Shown here piece by piece: positions 1 through 50,161 of a stretch of 50,161 bases of DNA; the first letter of the stretch is position 1; each line of letters opens with the position of its first letter. Under the pieces are notes generated by a model. That model ran no database searches and was not told the origin of the DNA. It was given only the letters and a program-made list of their open reading frames with translations. The stretch is from an uncultured Bacilli bacterium (GTDB lineage: Bacteria > Bacillota_I > Bacilli_A > RF39 > UBA660): the NCBI GenBank assembly GCA_944332725.1, contig CALVKO010000003.1, positions 1-50,161 of the forward strand, read 5' to 3'. The position numbers and the translations under genes are program-made.

Positions 1-94
1 TTACAATTTTCAAATACTTTATACGAAAGTATAGAGTAATTTTTCTTTTTATGATATTATAATAGAAATAGTAATTTATTATTTGGAGGTAATT

Positions 95-406
95 ATGGAA
101 AAGAAAAAAATTGGTATAGGTTCATTGTCATTGTTACTAGTAATTATTGCTTTCGTTTGGGCTTTTAATATTTTTGGAGTTTGTGTTGGAGATCACATTT
201 TAGCAACATTGAACATACCTACTTGGTCTAATATGGCTAATGCGACTGGAACACATTACACTATTTTTTATTCATTTATATTTTTAATACCAGCACTAAT
301 ATTATCTATTAAATATAAAGATAATTTGTTTACAAAGGTTGGAAAATGGTTATCAATTACTTTTATTGGAATACTTTTACTTGGATTTATATTTATGGTT
401 GTATAG
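95..406 (+). CDS. Small three-helix membrane protein, unknown function
   Basis: I do not recognise this 103-residue protein. After a short basic N-terminus (MEKKK) it has three hydrophobic stretches, roughly residues 7-27, 57-72 and 85-103, so it is predicted to be an integral membrane protein. Two cysteine/glycine-rich bases sit just after the first helix (GVCVGD). The ATG at 95 is chosen over an in-frame TTG at 83 because GGAGG (85-89) lies at ideal spacing before it. A TATAAT box at 58-63 could be its promoter and the hairpin at 427-449 ends the transcript, so it is probably monocistronic. Function unknown. Confidence 0.6.
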   Translation: MEKKKIGIGSLSLLLVIIAFVWAFNIFGVCVGDHILATLNIPTWSNMANATGTHYTIFYSFIFLIPALILSIKYKDNLFTKVGKWLSITFIGILLLGFIFMVV

Positions 407-426
407 TAACAAATTACAATTTATAG

Positions 427-449
427 AGTAGATTTGTATCTACTTTTTT
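427..449 (+). terminator. Intrinsic terminator after the small membrane gene
   Basis: A GTAGAT stem, TTGT loop and ATCTAC stem (extended by one A-T pair) are followed by a run of six T. It separates the first gene from rbgA. Confidence 0.8.
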
Positions 450-464
450 CTTTGGGTAAAAACA

Positions 465-473
465 TGATATAAT
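465..473 (+). promoter_or_regulatory. Extended -10 promoter of the rbgA-mrnC-rlmB-sigH run
   Basis: TGATATAAT is a perfect extended -10 element 24 bases before the rbgA start; the region 17 bases upstream has no good -35 box. TGATAT(A/T)-type boxes of this kind recur before many genes in the window (near 22242, 25167, 42626 and 43823). Confidence 0.55.
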
Positions 474-496
474 AGATTTATGAGGGAGTGATGAAA

Positions 497-1360
497 ATGA
501 ATAATAATCCAATTAACTGGTACCCAGGCCATATGGCAAAAACAAAAAGATTAGTAAAAGAACAATTAGATTTAATAGATATAGTTTATGAAGTGATTGA
601 TTCTAGAATGCCATATTCATCTAAAATAAAAGATATCGATGAAGTAATAAAAAATAAACCAAGAATATTAATAATGACTAAATATGATTTATGTGATAAA
701 AAAGAAACTGATAAATGGATAAAATATTATGAAGAAAAAGGATATAATGTTTTACCAATCAATTTAGAAAACAAACCTAATTTAAAATCATTATTTAATT
801 TAACTAATAAAATAATGGAAGAAAAAAATAAAAAAAGAGAACAAAAAGGATTATTAAAAAGGAGAACTAGAGTATTAATAATAGGTATTCCTAATGTTGG
901 GAAATCTACTTTATTAAATAGATTAGTAGGTAAGAAGGCCGCTGATGTAGGAAATAAACCGGGAGTTACAAAACAATTAAATTGGATTAGAATAAACGAT
1001 GAATTAGAATTATTAGATACACCTGGTATTTTGTGGCCTAAATTAGATAATCAAACAGTTGCTTTAAATCTTGCTAGCTTAACAGCCATAAAAGAAGAAA
1101 TATTACCATTATTTGATGTATGTGAATATATTTTAAATATTTTAAATAAATACTATAAAGATAAATTAAAAGAAAGATATGGTATTACAGAACTAACAGA
1201 AGATATAATTGATACCTTTGACATAATAGGTAAAAAAAGAGGTTGTTTAATTAAAGGTGGACAAGTTGATTATGATAAAGTAATTAATGTTATAATGAAT
1301 GATATAAAAAATGGTTATATTAAAAATATAACTTTTGATAGGATTGATGAAATTGGATAA
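497..1360 (+). CDS. rbgA: Ribosome biogenesis GTPase RbgA (YlqF)
   Basis: Circularly permuted GTPase needed for late 50S subunit assembly. The order of motifs is the permuted one: the G4 motif TKYD (about residue 60) comes before the P-loop GIPNVGKST (about 130) and the DTPG G3 motif (about 170). The N-terminus NWYPGHMAKTKR is the family signature, and a helical C-terminal RNA-binding domain follows. At 287 residues it has the usual length. The ATG at 497 is preferred over ATG 491 and GTG 488 because GGGAG (483-487) is correctly spaced only for 497. Its 3' end overlaps mrnC. In Bacillus rbgA sits with rpsP/rplS; here it heads the mrnC-rlmB-sigH run instead. Confidence 0.95.
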   Translation: MNNNPINWYPGHMAKTKRLVKEQLDLIDIVYEVIDSRMPYSSKIKDIDEVIKNKPRILIMTKYDLCDKKETDKWIKYYEEKGYNVLPINLENKPNLKSLFNLTNKIMEEKNKKREQKGLLKRRTRVLIIGIPNVGKSTLLNRLVGKKAADVGNKPGVTKQLNWIRINDELELLDTPGILWPKLDNQTVALNLASLTAIKEEILPLFDVCEYILNILNKYYKDKLKERYGITELTEDIIDTFDIIGKKRGCLIKGGQVDYDKVINVIMNDIKNGYIKNITFDRIDEIG

Positions 1361-1730
1361 AAATATTTTAGTTTTAGCCTATTTAGGTGATAGCGTATTT
1401 GAAATAATGATTAGAAAATATTTAATCGATCAAGGTATTAACAAAGTAAACACATTACAAAAAGAGGCAATTAAATATGTAAGTGCGAAAGGCCAATGTA
1501 GTTTTGTTACCAAGTTAATAGAAGAAAACAAACTAACCAGTGATGAATTAGAAATTTTCTATCGCGGTAGAAATCATAAATCTAATTCTCACCCTAAAAA
1601 TACTGATATTATAACTTACAAATATGCAACAGGTTTTGAAGCGATAATAGGTTATTTATATTTAAAAAAAGATTATAAAAGAATAGAAGAAATAGGAGAA
1701 TTGTTATGTACGTATATGGTAAAAATGTAG
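1347..1730 (+). CDS. mrnC: Mini-ribonuclease III (MrnC)
   Basis: RNase III-like nuclease without a dsRNA-binding domain, which in Bacillus finishes the ends of 23S rRNA. At 127 residues it has the expected size. The catalytic signature YLGDSVFE is near residue 14, the conserved RGRN follows near residue 75, and the second acidic motif FEAIIGYLYL is near residue 105. The ATG at 1347 is chosen because the longer version starts at a TTG deep inside rbgA without a ribosome binding site. It overlaps rbgA by 14 bases and rlmB by 25, consistent with translational coupling. The mrnC-rlmB-sigH order is conserved with the Bacillus cysS-mrnC-rlmB-yacP-sigH operon; cysS and yacP are absent here. Confidence 0.93.
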   Translation: MKLDKNILVLAYLGDSVFEIMIRKYLIDQGINKVNTLQKEAIKYVSAKGQCSFVTKLIEENKLTSDELEIFYRGRNHKSNSHPKNTDIITYKYATGFEAIIGYLYLKKDYKRIEEIGELLCTYMVKM

Positions 1731-2365
1731 CAAAAGAAATTAATAGTAAAATCGAAAAAGTATATGTTGCTAATAATTTTAAAGATAGAGAAATATTAAA
1801 AAAATTAAAAGCACCAATAGTTTATGTTGATAAAAGTAAATTAGATAAAATGGTTGATGGTGTGCATCAAGGTATTGTTTTAAAAATTGCTGACTATGAA
1901 TATAAGGATATAAGTGAATTAAATAATGATGTCGTAGTTATGTTAGATCATTTAGAAGATCCACATAATTTTGGAGCAATCATAAGAACTTGTGAAGCAG
2001 CAGGAATTAAAGATATAATAATTCCTAAAGATAGAAGTGTCAAAGTAAATAGTACCGTTATGAAAACTAGTGCCGGATGTTTAGATAGAGTTAATATTTA
2101 TGAAGTTACTAACCTAGTCCAAACAATAAATAATCTTAAAAAAAACAATTATTGGATTATTGGAACAGATATGGAAGGAACTGATTATAAAAAAATTGAT
2201 TATCAAGGTAAAGTTGTTATAATAATTGGTAATGAAGGTAGTGGCATTAGTAGATTGGTAAAAGAAACATGCGATTTTATTGCTACCATTCCAATGCAAG
2301 GTGAAGTTAATAGTTTAAATGCTTCGGTGGCTGCTGGTATCATTATATTTGAAACAAGGAGGTAG
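1706..2365 (+). CDS. rlmB: SpoU-family 23S rRNA 2'-O-methyltransferase (RlmB type)
   Basis: SPOUT (trefoil-knot) methyltransferase that uses S-adenosylmethionine to methylate a 23S rRNA guanosine ribose. The three SpoU motifs are present: LDHLEDPHNFGAIIRT (about residue 78), IIIGNEGSGIS (about 172) and IPMQGEVNSLNASVA (about 195). An N-terminal substrate-binding part begins YVYGKN and contains VHQGI. At 219 residues it is slightly short compared with about 245. The start at 1706 overlaps mrnC and has AGGAGA at the right spacing. The last codons (AGG AGG TAG) also serve as the ribosome binding site of sigH, so the two genes are coupled. Confidence 0.92.
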   Translation: MYVYGKNVAKEINSKIEKVYVANNFKDREILKKLKAPIVYVDKSKLDKMVDGVHQGIVLKIADYEYKDISELNNDVVVMLDHLEDPHNFGAIIRTCEAAGIKDIIIPKDRSVKVNSTVMKTSAGCLDRVNIYEVTNLVQTINNLKKNNYWIIGTDMEGTDYKKIDYQGKVVIIIGNEGSGISRLVKETCDFIATIPMQGEVNSLNASVAAGIIIFETRR

Positions 2366-2367
2366 TT

Positions 2368-2967
2368 ATGAATTATAAAAATTTTAATGATTATGAATTA
2401 TTAGATCATATTTATAGTTGTGATGAAGATGCTAATGAAATAATGATATATAAATATCGTCCTTTAACAATTAATTTGGCTAAAAAACTTATAAAATATT
2501 GTAATGGTGGTATAGATTTAAATGATTTAATTCAAGAAGGATTGGTTGGTTTAAATGAAGCAATAAATACTTTTCGGGAAGACAAAGAAACTAATTTTGG
2601 GACATATGCAAGATTATGTATTGAAAGAAGAATGTATAGCGTAGTAAAAAGTACTAGGACATATAAAAACAAAATATTAAATGAATCAATTTCTTTAGAA
2701 GATGAAGATGATGTTAATATTGATAGATTTTTAATCGATAATTCTAATAATCCTTCAGATATGTTAGAAGAAAATGCTTATCAAGAAGAAATTTTAAATA
2801 AATTAAACGAACAATTAACAGATATGGAAAAACAAGTTTTTGAACTTAAAAAAAATTATTTCAACTATAAAGAAATTGCTGATATATTGGATAAAGAACC
2901 TAAAGTAATCGATAACACTATTCAAAGAATAAAAACAAAACTAAAGAAAATAATGAAAGAAATATGA
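2368..2967 (+). CDS. sigH: RNA polymerase sigma factor, SigH-like
   Basis: Sigma-70 family factor of 199 residues. Region 2 contains DLIQEGLVGLNEAINTFREDKETNFGTYARLCIERRM, where FREDK...F..(Y/F)A.LCI.R is characteristic of Bacillus SigH, which drives transition-state and early sporulation genes. Region 4 (about residues 145-195) is a helix-turn-helix of the form FNYKEIADILDKEPKVIDNTIQRIK. Context supports SigH: it follows mrnC-rlmB as in Bacillus. The ribosome binding site AAGGAGGT overlaps the end of rlmB, and the stop overlaps the next ATG (ATGA). In Bacillus the neighbours downstream are rpmG and secE; here secE lies about 7.8 kb away behind inserted genes. Confidence 0.85.
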   Translation: MNYKNFNDYELLDHIYSCDEDANEIMIYKYRPLTINLAKKLIKYCNGGIDLNDLIQEGLVGLNEAINTFREDKETNFGTYARLCIERRMYSVVKSTRTYKNKILNESISLEDEDDVNIDRFLIDNSNNPSDMLEENAYQEEILNKLNEQLTDMEKQVFELKKNYFNYKEIADILDKEPKVIDNTIQRIKTKLKKIMKEI

Positions 2968-3989
2968 AAGAATATTTAGAAAATTTAGTAAAGCAAAATG
3001 TATTTCCTGGTTGTAATTATGCAATTATAACCGAAAAAGAAATTGAAATGAATAGTGTAGGTAATAAATCACTAATACCTAAAATAGAAAAAAATTCAAT
3101 TGATACTTTGTATGACTTAGCATCATTAACTAAAGTTATAGCAACTAATACCATTATTACAAAATTATTACAAGAAAATAAAATTAAATTAACAGATTAT
3201 GTTAAAGATTATTTACCAAAGTTTAAATATAATAATATAACAATTTATCATTTGTTAACACATACATCAGGATTGATTGCTGATGTAAAATGGGATAATG
3301 TTCATAATAAAGAAGAATTAATCAATTTTTTCTATAATAAAGAATTATTTTATGAAACAGAATCAGATGTCATATATTCAGATTTAAATTTTATATTTTT
3401 GGGATTTATAATTGAAAAAATATATAATCTACCATTTGAAAAAGTAGTTTATAATGAAGTCTTAGAGCCATTAAAAATGACTAATACTTGTTTCAATCCG
3501 CAAAATAAAGAAATATGTGCACCAACCGAAGTAACAGAAAAAAGAGGTGTAGTAAGAGGTATCGTCCATGATGAGAAAGCATGTATGTTAGATGGTGTAT
3601 GTGGAGCAGCCGGCCTTTTTTCTAATATAAATGATATGATAAAATTTATTTTAATGATTTTAAATGATGGAAAAGTAGGGAATAATGTATTTATAAAAAA
3701 AGAATATATTGACTTATGGTTTAAGCCATTAGTAAAAGGAAAACAAAATAATGTAAGATCAATTGGATGGGGAATTGGCAAAAGTAAATCAACTGGTTGG
3801 CTTTGTAGTGATAATACAATATATCATACAGGATTTACCGGAAATACTTTGATTATAGACCGTGATAATAAAATCGGCTTTATTTTTTTATCAAATCGAA
3901 TTCATCCAACTAGAGAAAATAAGTTATTGTTAAATCGAAGAAAATATATAGCCAATCAAATATTTAAAAAATTAAAACAAGTCAATTGA
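2964..3989 (+). CDS. Serine beta-lactamase/PBP4*-like hydrolase
   Basis: Class C beta-lactamase-fold hydrolase or esterase of 341 residues. The catalytic SxxK is SLTK (about residue 53), the YxN motif appears as YSDLN (about 138), and the KTG box is replaced by HTG (about 288), as in many esterase or D-amino-peptidase members. There is no signal peptide or membrane segment, so it appears cytoplasmic, which argues against a true beta-lactamase. Its ATG overlaps the sigH stop by four bases, so it is translationally coupled to the sigma factor, an arrangement not found in Bacillus. It ends in a palindromic terminator shared with the convergent gene. The substrate cannot be told from the sequence. 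Confidence 0.85.
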   Translation: MKEYLENLVKQNVFPGCNYAIITEKEIEMNSVGNKSLIPKIEKNSIDTLYDLASLTKVIATNTIITKLLQENKIKLTDYVKDYLPKFKYNNITIYHLLTHTSGLIADVKWDNVHNKEELINFFYNKELFYETESDVIYSDLNFIFLGFIIEKIYNLPFEKVVYNEVLEPLKMTNTCFNPQNKEICAPTEVTEKRGVVRGIVHDEKACMLDGVCGAAGLFSNINDMIKFILMILNDGKVGNNVFIKKEYIDLWFKPLVKGKQNNVRSIGWGIGKSKSTGWLCSDNTIYHTGFTGNTLIIDRDNKIGFIFLSNRIHPTRENKLLLNRRKYIANQIFKKLKQVN

Positions 3990-3995
3990 CTTGTT
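3976..3995. terminator. Bidirectional terminator at the meeting point of convergent genes
   Basis: A perfect 8-bp stem (AACAAGTC / GACTTGTT) with an AATT loop overlaps the stop codons of both convergent genes. Leftward transcripts meet T-rich sequence after it (TTTTAATTTTTT); the rightward side has TATTTTA, so it probably works better leftward. Confidence 0.75.
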
Positions 3996-4992
3996 ATTTT
4001 ACTATCCAAGCATTTGGTAAATATCTTTCACCAGTATAACCAAATCCTCTTGGGTCATTTATTAACTCACCATTTATTGTTAATGTAGATGAACCACCAC
4101 CATCTAAGTTTGCAGCATTATAAGCCCCATATTTTTCAAATAATAAAATCATATCAGCAATCGAAATACCATTACTACCATTAGCCCCCCTGCCATCGAT
4201 AACTAAAAATAATACAATACCATCTTTTCTTTGTGCAATGCCAGTTCTGTTAGCATAGCCCCAACCACCATTACCACTTACTTGGGCTGATTTACCATTG
4301 ACAATTAAGAATGGACCAAAAGTCATAGCATCTCTCATTCCGTTTTTTATTGCTGTTTCTGCACTATCAGTAGTTAAAACTAAAACATTGTCATTATTAA
4401 AACCAATTAAACCGCCACCGTGATAGTTTGGTGCTCCAACTGATACCACTTTACCATTTTGAATAACAGTTCCTGTGGGAATTAAAACTTTATTTTTTAT
4501 TGAAAATCCACTAGCGTTGATAGCAACGATGGCTTCTTGTTCTTTACTTAAAGTAGATAATAATTGTCCGCCATAATTTATTCTAGAAGAACTTACTAAA
4601 TCAATTCTTGAAGCATCATAGATTGCGACTAAATATCCGTTGTAATCTTTTTCATCAATTTCAATTAATTTATATAAGGCATCTTCATCTCTTTCTAATA
4701 TTTGTTGCTCATATATCGAATCATAATTTTCTTTAGGTGAATTATCAAATATAATTTCTGAAGCATCTGTTCCTTCATTTACTTCAACTAACAAGTTATC
4801 TTGTAAGGCTTTAATAATACTATTATCTGAATATAAAACATTAGCAAAATATTTATGATTTCCTGTAGCTAAAGCAGTAGTTATAAACCAATTTCTAAAA
4901 CTAGAAATTGGTCCATAGACAACAAATAAAAATATAATAAGACAAATATCTAAACAAATTGTTACAATAGTTAATTTATTAAGATTCTTCAT
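3994..4992 (-). CDS. Membrane-anchored phosphodiester glycosidase (NAGPA/DUF2233-like)
   Basis: 332-residue protein with one N-terminal transmembrane helix (about residues 6-26) and a large outside domain. The domain carries the hallmarks of the phosphodiester-glycosidase family: SRINYGGQLLSTL, the AINASGF turn, a GGGLIGF stretch, RTGIAQRKDG (about residue 250), and the C-terminal AANLDGGGSSTL. The family includes the human uncovering enzyme and bacterial enzymes acting on GlcNAc-1-phosphodiesters in wall polymers, so a role at the cell surface is likely. The ATG at 4992 is preferred over 5001, which abuts the AGGAG. It overlaps the upstream gene by 14 bases and is probably co-transcribed with it. 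Confidence 0.82.
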   Translation of the reverse strand: MKNLNKLTIVTICLDICLIIFLFVVYGPISSFRNWFITTALATGNHKYFANVLYSDNSIIKALQDNLLVEVNEGTDASEIIFDNSPKENYDSIYEQQILERDEDALYKLIEIDEKDYNGYLVAIYDASRIDLVSSSRINYGGQLLSTLSKEQEAIVAINASGFSIKNKVLIPTGTVIQNGKVVSVGAPNYHGGGLIGFNNDNVLVLTTDSAETAIKNGMRDAMTFGPFLIVNGKSAQVSGNGGWGYANRTGIAQRKDGIVLFLVIDGRGANGSNGISIADMILLFEKYGAYNAANLDGGGSSTLTINGELINDPRGFGYTGERYLPNAWIVK

Positions 4993-6286
4993 TATTATCA
5001 TCTCCTAAAATATATGGTGATAAATAAGTGCCTTCACCACTTTTAATATTTATATTATTTTTAATATGAATAGATGGACGAACATAATGTAATGAATCAA
5101 CTGTATCTTCGAATAACATTTTATTTTCATCAATTACAAAAATACCTAAGTCGTTATTGATATTTTTAGAAAGAGTAAAAACATTTCCAAAATCATAAAC
5201 AAATGGTTCTACAATTGATAATAAACCAACATATGCTTCAATACTAGATTCATAGATTGTTTGGTAATTATCTTCTATACCACCAGTATAAAAAGTACCT
5301 TTAGTAATTAAATCTTTTTCTTTAAAGTTATCATAGTAAGTATTATTTAAATAATATAATAAACTATTTTCATAATCTACATCAGCTTCATTATTATAAT
5401 CACTATAATAAGTTTCTAAAACACCATTTTCACCTTTAATATAATCTTCACTTACTAATTTAATATTATTATTATTTTTTGCAACAACACGCCATAAAGT
5501 ATCATTTAAATTTAAATATTCTCCAACATAAATATCCTTTAAAGTTTGTGGTTTATGTTCGATTATTTCATAAGGATTATCGATAGTTCCATTACCACTT
5601 AAAACTTTAATATCACTATTTAAAGTTATGACTGGTCTAATACCATAGACCATACTATTATCAGCTAAACCTAATTTTCCTTCGTTAGATACATACCAGT
5701 ATTCATTTTGATAATTGTTAGTTGTCCAAAAATATTCACCATTATTTAAATAACTATTAGTAGCCCCTGCTTTAGTATAATCTTCAACACTTAGTAAAGT
5801 AACATCATAATTCTTCGTTTTTTGACAACTGATATTATCGATAGAATCAAAATTATCAAGACAAGTTTTAGTAGCAGTCATATAATTTTTATCTAATGAG
5901 TTATTACCTAACCATTTTATTATTTGTGAATCGTCAAAATTATCACTATAATAAGCAAGAGAAATTATGTTGTTCTCTGTTATCATAGTAATCGTGTCAT
6001 CTTCGTTAACTTTTACGATTCGCCAAATATATCCCATAAACTTTACATAATTATTTTTTGCGTCATTAGCAAATCTATAAACATCATCTTCTATAGTTAA
6101 AGTAGGAATTGCCTCATATTTAGTTTTTCGCTCTTTTACTTGTTCTGCTAATAAATCAGAGTAGACTATCTTTTTATCATTTAATATTTTAAAATAAATT
6201 AATCTACTTAAATAAAATAGACCAAAAAAAATAATAATACTTAAACTAATTAAATTAAATATTTTTTGCTTTTTATCACTATTCAT
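4979..6286 (-). CDS. Anchored surface protein with two DUF6273-like repeats
   Basis: 435 residues. After a short basic tail there is one transmembrane helix (about residues 10-32), then two homologous repeats. The first has KFMGYIWRIVKV and ends GIRPVITL...GNGTIDNPYEI; the second has LNDTLWRVVAKN and ends YVRPSIHI...GEGTYLSPYIL. The W-R-(I/V)-V and RP.I...G.GT..(N/S)PY signatures resemble DUF6273-type domains on surface proteins of gut Firmicutes; I am moderately sure of that family name. The start has GAGGGAG at proper spacing. A TTGTCT-N17-TATAAT promoter faces left at 6342-6314. Both the spacing and the 14-base overlap suggest an operon with the phosphodiester glycosidase. Function unknown, outside the membrane. 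Confidence 0.7.
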   Translation of the reverse strand: MNSDKKQKIFNLISLSIIIFFGLFYLSRLIYFKILNDKKIVYSDLLAEQVKERKTKYEAIPTLTIEDDVYRFANDAKNNYVKFMGYIWRIVKVNEDDTITMITENNIISLAYYSDNFDDSQIIKWLGNNSLDKNYMTATKTCLDNFDSIDNISCQKTKNYDVTLLSVEDYTKAGATNSYLNNGEYFWTTNNYQNEYWYVSNEGKLGLADNSMVYGIRPVITLNSDIKVLSGNGTIDNPYEIIEHKPQTLKDIYVGEYLNLNDTLWRVVAKNNNNIKLVSEDYIKGENGVLETYYSDYNNEADVDYENSLLYYLNNTYYDNFKEKDLITKGTFYTGGIEDNYQTIYESSIEAYVGLLSIVEPFVYDFGNVFTLSKNINNDLGIFVIDENKMLFEDTVDSLHYVRPSIHIKNNINIKSGEGTYLSPYILGDDNNEES

Positions 6287-6313
6287 ATTTTTACTCCCTC
6301 ATACAATGTCATA

Positions 6314-6342
6314 ATTATATCAAATTTATAGCAAATAGACAA
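6314..6342 (-). promoter_or_regulatory. Leftward promoter of the surface protein/glycosidase pair
   Basis: On the minus strand TTGTCT (6342-6337) is separated by exactly 17 bases from TATAAT (6319-6314), a near-consensus sigma-A promoter. Its -35 box lies 8 bases from that of the opposing promoter. Confidence 0.7.
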
Positions 6343-6350
6343 TTACTATA

Positions 6351-6379
6351 TTGTAGAAAATTTGTTTATGTGTTATTAT
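6351..6379 (+). promoter_or_regulatory. Rightward promoter of the CotH-VTC-DUF4956 operon
   Basis: TTGTAG (6351-6356), a 17-base spacer and TATTAT (6374-6379) precede the CotH-domain gene. It is back to back with the leftward promoter, so one regulator bound between them could control both units. Confidence 0.65.
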
Positions 6380-6397
6380 TAATGTAAGGTGGTTCCA

Positions 6398-9247
6398 ATG
6401 TTCGAGAAAGATAAATTAAAAGATAATGCCTTATTGATTATAATATTAATTGTCGTAACTATTTTGTTGGTATTAATTGATATATTAATAAATAATAAAG
6501 ATGATATATTTGGTTCGTTAAGTGATGATCAAATCAATATAAATCAATTAGTGATTAATGAAATAATGACTTCAAATAAAGGGGCATATGCTGATATAAA
6601 TGGTAATATCTACGATTGGATTGAACTATATAATGGTTCAAATGAAGATATTAATCTAGCAAATTATACTTTAAGTGATGAAGAATCAGGAAAATCAAAA
6701 TGGATATTTCCTAATGTGACAATCAAAAGTAAAGAATATTTAATTATTTATTTATCTGGAACGAACAACGAAGGATTATACGCAAACTTTGCTTTAAAAA
6801 AAGAAGGTGGCGAATTAGTTACTTTAAAAAAGCCAAATGGCAAAGTAGTCGATTCAATTAGAACCGAAAGTTTAGATAAAAATACAACTATGGCAAGAGA
6901 TGGTGAAGGTAATTGGTTTAAAACATCTGAAATAACGCCAGGTTTTGATAATAATACTGAAGGTAGAAATAAATATTTGGAATCATTAAAAACAACGGAA
7001 GATTATTTAATAATAAATGAATTCTTACCAAATAATAAAGGTAATTTTAATGTGAATGGCAATTTTTTATCTTATATTGAAGTTAAAAATACTGGTAATG
7101 AAACAATAAATTTGAAAGAATATTTTTTATCTAATGATACTAGTGAACCTTTTTCTTGGCAGTTACCTGATGTTCCATTAAAGAGTAATGAAGTATATTT
7201 ATTTTATACAACCGAATTGGATAATGTTAACAATACTGATTTTAAATTAAATAAAAATTCAGGGACAATAATATTATCTAAAAATAATAAAATAGTTGAA
7301 CAAGTTGATTATACTAATGTAACAGGTGGTTATGCTTATATTAAAAATAATGGTACATTTTATGAAGGTATAAATATTAGCCCTGGTTATGATAATAGTG
7401 ACATAGAAAAATTTAATAAAGAATATCGTAGCAATCCTAAAGATTTAATAATAAATGAAGTTATGACAAGTAACAACACTTATTTACCACAAAATGGTGG
7501 TAATTATTATGATTGGATTGAGTTATATAATAATAGTGATAAGACTATTAAATTAAGTGATTATACCATAACTACTGATGTTGATAATATTAATCTATAT
7601 AAATTAGAAGATAAAGAATTAAAGCCAGGTGAATATTATATTTTAATGGCATCTGGTAATGTCGATAATAGTAATAGTAAATATAAACATGCCAATTTTA
7701 AAGTGTCACCAACAGAAAGTTTATATTTATATAAAAATGGTGAGTTAATTGATTCAGTTTTTGTTTCAAGTATTCCAAAAGAATATAGTTATGGCAGAAA
7801 TAAAGATGGATATTATTATTTTAAGACACCAACACCAGGTAAGGCTAATGGCTCAGGTATAAGTGCTATAGCATATACACCAACTTTTGATACTAAACCA
7901 GGAATATATAATGATATTGATGAATTAAAGGTAGAGATAACTGGTTCAGGGACTATATATTATACTTTAGATGGAAGTGAACCGACGACTAGTTCTAAAG
8001 TATATGATAGTCCTATTGTTTTATCTAAAACAACAGTTGTTAGAATTATAAATTATGAAAAAGGAAAAAAAACAAGTGAAATAGTGACAGCATCTTATAT
8101 TATTAATGAAAATCATACTTTACCTGTTTTATCGATTGGTATAACTCCTAATAATTTTAATCGTGTATTAAATGCTGGTGGTTCTTCTTTAACTTTACCA
8201 GCGCATGCCGAATTATTTGAAAGTGATGGTACCTTTACTATCGATTGTGGCCTTAAATTGTTTGGTGGTAGTACAAGATATATACCTAAAAAAAGTTTTG
8301 CTTTAAAATTTTCATCTAAATATGGTGATTCTTCATTAGAATATAAAGTATTTGATAATAGAGAAGCCACTAATTATAAAGCATTAGTTATAAGAAGTGG
8401 ATCACAAGATGGTCAATATTCAATGATAAGAGATGAACTAGCAACTTCAATTATGGATGATTATGGCACAGTTGATGTCCAAGCGTATAAACCAGTTATT
8501 TTATATGTTAATGGAAAATATTGGGGAATATATTACTTAAGAGAGAAAGTTGATGAAGACTATATAGAAAACAATTATAATGTCGATGGTAGTTATTCTA
8601 ATATATTAAGAATCGATGGTGAAGTAAAATATGGTACTAGAGATTTCTATACTAAATTATTAAACTTTGTTAAAAATAACGATATGACAACCAATGAAAA
8701 TTACAACAAAGTAAAAGAAATGTTAGATGTAACTAATTATATTGATTTTTGGATAGGTGAGTTATATACTACTAATAATGATATTGTTAATTTAAGATAT
8801 TTTAATAATACTATGTTAGATGATGGCAAAATAAAAATGATTTTCTATGATTTTGACTTTGCTTTTTATAACTATGGCTTTAATTATTTATCTTGGATGC
8901 TTAATCCTGATGGTATGGGCGAATATGGTTATGATAATACATTATTAATTAGATTATTACAAAATAAAGAATTTAAACAATTATTTTTAGAAAGATTATC
9001 TTATAATATGAATAATGTTTGGACGGATAGTAATGTTTTAAATAGATTTAATGAATTAAAAAAAATAATCGAACCAGAAATGCCACGTAATCAAGAACGA
9101 TGGGGTTATACGATGACTACTTGGTATAATGAACTTGAAAAATTAGAAAATTATATTAAAAAAAGAAGAAGTTTTATGCTAAATAGTGTTAAGTGGTATT
9201 TTGGATTATCAAGTAAGGAGATGGAAAAATACTTTGAAGATGTATAG
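6398..9247 (+). CDS. Membrane-anchored lamin-tail / CotH-kinase protein
   Basis: 949 residues. A transmembrane helix (about residues 11-30) precedes three lamin-tail-like domains starting near residues 50, 202 and 348, each with (L/I)INE(I/V/F)...(Y)xxWIELYN-type signatures. A chitobiase-C-like domain (about 494-565, YYTLDGSEPT) and a CotH-type kinase domain (about 571-930) follow. The CotH part has NGKYWGIYYLREKVDEDY (about 704) and the acidic metal motif DFDFAF (about 817). CotH proteins are atypical kinases; Bacillus CotH phosphorylates spore coat proteins. Here the architecture and helix point to the cell surface rather than the coat. The ATG at 6398 follows TAAGGTGG. Its 3' end overlaps the VTC gene. 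Confidence 0.85.
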   Translation: MFEKDKLKDNALLIIILIVVTILLVLIDILINNKDDIFGSLSDDQININQLVINEIMTSNKGAYADINGNIYDWIELYNGSNEDINLANYTLSDEESGKSKWIFPNVTIKSKEYLIIYLSGTNNEGLYANFALKKEGGELVTLKKPNGKVVDSIRTESLDKNTTMARDGEGNWFKTSEITPGFDNNTEGRNKYLESLKTTEDYLIINEFLPNNKGNFNVNGNFLSYIEVKNTGNETINLKEYFLSNDTSEPFSWQLPDVPLKSNEVYLFYTTELDNVNNTDFKLNKNSGTIILSKNNKIVEQVDYTNVTGGYAYIKNNGTFYEGINISPGYDNSDIEKFNKEYRSNPKDLIINEVMTSNNTYLPQNGGNYYDWIELYNNSDKTIKLSDYTITTDVDNINLYKLEDKELKPGEYYILMASGNVDNSNSKYKHANFKVSPTESLYLYKNGELIDSVFVSSIPKEYSYGRNKDGYYYFKTPTPGKANGSGISAIAYTPTFDTKPGIYNDIDELKVEITGSGTIYYTLDGSEPTTSSKVYDSPIVLSKTTVVRIINYEKGKKTSEIVTASYIINENHTLPVLSIGITPNNFNRVLNAGGSSLTLPAHAELFESDGTFTIDCGLKLFGGSTRYIPKKSFALKFSSKYGDSSLEYKVFDNREATNYKALVIRSGSQDGQYSMIRDELATSIMDDYGTVDVQAYKPVILYVNGKYWGIYYLREKVDEDYIENNYNVDGSYSNILRIDGEVKYGTRDFYTKLLNFVKNNDMTTNENYNKVKEMLDVTNYIDFWIGELYTTNNDIVNLRYFNNTMLDDGKIKMIFYDFDFAFYNYGFNYLSWMLNPDGMGEYGYDNTLLIRLLQNKEFKQLFLERLSYNMNNVWTDSNVLNRFNELKKIIEPEMPRNQERWGYTMTTWYNELEKLENYIKKRRSFMLNSVKWYFGLSSKEMEKYFEDV

Positions 9248-9908
9248 ACATGAATTAAAATTTATAATAAATAAAGCTTATTCAGAAATGTTAAAAAATC
9301 AACTTGCTTTGATAATGAATATTGATGAAAATTCAATTGATAATACCTATTTTATTAGAAGTTTATATTTTGATGATCTAAACAATAGTGCTTATTATGA
9401 AAAAGTAGATGGGGTAGAAAAAAGAAAAAAATATCGAATTAGAATTTATAATTTAGACGATTCATTTATTAGATTAGAAAGAAAAGATAAAGATAGGGAC
9501 TTGACGCATAAAGAACAAACAAAAATTAGTAAAGAAATATATAATAAAATAATTAATAACGAATTAGATGATATTGATTTATCTGATAACTTATTAAAAG
9601 AATTTGTAACACTCATTAAAACTAAAGGATTAAAACCAGCAGTAATCGTCGATTATAATAGAATGGCTTATACATATCCATTATTTGATACAAGAATTAC
9701 TTTCGATGAAAATATAAAATCGGGTAAGTTTAATTTTGATTTGTTTAGTGATTGTTTAACTTATGATATATTTAATGATGAAGTTGTATTAGAAGTTAAA
9801 TTTAATGAAATGCTACCTAAACATATTGCTTCTGTTATTATGAATATACCAAGTGTAAGACAAGCAATATCTAAATATGCGTTATGTTTTGAAAAGAAGG
9901 AGATTTAA
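9240..9908 (+). CDS. VTC-domain (polyphosphate-polymerase-like) protein
   Basis: 222-residue protein of the VTC group of triphosphate tunnel metalloenzymes, the fold that makes polyphosphate in the yeast vacuole. The tunnel signatures are in order: RHELKF at the start, RSLYFD, KYRIRIY, RLERK, VDYNRMAY, RITFD and VLEVKF. No membrane segment is present, so the domain acts in the cytoplasm or at the inner membrane face. The ATG at 9240 gives the classical MYRHELK start. The nearest strong SD (AAGGAG, 9215-9220) is 19 bases away, so a TTG at 9234 is possible. It overlaps the CotH gene by 8 bases. CotH-VTC-DUF4956 neighbourhoods recur in many bacteria, but the product of the bacterial VTC domain is unproven. 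Confidence 0.85.
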   Translation: MYRHELKFIINKAYSEMLKNQLALIMNIDENSIDNTYFIRSLYFDDLNNSAYYEKVDGVEKRKKYRIRIYNLDDSFIRLERKDKDRDLTHKEQTKISKEIYNKIINNELDDIDLSDNLLKEFVTLIKTKGLKPAVIVDYNRMAYTYPLFDTRITFDENIKSGKFNFDLFSDCLTYDIFNDEVVLEVKFNEMLPKHIASVIMNIPSVRQAISKYALCFEKKEI

Positions 9909-9910
9909 TT

Positions 9911-10558
9911 ATGGGATTTTTAGATTTAATTAAAAAAGGAGTAGTTGAAGAATTTACAGGAACAATTTCAACTGGAGATTTATTTTTATCACTTATTATT
10001 GCCTTTATATGTGCAATATTTATAACTTATATTTATAAAAAAACTTATACAGGAGTATCTTATACTAAATCATTTGTACTATCGATTATATTGTTAGCAA
10101 TGGTAACATCTCTAGTAATTAGAACAATTAACTCTAATTTAGCGTTATCATTAGGTATGGTTGGTGCTTTATCTATCGTTCGTTTCAGAACAGCCGTAAA
10201 AGATCCAGTCGATACTATATTTATGTTTTGGGCAATTGCTGTAGGTATTATGTCAGGAGCAGGACTTTATTTAATAACTGTAATTGCTTGCGCTTTATTA
10301 GGATTATTTTATTTAATAAGTTATTTTAAAGTATTTAAACCAATTGAAAAATATTTATTAGTCGTAAATACCAATAAAAAAGATTCATTAGAAGTAGCAA
10401 AGATATTTGCTAATAAAAATTGTATTTTAAAAACAGAATCAATTAAAAAAGATAAAGTAGAATTAACTTATGAAGTTATAGGTAAGGAATTTGCTAATCA
10501 AATATTAGAGTTAGATAATGACTACATAGAAGATATTCATATGATTAATATAGATTGA
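9911..10558 (+). CDS. DUF4956 membrane protein
   Basis: 215-residue integral membrane protein with about four helices (roughly residues 20-40, 52-72, 80-100 and 105-145) and a C-terminal cytoplasmic domain of about 70 residues. The helix-linking segment MVGALSIVRFRTAVKDPVDT is the characteristic DUF4956 signature. AAGGAG is correctly spaced, and only two bases separate it from the VTC gene. It closes the CotH-VTC-DUF4956 operon and is followed by a long-stem terminator. In such loci DUF4956 is the likely membrane partner, possibly the channel, of the VTC protein; that is inference from gene association. Confidence 0.85.
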   Translation: MGFLDLIKKGVVEEFTGTISTGDLFLSLIIAFICAIFITYIYKKTYTGVSYTKSFVLSIILLAMVTSLVIRTINSNLALSLGMVGALSIVRFRTAVKDPVDTIFMFWAIAVGIMSGAGLYLITVIACALLGLFYLISYFKVFKPIEKYLLVVNTNKKDSLEVAKIFANKNCILKTESIKKDKVELTYEVIGKEFANQILELDNDYIEDIHMINID

Positions 10559-10564
10559 TTGTTT

Positions 10565-10626
10565 AAAAGGAATGCTTAAATTTGTTTAAAAATTTATATT
10601 CGCACAAATAAACATTCCTTTTTCTA
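10565..10626 (+). terminator. Long-loop intrinsic terminator after DUF4956
   Basis: AAAAGGAATG (10565-10574) pairs with CATTCCTTTT (10613-10622), followed by further T. The 38-base loop is AT-rich. It separates the inserted block from secE. Confidence 0.65.
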
Positions 10627-10697
10627 ATATTATAATAAATGTAATATTAATAAACCAATTTTTATATTAATATTTTAGATTAATGGCAAATAAACAA

Positions 10698-10726
10698 TTG
10701 ACAAATAATTTAATATATGATAGTAT
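10698..10726 (+). promoter_or_regulatory. Promoter of secE-nusG
   Basis: TTGACA (10698-10703), a 17-base spacer and TAGTAT (10721-10726), preceding a ~60-base leader that includes a small ACACGAAAAAGTGT hairpin with T-run. The gene rpmG, usually found here, is not present between sigH and secE. Confidence 0.75.
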
Positions 10727-10790
10727 TTATGTAGACACGAAAAAGTGTTTTTATTTTGAAAAAATTTTCATATAATTTAAGAGGTGAATT

Positions 10791-11069
10791 ATGAGTAAAA
10801 AAGATGGAAAGAACACTAAAAAAGTAACAACAAAGGATGAAAAAAAAGTTTCAAAAAAAGACAAAAACACAAAAAAAATTAAAAAAGAAAAAGTAAAAAA
10901 AGAATCATTTTTTAAAGGTGTAGAAAAAGAAATGGGTAAAGTTCGTTGGCCATTAAAAAAAGAAATGATTAAATATTCTATTGCAACCTTATCGTTTATA
11001 ATTTTCTTTGGTATTTTCTTTACTTTAGGTGATTTAATTATCGCAGGGTTTAAAATGTTGGTGGGATAA
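10791..11069 (+). CDS. secE: Preprotein translocase subunit SecE
   Basis: Small essential subunit of the SecYEG channel. The typical SecE core sits in the C-terminal half: KGVEKEMGKVRWPLKKEM (about residues 43-60) then one transmembrane helix (about 63-90). At 92 residues it is longer than the ~60 of Bacillus because of an N-terminal extension of about 38 residues made almost only of lysine, threonine, aspartate and glutamate. The start has GAGGTG. The stop overlaps the nusG start (TAATG), so they are translationally coupled. The extension would lie in the cytoplasm, where it might touch the ribosome or the membrane; that is speculation. Confidence 0.95.
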   Translation: MSKKDGKNTKKVTTKDEKKVSKKDKNTKKIKKEKVKKESFFKGVEKEMGKVRWPLKKEMIKYSIATLSFIIFFGIFFTLGDLIIAGFKMLVG

Positions 11070-11602
11070 TGGAAAAAGAATGGTATGTAGTAAACACCTA
11101 TTCAGGTCATGAAAGCAAAGTAAAAGAAAAATTAGAGATGCGTGCTTCTAGTATGGGACTTGAAGATTATATCTTTAGAGTAGTAGTCCCAGAACAAACA
11201 GAAGTAGAATATAAAGATGGGGTAAAAAAAGAAAAAGTAAAAAAGATGTTTCCTGGTTATATATTAGTTGAAATGATTATGACTGATGAGGCTTGGTTTG
11301 TTGTAAGAAATACACCAGGTGTAACTGGATTTATTGGAAGTAGTGGTAAAGGTGCTAAACCTTTCCCTTTAACACCAGCCGAAGTTGATAAAATATTAGG
11401 TTCAATGGGAATGAGTAGATTAGATATTGCCAATGAATTACAAATTGGTGATCAAGTTAAAGTAGTTGATGGACCATTTGCTAATATGTATGGTAAAGTA
11501 ACAAGTATTAACTTTGAAAAACAACAAGTTGAAGTTGCTTTAGATTTATTTGGCCAAGAAACTAATGTTGAATTAGAATTAACGCAAATTTCTAAGGCAT
11601 AA
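11069..11602 (+). CDS. nusG: Transcription elongation/antitermination factor NusG
   Basis: 177-residue protein with the NusG N-terminal domain (EWYVVNTYSGHESKVKEKLE, then MFPGYILVEM and VRNTPGVTGFIG) and a C-terminal KOW domain (GDQVKVVDGPFANMYGKV, about residues 125-177). It binds RNA polymerase and modulates pausing and termination. Length is standard. It overlaps secE by one base and is the last gene before the rplK promoter, so secE-nusG form their own short unit as in Bacillus. Confidence 0.97.
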   Translation: MEKEWYVVNTYSGHESKVKEKLEMRASSMGLEDYIFRVVVPEQTEVEYKDGVKKEKVKKMFPGYILVEMIMTDEAWFVVRNTPGVTGFIGSSGKGAKPFPLTPAEVDKILGSMGMSRLDIANELQIGDQVKVVDGPFANMYGKVTSINFEKQQVEVALDLFGQETNVELELTQISKA

Positions 11603-11605
11603 GTA

Positions 11606-11634
11606 TTTACAAATATAAAAAAAAGTGTTATTAT
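11606..11634 (+). promoter_or_regulatory. Promoter of the rplK operon
   Basis: TTTACA (11606-11611), a 17-base spacer and TATTAT (11629-11634). The transcript would start near 11641 and carry a leader of about 95 bases before rplK. Confidence 0.7.
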
Positions 11635-11641
11635 TAATTCG

Positions 11642-11703
11642 CTATATAATTTTTTATATAGATGTGGGAGATTGATTTTAGGCGGATGATCATTATAACC
11701 ACA
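11642..11703 (+). ncRNA. rplK leader with L1-binding-site-like stem
   Basis: A CTATATAA-TTTT-TTATATAG hairpin (11642-11661) is followed by TGTGG (11663-11667) pairing with CCACA (11699-11703), with GAG after the 5' arm. GTGGGAG...ACCAC is the pattern of the L1 autoregulatory site upstream of rplK in Firmicutes, which mimics the L1 site on 23S rRNA. Assignment rests on motif and position only. Confidence 0.6.
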
Positions 11704-11734
11704 ACGCGAAAAATTAAATTTAGGAGGTGTTTTC

Positions 11735-12157
11735 GTGGCAAAACAAATAGCAAGCAAAGTTAAATTACAAATTCAAGCAGGTAAAGCTACTCCAGCGCCA
11801 CCAGTTGGTACTGTTTTAGGTCCAAAAGGAATAAACCTACAAGAATTTTGTACAAAATATAATGATGCAACTAAAGATAAAATGGGAGATGTGTTACCAG
11901 TTGAAATTACTATTTATGATGATAGAAGTTTCGATTTCGTAATTAAAACTCCACCTGCAGCATTCTTGATCAAAAAAGCGGCTAAAGTAAAAGCAGGTTC
12001 AGCTAAAGGTAAAAATGGTATTGTTGGTTCAATTACAAAAGACCAATTAAGAGAAATTGCCGAAACAAAATTACCAGATTTAAATGCTTATACTGTCGAA
12101 GATGCAATGAAAATTGTCGAAGGTACAGCTTTAAATATGGGTATTGAAATAAAATGA
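11735..12157 (+). CDS. rplK: 50S ribosomal protein L11
   Basis: 140 residues with the L11 N-terminal domain (KLQIQAGKATPAPPVGTVLGPKGINL, the proline-rich hinge and thiostrepton-binding region) and the RNA-binding C-terminal domain (IVGSITKDQLREIAETKLPDLNAY). It forms the GTPase-associated centre together with L10/L7-L12. The GTG start at 11735 has AGGAGGTG upstream. Bacillus has rplA next; here an extra small membrane gene intervenes. Confidence 0.98.
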   Translation: MAKQIASKVKLQIQAGKATPAPPVGTVLGPKGINLQEFCTKYNDATKDKMGDVLPVEITIYDDRSFDFVIKTPPAAFLIKKAAKVKAGSAKGKNGIVGSITKDQLREIAETKLPDLNAYTVEDAMKIVEGTALNMGIEIK

Positions 12158-12167
12158 GGCTTTGAAA

Positions 12168-12434
12168 ATGAATAATATGAGTAAAACAACAAAAAATATT
12201 TTAACAGTTTTGATTGTTATAGCAACTTTTATTTTTGCGAATAATGTTGGATTGATTGGACTTTTCTTGGGATTGATTGTTTTAGGAATTATAGGATTTA
12301 TTACAAATAAAAAAGCTAAAACTAAATCAAGTATAGTAAGAGTCATTGTTGGTGCATTATTGGCAATTGTAATATTTGTTGCTTTAATAATATTGATTTG
12401 TTGGCTGATTGATTATTTAACATTTGTAGCATAG
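12168..12434 (+). CDS. Small hydrophobic protein inserted between rplK and rplA
   Basis: 88-residue protein that I do not recognise. Two or three transmembrane segments are evident (about residues 10-42 and 58-84), separated by a short lysine-rich loop (NKKAKTK). The ATG at 12168 is chosen over the TTG at 12162; GAGG of the preceding stop region (12156-12159) is the only SD and is modest. It starts 10 bases after rplK and ends just before a stem that looks like a second L1-binding site, so it is transcribed with rplK-rplA. Such an insertion into an almost universally conserved gene pair is unusual. Base use resembles its neighbours. Confidence 0.65.
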   Translation: MNNMSKTTKNILTVLIVIATFIFANNVGLIGLFLGLIVLGIIGFITNKKAKTKSSIVRVIVGALLAIVIFVALIILICWLIDYLTFVA

Positions 12435-12442
12435 ATTAATTC

Positions 12443-12480
12443 TATGTGGAAGGAAAAATCCGCTAGACCACATAAGGAGG
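12443..12480 (+). ncRNA. Second L1-binding-site-like element, next to the rplA ribosome binding site
   Basis: TATGTGG (12443-12449) pairs with CCACATA (12468-12474) for seven bp; inside, GGA pairs with TCC, leaving an asymmetric GCTAGA on the 3' side. This is the L1 mRNA-site pattern of two short stems with an asymmetric loop. The stem ends exactly where AAGGAGG (12474-12480) starts, so bound L1 could block rplA translation. Confidence 0.55.
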
Positions 12481-12487
12481 TATAAAA

Positions 12488-13183
12488 ATGAAGAAAGGTA
12501 AAAAATACGTTGAAGTTGCTAAATTAGTTGAAAAGAATAAATTATATTCTAAAGAAGAAGCAATTGATTTAGTTAAAAAAACATCAACAACTAAATTCGA
12601 TTCATCAGTTGAATTAGCGTTATCTTTAAACTTAGATACTAAGAAAGCTGATCAACAATTAAGAGGTACTATTTGTTTACCAAATGGTACAGGAAAAACT
12701 AAAAAAATCTTAGTTATCGCAAAAGGACCAAAAGCTGAAGAAGCAAGAAATGCTGGCGCTGATTATGTAGGAGATATGGATTATTTAGAAAAAATTGAAA
12801 AAGAAAATTGGTTTGATTTTGATACATTAATCGCTACTCCAGATATGATGCCACAATTAGGTAAATTAGGTAAAATATTAGGTCCAAAAGGCTTAATGCC
12901 AAACCCTAAAACTGGAACAGTAACTATGGATATTAAAAAAGCAGTTGAAGAAGTAAAACAAGGAAGAATCGAATATAGAACAGATTCATATGGAAATGTT
13001 CATACAATTATCGGTAAAGTAAGTTTTACAGAAAAACAATTACTTGAAAATTTAGAAGCCTTTGTTTCATTAATTTTAAGAACTAAACCATCAGTTGTTA
13101 AAGGAACTTATGTTAAAAATATAAGTGTTTCTACAACAATGGGTCCTGGTATTAAAATTGATGCAAATTCTTTTGACAAGTAA
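12488..13183 (+). CDS. rplA: 50S ribosomal protein L1
   Basis: 231 residues with the expected L1 signatures: KKGKKYVEVAKLVEKNKLY at the start, GTGKTKKILV (about residue 70), and the invariant LGKLGKILGPKGLMPNPKTGTVT (about residues 122-144). It binds 23S rRNA near the E-site stalk and usually represses its own operon. The start has AAGGAGG. The rplJ promoter overlaps its 3' end. Confidence 0.98.
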   Translation: MKKGKKYVEVAKLVEKNKLYSKEEAIDLVKKTSTTKFDSSVELALSLNLDTKKADQQLRGTICLPNGTGKTKKILVIAKGPKAEEARNAGADYVGDMDYLEKIEKENWFDFDTLIATPDMMPQLGKLGKILGPKGLMPNPKTGTVTMDIKKAVEEVKQGRIEYRTDSYGNVHTIIGKVSFTEKQLLENLEAFVSLILRTKPSVVKGTYVKNISVSTTMGPGIKIDANSFDK

Positions 13184-13201
13184 TAAATAATATGTTATAA
13201 T
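13173..13201 (+). promoter_or_regulatory. Consensus sigma-A promoter of rplJ-rplL
   Basis: TTGACA (13173-13178), exactly 17 bases, TATAAT (13196-13201): a perfect match in both boxes, overlapping the last codons of rplA. The transcript starts just before the L10 leader. Confidence 0.85.
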
Positions 13202-13210
13202 TAATTTGTT

Positions 13211-13312
13211 GTGTGAAGTACCGTAGACAGTAGGAGTCAAATAGACTTAATATTTCCTACCGAGGACTTAGAAATAGTTTTCTAATGCTCTTACGGTAAT
13301 GTAAGGGCATTT
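13211..13312 (+). ncRNA. Ribosomal protein L10 leader
   Basis: The conserved L10-leader core GTGTGAAGTACCGTAGACAG (13211-13230) is followed by TAGGAGTC and CCTACCGAGGACT, then a 10-bp hairpin ATGCTCTTAC (13285-13294) / GTAAGGGCAT (13301-13310) with a TTT tail. L10 (with L7/L12) binds this structure and represses rplJ-rplL. The last hairpin resembles an attenuator. Confidence 0.85.
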
Positions 13313-13365
13313 TAAGTTTTGAAAAGTTGAAAAGTGGTATTATATAGATAACGAGGAGGTGTAAT

Positions 13366-13857
13366 ATGGCTAATCAAAAAATAATTGCTAGAAAGCAAGA
13401 AACAGTTAATGAGATAACTAATAAAGTTAAAGAATCATCTTCAACAGTTTTATTCGAATATCATGGTTTAACAGTTAATGAAACTATGGAATTAAGAAGA
13501 AAACTTAAAGAATCTGGTTCAGAATATAAAGTATATAAAAATACTTTAGTAAAAAGAGCTTTAGATAGCTTAAATATCGATATGGACTCTGAATTAAATG
13601 GACCTAAAGCAATCGCTTTTGGTACTGATGCAGTTGCTCCTATCAAAGTATTAAGTGATTTCGCTAAAGACCATCCAGCATTAGTTATGAAAATTGGTTA
13701 TGTAGATGGTCAAATAGCTGATATTAATATGTTAAAACAATTAGCAAGCATCCCATCAAGAGAAGGATTACTTACTATGTTAGCATCTGGATTAATGGGT
13801 GTTGTAAAAGATTTATCAATTTGCTTAGATTTATATAGTAAAGATTTAGAAAAATAG
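13366..13857 (+). CDS. rplJ: 50S ribosomal protein L10
   Basis: 163 residues. The N-terminal rRNA-binding domain has EYHGLTVNETMELRRKLKESGSEYKVYKNTLVKRAL (about residues 30-65), and the C-terminal helix carries L7/L12 dimers. It forms the base of the ribosomal stalk. The start follows GAGGAGGTG. Length and order (rplJ before rplL, leader upstream) are standard. Confidence 0.98.
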   Translation: MANQKIIARKQETVNEITNKVKESSSTVLFEYHGLTVNETMELRRKLKESGSEYKVYKNTLVKRALDSLNIDMDSELNGPKAIAFGTDAVAPIKVLSDFAKDHPALVMKIGYVDGQIADINMLKQLASIPSREGLLTMLASGLMGVVKDLSICLDLYSKDLEK

Positions 13858-13873
13858 AAAGGAATGATTATAA

Positions 13874-14239
13874 ATGGCAAAATTTACAAAAGAAGAATTT
13901 ATTAATGGCTTAAAAGAAATGACTATTCTTGAAGTTAAAGAATTAGTTGATGCAATGAAGGAGGAATTTGGTGTTGATCCATCAGCTGTTGCTGTTGCTG
14001 CTGCTCCAGCTGCTGCAGCCCCTGAAGGACCATCTACAGTTAGTTTAGTATTAACTGCAGCAGGTGCTAACAAAATCGCTGTTATCAAATTAGTTCGTGA
14101 AATTACTGGTTTAGGATTAAAAGAAGCTAAAGATGTTGCTGATAATGGTGGTGCAGTTAAAGAAAATATTTCAACTGATGAAGCAAATGAATTAAAAGCT
14201 AAATTCGAAGAAGCCGGCGCTACTGTTGAATTAAAATAA
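13874..14239 (+). CDS. rplL: 50S ribosomal protein L7/L12
   Basis: 121 residues in three parts: N-terminal dimerisation helices, an alanine/proline hinge (about residues 38-50), and the C-terminal factor-binding domain with [25 protein letters not shown] (about residues 65-90). It recruits translation GTPases to the ribosome. The gene lies 16 bases after rplJ with AAAGGA upstream; more rplL than rplJ protein is needed, so its own strong translation is expected. Confidence 0.98.
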
Positions 14240-14245
14240 TTTATA

Positions 14246-14271
14246 AAGCCTGTACAATTTAGTATGGGCTT
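14246..14271 (+). terminator. Hairpin between rplL and the methyltransferase, likely partial terminator
   Basis: AAGCCTGTAC (14246-14255) pairs with GTATGGGCTT (14262-14271) around an AATTTA loop; a weak T tail (GTGTTTTTAG) follows at a distance. It resembles the attenuator or processing site that lets only part of the rplJL transcripts reach rpoBC. Confidence 0.55.
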
Positions 14272-14299
14272 AATGTGTTTTTAGAAAAGAGGAAGATAA

Positions 14300-14881
14300 A
14301 TGAGTTACTATTTTACTAACGATGAAAATTTAAAAAGTGAAGTAAAAAAAATAAATGTAATTATCAATAATCTTCCTTTTTCTTTTTATACTGATAATGG
14401 TGTTTTTTCCAAGAAAGGATTAGATTTTGGTACAAGAACACTACTTGAAAATTTGCCAGATTTAAAAGGAAATGTATTAGATATCGGTTGTGGTTATGGC
14501 CCAATCGGTATTTACATTTCTAAAAAAAACAATCTCTTAGTCGACATGATTGATGTTAATAGAAGAAGTTTAGACTTAAGTTTAAAAAATTCAAAGTTAA
14601 ACAATGTCAAAACAAATGTGTTTGAAAGTGATTTATATAGTAATATAAATAAAAAATATGATTATATCGTAACGAACCCACCGATTAGAGTAGGAAAGAA
14701 AATACTATATAAATTATTATTTGAGGCTAAAAATTATTTAAATAAAAATGGTGAATTATGGTTAGTGGTAAATAAAGATCAAGGGGCTAAAAGTTTAGTA
14801 AATGATTTAAAAAAAGAGTATGAAACTACAATTATTTGTAAAAATAAAGGTTTTTTCATAATTAGAGCAATAAACAATTGA
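14300..14881 (+). CDS. RsmC-like class I methyltransferase (YbxB)
   Basis: 193-residue SAM-dependent methyltransferase of the RsmC/MTS type. Motif I is NVLDIGCGYGPIGIY (about residues 58-72), motif II has DMIDVNRRSL (about 84-93) and the catalytic NPP motif is TNPPIR (about 130). Such proteins methylate rRNA guanines. Its place between rplL and rpoB matches Bacillus ybxB, so I infer the same ortholog group; the target nucleotide is not known from sequence. The start has GAGGAAG upstream. Confidence 0.88.
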   Translation: MSYYFTNDENLKSEVKKINVIINNLPFSFYTDNGVFSKKGLDFGTRTLLENLPDLKGNVLDIGCGYGPIGIYISKKNNLLVDMIDVNRRSLDLSLKNSKLNNVKTNVFESDLYSNINKKYDYIVTNPPIRVGKKILYKLLFEAKNYLNKNGELWLVVNKDQGAKSLVNDLKKEYETTIICKNKGFFIIRAINN

Positions 14882-14964
14882 CATGTTGATAATTGTTTGA
14901 TAAAATTATAAATTGGCGGCATGTACTTTTGTTGCATGATAATATAGTGTATAGGGGTGAAAGA

Positions 14965-17900
14965 GTGGCATATACAACAAAAAAATGTGGAGATTATCGT
15001 GAAAGAAGAAATTATGCAAAAACAAAAAACGCAATTGAATTATCTAACTTATTAGAAATTCAAAAAAAATCTTATGATTGGTTTATGACAGAAGGTATCA
15101 AAGAGGTATTTGATGATATTTTTCCTGTAGAAAGTTTTACAGGAAATTTATCGTTGGAATTTGGTGAATTTTCTTTTGATCAACCAAAATATTCAATTAA
15201 AGGTTGCAAAGAAAGATATGCAACTTATGCAGCACCTTTAAAAGTAGAAGCAAGACTTTTTAATGGTGAAACAGGGGAAGTTAAGGAACAAGAAATTTTC
15301 TTAGGTGATATGCCTATAATGACAGAAACAGGAACATTCATAATTAATGGTGCAGAACGTGTTATCGTTTCACAATTAGTTCGTTCTCCAAGTTGTTATT
15401 ATGGTAAAGAAGTAGATAAGAAAAATGGACGAGTTACTATTACTTCACAAATTATTCCAACTAGGGGAACATGGTTAGAATATGAAATCGATTCAAGAGA
15501 TGTTATCTATGTAAGAATCGATAGAACAAGAAAAGTTCCAATCACAACACTACTTAGAGCAATCGGTTTAAATAGTGATGAAGACATAATTGATTTATTT
15601 GGTGAAAATGAATTAATTACTAAAACAATTGAAAAAGATACAAATAAAAATACTGATGAATCATTAATTGATATTCATTCAAAATTAAGACCAGGTGAAC
15701 CATCTACTTTAGATAGTGCGAAAAATCAATTAATTACTAGATTTTTTGACGCATTTAGATATGATTTAGCTAAAGTAGGGCGCTATAAATTTAATAAAAA
15801 ATTAAATGTTTTAGATAGATTATTAGGTAATAAATTAGCTGAAAATATTGTTGTTGATGGTGAAGTAATTGCACAAGATGGTGACTTAGTAACTAAAGAG
15901 TTATTAGAAAAATTAAAACCTGTTTTTGAAAATGGTTATGGAGTTAAAGAAGTATTAATTAATGAAGAATTAGATAGTTATAATCGAGTTCAAATAGTTA
16001 AAGTATACAATAAAGATGGAAAAGTTACTAAAATAATTGGTAATGATCAAGCAATTACAGAAAAAAGATTAACTATTTCTGATATTTATGCATCAGTATC
16101 ATATTATTTAAATTTATTTGAAGGTATTGGTTCATTTGACGAAATTGATCATTTATCTAATAGACGTGTAAGACAAGTTGGCGAATTATTACAAAATCAA
16201 TTTAGAATTGGTGTATCAAGAATTGAAAGAGTAATAAGAGATAGAATGAGTACGCAAGAATTAGCTGAAGTAACACCTAAGACTTTAATTAATATTAGAC
16301 CACTTACTGCAGCAATTAAAGAATTCTTTGGCTCTTCTCAATTATCACAATTCATGGATCAAACTAACCCAATTGCCGAACTTGCTAATAAAAGACGTTT
16401 GTCTAGTTTAGGTCCAGGGGGATTATCAAGAGATAGGGCCGGTATGGATGTTCGTGATGTTAATCCATCACACTATGGAAGACTTTGTCCAATTGAATCT
16501 CCAGAAGGACCAAATATCGGTTTAATTACCGCTTTGGCAAGTTATGCTAAAGTAAATGATTATGGTTTTATCATGACACCATATCGTAAAGTAGAAAATG
16601 GTAAATTAACTGATGAAGTAGTTTATATGACAGCAGATGAAGAATTAGATCATTATATTTCACAAGCAACAGTTAAATTAGATGAAAATAATTGCTTTGT
16701 TGAAGAAAAAGTTCCAGTAAGATATCGTGGCGACAATATTATGATTGAATCTAAAAAGGTAGATTATATCGATGTTTCACCACAACAAGTAATATCAATT
16801 ACTACTCAAGGTATTCCATTCTTGGAACACGATGATGGTAAAAGAGCACTTATGGGTTCTAACATGCAACGTCAAGCTATTCCATTATTAAAATCAGAAG
16901 CTCCTTTAGTAGGAACAGGTATCGAAGCTATTTCAGCTCGTGATGGTGGTTCTGTTGTAATTGCTAATGCTGATGGTGTAGTTGAATATGTTGATGGTAA
17001 AAAAATAGTAGTTAAAACAAAAGGTGGTAAGGATACTTATTACTTAAATGGATATGAAAGAAGTAATAATGGTACATGTTATCATCAAGTTCCTATCGTA
17101 AGAGCTAACGACGTTATTAAAAAAGATCAAATAATTGCTGATGGTCCTTCAACTGATAAAGGTGAAATGGCCTTAGGTAAAAACGTAACTGTTGCATTCA
17201 TGAACTTTAATGGATATAACTACGAAGATGCTGTAATCTTAAATGAAAGATTAGTAGCAGATGATGTTTATACATCAATTCATATCGAAGATTATCAAAT
17301 TGAATGTCGTGATACTAAATTAGGTCCAGAAGAATTTACAAGAGATATTCCAAATATTGGTGAAGACGCTCGTAAAAACTTGGATGAAAATGGTATTATT
17401 AGAATCGGTACTGAAGTACATGATGATGATATTTTAGTTGGTAAAGTAACACCAAAAGGTATGGCTGAATTAACTAGTGAAGAAAAATTATTACATGCTA
17501 TATTTGGTGAAAAAACAAGAGAAGTAAGAGATACATCATTAAGAGTACCTCATGGCGGTGAAGGAATTGTTCATGATGTAAAAATATTTACTAAAGAAGA
17601 TTCTGATGAATTAGGTGCTGGTGTATCTAAAATAGTTCGTGTTTATATTGCTCAAAAACGTAAAATTTCAATTGGTGATAAAATGGCTGGACGTCATGGT
17701 AATAAAGGTGTTATTTCTTTAATATTACCACAAGAAGATATGCCATATATGGCTGATGGAACACCAATTGATATCTTACTTAACCCATTAGGCGTTCCAT
17801 CTCGTATGAATATTGGGCAAATCTTAGAAATGCATTTAGGTGCTGCAGCTAAAGAATTAAATATTCATGTTATGACTCCAGCATTTGATGGCGCTACTAG

Positions 17901-18570
17901 AGAAGAAATAATCGATGCTTTAAAAGAAGCAAAATTATCTCCTGATGGAAAAATGGTTTTATATGATGGTAGAACTGGTGAACCATTTGATAATAGAATA
18001 TCAGTTGGTGTTATGTATATGATTAAATTACATCATATGGTAGATGATAAATTACATGCTAGATCTACTGGACCATACTCATTAGTTACTCAACAACCAT
18101 TAGGTGGTAAAGCACAATTTGGTGGTCAAAGATTTGGAGAAATGGAAGTTTGGGCATTATATGCTTATGGTGCTGCTCATGTATTACAAGAGATGATGAC
18201 TATTAAATCTGATGATGTTGTTGGACGTGTTAAAGTGTATGAAGCATTAGTTAAAGGAACACCACTACCACCAAGCAGTGTACCAGAAAGCTTTAGAGTG
18301 TTAATTAAAGAATTCCAAGCTTTAGGTTTAGATATTAGTGTTTTATCTGAAAATGGTAAATTAATTGATATGAAAGAAGTAGAAGCAATGGATCAAGATG
18401 GTTTTGTAAGTGTTGAAGATTTTGAAAATAGTATTCAACCAATTAAAGAAAATACTGAAGAAAATGATACAGAAAACTTAGAAGAAGAAACGGATGAATT
18501 TGATGAATCTGAAGAAGATTTTGACGATGATTTAGATGAAGAAATAGAAGAAGATAAGGAGGCTATGTAA
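14965..18570 (+). CDS. rpoB: RNA polymerase beta subunit
   Basis: 1201 residues. Recognisable blocks: [19 protein letters not shown] near the start, the rifampicin region with [24 protein letters not shown] and [27 protein letters not shown], and [13 protein letters not shown] near residue 920. The GTG at 14965 (GGGGTG upstream, product MAYTTKK) is chosen over a TTG at 14893 that lacks a ribosome binding site. The rifampicin-contact residues look like the sensitive wild type (DQTN, HYGR shifted, S..RL.S). The last ~45 residues are very acidic ([18 protein letters not shown]...), longer than in Bacillus. The stop overlaps the rpoC start by one base. Confidence 0.98.
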
Positions 18571-21500
18571 TGAATATTAATGAATTTGAAGGATTAAAAA
18601 TTTCGATAGCTTCTCCTGAAAAAATTCGTTCATGGTCTTATGGTGAAGTTAAAAAAGCTGAAACAATTAATTATCGTACTTTAAAACCAGAAAGAGATGG
18701 ATTATTTTGTGAAAAGATATTTGGACCAACTAAAGACTTTGAATGTTCATGTGGGAAATATAAAAGATTAAGATATAAGAATATTGTTTGTGATAGATGT
18801 GGAGTTGAAGTTACTCGTAGTAAAGTAAGAAGAGAAAGAATGGGACACATTGAACTTGCAACTCCTTGTTCTCACATTTGGTTTTTTAAAGGTGTACCAT
18901 CTAGAATTGGTTTAGTTTTAGATATGTCACCTAGAGACCTAGAAGAAGTATTATATTTCGTATCATATGTTGTTTTAGATCCAGGACCTGCTCCTTTAGA
19001 AAAAAAACAAACAATTTCTGACAAAGAATATCGTGCATACTATGAAAAATATGGTAGTGCATTTAGAGTTGGTATGGGTGCTGAAGCAATTAAAGAATTG
19101 CTAGAACAAGTTAATCTTGAAGAAGAAGTAAATAAAATTAAAGAAGAAATTGAAAGTATTAAAGATTCGACTAGTCAAAAAAGGATTAGATTAATTAAAA
19201 GATTAGATGTTTTAAATGCATTCTTAGAATCAGGTAATAGACCTGAATGGATGATATTAGAAGCATTACCTGTTATACCTCCAGAATTAAGACCAATGAT
19301 TCAATTAGATGGTGGTAGGTTTGCTACATCTGATTTAAATGATTTATATAGAAGAGTTATAAATCGTAATAATCGTCTTAAAAAATTGATGGAATTAGGT
19401 GCTCCTTCAATTATCATTCAAAATGAAAAACGTATGCTTCAAGAAGCAGTAGATGCTTTATTTGATAATGGTAGACGTGGTAGAAATATAACTGGTGCTG
19501 GTAATAGACCTTTAAAATCTTTATCTAGTATGTTAAAAGGAAAACAAGGTAGATTTAGACAAAACTTGTTAGGTAAACGTGTTGATTATTCTGGTCGTTC
19601 AGTTATCGTTGTAGGTCCATCATTAAAAATGTATGAATGTGGTATTCCTAAAGAAATGGCTTTGGAATTATTCAAACCACATGTAATTAATGGATTAGTT
19701 ACTAAAGAAATTGCATCAAATATTAAAGCAGCTAAAAAGATGATTGAAAATCAAGATGAAAGAGTATGGGATATCGTTGAAGAAAAGATTGCGGAACATC
19801 CTGTTATGTTAAACCGTGCACCTACATTACACAGATTAGGTATTCAAGCATTCCAACCTAAGTTAATTGAAGGTAGAAGTATAAGATTGCACCCATTAGT
19901 TTGTGCTGCATTCAATGCTGACTTTGATGGTGATCAAATGGCTGTTCACGTTCCGATTTCTGATGAAGCTCAAGCCGAGGCAAGAATATTAATGTTAGGT
20001 GCTAATAACATCTTATCACCTAAAGATGGACAACCAATTGTTACACCAGGTCAAGATATGATTTTAGGTAACTATTATATTACTATTGAAAAATCTAACT
20101 TAAAAGGTGAAGGAAGAGTATTTAAAAATGATAACGAGGCTTTAATGGCATATGAAAGAAGAGAAATTACATTACATACCCGTATTGCTATTCCAGCGCG
20201 TTCATTTAAACATAAAATATTCCCTGATAAATATTTAGATAAATATTTAGTTACTACTCCAGGTAAATTATTATTTAATGAAATATTCCCTGATAGTTTT
20301 CAATATATCAATGATGGAACAGAAGAAAATATTGAAAAAATTACTCCAAGTAAATATTTTATCGATAAAGGGAAAAACATTAAAGAAGAAATTGCTAATA
20401 TGGAATTAGTTAAACCTTTTAGCAAAAAAGTATTAACTAAACTAATCGCACAAATATATAAAAGATATCAAACAACTGAAACTTCAGTAATGCTTGATAA
20501 GATGAAAGATTTAGGATTTAAATATTCAACTTTATCTGGTATATCAATTGGTATTGGTGATATTATTGAATCTAAAACTAAACCAGAAGTATTAAAAGAA
20601 GCAAGAGCTAAAGTAGAAACTATTAATAAACAATTTAAACGTGGTTTAATTACTGATAGAGAAAGATATGAAAATGTCGTTGATACATGGAATGAAGCAA
20701 AAGACAAAATTGCTAGCGAGCTAGAAGGATTTATCAAAACACATAAAGATAATTCTATTTCGATGATGATTGATTCAGGTGCTCGTGGTAATATGTCTAA
20801 CTATAACCAAATGGCAGGTATGCGTGGATTAATGATGAAACCAACTGGTGAAGCAGTAGAAATTCCAATTACATCATCTTTCACTGAAGGTGCTAATGTA
20901 TCAGAATTCTTCTTGGCTACTCATGGTGCTCGTAAAGGTGCTGTTGATACTGCATTAAAAACTGCTGATGCTGGTTACTTAACAAGACGTTTAGTTGATG
21001 TATCACAAGATATGATTGTTAAAGAAGATGATTGTGGTACTACTGAAGGGGTTATCGTTGAAGCATTTATCGATGACAAAAATAATACGGTAATTGAAAG
21101 TTTAAGAGATCGTATTGTTGGAAGATATACAAGTAAAAGAGTTATCAATCCTGAAACTAAAGAAGTAATTGCCGAAAGAAATACTTATATTACCGAACAA
21201 TTAGCTGATAAAATTATTAAAGCAGGTATTACTAAAGTACCTATTAGAACAGTTTTAACTTGTAAAACTGAACATGGTGTATGTTGTAAATGTTATGGAC
21301 GTAACTTAGCAACAGGTTCTATCGTTGAAGTTGGTGAAGCAGTGGGTATTATGGCTGCTCAATCAATTGGTGAACCAGGTACCCAATTAACAATGCGTAC
21401 TATCAACTCTGGTGGTGTTGCTGGAGATGATATTACTCAAGGTTTACCTCGTGTTCAAGAATTGTTTGAAGCACGTAATCCTAAAGGTAAGGCAACTATT

Positions 21501-22205
21501 TCTGAAATTAACGGTAAAGTTACGAAGATTGAAGAATCTAATGGTAAATATGAAATTACTATTACTAATGATGCTGAAACTAAAGTCCATACAACAAATT
21601 ATGGTGCTAAATTGTTAGTTGAAGTTAACCAAGAAGTAGAAGCAGGTGACAAATTAACATTCGGTGCTATTAGTCCAAAAGAATTGTTAGTTGTTACTGA
21701 TCCAATTACCGTACAACAATATATTTTATTAGAAATTCAAAAAGTTTATCAATCACAAGGTGTTAGTATTTCTGATAAACACGTTGAAATTATTGCTAAA
21801 CGAATGATTTCTAAAATTAAAATTATTTCATCAGGTGATTCATATTATTTACCAGGAACTATGGTTAATATAAATCATTTTGCTGATACTAATAAAAAAT
21901 TAATTCTTGAAGGAAAAACTCCAGCTTTAGGTAGACCAGTATTATTAGGTATTACTAAGGCAAGTTTGGAAACAGATTCATTTTTATCTGCTGCATCATT
22001 CCAAGAAACAACAAGAATTTTAACTGATGCTGCAATTCATGGTCGAGTAGATGAATTAAATGGTTTAAAAGAAAATGTTATTATTGGTAAATTAATTCCA
22101 GCAGGTACTGGAGCTAAGAAATATCGTAAATCTAATTATGATTTAGAAATACCTTACATTGATGATGAACCATTAGAAGCTTTAGAACAAGAATTAATGG
22201 ATTAA
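18570..22205 (+). CDS. rpoC: RNA polymerase beta' subunit
   Basis: 1211 residues. The zinc ribbon [21 protein letters not shown] is near residue 50-75, the catalytic magnesium loop [12 protein letters not shown] near residue 450, the bridge-helix region with [14 protein letters not shown]...HGARKG near 775-790, and the second zinc site [15 protein letters not shown] near 900. Length is typical of Firmicutes. Coupled to rpoB by the overlap TAATG, and followed by a strong terminator. Confidence 0.98.
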
Positions 22206-22236
22206 ACTTTATTCAATAGAATAGAGTTTTTTTTTT
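22206..22236 (+). terminator. Terminator of the rpoBC transcript
   Basis: A 9-bp stem ACTTTATTC / GAATAGAGT with an AATA loop ends in ten T (22227-22236). The glyA extended -10 box (TGATATACT, 22242-22250) comes directly after. Confidence 0.88.
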
Positions 22237-22269
22237 AATTATGATATACTATATAAGGAGATGATTTTT

Positions 22270-23478
22270 ATGGATAAAAAAATAAAAGAAGCATTGGAAA
22301 AAGAAAAAACAAGGCAACAAAATAATATTGAATTAATAGCATCAGAAAATTATGTTTCAAAAGATGTATTAGCCTTACAAGGAAGTATATTTACTAACAA
22401 ATATGCCGAAGGTTATTCTGGTAAAAGATATTATGGTGGATGTGTTAATGTTGATATAGTTGAAGATTTAGCAATTACTTATGTAACAAAATTATTTGAT
22501 TGTAAATATGCTAATGTGCAACCACATTCAGGAAGTAGTGCTAATATGGCGGTATATAAAGCATTATTAAATGTTGGTGATAAGGTAATGGGAATGAATT
22601 TATCTCATGGCGGACATTTAACTCATGGTCATCCAATTAATTTTAGTGGTTTAGAATATGAAATAATCAGTTATGATGTTGATGCTGAAACTGAAATGAT
22701 TGATTATGATAAATTAGAAAAATTAGCTTTAGAAACAAAACCTAAAATGATTATAGCAGGAGCATCTGCCTATTCAAGAATAATAGATTTTAAAAGATTT
22801 AGAGAAATTGCTGATAAAGTAGGAGCATATTTAATGGTTGATATGGCTCATATTGCTGGTTTAGTAGCAACTGGGTTACATCCATCACCATTTCCTTATG
22901 CTGATGTTGTAACTTCAACTACTCATAAAACTTTAAGAGGTCCAAGAGGCGGTATTATTTTAACTAATAATGAAGAAATAATAAAAAAAATAAATAAAAT
23001 TATTTTTCCTGGTATTCAAGGTGGACCTCTTATGCATATTATTGCTGCTAAAGCAGAGTGTTTTTACGAAGCATTACAACCTTCATTTAAAACTTATCAA
23101 GAACAAGTTTTAAAAAATATTAAGGCATTATCTAAAGTTTTATCAGATAACGGATTAAGAATAGTTTCTGGTGGTACTGATAATCATTTGATTTTAGTTG
23201 ATGTTACTAGTCTAAATATGAATGGAAAAGAAGCAGAAACATTACTAGATGAAGTTAATATTACTGTAAATAAAAACACTATTCCATTCGATAAAGAATC
23301 ACCTTTTAAAACTAGTGGTATAAGATTAGGAAGTCCTGCTATGACTACTAGAGGATTAAAAGAAGATGATTTTGTTGAAATAGGGAATATTATTATTGAT
23401 GCTTTAAATGGTAAAGATAAAGAACAATTAAAATTAAGAGTAAAAAAAATAACTGATAAATATCCATTGGAGGGATAA
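22270..23478 (+). CDS. glyA: Serine hydroxymethyltransferase
   Basis: 402-residue PLP enzyme converting serine and tetrahydrofolate to glycine and 5,10-methylene-tetrahydrofolate. The PLP lysine lies in [14 protein letters not shown] (about residue 223); other signatures are [21 protein letters not shown] and [11 protein letters not shown]. The ATG at 22270 is preferred over 22261, which abuts the AAGGAG. Next to folD, so a one-carbon unit: methylene-THF made here is the substrate of FolD. The -10 box TGATATACT ends only ~20 bases before the start codon, so the leader is very short. Confidence 0.97.
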
Positions 23479-23479
23479 T

Positions 23480-24307
23480 ATGTTATTAGATGGAAAAACA
23501 TTAAGTGATAAGATAAAAGAAGAAATAAAATTAAAAACAAAAAATTTTCTAATTAAACCAACTTTAGCGGTTATTCAAATTGGTAATGATGAAGCAAGTA
23601 ATATATATATTAAAATGAAATCAAAAGCATGTGAAAATGTTGGTATTAACTTTATTCATGCTAAATTTGAAGAAGAATCTTTAGAACAAGAAATAGTTAA
23701 TAAAATTATTGAATTAAACAATGATCCTTACGTAAATGGTATATTATTGCAATTACCAATACCTTCAAAATTTAATCAATATAAATTATTAAATTTAATT
23801 AATAAAGATAAAGATGTTGATGGCCTTACTGATATAAACATGGGAATGTTGTTTAAAGATTATAATAATTTGGTTCCTTGTACACCTAATGGTATTATTA
23901 GATTATTAGAAGAATATAATATTGATTTAAAAGGAAAACATGCAGTAGTTGTTGGAAAATCTAATTTAGTTGGGAAACCATTAGCAATATTATTATTACA
24001 AAAAGGTGCAACTGTTACAATATGTCATTCTAAAACCGTAGATTTAGGTTATTTTACTAAACAAGCAGATATATTGATAAGTGCAGTTGGAAAAAAAGAT
24101 TTAATAACTAGAGATATGGTAAAAGATGATGCTGTAGTTATTGATGTTGGTATGAATAGAGTAGATGGTAAATTATATGGGGATGTTGCCTTTGATGATA
24201 TTAAAGATATAGTATCTTATATAACACCAGTTCCTGGTGGTGTTGGCCCAATGACAGTTTCTATGTTACTTTATAATGTTTTAAAAAATTATGAAAAAAA
24301 TTTATAG
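23480..24307 (+). CDS. folD: Bifunctional methylene-THF dehydrogenase/cyclohydrolase
   Basis: 275 residues. Interconverts 5,10-methylene-THF and 10-formyl-THF. Catalytic YIKMKSKACENVGI (Y and K, about residues 36-50), QLPIP (about 93) and the nucleotide-binding VVGKSNLVGKPLA (about 155) are present, with the C-terminal PVPGGVGPMTVSMLL. GGAGG at the end of glyA serves as ribosome binding site; the two genes are one base apart. Confidence 0.97.
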   Translation: MLLDGKTLSDKIKEEIKLKTKNFLIKPTLAVIQIGNDEASNIYIKMKSKACENVGINFIHAKFEEESLEQEIVNKIIELNNDPYVNGILLQLPIPSKFNQYKLLNLINKDKDVDGLTDINMGMLFKDYNNLVPCTPNGIIRLLEEYNIDLKGKHAVVVGKSNLVGKPLAILLLQKGATVTICHSKTVDLGYFTKQADILISAVGKKDLITRDMVKDDAVVIDVGMNRVDGKLYGDVAFDDIKDIVSYITPVPGGVGPMTVSMLLYNVLKNYEKNL

Positions 24308-24316
24308 GTGAAAATT

Positions 24317-25138
24317 ATGGAAATAAAGGATTTAATCAAATTGCCTATTTCGCATTTAATATTAATAATTGTTGATGATAAACAAAATTCATTTTTAAGA
24401 AAATTTGCGGAAATAGAATTAAAAAATAGAATTAAAAATTTAGGTATAAATTTTGATGATTTAATTCAAATGGAATTAAAAAAAATAAAAGAAAGAGGAA
24501 TAGATATAAATAATTATTTATTTAGTTCTAATCCTAATGTTCAACAACTTATGGAATTATATTTTAGTGAAGTTTATAATACTAAATTTGAAGATTCAAA
24601 AATATTATTAAGTGAAAGTCATCTTTGTACTGATATGAATTTTATGGCTTCATTTTTTGATAAAATTTGTGATATTGAAATAAAAAATTTAAGTAAAAGA
24701 ATAAATTTTGTAAATCCTAATAAAGAAACATTATTATTATTTAAAAATGCTTTAGAAGGTAGAAAAAGAGAAATAAATAAAGAAAAACAACTTTTAAGAG
24801 GAACAGATGTTTTGGAATTTAATTTTGCTTTTAATTATTTAGAAGATATAAGTTTTCTTTTCATTGAATCCGATTTAAGCACGGAAGAAATATATAATAT
24901 TCAAAAGTCAAAAATAAAATTTCTTAAATGGTTTATATTAATTTCATTAAGTGATAAGTTATTTGAATCAGATTTATTAGGAGATTTATATATTTTAAAA
25001 AGAGTATTGGAAGATAGTTCAAAATTGGGTAATCAAAGAAAAATATTATTATCACAAATAAAGAGTGGATTTATAGTAGATTATGAAACTGAAAATATGC
25101 AAAAAATAAAACAAAGAATTTTGAATAAAAAAAATTAG
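24317..25138 (+). CDS. Unknown 273-residue protein downstream of folD
   Basis: I do not recognise this protein. It has no signal peptide or membrane span, is lysine/glutamate/isoleucine-rich and looks mostly helical. Some leucine-rich stretches (LSDKLFESDLLGDLYILKRVLEDS) suggest a helical-repeat or coiled fold. The ATG at 24317 is chosen over the GTG at 24308, which is itself part of the AGGTG ribosome binding site. It begins 9 bases after folD and is probably co-transcribed with glyA-folD. Where many Firmicutes have xseA or other folate-linked genes after folD, this lineage has this gene. Confidence 0.65.
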   Translation: MEIKDLIKLPISHLILIIVDDKQNSFLRKFAEIELKNRIKNLGINFDDLIQMELKKIKERGIDINNYLFSSNPNVQQLMELYFSEVYNTKFEDSKILLSESHLCTDMNFMASFFDKICDIEIKNLSKRINFVNPNKETLLLFKNALEGRKREINKEKQLLRGTDVLEFNFAFNYLEDISFLFIESDLSTEEIYNIQKSKIKFLKWFILISLSDKLFESDLLGDLYILKRVLEDSSKLGNQRKILLSQIKSGFIVDYETENMQKIKQRILNKKN

Positions 25139-25145
25139 AAAACTA

Positions 25146-25174
25146 TTGTCAAAATTGAATTAATATGATATTAT
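25146..25174 (+). promoter_or_regulatory. Promoter of tRNA-Met
   Basis: TTGTCA (25146-25151), a 17-base spacer ending in TGA, and TATTAT (25169-25174), 18 bases before the tRNA. The same stretch contains AAATTGAA...TTCAATTTTTT, which could also terminate the glyA-folD transcript. Confidence 0.65.
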
Positions 25175-25192
25175 TATATTGTTCAATTTTTT

Positions 25193-25269
25193 GGCGAGGT
25201 AGCTCAGTTGGCTAGAGCAACTGGTTCATACCCAGTAGGTCGAGGGTTCGAATCCCCCTCTCGCTACCA
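25193..25269 (+). tRNA. tRNA-Met (CAT), elongator type
   Basis: A full cloverleaf: acceptor GGCGAGG with TCTCGCT, D arm AGCTCAGTTGGCTAGAGC, anticodon loop TTCATAC with anticodon CAT, T arm GAGGGTTCGAATCCCCC, and encoded CCA. GGTTCATACCC matches elongator tRNA-Met of Bacillus rather than the isoleucine CAT tRNA (which has CTCATAA). Initiator features (three G-C pairs below the anticodon) are missing. Confidence 0.95.
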
Positions 25270-25280
25270 TATAAAAATAA

Positions 25281-25303
25281 ATAGTCATTGTTGACTATTT
25301 TTT
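25281..25303. terminator. Bidirectional terminator between tRNA-Met and the ferritin-like gene
   Basis: ATAGTCA / TGACTAT around TTGT, with T6 on the plus strand and a T-rich run on the minus strand. The stop codon of the minus-strand gene is inside the stem. Confidence 0.8.
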
Positions 25304-25764
25304 TCATATAAATCTTTAAATATTTTTAAATGAATTTCTTCATCAATAATAATTCTTTTTAATAATTCTTTAATATATTTGTCATCTATTACTTTAATTA
25401 AATTATTATAATTTTTAATTGCTAATGTTTCTGCCTCAATATTTATTTTTAATATATCTTTTAAATTATTATTGTAATTAACATAATTAGTAGTCCAGGG
25501 AATATTATTTACTTTATATTCTGGATTTAGACCCAATAATTTGATTGTTTTGGCTAATAATTCTAAATGTTTCATTTCAACTATAGCAATCTTTTCTAAA
25601 ATGTTACTTACTTCATCATCTAAAATAAATGATTGATACATATATAAATGTGTTGCAGTATCTTCACTTACTAATCCCGCATAAGGATATGATAATAATC
25701 TTGCATATTCAATATTTTCTTTTTCAACTTTAATATCAGGATATGGTAAATTTGATTTATACAT
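25285..25764 (-). CDS. Ferritin-like diiron-type protein
   Basis: 159 residues, a four-helix-bundle protein of the rubrerythrin/ferritin-like class. Metal-ligand patterns are E in GLVSEDTATHLYMYQS (about residue 33), ExxH in VEMKHLELL (about 66), E in IEAETLAIKNY (about 110) and ExxH in DEEIHLKIF (about 142). This arrangement is typical of small ferritin-like proteins common in spore-forming Firmicutes and related to the CotJC/manganese-catalase type; I cannot choose between iron storage, peroxide removal or a spore role. AGGTG is well spaced from the ATG. It is transcribed divergently from the aminopeptidase. Confidence 0.75.
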   Translation of the reverse strand: MYKSNLPYPDIKVEKENIEYARLLSYPYAGLVSEDTATHLYMYQSFILDDEVSNILEKIAIVEMKHLELLAKTIKLLGLNPEYKVNNIPWTTNYVNYNNNLKDILKINIEAETLAIKNYNNLIKVIDDKYIKELLKRIIIDEEIHLKIFKDLYEKNSQQ

Positions 25765-25847
25765 TAATAATCACCTAATTAATTATATTAAAAAAAAATA
25801 ATTAAAATGTATCATTTTGGGATATAATAAATATGGAGAGTGATAAA

Positions 25848-27008
25848 ATGCAAGAAAAATATGCAGAATTGTTATTAAAAAGATGTCTAAATATATCTAA
25901 TCAACCTTTATTAATATCATGTCCAATTGAAGTTTATGACTTTGTAAGGGTATTAGTTAAAAAAGCTTATGAAATTGGTGTCGAGGATATTTATATTGAT
26001 TTTGAAGATGAAGAGTTAAAAAAATTGCAATTAAAAAATTTAAGTAAAGAGCAATTAAAAAATAGTAATTTTTTTAATAAAAGGATATTTGATGAATATG
26101 CCAAAAAGGATGCTTGTTTTTTAATGCTTTATGCTTATGAAGATTTTAGTGGTATAGATAATGATAAATTGGATTATAGTGCGAAATTAGTAAGAGAAAC
26201 TAAACCAATTTATAAAGAAAGACAGTTAAAAAATGAGATAGTTTGGTGTATTGCTTCGGTAGTAACTAAGACTTGGGCTGACAAATTATTTCCTAATGAA
26301 GAAGATAATATCAATAAATTATGGAATATAATTTATAAAATGTGTTTAATTGATAAAGAAAATCCTATCCTAGAATGGGATAATAAAATCAATTTGAATA
26401 GTCAAAAATGTGAATATATGAATAATAAACAATATAAAAAATTGACATTTAAAAATAATTTAGGGACTAATTTAACAATAGAACTTCCTAAAAATCATAT
26501 TTGGGCAGGAGGAAATACTATTATAAATGGAATAGAAACGATTGCTAATATGCCAACGGAAGAAATATTCACATCACCTTATAAATATGGTGTAAATGGA
26601 ATTGTTTATAGTTCTAAACCATTAGTATATAATGGTAGTTTAATTGAAGATTTTTATTTGGAATTTAAGGATGGTGAAGTTATAAATTTTGATGCTAAAG
26701 TAGGCAAAGAAACATTAAGACAAATAATAGAATATGATGAAAATTCTAAATATTTAGGTGAAGTTGCATTAGTTGATTATGATTCACCAATATCTAGATC
26801 TAATTTAGTTTTTTATGAAACTTTATATGATGAAAATGCTGCTTGTCATTTAGCACTAGGATCAAGTTATTTAGAATGCATTAAAGAACCTGATTTTAAT
26901 ATAGTTAATAAAAGTAATACTCATGTTGATTTTATGATAGGAACTTCTGATTTAGAAGTTTATGCTGATGATGAATTAATTATGAAAGATGGTAATTTTA
27001 TAAAATAA
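25848..27008 (+). CDS. M29-family aminopeptidase (PepS/AmpS-like)
   Basis: 386-residue cytoplasmic thermophilic-type metallo-aminopeptidase. The metal ligands of the family are visible: E in NMPTEEIFTSP (about residue 235), E in LGEVALVDYDSPI (about 303), H in NAACHLALG (about 330), and H and D in NTHVDFMIGTSDLEV (about 360). It releases N-terminal residues from peptides. The ATG at 25848 is chosen over ATG 25833 because GGAGAG is between the two. It is followed by the hairpin that carries the sigG ribosome binding site. Confidence 0.9.
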   Translation: MQEKYAELLLKRCLNISNQPLLISCPIEVYDFVRVLVKKAYEIGVEDIYIDFEDEELKKLQLKNLSKEQLKNSNFFNKRIFDEYAKKDACFLMLYAYEDFSGIDNDKLDYSAKLVRETKPIYKERQLKNEIVWCIASVVTKTWADKLFPNEEDNINKLWNIIYKMCLIDKENPILEWDNKINLNSQKCEYMNNKQYKKLTFKNNLGTNLTIELPKNHIWAGGNTIINGIETIANMPTEEIFTSPYKYGVNGIVYSSKPLVYNGSLIEDFYLEFKDGEVINFDAKVGKETLRQIIEYDENSKYLGEVALVDYDSPISRSNLVFYETLYDENAACHLALGSSYLECIKEPDFNIVNKSNTHVDFMIGTSDLEVYADDELIMKDGNFIK

Positions 27009-27019
27009 TTGTATTAAAT

Positions 27020-27060
27020 ATCTCTTTTTATATCATAATTGATATGAAAGGAGATTTTTT
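27020..27060 (+). promoter_or_regulatory. Hairpin hiding the sigG ribosome binding site, also terminator-like
   Basis: ATCTCTTTTTATATCA (27020-27035) pairs over its whole 16 bases (two G-U) with TGATATGAAAGGAGAT (27040-27055), loop TAAT. The 3' arm contains the SD AAAGGAGAT, and a run of six T (27055-27060) reaches the sigG ATG. As DNA this is an intrinsic terminator for the aminopeptidase gene; as RNA it would hide the sigG ribosome binding site in readthrough transcripts. Confidence 0.8.
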
Positions 27061-27834
27061 ATGGCACGTCATAGAGTAGAGATATGTGGCGTGAATACTG
27101 CGAATATTAAAGTTTTATGTAATGAAGAAATGATTGAATTATTTAAAAAATATCAAAATGGTGATAAGTCTGCTAAAGACGAATTAATTAATGGTAATTT
27201 AAAGTTAGTTTTATCTATTTTAAGAAAGTATAACAATCGAACAGATAATTTAGATGATTTATTTCAAATTGGTTGTGTTGGATTAATTAAGGCAATTGAT
27301 AATTTTGATTTGTCTCATGAAGTTAAGTTTTCAACATATGCCGTTCCGATGATATTAGGTGAAATTAAAAGATATTTAAGGGATAATAGTTCATTAAGAG
27401 TTACTAGAAATTTAAAAGATATAGCTTATAAAGGTTTAAAAGCAAAAGAAGAGTTAACTAATAAATTAAATAGAGAACCATCAATGAAGGAAATAGCTGA
27501 TGTTTTAGAATTAAATGAATTAGAAGTTATACAGGCTTTTGAAGCGGTTAAAGATGCGGTAAGTATGTCCGAACCTATTTATAGTGATGGTGGTGATACT
27601 ATCTATTTAGAAGAACAAATTGCTGATAAAAAGGATAAAATAGGGCAGGATATGAGTATTATGTTAAAAGAAGCTTTAAACAAACTAAAAGATAAAGAAA
27701 AATATATAATTTATAAAAGGTATTTTGAAGGAATTACGCAAATGGAACTATCTGAAGAAATTGGGATATCTCAAGCACAGATATCAAGAATAGAAAAAAA
27801 TTGTTTAGATAATATGAAAAAAATATTAAAATAA
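27061..27834 (+). CDS. sigG: Forespore-specific sigma factor SigG
   Basis: 257 residues, SigF/SigB/SigG family. The start RHRVEICGVNTANI is the SigG-specific leader (VEICGVDTSKL in Bacillus), followed by LDDLFQIGCVGLIKAIDNFDLSHEVKFSTYAVPMILGEIKRYLRDN (region 2) and the C-terminal ISQAQISRIEK helix-turn-helix (about residue 240). It directs late forespore genes for DNA protection and germination. The ATG lies right after the hairpin and T-run. ylmC follows immediately as in Bacillus; spoIIGA-sigE, normally upstream, is not. Confidence 0.95.
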   Translation: MARHRVEICGVNTANIKVLCNEEMIELFKKYQNGDKSAKDELINGNLKLVLSILRKYNNRTDNLDDLFQIGCVGLIKAIDNFDLSHEVKFSTYAVPMILGEIKRYLRDNSSLRVTRNLKDIAYKGLKAKEELTNKLNREPSMKEIADVLELNELEVIQAFEAVKDAVSMSEPIYSDGGDTIYLEEQIADKKDKIGQDMSIMLKEALNKLKDKEKYIIYKRYFEGITQMELSEEIGISQAQISRIEKNCLDNMKKILK

Positions 27835-27858
27835 TCATAAATTTTAATAGGTGAAATT

Positions 27859-28080
27859 ATGCGGTTAAGTGAATTACAATCAAAAAATATAATAACTACT
27901 GAAGGTAAATTAATTGGTAATATTGTAGATGTAATAATTGAAAATGGAACTGTTAAATGTTTAATAGTTGAAAAAACAAAATTTTTAATTTCAATGTTTA
28001 CTTCAAAAAATGAAGAAGAAATTAAGTGGAGTCAAATAAAAACTATCGGTGATGATGCAATTATTGTAAGTTGTCAATAA
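27859..28080 (+). CDS. ylmC: YlmC/YmxH-family PRC-barrel protein
   Basis: 73-residue PRC-barrel protein. The family start MRLSELQSKNIITTEGKLIGNIVDVII and the WSQIKTIGDDAIIV ending are visible. In Bacillus ylmC (also called ymxH) sits directly after sigG; the sigG-ylmC pairing here is the same, 25 bases apart with AGGTGA. Function is not settled; it is linked to sporulation and often to SigG/SigE control. No membrane span. Confidence 0.85.
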   Translation: MRLSELQSKNIITTEGKLIGNIVDVIIENGTVKCLIVEKTKFLISMFTSKNEEEIKWSQIKTIGDDAIIVSCQ

Positions 28081-28106
28081 ATTGGTAAATTATTCCAATT
28101 TTATTG
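28079..28106 (+). terminator. Terminator after ylmC
   Basis: AAATTGG / CCAATTT with a nine-base loop, overlapping the ylmC stop. The TTGACA (28104-28109) of the next promoter (with TATACT at 28128-28133, 18-base spacer) begins within it. Confidence 0.6.
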
Positions 28107-28167
28107 ACACTTATTTTTTTTGTGTGATATACTTAAAATCCCCCCTAAAAAAAGAAAGGAAAATTTT

Positions 28168-28596
28168 ATGTTTGAAAAAATACCTTTAAATGATATTTAT
28201 GTAGCTGATTTTGTTGATGAAACTTTAGAATTTGTCTATGGTGGTATATATAAATCGACAACTATTATTCATCATTTTGATATAAAAAAAGAAAAAAGCA
28301 TATTTATTTGGATGGCAGATCAAGATGGAAAATTTGCAGGATATTTGAATTTATTTGACAATAAAATATATAAGCCAATTACTACATCTTTATATGATTA
28401 TGAAGAAGTATTTGATTGTCCAAGTATAGATGTTGGAAATACTAATGATGGATATATTAATTTTGAACCACTATCTAATTTTAATTCTAAATACATAAAA
28501 CCATTTATGTCAATTAGATTAGCAAAGAAAGCAGTTAATGATATAAATAAGCAAAGAGAAAAAGAAAAAATTAAATCATTAATTTTTAAGAACTAG
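28168..28596 (+). CDS. Unknown small soluble protein
   Basis: 142-residue protein that I do not recognise. No signal peptide or membrane segment; it has mixed beta-like stretches (TTIIHHFDI, SIFIWMADQDGKFAGYLNLFDNKIYKPI) and a lysine-rich helical C-terminus. The ATG at 28168 has AAAGGA upstream; an ATG at 28120 lies on the -10 box and has none. It has its own promoter (28104-28133) and terminator (28595-28636), so it is monocistronic, next to RNase J2. Confidence 0.6.
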   Translation: MFEKIPLNDIYVADFVDETLEFVYGGIYKSTTIIHHFDIKKEKSIFIWMADQDGKFAGYLNLFDNKIYKPITTSLYDYEEVFDCPSIDVGNTNDGYINFEPLSNFNSKYIKPFMSIRLAKKAVNDINKQREKEKIKSLIFKN

Positions 28597-28636
28597 ACTA
28601 ATTCATTATTTTTTGATATAATTAATTAGTCTTTTT
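28595..28636 (+). terminator. Terminator after the unknown gene
   Basis: AGACTAATT (28595-28603) / AATTAGTCT (28624-28632) and a T run; overlaps the stop codon. Confidence 0.75.
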
Positions 28637-28656
28637 AAATGAAAGGAGGTAATTAA

Positions 28657-30291
28657 ATGATTAAAATATTTGCATTAGGTGGTTTAAATGAAATTGGTAA
28701 AAATATGTATGTTGTAAATGTTGATGATGAATTATATATATTTGAATCAGGTTTAAAATACGCTGACGATAAGATGCTTGGTGTTGATTATATTATTCCT
28801 AACTATGACTATTTAATTAAAAATAAAAATAAAATTCAGGGAATATTTTTATCACATGGACATGATGAACAGATTGGCGCGATTCCTGATATGTTATATG
28901 ATTTACCAGATGTTAAAATATTTGGTACTAAATTTACATTGGATTTATTAAATGAAGAATTAACACAAGAAAAAATGAAAGCCAATTTAATTGAAATAAA
29001 ACCACATAAAAAGATAAAAGTTGGTAAAAATTATATTTTCCCTATAAGTTTATCGCATTCTGTTCCTGATAGTGTAGGATATGTACTATATACAAAAGAT
29101 GGCGCTATTTTCTATACAGGAAATTTTGTTTTTGATTCCGCCATGACAGGAAACTATAAAACGGATATTGGCAAACTTGCTTATGTTGGAAAACAAGGTG
29201 TGTTATGTTTACTAAGTGAATCATTATACGCTGATAAAATAGGATATACTTCACCTAAACATAGAAGTTATAAATTCTTGCGAGAGATTATAAACAATAG
29301 TCATAATCGAATTTTAGTTAATATATTACAAGGTCAAATATTTAGAATTCAAGAACTATTAAATGTTGTTACAGAAGCCAATAAAAAAATTATTATTTTA
29401 GGAAAAAGACTGGAAACTAATTTAATAAAAGCAATTAATGATGGATATATTAATTTTGATAAATCAAGAATTGGTAATATTCATCATTTAGAAAAAGATT
29501 CAATTATTATAGTTTCAGATGAACGAGAAAAACCATTTTCTAATATAAAACGAATTGTTAAAGGATATGATAAATTTATAACTTTAACTGAAGATGATAC
29601 TATTATTTTTGCATCACCAGTATATGATGGTATGGAAAAAAGTGCGACGATGTTATTTGATGATATTGCTAAAAAAGGATGCAACCTAATAACTATGTCA
29701 AGTAAACAATTCAATTCTTTGCATGCTTCAAGTGAAGACTTAATGTTGATGCTAAATTTATTACAACCAAAATATTATTTCCCTGTTAATGGTGAATATC
29801 GTCATCAAGTTGCCAACAGTGAAGTTGCTAAACAAATGGGGATGAAAGACGAAAATATAATTCTTAAATTAAATGGTGAAGTTGCAACTTTTGTTAATGG
29901 CAATTTAACTGATGATAAAGAATTTGTTAAAGTTGATGATATTTTGATTGATGGTAAAACGTTAGGCGATGTTGGTGATTTAGTTATTAAAGATCGTGAA
30001 ATGTTAGGAGAAAATGGTATTGTTTTAATCATCGCTATTGTTGATAAGGTAACTAAACAAATTTTATCTGGACCACAAATTGTAACAAAGGGATTTGTTT
30101 ATGTTAAAGAAAATATTGATTTAATAAAAGAAGCAAGTAATATGTCTTTAGAAATAATTAAAAATAATACTAAAGTATCTTATATTGACTATGGTAAAAC
30201 TAAAAATGAAATAAGAGATAAAGTAGGTAATTATTTCTATCAACAAACAGAGTCAAAACCAATTATTTTAATTATGATTCAAGAAGTTTAA
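28657..30291 (+). CDS. rnjB: RNase J2-like protein with eroded active site
   Basis: 544 residues, beta-lactamase/beta-CASP fold plus C-terminal domain, with the RNase J signature LGGLNEIGKN at the start. It resembles RnjB (J2) more than J1: LMLMLNLLQPKYYFPVNGEYRH aligns with Bacillus J2. The metal site is degraded: the HxHxDH box reads HGHDEQ (about residue 67), TGD reads TGN (about 155), and HTSGHG reads FNSLHA (about 350), while SHSVPDS (about 135) is intact. It is probably a non-catalytic or weak partner of an RNase J1 encoded elsewhere. AAAGGAGG precedes the ATG. Confidence 0.85.
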   Translation: MIKIFALGGLNEIGKNMYVVNVDDELYIFESGLKYADDKMLGVDYIIPNYDYLIKNKNKIQGIFLSHGHDEQIGAIPDMLYDLPDVKIFGTKFTLDLLNEELTQEKMKANLIEIKPHKKIKVGKNYIFPISLSHSVPDSVGYVLYTKDGAIFYTGNFVFDSAMTGNYKTDIGKLAYVGKQGVLCLLSESLYADKIGYTSPKHRSYKFLREIINNSHNRILVNILQGQIFRIQELLNVVTEANKKIIILGKRLETNLIKAINDGYINFDKSRIGNIHHLEKDSIIIVSDEREKPFSNIKRIVKGYDKFITLTEDDTIIFASPVYDGMEKSATMLFDDIAKKGCNLITMSSKQFNSLHASSEDLMLMLNLLQPKYYFPVNGEYRHQVANSEVAKQMGMKDENIILKLNGEVATFVNGNLTDDKEFVKVDDILIDGKTLGDVGDLVIKDREMLGENGIVLIIAIVDKVTKQILSGPQIVTKGFVYVKENIDLIKEASNMSLEIIKNNTKVSYIDYGKTKNEIRDKVGNYFYQQTESKPIILIMIQEV

Positions 30292-30316
30292 ATTGTATTT
30301 AGTTACAATTTTTTTC
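30290..30316 (+). terminator. Terminator after RNase J2
   Basis: AAATTGTA (30290-30297) / TACAATTT (30304-30311) with T7, overlapping the stop codon. Confidence 0.8.
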
Positions 30317-30367
30317 TTGAAATAATTTAATAAATATGATATTATTTATACCTAGGAAGTGATTTTA

Positions 30368-31774
30368 ATGAATCTACCAAATTTGAATAATGCAAGGAAA
30401 AGGACAAAAGAAAAGGTTAGTATATTAGAAAATTATAAAATAACTGAAGAACAAAAATTGTTAGGTAAAGGTAAAATGTATTATGTAAAAACATATGGAT
30501 GTCAGATGAATGAACACGATTCAGAAAATATTAAAGCAATATTAGAAGATATGGGTTATATTAATACTGATAATATGGAAGATGCTAATTTAATTATTTT
30601 AAATACTTGTGCCATAAGAGAAAATGCTCATAATAAAGTATTTGGATTGTTAGGTAGAATTAAACATATGAAACAAACTAAAGAAGTTATGGTTGGTTTT
30701 GGTGGCTGTATGGCTCAAGAAGAAGTGATAGTAGAAGAAATTCTAGATAAATATAAATGGATTGATTTTGTTTTTGGAACCCATAATATTTATGATTTGC
30801 CTAATATAATTGAAAAATCACAAAATAAACAAGAAATTGATGTGTTTTCTATTGAAGGCGATGTTATCGAAAACATGCCAGTTAAAAGAGATAGCAAATA
30901 TAAGGCTTGGGTTAATATTATGTATGGTTGTGATAAATTTTGTACTTATTGTATAGTTCCTTATACAAGAGGAAAACAAAGAAGTAGATTACCAGAATAT
31001 ATAATTGATGAAGTAAATAATTTAATTAAAGATGGTTATAAAGAAGTTACTTTGTTGGGACAAAATGTTAATGCTTATGGTAAAGATTTAAATATTGATT
31101 ATAATATGGCTAATTTGTTAGAAGATGTAGCAAAAACTAATATTGAAAGAATTAGGTTTGTAACTAGCCATCCTTGGGATTTTAATGATGATATGATAGA
31201 TGTAATAAGTAAATATAAAAATGTTATGCCTTACATTCATCTACCATTACAATCTGGTTCTGATAAAATATTAAAATTAATGGGAAGAAGATATACTAAA
31301 GAACAATATTTAACATTATATAATAAATTAAAATCTAAAATACCTAATTGTTCTATTACAACAGATATTATAGTTGGTTTTCCTAACGAAACAAAAGAAG
31401 ATTTTCAAGATACATTAGATGTAGTTAATAAGTGTAAATATGATGGTGCATTTACTTTTATCTTTTCACCTAGAATTGGAACTCCAGCATGTCGTATGAA
31501 GGATGACATATCTTTAGAAGAAAAAGAAGAAAGATTACATATTTTAAATAATTTAGTAAATAAATACTCAAAAGAAAATAATGATAAATACTTAAATAAA
31601 ATAGTTCCCGTATTATTAGAAGACTATAGTAGTAAAAATGGTAATTATTTAAAAGGATATACCGACACAATGAAATTAGTAAATGTTAAAGCAGATAGTA
31701 GTTACTTAGGTAAAATTGTAAATGTGAAAATAACTTCGGTTAAAACATGGAGCATGGATGGAGAAATAGTTTAA
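30368..31774 (+). CDS. miaB: tRNA-2-methylthio-N6-dimethylallyladenosine synthase MiaB
   Basis: 468-residue radical-SAM methylthiotransferase modifying A37 of tRNAs reading UNN codons. UPF0004 domain: KTYGCQMNEHDSE (about residue 40), NTCAIRENA, GGCMAQEE. Radical-SAM cluster cysteines: YGCDKFCTYCIVPYTRG (about residue 190). A C-terminal TRAM domain is present. The ATG at 30368 is preferred over GTG 30359. The extended -10 TGATATTAT upstream is typical. Bacillus has miaB-ymcA-cotE; ymcA is missing here. Confidence 0.96.
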   Translation: MNLPNLNNARKRTKEKVSILENYKITEEQKLLGKGKMYYVKTYGCQMNEHDSENIKAILEDMGYINTDNMEDANLIILNTCAIRENAHNKVFGLLGRIKHMKQTKEVMVGFGGCMAQEEVIVEEILDKYKWIDFVFGTHNIYDLPNIIEKSQNKQEIDVFSIEGDVIENMPVKRDSKYKAWVNIMYGCDKFCTYCIVPYTRGKQRSRLPEYIIDEVNNLIKDGYKEVTLLGQNVNAYGKDLNIDYNMANLLEDVAKTNIERIRFVTSHPWDFNDDMIDVISKYKNVMPYIHLPLQSGSDKILKLMGRRYTKEQYLTLYNKLKSKIPNCSITTDIIVGFPNETKEDFQDTLDVVNKCKYDGAFTFIFSPRIGTPACRMKDDISLEEKEERLHILNNLVNKYSKENNDKYLNKIVPVLLEDYSSKNGNYLKGYTDTMKLVNVKADSSYLGKIVNVKITSVKTWSMDGEIV

Positions 31775-31787
31775 TTTCTCTTTTTTT
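31761..31787 (+). terminator. Terminator after miaB
   Basis: GAGAAAT / ATTTCTC around AGTTTA, T7; overlaps the miaB stop. Confidence 0.85.
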
Positions 31788-31835
31788 ATGTACTAATAAA
31801 TATTTATTGCATATATTAAAATGAGAGGTGATATT

Positions 31836-32357
31836 GTGTCTTTATATAAAGAAATAGTCACTAAGGCAGTTATTGGTAAAGGAAAAAAATATTTTAAGAA
31901 TAATTATAAAATAACTACTAGTGATCAACCAACTACAATTTTAGGATGTTGGATAATTAACCATAAATTCAAAGGATACAAAACAGGAGATAAAATAGGT
32001 GTTGATGGATCATTTGATGTAAACATTTGGTATTCTTATGAAAATGACTCTAAAACAACAGTTGTTAATCAAAAAATAGAATATAACGATTTATTTAATG
32101 TAAAGTTAAAAGAGAATGCTGATTTAAGCAGTGATACGGATATAATTGTAAGAACCTTAAGTCAACCAACTTGTTTAGGAGTTAATATATTAGAAAATAA
32201 TCAAATTTCATTTGATATTGAAAAAGAATTAGGTGTTGAAATAGTAGGAGAAACAAAAGTAAAAATAGCTATTGAAGAAGATGAAGAACCTTGGGAAGAT
32301 ATAGTTGATGATGATATAGATAAAGAATTAGACGAAATAAATGAAAATTATATATAG
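31836..32357 (+). CDS. cotE: Spore outer-coat morphogenetic protein CotE
   Basis: 173 residues, close to Bacillus CotE (181). Signatures: EIVTKAVIGKGKKYF near the start, the nearly invariant ILGCWIINHKFKGYKTGDKIGVDGSFDVNIWYSY (about residues 30-63), TLSQPTCLGVNI and GVEIVGETKVKIAIEED, ending in the usual acidic tail. CotE organises the outer spore coat. The GTG at 31836 after GAGAGGTG gives MSLYKEIV, matching the family; the ATG at 31821 lies on the ribosome binding site. A CATATATT at 31808 resembles a sigma-E -10 box, but no convincing -35 exists. It ends in a GTGTCAAC terminator. Confidence 0.92.
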   Translation: MSLYKEIVTKAVIGKGKKYFKNNYKITTSDQPTTILGCWIINHKFKGYKTGDKIGVDGSFDVNIWYSYENDSKTTVVNQKIEYNDLFNVKLKENADLSSDTDIIVRTLSQPTCLGVNILENNQISFDIEKELGVEIVGETKVKIAIEEDEEPWEDIVDDDIDKELDEINENYI

Positions 32358-32386
32358 TGTCAACCAAAAATAGTTGACACTTTTTA
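32356..32386 (+). terminator. Terminator after cotE
   Basis: AGTGTCAAC (32356-32364) / GTTGACACT (32373-32381), T5, overlapping the stop. Confidence 0.85.
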
Positions 32387-32427
32387 AGTTTTATGTTACA
32401 ATTATTCAAGAAAAGGAGTGATTAATG

Positions 32428-32706
32428 ATGGCTGTTAAATTAAGATTAAAAAGAATGGGTGCTAAAAAAAGACCATTTTATCGTATTGTAGCTGCTGATT
32501 CTAGAAGTAAAAGAGATGGTAAAGTTATCGAAGAAATCGGTTATTATAATCCAATTACTGAACCAGCAGAAATTAAAATTAATCAAGAGTTAGCGCAAAA
32601 ATGGTTAAGTACAGGAGCAATTCCTACTGATACCGTAAGAGCTTTATTCAAAAAACAAGGTATTTTAAAAAGTTTCCATGAGTCTAAAATGACAAAAGGA
32701 GAATAA
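32428..32706 (+). CDS. rpsP: 30S ribosomal protein S16
   Basis: 92 residues with the conserved start [30 protein letters not shown] and IGYYNP. The second ATG (32428) is chosen, since it gives MAVKLR and has AAGGAG at proper distance. Followed two bases on by khpA, the same order as Bacillus; the rimM-trmD-rplS continuation is not here. Confidence 0.98.
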
Positions 32707-32708
32707 TT

Positions 32709-32954
32709 ATGAATTTAGTTGAATTAACAGAATTTTTAGTAAAAAGTGTTGTAACTGATCCTGACATGGTATCTGTTAAACAATTTGAAGATGATGAAGA
32801 ATACATTACTATTCAAGTATTAGTAGATAGCAGTGTAATTGGTTCTGTAATAGGAAAACAAGGTATTATTGCTAATGCTATAAGAACTATCGTTCAAGCT
32901 TCGTCATATGCTAATGGATTAAAAAAAGTTAAAATTAATATTGATTCATTTTAA
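32709..32954 (+). CDS. khpA: KH-domain RNA-binding protein KhpA (YlqC)
   Basis: 81 residues with one KH domain: VLVDSSVIGSVIGKQGIIANAIRTIV, with GxxG as GKQG (about residue 49). It binds RNA, usually as a dimer with KhpB/Jag. The start has AGGAG. The last codons and stop lie in a 13-bp tandem duplication (TGATTCATTTTAA twice, 32942-32967). Confidence 0.95.
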   Translation: MNLVELTEFLVKSVVTDPDMVSVKQFEDDEEYITIQVLVDSSVIGSVIGKQGIIANAIRTIVQASSYANGLKKVKINIDSF

Positions 32955-32967
32955 TGATTCATTTTAA
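32942..32967 (+). repeat. 13-bp tandem duplication at the khpA stop codon
   Basis: TGATTCATTTTAA occurs twice in a row; the first copy supplies the stop codon and the second copy is non-coding. Its origin is probably replication slippage. Confidence 0.8.
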
Positions 32968-32989
32968 GAAGATTTATCTTCTTTTTTCT
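32966..32989 (+). terminator. Terminator after rpsP-khpA
   Basis: AAGAAGA / TCTTCTT around TTTA with T run. Confidence 0.85.
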
Positions 32990-33035
32990 TGTATTAATAT
33001 TTGATTTATAATATAATATTAATTAGGTGATAAAT

Positions 33036-33752
33036 GTGAAGATACCTAATCACGTAGGCATTATAGTTGATGGTAATGGAAGATGGGCTGTCAAAAAGGG
33101 AAAAAAAAGAAGTGAAGGTCATTTGGCAGGTTCTAAAAATTTAGATAATCTATGTCAATATATATTTGATAAAGGAATTAAAGTATTAAGTTTGTATGTT
33201 TTTTCAACTGAAAATTTTAAAAGAAGTGATGAAGAAGTTAATTATTTAATGGATTTATTTGTTAAAAAATTTAAAAATGATTTTAAAATTTTTAGTAAAA
33301 AAGACATAAGAATAGTTTTTTCTGGAAGAAGAGAACCGTTAAAAAAAGAAATATTAGATATTATTGATGATATTACATGTAAAACAAAAGACAATAAAAG
33401 TGGCATATTGAATTTTTGTTTAAATTATGGTTCTCATGCAGAAATAGTTGATGCATGTAAAAAAATAAATTTAGAGGTTATAAATAATAATCTAAATATA
33501 GATATAATAGATGAAAAAATTTTTAAAAAATATTTATATAACGATTTACCTGATTTAGATTTATTAATAAGAACTGGTGGAGAATTAAGGTTAAGTAATT
33601 TTATGTTATGGCAATCCGCATATGCTGAATTTTATTTTACTGATGTTTTGTTTCCTGATTTTAATAGTGATGAATTTGATAAAGCATTATTAAGTTATAG
33701 CAATCGAGATCGAAGATTTGGAGGAATTAATTATGAAAAAAAGAATAATTAG
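33036..33752 (+). CDS. uppS: Undecaprenyl diphosphate synthase
   Basis: 238-residue cis-prenyltransferase making the C55 lipid carrier for cell-wall polymers. The catalytic Asp is in HVGIIVDGNGRWAVKKG (about residue 13), then STENFKRS (about 70), and RTGGELRLSNFMLWQSAYAEFYF (about 190-212) near the end. The GTG at 33036 is preferred over GTG 33027. It overlaps cdsA by 20 bases. Order uppS-cdsA-rseP is as in Bacillus, but dxr, usually between cdsA and rseP, is missing. Confidence 0.96.
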   Translation: MKIPNHVGIIVDGNGRWAVKKGKKRSEGHLAGSKNLDNLCQYIFDKGIKVLSLYVFSTENFKRSDEEVNYLMDLFVKKFKNDFKIFSKKDIRIVFSGRREPLKKEILDIIDDITCKTKDNKSGILNFCLNYGSHAEIVDACKKINLEVINNNLNIDIIDEKIFKKYLYNDLPDLDLLIRTGGELRLSNFMLWQSAYAEFYFTDVLFPDFNSDEFDKALLSYSNRDRRFGGINYEKKNN

Positions 33753-34518
33753 TGCAATTGTTGCTTTGATAATTGCTATTCCTTTAGTTTATAAAGGTGG
33801 CATTCCATTTTATTTTTTAGCGGTAATAATAGCACTTTTGGCATTTAAAGAAATATTAGATTTGTTAGTTAAAAATTATTGGAATCGTTTAGTATGTTAT
33901 ATATCTTATTTATTTTTGTTAGGTGCAAGTATTAATGAAAATAGTTTAGACAAAATATTAGATTTTAAAGTATTAGGTATTATTTTATTAATATATGGCT
34001 GTTTATTATTAAGAAATTATAAAAATAAAGATTTTAATGTTCAAAAATGTTTTTATTTAATTGGGGTAACAATATTGTTAGATTTAAGCTTTGCTACTTT
34101 AATAATAATAAGAAATATGAGTTTGCTTTATTTTATTTATATATTCTTAATAACTATTATGACGGATACATTTGCTCAATCGATAGGAATATTATTTGGA
34201 AAACATAAAATTAATGAAATATCGCCTAATAAAACTTGGGAAGGGTGCTTAGGTGGTGCTTTCTTTGGTGTTTTAATTAGTATATTATTTTATTTATTCT
34301 TTATTAATCAAGATATAAATATATTTTTATTAATTTTTATCACTTTAATTTTATCAATAATTGGACAATTAGGTGATTTATTCTTTTCTCAAATTAAAAG
34401 AAATTATAAAATTAAAGATTTTTCTAATATTATGCCAGGTCATGGTGGTATTTTAGATAGGTTTGATAGTGTTATATTTGCATCTTTGGCGTTTATCTAT
34501 TTTATTAGTTTTTTATAG
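33733..34518 (+). CDS. cdsA: Phosphatidate cytidylyltransferase
   Basis: 261-residue integral membrane enzyme making CDP-diacylglycerol. About seven to eight hydrophobic segments; the C-terminal signature is GQLGDLFFSQIKRNYKIKDFSNIMPGHGGILDRFDSVIF (about residues 210-248), and NKTWEGCLGG (about 165) is the conserved central motif. The ATG at 33733 with GGAGG upstream is chosen. It overlaps uppS and ends nine bases before rseP. Confidence 0.95.
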   Translation: MKKRIISAIVALIIAIPLVYKGGIPFYFLAVIIALLAFKEILDLLVKNYWNRLVCYISYLFLLGASINENSLDKILDFKVLGIILLIYGCLLLRNYKNKDFNVQKCFYLIGVTILLDLSFATLIIIRNMSLLYFIYIFLITIMTDTFAQSIGILFGKHKINEISPNKTWEGCLGGAFFGVLISILFYLFFINQDINIFLLIFITLILSIIGQLGDLFFSQIKRNYKIKDFSNIMPGHGGILDRFDSVIFASLAFIYFISFL

Positions 34519-34526
34519 GAGGAATT

Positions 34527-35555
34527 ATGACATTAATATATTTTATTTTAGTATTAAGTATTACGATATTTATTCACGAATTAGGTCATTTTATATTTGC
34601 TAAAAAAGCAGGTATTTATGTATATGAATTTTGTATTGGAATGGGACCTAGAATATTTATGTTTAAAAGAAAAAATGATGAAACCGAATATGGTATTAGG
34701 TTATTTCCAATTGGTGGTTTCTGTGCAATGGCTGGTGAAGGGGTAGAAGACGATGAAGACGTCCCTAAAGATAAAAAATTACAATCTAAAACTTGGTTAC
34801 AACGATTTTTAACTATTGTAGCAGGAGTTATGTTTAATTTTATTTTAGCCTTAGTTATTTTAATTTTTATTGGTTTTATCAATGGTAATCCTAATAATAA
34901 ACCAATTATATCACAAGTTCCAGTTGAAAGTCCTAGTTATGAAGCAGGGCTACAAGCAGGTGATATAATTAAAACAATGAACGGAGTTAAAATTAATACA
35001 ATTGATCGATTGTTAATCGAATATCAGATGGAATATGGAAAAACTTTAGAATTAGAAGTATTAAGAGATGGAAAAATTGAAAAAATAAGTATTGTTCCAG
35101 TTGAAAATGAAGGGACTTATTCATATGGCTTTTCATTAGATTCAACAGTTAAATATGGCTTTTTTGAAGGCATAAAATATGGCTTTAGTAAATTTTTTAG
35201 TTTAATTGAACAAATGTTTTTAGTAATAACTTATTTAATTACTGGAAAACTTAGTTTATCCAATTTATCGGGACCAGTTGGAATTTATAATATTGTCGGT
35301 GAATCTGCTAAAGCAGGATTAATTAATTTAGTTTACTTAACAGGTTATTTAAGTATAAATGTTGGATTTATTAATTTATTGCCAATTCCAGCATTTGATG
35401 GTGGTAGAATATTATTTTTAATAATAGAAAAAATAAGAAGAAAACCAATTAATGTTAAGATTGAAAATACAATTCATGCTGTAGGACTTGCTTTACTTAT
35501 GATTTTAATGGTTGTAATAACTTATAATGATATAGTAAGGTTTATAATTAAATGA
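34527..35555 (+). CDS. rseP: Site-2 (intramembrane) zinc protease RseP/RasP
   Basis: 342 residues. HELGH (about residue 18) is the zinc motif, a PDZ domain spans about residues 120-200 (APxG-like GLQAGDIIKTMNGVKI), and the second metal ligand is in NLLPIPAFDGGRILF (about residue 288). Four transmembrane segments. It cleaves membrane-bound anti-sigma factors and signal-peptide remnants. GGAGG precedes the ATG. The stop overlaps the start of the next gene. Confidence 0.95.
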   Translation: MTLIYFILVLSITIFIHELGHFIFAKKAGIYVYEFCIGMGPRIFMFKRKNDETEYGIRLFPIGGFCAMAGEGVEDDEDVPKDKKLQSKTWLQRFLTIVAGVMFNFILALVILIFIGFINGNPNNKPIISQVPVESPSYEAGLQAGDIIKTMNGVKINTIDRLLIEYQMEYGKTLELEVLRDGKIEKISIVPVENEGTYSYGFSLDSTVKYGFFEGIKYGFSKFFSLIEQMFLVITYLITGKLSLSNLSGPVGIYNIVGESAKAGLINLVYLTGYLSINVGFINLLPIPAFDGGRILFLIIEKIRRKPINVKIENTIHAVGLALLMILMVVITYNDIVRFIIK

Positions 35556-35869
35556 TAACGATTAATTGTTGTAAACATTACGATAAAATAGTAAATTTTT
35601 TATATTTAGAAAATGATATCATTTCTAAGTTATTAATCGATTATTATCAAGAATATGTTTTTAATATTAAAAGTGAAAAAAGTAAAATTAAAGTTGATAA
35701 TATTATGAATTTATATACTGATAAAGAAGATTTTTATAAATATGTTCAATTAAAATTAAAAGATGATATATATGATAATTATGAACGAGTAATTAGAAAA
35801 CTAATTAAAACGTATAACGAATATGAAAATGATAAATTAAAAAAAGTTAATAATACGAGGTGGTTATAA
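35552..35869 (+). CDS. Unknown small protein, coupled to rseP
   Basis: 105 residues, unrecognised. Lysine/tyrosine/aspartate-rich, no membrane helix, probably helical, with Cys-Cys near the N-terminus (INCCKHYD). No SD is visible; the start overlaps the rseP stop (ATGA), so translation is probably coupled. Its stop overlaps the ABC ATPase start, so it lies in a continuous operon. Confidence 0.55.
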   Translation: MITINCCKHYDKIVNFLYLENDIISKLLIDYYQEYVFNIKSEKSKIKVDNIMNLYTDKEDFYKYVQLKLKDDIYDNYERVIRKLIKTYNEYENDKLKKVNNTRWL

Positions 35870-36768
35870 TGTTAAAGGTAGATGGAGTTACAAAATATTA
35901 TGGTGATTTTAAAGCAGTAGATAATTTGTCCTTTGAAGTAAAACCAGGAGAAATATTTGGTTTGTTAGGTGTCAATGGTGCTGGTAAAACAACAACATTT
36001 AGAATGATTATGGGATTACTTGATATTACTAAAGGTAATATTACTTTAAATGGTAAAAAAATAGATTATGATATTACTGATAAAATTGGTTTTTTAACTG
36101 AAGAAAGAAGTTTGTTAACTAAGTTAACAGTTAAAGAACAATGTATCTTCTATGGTGTTTTAAAAGGAATGAAAGAAGAAGATATAATTAAAAGAACTAA
36201 AGAATTATTAGAAAAATTTGAAATACCAGAATATTTAGATAAAAAAATAAAAGAATTATCCAAAGGTAATCAACAAAAAGTACAATTTATAACAGCAATT
36301 TTAAATGAACCAGAATTATTAATATTAGATGAACCTTTTAGTGGCTTAGATCCATTTAATGTTGAATTATTCAAAAAAGAAATAGTCGAAATGTCTAAAA
36401 AAGGAAGTATGATTATTTTTTCATCACATCGAATGGAACATGTCGAATTATTTTGTAAAAAGTTAGTAGTTTTATTAAATGGTAAATCAGTTTTATCAGG
36501 TGAACTAAAAAAAATAAAAGAACAATATCGCAAAAAAAATATTTTAGTTAAAGGTGATATTGATGTTAAAGAAATTGAAAAGATTGATGGTGTAGCAGCA
36601 GTTACTAAAAAAGCAGATGAATATGAGGTAAAGATAGAAAATCAAGATATAGTTAAAGATGTATTTAAATATGTTAGTAAATGTGACAACATAACAAAAT
36701 TTTCGGTTGAAGAACCATCTTTAAATGAAATTTTTGTAGCAAAAGTAGGTGAATCATATGAAAAATAA
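35869..36768 (+). CDS. ABC transporter ATP-binding protein (NatA/YhaQ-like)
   Basis: 299 residues. Walker A GVNGAGKTT (about residue 39), signature LSKGNQQKVQF (about 130), Walker B LLILDEPFSGLDP (about 150), switch HRMEH (about 185), and a C-terminal extension of about 80 residues typical of sodium/drug-extruding NatA or YhaQ relatives. The ATG at 35869 follows CGAGGTGG and overlaps the previous stop by one base. Its partner permease follows with an 11-base overlap. Substrate unknown. Confidence 0.92.
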   Translation: MLKVDGVTKYYGDFKAVDNLSFEVKPGEIFGLLGVNGAGKTTTFRMIMGLLDITKGNITLNGKKIDYDITDKIGFLTEERSLLTKLTVKEQCIFYGVLKGMKEEDIIKRTKELLEKFEIPEYLDKKIKELSKGNQQKVQFITAILNEPELLILDEPFSGLDPFNVELFKKEIVEMSKKGSMIIFSSHRMEHVELFCKKLVVLLNGKSVLSGELKKIKEQYRKKNILVKGDIDVKEIEKIDGVAAVTKKADEYEVKIENQDIVKDVFKYVSKCDNITKFSVEEPSLNEIFVAKVGESYEK

Positions 36769-38074
36769 ATTAAAATTTTTAATTAATATGAGTTTAAAGA
36801 GAAAAATTAAAACCAAATGGTTTGTTTTAGCAAATATCTTTTTAGCAATATTAATAGTAGGAGTAGCAAATATTGATCATATTATCACTTTCTTTGGTGG
36901 CGATTTTGATAAAACTACTAAAATTTATGTAATCGATAACACTAATACTTACGATATATTTAAGTCTAGTATTGATGCTGGATTTAAACTAACAGAAGAT
37001 AGTAAATATGAAGTAATTAAATATGATAAAACAAAAGAAGAAATAACTGAAGAAATAAAAAATAATGAAGACGAAAAAGATTCTATTGCTTTAGTATTTG
37101 ATTACGATGAAGAAAATATTATTAAAGTTTCAATGATAACACATGGTTTTGTTGATACTTTAAATATGACTTTAATTAATAGTGCAGTTAATTCAGTTAA
37201 AACTTACTTAGCAGTTGAAAAATTCGAGATAAGTGAAGAAGAATTACTTGCTTTAAATACACCAGTTACTATTGAAAGAACAGTTTTAGATGAAGAAAAA
37301 GATTCTACTGAAGAAAATATGGAAATGATTATGAGCGCTGTTTTTCCAGTAATTATATTACCATTTTTTATGTTAGTAATATTTTTAGTCCAAATGATTG
37401 GTGCAGAAGTAAATGATGAAAAAACAACACGTGGTATGGAAATAATTATTGGTAATGTATCACCACAAGTTCATTTCTTTAGTAAATGTATTGCAGGCAA
37501 TTTATTTATTTTAATTCAAGGCAGTTTATTATTATTGTATGGATTTTTAGGATTTATATCTCGAAGTTTCTTTTCTGATACTTCAGGTATTGGCGATGTA
37601 TTTAATCAAGTTACAGGTATGATGAATGAATTATTTACACCATCATTTGTTTCATCATTAAAATATATTATACCTTTAGTTTTAATACTTATGATTTTAA
37701 CTTTTATCGGTTATTCTTTGTTAGCGGGTATTTTAGCAAGTATGACTACTAACACTGAAGATTTCCAACAATTACAAACACCTATTATGTTAATTAGTTT
37801 ATTAGGTTACTATCTAGCTATTATAGCAGGCGGTTTTAAAGGATCTATTATAATTAATATTTTAGGATATGTTCCTTTTATATCTGCTATATTAAGTCCA
37901 TCTTTATTAGTAATGGGTGAATTTACGGTTATTGATGTATTAATTTCTATGGTATTGATGATAGTAGTTATCTATTTATTAATTAAATATGGTTTAAAAA
38001 TATATAAAGTAGGTATTTTAAATTATTCTTCAGATAAATTATGGCGTAAAATGTTTAAGGCTTTGAAAGGATGA
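36758..38074 (+). CDS. ABC-2 type permease (NatB/YhaP-like)
   Basis: 438 residues with an N-terminal helix (about 18-40), a large outside loop (about 45-190), and five or six C-terminal helices. GMEIIIGNVSPQVHFFSKCIAGNLF is the typical ABC-2 membrane linking segment. With the preceding ATPase it forms an exporter. The start at 36758 uses AGGTG of the ATPase end. Confidence 0.9.
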   Translation: MKNKLKFLINMSLKRKIKTKWFVLANIFLAILIVGVANIDHIITFFGGDFDKTTKIYVIDNTNTYDIFKSSIDAGFKLTEDSKYEVIKYDKTKEEITEEIKNNEDEKDSIALVFDYDEENIIKVSMITHGFVDTLNMTLINSAVNSVKTYLAVEKFEISEEELLALNTPVTIERTVLDEEKDSTEENMEMIMSAVFPVIILPFFMLVIFLVQMIGAEVNDEKTTRGMEIIIGNVSPQVHFFSKCIAGNLFILIQGSLLLLYGFLGFISRSFFSDTSGIGDVFNQVTGMMNELFTPSFVSSLKYIIPLVLILMILTFIGYSLLAGILASMTTNTEDFQQLQTPIMLISLLGYYLAIIAGGFKGSIIINILGYVPFISAILSPSLLVMGEFTVIDVLISMVLMIVVIYLLIKYGLKIYKVGILNYSSDKLWRKMFKALKG

Positions 38075-38079
38075 TAATT

Positions 38080-38499
38080 ATGTTAAATGTAGTAGGAACA
38101 ATGTTTTTTAAAGATGGTAAATTATTGATTGATAAACCAAGAAAAAGACCGACTTTTCAAATGGTAGGCGGTGCAGTTGAAGAAGGAGAAACAATATTAG
38201 AGGCAGCCATTAGAGAATGTCATGAGGAATTAGGTACTAAAGTTGTATTTGATGAAAGTAAGATTATGCCAGTTATGGATTTTATTGAAATTGCTACAAG
38301 CGATCCAACAAAAAAAATTCATATGCATATATTCAAATACGATGGCGTTTTAGAAGGCGAATTAGAAACTTCTTTAGAAATAGAAAAATTTATGTGGTTT
38401 GGTATTAATGATGATATAAATTTATTATCTAATACTTTAAAAAATGAAGTAGTACCTTATTGTATTGAGAATAATTTAATATATAGTAAAACTAGATAA
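38080..38499 (+). CDS. NUDIX hydrolase
   Basis: 139 residues with a full NUDIX box GAVEEGETILEAAIRECHEELG (about residues 31-52). It hydrolyses nucleoside-diphosphate-linked compounds; the specific substrate is not predictable. The ATG at 38080 is preferred to ATG 38071, which lies on the AAAGGA. It ends the uppS-...-ABC run, with a weak hairpin (AAAACTAGA/TCTAGTTTT) at its stop before tRNA-Leu. Confidence 0.92.
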   Translation: MLNVVGTMFFKDGKLLIDKPRKRPTFQMVGGAVEEGETILEAAIRECHEELGTKVVFDESKIMPVMDFIEIATSDPTKKIHMHIFKYDGVLEGELETSLEIEKFMWFGINDDINLLSNTLKNEVVPYCIENNLIYSKTR

Positions 38500-38513
38500 T
38501 TTCTAGTTTTATT
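38488..38513 (+). terminator. Weak terminator between the NUDIX gene and tRNA-Leu
   Basis: AAAACTAGA / TCTAGTTTT with a short T tail. Spans the NUDIX stop. Confidence 0.6.
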
Positions 38514-38514
38514 T

Positions 38515-38599
38515 GCACAGATGGTGGAATAGGTAGACACGCAGGCTTGAGGTGCTTGTGAAGTGATTCGTGAGGGTTCGAGTCCCTTTCTGTGCACCA
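38515..38599 (+). tRNA. tRNA-Leu (GAG)
   Basis: Class II tRNA: acceptor GCACAGA/TCTGTGC, D arm TGGTGGAATAGGTAGACA, anticodon stem CAGGC/GCTTG with loop TTGAGGT giving anticodon GAG, long variable arm, T arm AGGGTTCGAGTCCCT and encoded CCA. No terminator follows; the DUF3800 gene begins 26 bases later. Confidence 0.95.
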
Positions 38600-38625
38600 A
38601 ATTAAGGAAATAGGTTGGTGACTTT

Positions 38626-39345
38626 ATGAAAGAAAAAGCAGAATACAATGTTTATATTGATGAATCAGGTGATGAAGGAATAAATAAAGGTTCTAAATAT
38701 TTTATCTTAACTGCGATTATTGTTAACAAAGAAAAAGATTTAGAAATATCAAAATTTGTAGATTTAATAAAACAAAATTTGGAAATGCCAATTAAAAATC
38801 AATTATATTGGAATTTATTAAAAGGAATGCCTAATAAAAAAATGATAATGGATATTGTTGGTAAACTTGATATAAAAATAATAAATGTAATAATTGATAC
38901 GAAGTGCATCCAATTTATTCCATCAAACAATATATACAATTACTTTAGTGGATATTTATATGAAAGAATATGTTGGTATATGAATGATATCAATGGCGTT
39001 GCTAATATAAATATTAGTTCAAGAGGAAATTTATCAAAGGAAAATCTTAGTAAATATTTGAGTGATAAAAATCATAAAAAATTTAACATTGATGTAGAAT
39101 GTATAAAACAAATTAAAATAATACCTAACGAAAGAAAAAAGATGCTTCAGTTAGCAGATTGCTGTTGTAGTGCATTATTTCAAGCGTTAAAATATAATGA
39201 TGAAAATCATTTTGATTATATAAAAAAAATACAACATAAGTTATATTCTAGAGGAAGTAATGTTTTAAGCTATGGTTTAAAATTAGTTCCAAATGATAGT
39301 AATTCAACTGAATTAAAAAATTTAATTAATTATTTATTTAAATAA
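38626..39345 (+). CDS. DUF3800 protein
   Basis: 239 residues. The N-terminal YIDESGDEG (about residues 11-19) with two acidic clusters is the DUF3800 hallmark, a predicted RNase H-like fold, and QLADCCCSALFQALK (about residue 177) is the conserved C-terminal motif. Functions are unproven; such proteins are frequent in accessory DNA and near phage or mobile elements. It is directly downstream of tRNA-Leu, a frequent integration hotspot, and convergent with the minus-strand small RNA, whose terminator overlaps its end. Confidence 0.82.
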   Translation: MKEKAEYNVYIDESGDEGINKGSKYFILTAIIVNKEKDLEISKFVDLIKQNLEMPIKNQLYWNLLKGMPNKKMIMDIVGKLDIKIINVIIDTKCIQFIPSNNIYNYFSGYLYERICWYMNDINGVANINISSRGNLSKENLSKYLSDKNHKKFNIDVECIKQIKIIPNERKKMLQLADCCCSALFQALKYNDENHFDYIKKIQHKLYSRGSNVLSYGLKLVPNDSNSTELKNLINYLFK

Positions 39346-39443
39346 AAAAGTGAGCTTTCCCCTGACTGAAGGAACCCACAAGGCAAGCTTGCTGGTGTGA
39401 ATTAATCGCACCCTTCAGTTACTCAGCGAACTACTCACTCACT
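39344..39443 (-). ncRNA. Structured small RNA of unknown class
   Basis: On the minus strand a promoter (39478-39450) is followed by about 100 bases of noticeably more GC-rich, foldable sequence ending in T6. ACUGAAGG near base 28 pairs with CCUUCAGU (8 bp); outside, GUGAGU pairs with GCUCAC (5-6 bp) directly before the T run; inside are a GGUG/CACC hairpin and a CACA/UGUG hairpin with a GCA-AGCU-UGC tip. No ORF is present. It is not tmRNA, SRP RNA, RNase P RNA, T-box or a riboswitch that I recognise. No gene follows leftward on that strand, so it looks like a stand-alone RNA. Confidence 0.7.
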
Positions 39444-39449
39444 GACATT

Positions 39450-39478
39450 ATATTATCAAAATAATAATACTTTGTCAA
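39450..39478 (-). promoter_or_regulatory. Promoter of the structured small RNA
   Basis: TTGACA (39478-39473), 17-base spacer, TAATAT (39455-39450) on the minus strand; an overlapping TATAAT (39452-39447) has a 20-base spacer. Transcription would start at about 39443-39440. Confidence 0.75.
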
Positions 39479-39609
39479 TTATATTTTATGTAATATATTA
39501 AAAAAAATACAAAATAAATATAAAAATAATAATTATCAAACTTTAAAAATGGTTTATAATTTGATAATTATTATAATATCTAAAGTTATTTTGATAGAAA
39601 GGTAAAATT

Positions 39610-40005
39610 ATGAAAATATTATATTGTTTTGAAAATAATAAATATACAATTAAATTGTTAAATAGTAATGATGAAATGCAAATGAGTTTTGAAGGTATGG
39701 ATTTTTATTTTACAATGTTTAATTATCATAATAATAATCAATTTATTATAGATAAAGATAATGAATTGTATATTTATTTTGAACATTTATTTATAGATAT
39801 AAAAAAGAATGATAAACCATATGATAAAATGTTAAATGATAATCAATTTGTTTGGTTAAGTGAAAGTTATGGTGAATACAAAGACGCTAATAAATTAAGT
39901 ATAACTAGAACTGATGAAAGTTTTATCATTCAATTTTATAATAATTCAAATAAAATATTCGGAAATTCCAAAATTTGCCCTATATGTTTTTGCTATAATG
40001 TTTAA
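39610..40005 (+). CDS. Unknown accessory protein
   Basis: 131 residues, unrecognised. Asparagine- and tyrosine-rich, no membrane helix, beta-like pattern. The C-terminus has three cysteines (ICPICFCY), a CPxCxC-like tail. AAAGG precedes the ATG at proper spacing. Flanked by the small RNA and the toxin-antitoxin pair, in the most AT-rich part of the window; probably accessory DNA. Confidence 0.55.
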   Translation: MKILYCFENNKYTIKLLNSNDEMQMSFEGMDFYFTMFNYHNNNQFIIDKDNELYIYFEHLFIDIKKNDKPYDKMLNDNQFVWLSESYGEYKDANKLSITRTDESFIIQFYNNSNKIFGNSKICPICFCYNV

Positions 40006-40092
40006 CAATATTATTATTGAAAAATATGGTAGTAAAAAAATAATAAAATAAATGTTATTTTTAATTATTAATTGCATAAAATAATATAAGAA

Positions 40093-40121
40093 CTGACGTA
40101 CATTAAAAAGTACGTTATAAT
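40093..40121 (+). promoter_or_regulatory. Promoter with palindromic operator of the toxin-antitoxin pair
   Basis: CTGACG (40093-40098), a 17-base spacer and TATAAT (40116-40121). Between them lies the inverted repeat ACGTAC-N8-GTACGT (40096-40115), which overlaps both boxes, the expected place for autorepression by the YefM-type antitoxin. Confidence 0.75.
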
Positions 40122-40139
40122 GTATGTGAGGTGATTAAT

Positions 40140-40394
40140 GTGAATACAATTAACATTACAAATGCAAGACAAAATCTGTTTCAATTAGTATCTGATGTAA
40201 ACAAAGGATTTAATCCTATTAATATTATTAATAATAAAGGAGAAAATGCTGTTTTATTATCTGAAAGTGACTGGAGAGATATAGAAGAAACAATTTATCT
40301 AAATTCTATACCAGGTTTTGTTGATACAATAGAAGATGCTCGTAAAGAAGATAAAACTAAATGTAGTATCTATAATAAGGGTGAAGAATGGTAG
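40140..40394 (+). CDS. yefM: YefM/Phd-family antitoxin
   Basis: 84 residues. The N-terminal DNA-binding part NTINITNARQNLFQLVSDVN (about 2-21) and ENAVLLSESDWRDIEETIYLNS (about 40-61) are diagnostic of YefM/Phd. It neutralises the downstream toxin and represses the promoter. GTG at 40140 is preferred; the GTG at 40131 is part of the GAGGTG ribosome binding site. It overlaps the toxin by 7 bases. Confidence 0.92.
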   Translation: MNTINITNARQNLFQLVSDVNKGFNPINIINNKGENAVLLSESDWRDIEETIYLNSIPGFVDTIEDARKEDKTKCSIYNKGEEW

Positions 40395-40648
40395 AATATA
40401 AAATAATTTTTTCCAAATATGCAGATAAAGATAAAAAATTGTTAAAACAAGCAGGACTTGAGTATAAAGCGAAAGAACTACTTGATTTAATTTCGATAAA
40501 TCCGTATCAAACACCGCCTAATTATGAAAAATTAAAAGGTAATTTGACAGGGTGTTGTTCTAGAAGAATAAGTTATCAACATCGTTTGTTTTATGAAGTT
40601 GATGAAATAAAAAAAGAAATATTTGTATTAAGAATGTATACTTATTAA
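40388..40648 (+). CDS. yoeB: YoeB/Txe-family toxin lacking the usual C-terminal histidine
   Basis: 86 residues of the RelE/YoeB fold. The YoeB core LKGNLTGCCSRRISYQHRLFYEVDE (about residues 48-72) aligns with E. coli LKHNLSGFWSRRITEEHRLVYAV, including catalytic Arg. YoeB cleaves mRNA in the ribosomal A site using Glu46, Arg65 and His83. The C-terminus here reads LRMYTY, where the family usually has ...HY; the catalytic His is replaced by Thr or deleted. The antitoxin and its operator are intact. Confidence 0.9.
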   Translation: MVEYKIIFSKYADKDKKLLKQAGLEYKAKELLDLISINPYQTPPNYEKLKGNLTGCCSRRISYQHRLFYEVDEIKKEIFVLRMYTY

Positions 40649-40671
40649 ATTATAATTAAGGAGTTTTTTAT

Positions 40672-40908
40672 ATGAAAGATAAAGAATATGTAAGAGTAAT
40701 GATTGGTAGCGGTGATAATGCTCAATTTATAACAGTAAAAAAAGGAACTAAAGTAATGCTATTTGATGGAACTATTATAAGGGCAGGAGTAACTTGTGAA
40801 GAATTTAGACAAGAAATGGATAAAAAAATTGATAAATTTATTAAACAAGAAGATAAGCGTGAAAAATTAGAAAAAGTTAAAACTAAAGTATTAAGTTTAT
40901 TTAAATAG
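40672..40908 (+). CDS. Unknown 78-residue protein
   Basis: Unrecognised. The N-terminal half is beta-like (EYVRVMIGSGDNAQFITVKKGTKVMLFDGTIIRAG) and the C-terminal half is a charged helix. AAGGAG is correctly spaced. It starts 24 bases after the toxin gene, so it may share that operon. Confidence 0.5.
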   Translation: MKDKEYVRVMIGSGDNAQFITVKKGTKVMLFDGTIIRAGVTCEEFRQEMDKKIDKFIKQEDKREKLEKVKTKVLSLFK

Positions 40909-40940
40909 TATAATATATACTATTTTTTAATATTTAGTAC

Positions 40941-40969
40941 TTGACAATACAAGATAGTTAATATATAAT
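40941..40969 (+). promoter_or_regulatory. Consensus promoter of the PadR-HAAS pair
   Basis: TTGACA (40941-40946), exactly 17 bases, TATAAT (40964-40969): a perfect sigma-A match. PadR autoregulation is usual, but I see no clear palindromic operator. Confidence 0.8.
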
Positions 40970-40986
40970 TATTTTAGAGGTGAGAT

Positions 40987-41310
40987 ATGAACACACAATT
41001 TAAAAAAGGAGTTTTAGAGTTAATTGTTTTATTAGCTGTAAATAAAAAAGATCGTTATGGATATGAACTGGTTATGGAAGTTTCAAAAGTAGTTGATGTT
41101 AATGACGGAACAATTTATCCTTTATTAAAAAGATTAACTAATGAAAGATATTTTGAAACATATTTAGTTGATTCTACTGAAGGACCGGCAAGAAAGTATT
41201 ATAAAATAACAGTTTTAGGTAAGCAGAGATTAGAAATTTTAAGAGATAACTGGAAGATATTTGCTAATAGTGTTAATAAATTTATAAAGGAGAGTATGAA
41301 AAATGAATAA
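40987..41310 (+). CDS. PadR-family transcriptional regulator
   Basis: 107-residue winged-helix regulator: KKGVLELIVLLAVNKKDRYGYELVMEV, DGTIYPLLKRLTNERYFETYLVDSTEGPARKYYKITVLGK. The C-terminal helix is the dimerisation part. It overlaps the next gene by 8 bases. PadR plus HAAS-domain membrane protein is a common Firmicutes pair controlling membrane stress responses; which signal is sensed is unknown. Confidence 0.93.
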   Translation: MNTQFKKGVLELIVLLAVNKKDRYGYELVMEVSKVVDVNDGTIYPLLKRLTNERYFETYLVDSTEGPARKYYKITVLGKQRLEILRDNWKIFANSVNKFIKESMKNE

Positions 41311-42586
41311 AAATAGTTTTATTAGTAAATTAAAGAAAAATTTAAAAATATTAGATGAAAATGAAGTTAAAGATATTATTGATGAATATAGTGAAATAAT
41401 TGATGAAAAAATAAAAGATGGTAAAACTGAGGAAGAGGCTATTAATGATTTTGGTAATATTGATGAATTGTGTAAAGAAATATTAAAAGCATATAAAATA
41501 AATCCTAAATATACTAATGAAGAATCAAAATTTGATTTTAATGATTTTATTAAAGATAGTGCAAATAAATTATCTAATTTTACGCAAAGTATTATTAATG
41601 AATTTAAAAAACAAGATAATATATCATTAGAATATATATTTGAAATTTTAATTAAAGCGGTAGTTTTATTATTTATTTTAGCAATTATAAGTATACCATT
41701 TTTAGTTATTTATGCTTTAGGTCATAATATATTAGATATTATATTTTTCCCTTTAGATATTATTTTAACTATTTTATGGGGGATGTTGATTTGGCTTTTA
41801 TATTTTGTAGTATGTGTATTAATAAGTATTAAATGGTTTAAAAATAATAAAGTTGAAGTAAAAAAAGAGGTAAAAAAAAAGAAAAAAGTAGAAGTTAAAG
41901 AATTAAAAGAAGAAACTGTAAAAAAAGAAGATATAACAAATATTTTAAAAGAAATTGCCAAAATTTTTATATTTATTTTTATAATTTTACCTTTAATTTT
42001 TGTTAATTTAGGTATTGCTATAGCTATTTGTTTTACAATTTATTATTTAATAATTGGTATTGATTTATTTGGCGTTTTATTTATTTTACTTAGTTTATTA
42101 GTTTTCTTTGGTTATATTTCTAATCAATTATCTAATTTATTTAGTAAAAAAATATCTTTTAAATTTTATCCATTTTTAATATCTATTATTTTATTTGCTA
42201 TAGGTACAATTTTATCATTTAATACTTACAAAAATATTCAATATATTAAGTATAATAATGATGATGTATTAAAATACAATTATACTATAGAAAATAATAC
42301 AGATTTATATTTAGATGGTGATTACGAAACTATTATTGATAATGATTTAGATGATAATGAAATCATAATTGAAGTATTTTATAATGAAAATTTTGTTAAT
42401 GTAAATGAAAACAAATCTAATAATAAAATAATTTTAAGTTCTCAAAATAAAGGTTTTATTGATTGGTATAATGACTGTATTGAAAATTTAAAAGAAAACA
42501 AAATAGCCAATTATGATGAAGTATTTGATTTACAATTTAAAGTATATGGCAATAGACATACTATTGACGATATTGATATTAAATAA
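41303..42586 (+). CDS. HAAS-domain (DUF1700-like) membrane protein
   Basis: 427 residues. The N-terminal HAAS domain (about residues 1-65, FISKLKKNLKILDENEVKDIIDEYSEIIDEKIKDGKTEEEAINDFG) is followed by about six transmembrane segments (about 115-140, 148-172, 215-240, 243-265, 285-305) with a lysine/glutamate-rich cytoplasmic loop (about 182-212), and an extracellular C-terminal domain (about 320-427). It is paired with the PadR regulator. Confidence 0.85.
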   Translation: MNKNSFISKLKKNLKILDENEVKDIIDEYSEIIDEKIKDGKTEEEAINDFGNIDELCKEILKAYKINPKYTNEESKFDFNDFIKDSANKLSNFTQSIINEFKKQDNISLEYIFEILIKAVVLLFILAIISIPFLVIYALGHNILDIIFFPLDIILTILWGMLIWLLYFVVCVLISIKWFKNNKVEVKKEVKKKKKVEVKELKEETVKKEDITNILKEIAKIFIFIFIILPLIFVNLGIAIAICFTIYYLIIGIDLFGVLFILLSLLVFFGYISNQLSNLFSKKISFKFYPFLISIILFAIGTILSFNTYKNIQYIKYNNDDVLKYNYTIENNTDLYLDGDYETIIDNDLDDNEIIIEVFYNENFVNVNENKSNNKIILSSQNKGFIDWYNDCIENLKENKIANYDEVFDLQFKVYGNRHTIDDIDIK

Positions 42587-42616
42587 AAAGACATTAAAAA
42601 TTTATGTCTTTTTTTA
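42587..42616 (+). terminator. Terminator after the HAAS gene
   Basis: AAAAGACAT / ATGTCTTTT with T7. Confidence 0.8.
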
Positions 42617-42645
42617 AATATTAATGTGATATAATTAATATAGTT

Positions 42646-42721
42646 GCTGGAATAGCTTAGTTGGTAGAGCAACGCATTCGTAACGCGTAGGTCGTAGGTT
42701 CGAGTCCTATTTCCAGCACCA
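42646..42721 (+). tRNA. tRNA-Thr (CGT)
   Basis: Acceptor GCTGGAA/TTCCAGC, D arm AGCTTAGTTGGTAGAGC, anticodon loop TTCGTAA with anticodon CGT, T arm GTAGGTTCGAGTCCTAT, encoded CCA. The anticodon stem ACGCA/CGCGT has one A-C mismatch next to the loop. A TGATATAAT extended -10 lies 12-20 bases upstream. Confidence 0.93.
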
Positions 42722-42741
42722 TTTAATTAAGGAGTATGTTT

Positions 42742-43785
42742 ATGAAATTAAGATGGGGTAGAATTATATCTGTATTTTTAGTATTTGTTTTATTAATTAG
42801 TGTCGGAGTATATTTTATATTTTTTAATAAAGATGAAAAATTAGAACAAGAAGAAAAAACTGAAGAACCAGCACCGATAGTTGAAAAAAAATTACAAATT
42901 TTAGATTTAGAATCTGATACTAGGCCAATAGCAGTTATGATTAATAATCACAAAACAGCCCAACCTTATCAAACCGGTTTAAATGACGCTTATTTAGTTT
43001 ATGAAATAGTTGTCGAAGGTGGTATTACGCGTATGATGGCTGTATTTAAGGATAAAGATACTGCAACTATTGGAACTGTAAGAAGTTCAAGACATTATTT
43101 TTTAGATTATGCTCAAGAAAATGATGCAATATATACACATTTTGGTTGGAGTCCACAAGCAGAATCAGATATTAATAATTTAAATATTGATAATGTTAAT
43201 GGTATGGTAGATAGTGGATTTTGGCGTGATGAAGAATTAAAAGCAAACGGTGTTCCAACAGAACATACTGCTTATATTAATATTGAAAATATTTTAAAAG
43301 TAGCAAATAAAAGAGGTTATGAAACTACAACAACATCAAAACCTTTACTAAATTATAGTATTGATGAAATTGATTTATCAACTATGGAAGGCGCTATTAA
43401 AGCAGATAGTGTTTATATTAAATATTCTGATTATCAAGAAAATACTTTTAAATATGATGCTGTTAATAAAGTTTATAATAAATATAGCGGTGATACATTA
43501 CGTAAAGACTATGTCACTGGAGAACCATTTGCTGCTAAAAATATTATAACTTATCAAGTAAATAATTATAGTATGGATAGTTATGGACGACAAGAAATAG
43601 ATAATATAGGTAGTGGCAAAGGATATTTTATATCTAATGGTTATGCAGTTCCTATTACTTGGGAGAAAAAGAGTCCTGCAAGTCAAACTGTATATAAATT
43701 GTTAAATGGGGAAGAATTAACTGTCAATGATGGAATTACGTATATACAAATACAACCTAAAAATAAAACTTTAGAAATTGAATAA
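42742..43785 (+). CDS. YerB-like DUF3048 membrane-anchored protein
   Basis: 347 residues with one N-terminal helix (about 9-28), an acidic linker, then two DUF3048 parts: PIAVMINNHKTAQPYQTGLNDAYLVYEIVVEGGITRMMAVF (about residues 67-110) and GTVRSSRHYFLDYA, and the C-terminal NGYAVPITWEKKSPASQTVY...GITYIQI. The signal lacks a lipobox cysteine, unlike Bacillus YerB. The ATG at 42742 is chosen over 42736. Its function is unknown; it lies immediately downstream of tRNA-Thr with no terminator between. Confidence 0.88.
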   Translation: MKLRWGRIISVFLVFVLLISVGVYFIFFNKDEKLEQEEKTEEPAPIVEKKLQILDLESDTRPIAVMINNHKTAQPYQTGLNDAYLVYEIVVEGGITRMMAVFKDKDTATIGTVRSSRHYFLDYAQENDAIYTHFGWSPQAESDINNLNIDNVNGMVDSGFWRDEELKANGVPTEHTAYINIENILKVANKRGYETTTTSKPLLNYSIDEIDLSTMEGAIKADSVYIKYSDYQENTFKYDAVNKVYNKYSGDTLRKDYVTGEPFAAKNIITYQVNNYSMDSYGRQEIDNIGSGKGYFISNGYAVPITWEKKSPASQTVYKLLNGEELTVNDGITYIQIQPKNKTLEIE

Positions 43786-43852
43786 ATTTTAGACAAAAGT
43801 TATTCTTTTTTTTTACGAACTATGATATAATGTTATAGTTCGGGGTGAAATA

Positions 43853-44344
43853 ATGGAACTAGATAATGAGTACAAAAAGTTAGTTGAACATATACTAAAA
43901 AGTGAAGAATTTATAAATTTAAAAAAATGTGAGCATCATGGAATAACAAGATTTGATCATTCTTTGAAAGTTTCTTATCAAGCGTATAAGTTTGCTAAAA
44001 AACACAATATGGATTATAAATCAGTAGCAATTGGTGGATTATTACATGATTTTTTTGATAGTGAAAATGTTAGTTTAAAAGAAAAATTTATTTCTACATT
44101 TACGCATCCTTTGAAAGCAGAAATAAATGCATTGGAAAAATTTAATGTAAATTCTAAAGAATCAGATATTATAAGAAGTCATATGTTTCCACTAAATTTA
44201 GTTGTTCCTAAACATAAAGAGAGTTGGTTAGTTAGTTTATATGATAAAAAAGTTGCTTTATCTGAGTTTGGCATTAAATTTGGATATAAATTAAGATATG
44301 TTTCAAATTTATCAATTTTGTTATTGCTTAATTTTATTAAATAG
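43853..44344 (+). CDS. HD-domain hydrolase
   Basis: 163 residues, metal-dependent phosphohydrolase superfamily. The H...HD...D signature is seen as RFDHSLKVS (about residue 31-39) and LLHDFF (about 63-68), followed by HPLKAEINA. Typically phosphodiesterase or nucleotidase activity; substrate unknown. The start has CGGGGTG upstream, with a TGATATAAT box before it. Ends in GATAG/CTATC terminator. Confidence 0.82.
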   Translation: MELDNEYKKLVEHILKSEEFINLKKCEHHGITRFDHSLKVSYQAYKFAKKHNMDYKSVAIGGLLHDFFDSENVSLKEKFISTFTHPLKAEINALEKFNVNSKESDIIRSHMFPLNLVVPKHKESWLVSLYDKKVALSEFGIKFGYKLRYVSNLSILLLLNFIK

Positions 44345-44364
44345 ATAGTTTTCTATCTTTTTTT
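44343..44364 (+). terminator. Terminator after the HD gene
   Basis: AGATAG / CTATCT around TTTT with T7. Confidence 0.85.
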
Positions 44365-44403
44365 GATTGTTTAATTATGAAAAATGTATTATAATATTGT
44401 TGT

Positions 44404-44480
44404 GTCCTCGTAGCTCAGTAGGATAGAGCGATAGCCTCCTAAGCTGTAGGTCGTTGGTTCGATTCCAATCGGGGACGCCA
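44404..44480 (+). tRNA. tRNA-Arg (CCT)
   Basis: Acceptor GTCCTCG/CGGGGAC, D arm AGCTCAGTAGGATAGAGC, anticodon stem ATAGC/GCTGT with loop CTCCTAA giving CCT, T arm GTTGGTTCGATTCCAAT, discriminator G and encoded CCA. Reads AGG codons. Confidence 0.95.
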
Positions 44481-44501
44481 TTTTTATTAATAAATAAAAT
44501 A

Positions 44502-44542
44502 TAATAGAAAGGATTTAAGTTGATAGTTTTAAATTTCTATTA
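44502..44542 (+). promoter_or_regulatory. Bulged hairpin in the lspA leader
   Basis: TAATAGAA (44502-44509) pairs with TTCTATTA (44535-44542) and ATTTAA (44513-44518) with TTAAAT (44529-44534), leaving an AGG bulge. The only SD-like sequence near lspA (AAAGGA) is in the bulge, followed by a possible 7-codon leader frame (TTG 44520 to TAA 44543). lspA itself has no SD. Its role as control element is speculative. Confidence 0.4.
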
Positions 44543-44563
44543 ATTTAAATATGTGTATTTTTT

Positions 44564-45013
44564 ATGTATAAAAAATTATTGCTATTTAGTGTAATATTTT
44601 TATTAATTGACCAAATATCAAAAGGATTAGTCAATTTATATATGAATGTAAATGAAAGTATAAAGTTATTTAATTTACTAAGTTTAACTTATGTTCATAA
44701 CACTGGAGCAGCATTTAGCATGTTAGAAGGAGCAAGATGGCTATTTATAATTTTAGGAATAATTGCTTTAAATGTAATTTTTATATTTTTTATAAAAGAT
44801 AAAAAATTAAATAATTTTGAAATAATAACCTATTCTTTATTATTAAGTGGAATATTGGGAAATTTAATTGATAGATTTTTATATGGATACGTAATAGATT
44901 TTATTGATGTTAACATATTAAATTTTGCCATATTTAATTTTGCTGATTCATTTATGGTTATAGGAGTTATATTATTAATGATTGGAATGATAAAATGCAA
45001 GAATACAAAGTAG
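44564..45013 (+). CDS. lspA: Lipoprotein signal peptidase
   Basis: 149-residue aspartyl protease with four transmembrane segments that removes lipoprotein signal peptides. Catalytic Asp motifs are GNLIDRFLYGYVIDFIDV (about residues 107-124) and FAIFNFADSFMVIGV (about 127-141), with VHNTGAAFSML (about 43). No SD is visible before the ATG. It overlaps rluD by 19 bases, the usual lspA-rluD pair. Confidence 0.96.
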   Translation: MYKKLLLFSVIFLLIDQISKGLVNLYMNVNESIKLFNLLSLTYVHNTGAAFSMLEGARWLFIILGIIALNVIFIFFIKDKKLNNFEIITYSLLLSGILGNLIDRFLYGYVIDFIDVNILNFAIFNFADSFMVIGVILLMIGMIKCKNTK

Positions 45014-45879
45014 AAAATGGTAATGAGAGAATAGATGTTTATTTATCAAAATTATTAGATGTAAGTAGAAGTAAAATAAATAAATTAAATATAAAAGTAA
45101 ATGGTAAAGAAGTAAAAAATAGTTATATAGTAAAAGAAAATGATATAATTGAAATACCAGAAATAGAAGAAGAACAGATTAATGCCGAACCAGAAAATAT
45201 GAATTTAGACATAGTTTATGAAGATGATGATGTAATAGTCGTTAATAAAGAAAATGGAATGGTAGTTCATCCTGCTATTGGTAATACTAAGCATACTTTA
45301 GTTAATGGGCTACTATATCATTCAAAAGAATTAAGTAAAAATAATGGTGAATTTAGACCAGGGATTGTTCATCGTATTGATGCTTACACAACGGGGCTAT
45401 TAATGATAGCCAAAAATGATAAAGCACATGATTTTTTAGCTAAACAGTTAAGTGAAAAAACTACTCATCGAAAATACATTGCTTTAGTGTGGGGAGTTAT
45501 TAACAATGATACAGGGACAATTGATGCACCAATTGGAAGAGATGCAAATGACAGAAAAAAAATGAGTGTAACGGCAAATGGAAAAGAAGCAATTACCCAT
45601 TTTAAAGTTTTAAAAAGATATAAAACTGCGACATTAATCGAATTGAAATTAGAGACAGGAAGAACACATCAAATAAGAGTTCATATGAATTATATAGGTC
45701 ATCCCGTAGTTAATGATCCAGTTTATGGTAAAAGAAAATTAATTGATAATACTGGACAATGTTTACACGCTAAAGAACTAGGATTTATTCATCCTAAAAC
45801 AAAAAAATATATGGAATTTAGTTGTGATTTACCAAAATGTTTTATTGACATATTAGATAAATTTGAGGAGGAATTATGA
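44995..45879 (+). CDS. RluD-family rRNA pseudouridine synthase
   Basis: 294 residues. N-terminal S4 domain (RIDVYLSKLLDVSRSKINKL...GKEVKNSYIVKENDIIEI) and catalytic domain with the Asp motif HRIDAYTTGLLMIAK (about residue 125) and the ETGRTHQIRVHM motif (about 220). It makes pseudouridine in 23S rRNA. The start overlaps lspA; it ends in overlap with the rhomboid gene. Confidence 0.95.
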   Translation: MQEYKVENGNERIDVYLSKLLDVSRSKINKLNIKVNGKEVKNSYIVKENDIIEIPEIEEEQINAEPENMNLDIVYEDDDVIVVNKENGMVVHPAIGNTKHTLVNGLLYHSKELSKNNGEFRPGIVHRIDAYTTGLLMIAKNDKAHDFLAKQLSEKTTHRKYIALVWGVINNDTGTIDAPIGRDANDRKKMSVTANGKEAITHFKVLKRYKTATLIELKLETGRTHQIRVHMNYIGHPVVNDPVYGKRKLIDNTGQCLHAKELGFIHPKTKKYMEFSCDLPKCFIDILDKFEEEL

Positions 45880-47027
45880 ATTTAGAAAAAAATGAAGAAG
45901 TAATTGTTAAATTGTTACATTATTTTATCACTGATAAAAATTATAATCCTGTAATACTACATGGAGCAAAAAACGAAATATGGTTAGAAAATTTGGAAAG
46001 TGATTATAAAATAATAAGGATAGTATCTAATTATATTCATAATGATGAACAATTAAATTTTGATGTATTAAGAACAAAACAAATAATGAAATCAATTAAG
46101 AAAAAGACTTTATCTTTAAAGATACCAACATTGAGTATTTTTGTAAATTTAGGTGATAATGTTCATTTGAATAATGAAAAAAAAGTTGACAATATTACTT
46201 GTTTAAAGGTTGAAAATTTAAATGATGTTGTTAAAAATAATGATATTTTAGAATATTTTCCTGACATAAATAAAACTTTAGATTATAAGGAAGAAGGAAT
46301 GACTTTATTTTTAAAATTGACTTCTGATATAAATAAAAAAACAGAAAATGATGCTAAAGAAGCAGAAAAAATATTTGGTCCTAAAAAACCAATTGTAACT
46401 TATACTTTAATTTTTATAAATATTATGGTATTTCTTGCTATGTATTTATTTGGTAATGGTAGTGAAGATAGTTTAACTTTATTAATGTTTGGCGCTAATC
46501 ATCGTGAATTAGTTTTAAATTATCACGAATTTTATCGCTTAATTACTTCTAGTTTTTTACACATTGGTATACTTCATTTATTATTTAATATGTATGCTTT
46601 ATATATAATTGGCGCTCAAATTGAAAATTTTTTTGGGAAAATAAAATATATTATAATTTATCTGGGAAGTGCTATTTTTGCTAGTCTATTATCGATTTGT
46701 TTCCATAATGGTATAAGTGCTGGGGCAAGTGGTGCTATATTTGGACTATTAGGCGCTATGTTATATTTTGGTTATCATTATAGATTATATTTAGGTAATG
46801 TTTTACAAAGTCAAATTATACCAATTATTATATTAAATTTATTTTTAGGTTTTATGACACCTGGAATTGATAATGCTGGCCATATTGGTGGATTGATTAG
46901 TGGTATATTCTTATCTATGGCTTGTGGCATTAATAAAGATAAAAAAGTAGAGCGAATAAATGGTTTTATTTTAACTATTATATTTACAATTTTTATATTA
47001 TTTTTAATAAAGAATATTAATTTTTAA
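45876..47027 (+). CDS. Rhomboid intramembrane serine protease (GluP/YqgP-like)
   Basis: 383 residues with a soluble N-terminal domain (about 1-165) and a C-terminal rhomboid domain of seven helices. HLLFNMYALY is near residue 229, the catalytic Ser lies in AGASGAIFG (about 285) and the catalytic His in NAGHIGG (about 330). The N-terminal domain resembles that of Bacillus YqgP. It overlaps rluD by four bases. Confidence 0.93.
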   Translation: MNLEKNEEVIVKLLHYFITDKNYNPVILHGAKNEIWLENLESDYKIIRIVSNYIHNDEQLNFDVLRTKQIMKSIKKKTLSLKIPTLSIFVNLGDNVHLNNEKKVDNITCLKVENLNDVVKNNDILEYFPDINKTLDYKEEGMTLFLKLTSDINKKTENDAKEAEKIFGPKKPIVTYTLIFINIMVFLAMYLFGNGSEDSLTLLMFGANHRELVLNYHEFYRLITSSFLHIGILHLLFNMYALYIIGAQIENFFGKIKYIIIYLGSAIFASLLSICFHNGISAGASGAIFGLLGAMLYFGYHYRLYLGNVLQSQIIPIIILNLFLGFMTPGIDNAGHIGGLISGIFLSMACGINKDKKVERINGFILTIIFTIFILFLIKNINF

Positions 47028-47100
47028 GTTAATATTTTTTATTAAATTTGACAAATTTTTAAAAAAATTATATAACTATATAGTGAATTGGAGGAGTAGT

Positions 47101-48723
47101 ATGCAAACAACATATATATTTGGTCATAGAAAGCCCGATACAGATTCTATATGCGCTAGTATCAGTTTATCATATTTAAAAAATAAATTAGGCATGAAAA
47201 CTGAACCGATGAGTTTAGGGGAAATAAATAAGGAAACAAAATATGTACTAAATTATTTTAATTTAAAACAGCCAAAATATTTAAATGATGTAAAATTACA
47301 AATAAAAGATATTGAATATAAAAAAAATTGTTATTTAAATGGTAAAGAGTCAATTATTACTGGATTTAATTATATGAATCATAATGATTTAACGGGTTTA
47401 CCAATAGTAGATGATAATAAAAAATTAGTTGGATTAGTTACTCAAAAAGAATTAGCCAAAGAATTAATTCAAGGTGATTTTACTCATTTAAAGACTTCTT
47501 ATCAAAATATTTTAAATACTTTAAATGGTGAAGAGATTTTAAAATTTGATGATGAAATAGAAGGAAATATAATGGCTGTGGCTTTTAGAAGTACAACTTT
47601 TATTCAAAATATTAAAATTACTGCTGACGATATATTGATTATAGGAGATAGAAATAATATTTTAGAATATGTAATTACTTCAAAGGCTAAATTAATTATC
47701 TTAGTTGGTAATGGCGAATTATCAAGTCATAATTATGAACTCGCTAAAATAAATAAGGTAAATATTATAAAAACTAGTTATGATACATTTAATACTACAA
47801 AATTAATTAATTTATCTAATTATATTGAAAATGTAGCTTTTAGTTCACCAACAACTATTCAAGATACTGATTATTATACTTCATTTAAAGAATTAAGTGA
47901 AAAAACTAAACATACTAATTATCCGGTAATTAATAAAAAAGGTGATTGTTTAGGATTATTTCCAATAACTCTTTCTAGTTTAAAAAAGCCAAAGAAAGTT
48001 ATATTAGTTGATCATAATGAAAAAGAACAAAGTGTAGATGGTTTGGAGGAAGCATCAATTGTTGAGATAGTGGATCATCATAAATTGGGTACTTTAGCCA
48101 CCACTTTACCTATTAATTTTAGAAATATGGCTGTTGGTAGTTCTAATACAATAATATATAATTTATATAAAGAAAACAAAGTAGTTATTCCTCAAAATAT
48201 GGCAGGTGCTATGTTATCAGGAATACTATCTGATACATTATTATTAAAGTCACCAACAACTACAAGTTTAGATAAAGAAGCAGTTATGGAACTTGAAAAA
48301 ATAGCAGATGTTAATTATCAAACATATGGGTTTGATATGTTTAAAGCAGGTTCTTCTTTAGAAGGTATGACAAAAGAAAATATTATATTTCAAGACTTTA
48401 AAAAATTCAATTATGACAATCAAAATATTGGTGTTGGTCAAGTGTTTACAACAGATGTAGATTATATTTTAAATGAAAAAGAACAATATATCGATATATT
48501 AAATAATATTTGTAATGAACAAGAATATAATATTGTTACATTATTTATTACTGATATTATCAATAATGGTTCTTATATTTTATATAATGATAATGCTCAT
48601 GATATAATTCAAGAAAGTTATAAATTAGATAGATTAAAACAAGGACACTATTTAAAAAATGTTGTATCAAGAAAAAAACAAATGATACCACCGATACTAG
48701 AAACATTAGAAAAACATTCTTAA
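47101..48723 (+). CDS. ppaC: Regulated manganese inorganic pyrophosphatase (CBS-DRTGG)
   Basis: 540 residues, family II DHH/DHHA2 pyrophosphatase with an inserted regulatory part. DHH motifs: FGHRKPDTDSICAS at the start and VEIVDHHKLG (about residue 325); DHHA2 signature SRKKQMIPP near the end. The insert has a CBS domain (about 65-120), a DRTGG domain (about 130-235) and a second CBS (about 245-297), which typically bind AMP/ADP or dinucleotides to regulate activity. The ATG at 47101 after GGAGG is chosen. Confidence 0.93.
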   Translation: MQTTYIFGHRKPDTDSICASISLSYLKNKLGMKTEPMSLGEINKETKYVLNYFNLKQPKYLNDVKLQIKDIEYKKNCYLNGKESIITGFNYMNHNDLTGLPIVDDNKKLVGLVTQKELAKELIQGDFTHLKTSYQNILNTLNGEEILKFDDEIEGNIMAVAFRSTTFIQNIKITADDILIIGDRNNILEYVITSKAKLIILVGNGELSSHNYELAKINKVNIIKTSYDTFNTTKLINLSNYIENVAFSSPTTIQDTDYYTSFKELSEKTKHTNYPVINKKGDCLGLFPITLSSLKKPKKVILVDHNEKEQSVDGLEEASIVEIVDHHKLGTLATTLPINFRNMAVGSSNTIIYNLYKENKVVIPQNMAGAMLSGILSDTLLLKSPTTTSLDKEAVMELEKIADVNYQTYGFDMFKAGSSLEGMTKENIIFQDFKKFNYDNQNIGVGQVFTTDVDYILNEKEQYIDILNNICNEQEYNIVTLFITDIINNGSYILYNDNAHDIIQESYKLDRLKQGHYLKNVVSRKKQMIPPILETLEKHS

Positions 48724-48750
48724 AAAAGTTATTAAATATAACTTTTTTTT
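48723..48750 (+). terminator. Terminator after the pyrophosphatase
   Basis: AAAAAGTTAT / ATAACTTTTT around TAAAT with T8; its T run flows into the TTGACA of the spoIIP promoter. Confidence 0.85.
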
Positions 48751-48778
48751 GACATTTTCTTTAGTTCTAAAGTAATAT
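48749..48778 (+). promoter_or_regulatory. Candidate promoter of spoIIP
   Basis: TTGACA (48749-48754), an 18-base spacer and TAATAT (48773-48778), or TATAAT at 48776 with 21. This looks sigma-A-like rather than sigma-E/F, which would be unusual for spoIIP. Confidence 0.45.
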
Positions 48779-48808
48779 AATAGTTAATATATTAAAGTGG
48801 GTGATAAA

Positions 48809-49711
48809 ATGGCACGAATGAAATTAAAAAAAAGATATAATTTAAAAAAAATAATATTTCCTGTTTTATTTATTGTATTAATTTGCAATTTTGACATTAG
48901 TAATATTGAATTAAAAAATAGTAATGCTGATTTTATCAATGAAATATTAGGAAGCTCTAATGCTCATTTGATTAAAGAAAACAAAAATACTAATTTATTA
49001 TATGAATTTATAAGTTCATTTAATAATATTGAAATAAAACAACCAACTTCTATTTTAGCTAAATCATTTGTTTATAATGATGATAATACAGTTCAAACAT
49101 TTTCTTATATTCAAAATATGGTAGTAAGTGATCCACGAATATATATTTATAGTACGCATCCAACTGAGGGATTCGTTGGTGATAAAAATGAAGAATACAA
49201 TATGAATCCTAATATTGTTCTAGCATCACTAATATTACAAGAAAAACTTAATAAAGAAGGTATTTCAACTGTGGTTGAAGAAAGAAGTGCAGCAGATTAT
49301 ATAAAAGAACATAATATTGATTATAAATATAGTTATGTTGCCACAAGAGAATTTTTAACTAACAAATTAAAACAACAAAGTGATTTTGATTTAATAATTG
49401 ATTTACATCGAGATGCTACTCCAAAAAGTATATCAACAGTAACAATTAATAATAAAAATTATGCGAAAATATTATTTGTAATGAATAAAAATTTTCCTAA
49501 TATTGAATTGGCTAAAAAATTTAATAATATAATTAATGAAAAATATCCGGGATTATCAAGAGGAATATATGATAGATACAGTGATGATTTTAATCAAGAT
49601 TTACACGAAAATGTAATCTTATTAGAATTGGGGGCTAATTATAATACTTTTGATGAAGTAGAAAATACTATCGATGCATTAGTTGAATCAATAAAGGAGC
49701 TATTAAAATGA
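48809..49711 (+). CDS. spoIIP: Stage II sporulation protein P (engulfment amidase/endopeptidase)
   Basis: 300 residues with an N-terminal basic tail and one transmembrane helix (about 14-30). The SpoIIP domain (about 108-298) shows IYIYSTHPTEGF (zinc His), LQEKLNKEGISTVVEE, FDLIIDLHRDATP (second His), ILFVMN, LSRGIYDRYSDDFNQDLHENVILLELGANYNT (Glu). It cuts peptidoglycan at the septum during engulfment, with SpoIIM/D. GGGTG precedes the ATG at 48809. It overlaps the next gene by four bases. Confidence 0.92.
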   Translation: MARMKLKKRYNLKKIIFPVLFIVLICNFDISNIELKNSNADFINEILGSSNAHLIKENKNTNLLYEFISSFNNIEIKQPTSILAKSFVYNDDNTVQTFSYIQNMVVSDPRIYIYSTHPTEGFVGDKNEEYNMNPNIVLASLILQEKLNKEGISTVVEERSAADYIKEHNIDYKYSYVATREFLTNKLKQQSDFDLIIDLHRDATPKSISTVTINNKNYAKILFVMNKNFPNIELAKKFNNIINEKYPGLSRGIYDRYSDDFNQDLHENVILLELGANYNTFDEVENTIDALVESIKELLK

Positions 49712-50046
49712 AACCAGTTAAATTAAGAACTAAAGTATTTAGATCGACGGTTGTTATTTTATTTGCAATATTTTTAACGATGTTTGTAAGTAATAAGTAT
49801 GGATATTATGAATATAAAAAACAAGAACAAGTTACATTAACAGCAGAACAAATAAAACAATTTGAAGAAGATGTTAAAAATGGTAAAAATATCGATTTGG
49901 AAAATTATTTAGAAAAAACTAATAAAAATTATCAAACTAAATTTTCACAATTAGGGTTAAACATATCTAACTCAATTGCCGATACAATTGAAAAAGGCGT
50001 TAACAAATTTTTTGGATATATTAGTAAATTTGTTGTAGAAAGTTAA
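49708..50046 (+). CDS. Small anchored protein coupled to spoIIP
   Basis: 112 residues, unrecognised. One transmembrane helix near the N-terminus (about 13-28) followed by a charged extracellular part and an amphipathic C-terminal helix. It is translated from an ATG overlapping the spoIIP stop (ATGA), so it likely works with SpoIIP at the septal membrane; that is inference from coupling. Confidence 0.6.
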   Translation: MKPVKLRTKVFRSTVVILFAIFLTMFVSNKYGYYEYKKQEQVTLTAEQIKQFEEDVKNGKNIDLENYLEKTNKNYQTKFSQLGLNISNSIADTIEKGVNKFFGYISKFVVES

Positions 50047-50145
50047 TAAAAATCCTTGAATTAAATCCAAAGTTAATAAAAATGTATGAATAATTAGTAA
50101 AAATGTTACATTTTTTAATAACTAATAATTAGTGAAAATGTTACA
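50041..50145 (+). repeat. Four degenerate copies of a ~19-bp motif at the window end
   Basis: AGTTAATAAAAATCC (50041-50055), AGTTAATAAAAATGTATGA (50071-50089), AATTAGTAAAAATGTTACA (50092-50110) and AATTAGTGAAAATGTTACA (50127-50145). The last two are near identical and 35 bases apart. Multiple short terminal repeats of this kind occur at the ends of IS21-type elements; the sequence stops before any transposase is seen. Confidence 0.6.
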
Positions 50146-50161
50146 TAAATAAAAACCAAAA

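Follow-up and report, generated by a model that had tools for sequence, protein, structure and literature searches.

The forespore sigma factor gene sigG in the window (the whole 50,161-nt stretch of DNA analysed here, from an uncultured Bacilli bacterium) is preceded by a hairpin that is very probably a combined terminator and Shine-Dalgarno (SD) trap against read-through, built into the promoter of the gene. As DNA, the element would be a sigma-F/sigma-G promoter with its -10 flanked by the two arms of an inverted repeat. In RNA made by polymerase coming through from the upstream gene, the repeat would fold into a hairpin followed by U's; part of the read-through transcripts would then terminate at the start codon, and the remainder would carry the SD locked in the stem. 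Forespore transcripts made with sigma-F or sigma-G would instead begin inside the 3' arm, without the 5' arm, and could be freely translated. Sigma-G activates its own gene, and the hairpin would thus keep stray transcription, in growing cells or in the mother cell, from igniting this loop.

The sigG gene (27061..27834, + strand) has the NCBIfam sigG models as its best matches, at 368.8 bits, just under the curated cut-off of 372. Its 3' neighbour is a ylmC-like PRC-barrel gene, itself a sporulation gene (27859..28080, +; TIGR02888 above cut-off, PF05239). The upstream unit in the window is a co-directional gene for an M29 family aminopeptidase (25833..27008, +; Pfam PF02073, E 1.1e-125) and not spoIIGA-sigE, in agreement with the original prediction of a setting behind an aminopeptidase rather than spoIIG. 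The aminopeptidase stop codon lies 1 nt 5' of the predicted -35 of sigG, and a search for a separate terminator between the two found none; this gene is the likely source of read-through into sigG. Beyond the M29 gene lies a rubrerythrin/ferritin-like gene (25285-25764, -), and a further terminator-like hairpin is located between ylmC and the next gene (28139-28160, -).

The hairpin comprises 16 continuous pairs at 27020-27055, two of them G-U, and its stem is A+T-rich, with three G-C pairs. The 5' arm (ATCTCTTTTTATATCA; 27020-27035, +), identified by folding and covariation, falls within the 18-bp promoter spacer and 5' of the predicted start. A TAAT loop (27036-27039, +) connects it to the 3' arm (TGATATGAAAGGAGAT; 27040-27055, +), identified by folding, which contains the SD AAAGGAG (27047-27053, +). 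A T6 run (27055-27060, +), the first T of which is paired, touches the ATG at 27061. Folding reproduced exactly the 16-bp stem with two G-U pairs and the complete sigG SD in its 3' arm that had been proposed from inspection, and the terminator-like tail meeting the start codon was recovered independently by a terminator scan of 25600-28200, in which the hairpin is among 2 matches (0.4 expected in shuffles). The element has the hairpin and then T-run of an intrinsic terminator. Folded on its own, 27016-27060 has a minimum free energy of -18.4 kcal/mol (z -7.2), and 0/200 shuffled sequences are equally stable.

To place this structure in its genomic background, the free energy required to free the SD in RNA entering from upstream (the opening cost) was computed for all usable leaders across 783 kb of the assembly. 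The sigG leader, at 13.4 kcal/mol, ranks first among 679 gene leaders, for which the next value is 10.8, the 99th percentile 7.6, and the median 1.7 kcal/mol. The absence of an equally strong leader among these 679 argues against the hairpin being no more than a terminator for the upstream gene in a short intergenic gap, with the SD in the stem by accident, a reading that is considered unlikely. The second strongest SD-hiding leader of the genome (L380:8925, -) shares its contig and strand with a sigF-like sigma factor gene.

The original prediction saw no clear sigma-F promoter in front of sigG; however, TGTATT-N18-CATAATT (27010-27040), which matches a family-conserved pattern of the sigma-F/sigma-G type, runs through the hairpin. 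The predicted -35 (TGTATT; 27010-27015, +) deviates from the family pattern TGWATA at its last base, and the predicted -10 (CATAATT; 27034-27040, +) occupies the top of the stem and the loop. In the leaders of 18 genomes from the genus and of 108 family genera, TGWATA-N18-CAWWATA is nearly invariant before sigG: this applies to the core columns of the -35, with and without a hairpin, and to the C, A and central A of the -10 in the family. The spacer is 18 bp long in 132/161 leaders, even though the scorer favoured 17 bp. Promoter scores of at least 9.5 were reached by 79% of the 108 family sigG leaders, compared with 3% of shuffled sequences and 3% of other gene leaders, a measure of uniformity rather than an independent prediction, since the pattern was drawn from the leaders that it scored. 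The pattern is equally strong in sigG leaders without a hairpin.

In B. subtilis, the consensus for sigma-F and sigma-G consists of a GHATR-like -35, a spacer of about 18 bp and a CATWHTA-like -10, and the sigG pattern fits it; we infer from the sequence that sigma-F or sigma-G would use this promoter. When the SASP genes of the genus, which are expected sigma-G targets, were checked for the sigG motif, no clear -35 was present, and their -10 (CATAATA or CATGATA) was found just before the SD, at a similarly short distance. In these SASP genes (L250-L279) the CATAATA/CATGATA-like -10 is only ~7 nt 5' of the SD, and very short leaders may therefore be usual for sigma-G genes here. A SASP match was also sought in the window's own, incomplete genome, and none was found.

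Because the -10 forms the hairpin loop, transcription is predicted to start within the 3' arm, at the SD (27045-27047, +; within ~2 nt, judged by the typical spacing from a -10), giving a native leader of ~15 nt. Without the 5' arm, native sigG RNA should not form the hairpin, and the SD, which is fully paired in read-through RNA, would be free. In the window, the opening cost is 13.4 kcal/mol for read-through RNA versus 0.0 kcal/mol for the predicted native RNA; the corresponding medians are 13.4 versus 0.6 kcal/mol in the genus and 9.5 versus 0.2 kcal/mol in the family. It had been proposed that sigG would need its own forespore transcript or a way to open the stem, and that transcripts starting inside it would count against the idea. 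However, the predicted native RNA has no stem to open, which makes an opener unnecessary. A start inside the stem is better read as the mechanism, as it would leave read-through RNA blocked and native RNA not.

The stem is conserved among relatives. When hairpin leaders were anchored on the promoter and SD, 82% of pairs formed in one register, compared with at most 66% in the others tried. The arms also covary, as seen in the comparison called for by the original prediction: a leader's own arms form 13.07 of 16 pairs, whereas exchanging arms among genomes leaves 12.25 +/- 0.12 (maximum 12.61, with none of 1000 swaps reaching the own arms). Similarly, 39 genera picked by context and not by hairpin gave 11.95 pairs versus 11.21 +/- 0.17 swapped (maximum 11.87). 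In a separate alignment (A1), which omitted seven context-selected rows with unalignable stems and added the window, changes on both sides affected 33 cells (18.8 +/- 3.2 after shuffling), and sliding the register lowered the covariation score from 0.252 to 0.146 or less; the count of pairs showing a two-sided change (8 versus 6.7) was not exceptional. The arm-swap test dropped no rows and is the fairer of the two, since alignability of the stem partly decided which rows entered A1.

A hairpin that serves as a guard against read-through is expected only where transcription can enter from upstream. Leaders were assigned to contexts by a rule (nearest upstream ORF, its strand, and a separate terminator before the -35) that was coded before the contexts were computed, with upstream genes called mechanically. 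The orientation half of the rule could not be seen beforehand, whereas the terminator half is less independent because it was prompted by T-runs already noticed in leaders. With one genome per genus, an opening cost of at least 6 kcal/mol was found in 60/66 exposed, 3/17 divergent and 10/23 terminator-separated leaders. The difference between exposed and divergent leaders (Fisher p 8e-9) holds with stricter ORF filters, and a composition-corrected z of at least 3 was reached by 91%, 18% and 22% of the three groups, respectively. Within the genus, the hairpin is present in 16/16 co-directional versus 0/2 divergent cases (p 0.0065, unadjusted for kinship, with the two divergent species, which may have lost the hairpin or never had it, possibly reflecting one event). 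In one divergent species (L011), the gene adjoining sigG, in divergent orientation, is the relative of the rubrerythrin/ferritin-like gene found beyond the aminopeptidase in the window, and this leader has a weak hairpin.

The sigG tree requires at least 31 changes of context and 29 of the hairpin. Of the 11 pairs that are phylogenetically independent and lie on supported branches, on average 6.3 were as predicted and 0.2 opposite (median p 0.03), and only ~11 contrasts are phylogenetically secure. About ten leaders violate the exposure rule. Six exposed genera are without the hairpin (L135, L155, L177, L194, L215 and L219), three divergent genera have a moderate one (L117, L146 and L212), and L010 and L015 have kept it despite distant upstream terminators.

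The genes upstream are diverse, with the upstream proteins of genus and family leaders forming 76 sequence clusters. A sigE-like sigma gene, which is the usual order, lies upstream of sigG in 12 other family genera; the two such genes that were checked match SigE models best, under cut-off. The hairpin is present in 9/11 exposed leaders with a sigE-like neighbour and in 64/68 with another neighbour (14 of these 68 being the M29 gene of the window's own genus). The hairpin travels with sigG, and not with the neighbouring gene. An accidental overlap of the SD with an upstream gene's terminator would account for the hairpin being largely absent where another terminator sits upstream, but not for its following sigG behind so many unrelated genes. 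Protection of sigG from read-through thus passes from an idea in one model organism to a comparative result, with the hairpin following some 30 context changes on the tree, and this points to steady selection for keeping stray transcription away from an autoactivating sigma factor. On balance we favour, with some reserve, the wider reading of the element as a portable off-switch, in which one DNA stretch would serve as promoter, terminator and ribosome-site lock, accompany sigG across dozens of unrelated neighbourhoods, and be kept or lost with exposure to upstream transcription.

The original prediction that one element combines termination with hiding of the SD is consistent with the distribution of T-runs. 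The whole SD lies in the stem, and a T-run of at least 4 follows the SD in 87% of hairpin leaders, compared with 14% of leaders without a hairpin and 8.5% of other genes, an association that speaks for termination as a role alongside SD hiding. The high frequency of T-runs would equally suit a hairpin that is only a terminator, but in 11/89 hairpin leaders the T-run is 2 or shorter and the SD is still trapped. As some hairpins have no T-run, SD locking appears to be the more constant of the two functions. Sequence cannot separate a terminator from an SD lock here, since the SD must fall in the 3' arm when the -10 is the loop; we infer that the sigG hairpin would both terminate transcription and block translation. 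Promoter, terminator and ribosome site can in this way occupy ~50 shared bases, a compact design that is testable in B. subtilis.

The precedent invoked in the original prediction, a B. subtilis leader hairpin limiting sigG translation from read-through, is supported by the literature: a hairpin of 20+ bp 5' of sigG was put forward as a block to translation of spoIIG read-through RNA (Masuda 1988, described in PMC5942855). RNA initiated at the sigG promoter is unable to fold into this long hairpin, and leaky sigG is harmful in growing B. subtilis cells (PMC5942855). Like it, the element described here precedes sigG and has the SD paired in read-through RNA; its 5' arm lies upstream of the predicted transcription start. 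The upstream units differ, being spoIIGA-sigE in B. subtilis and here the M29 aminopeptidase gene, with dozens of unrelated genes in the family. Relative to the B. subtilis hairpin as described, further apparent differences are the -10 as loop, the T-run tail, the predicted ~15-nt native leader, and a presence that follows exposure. What is new here is most likely a variant of the known read-through-blocking principle.

B. subtilis sigG also has a second, 5-bp hairpin at the RBS, which forms in native RNA and damps 2-4 fold; it has been tested by mutation and is predicted in other Bacilli (PMC5942855). Both structures pair the sigG SD with upstream bases, and the hairpin in the window might likewise damp native sigG translation. 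This is very unlikely, as the predicted native transcript is, unlike that of B. subtilis, without such a structure (its ~15-nt leader opens at ~0.2 kcal/mol), and the presence of a damper would not be expected to vary with the direction of the upstream gene. The element most likely works like the read-through hairpin and not like the 5-bp one. A leader switched by a ligand, protein or small RNA that opens the stem late in sporulation, a possibility raised for B. subtilis (PMC5942855), appears extremely improbable: there is no conserved loop besides the -10 box, an Rfam search of the sigG leader returned no family near its gathering score, and a switch would be superfluous if native RNA is without the stem.

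Comparable logic to that of a promoter-embedded trap against read-through is found in the phage T4 I-TevI leaders, in which RNA from upstream promoters has its SD hidden and late-promoter transcripts begin too far 3' to be able to form the hairpin (PMC2988022). In both cases, read-in RNA has a hidden SD and own-promoter RNA is free of the hairpin; however, the T4 case concerns homing endonucleases of a phage, which have T4 middle or late promoters, and there is no sign of common descent. With the same SD-pairing measure, Clostridia sigG leaders mostly show no excess pairing. In other Bacilli families, 14/24 sigG leaders have a z of at least 3 (counted from rows). Several of these other Bacilli families with the sigE-sigG order (L220-L249) have an anti-SD arm that abuts a CATACT- or CCAAACT-like -10.
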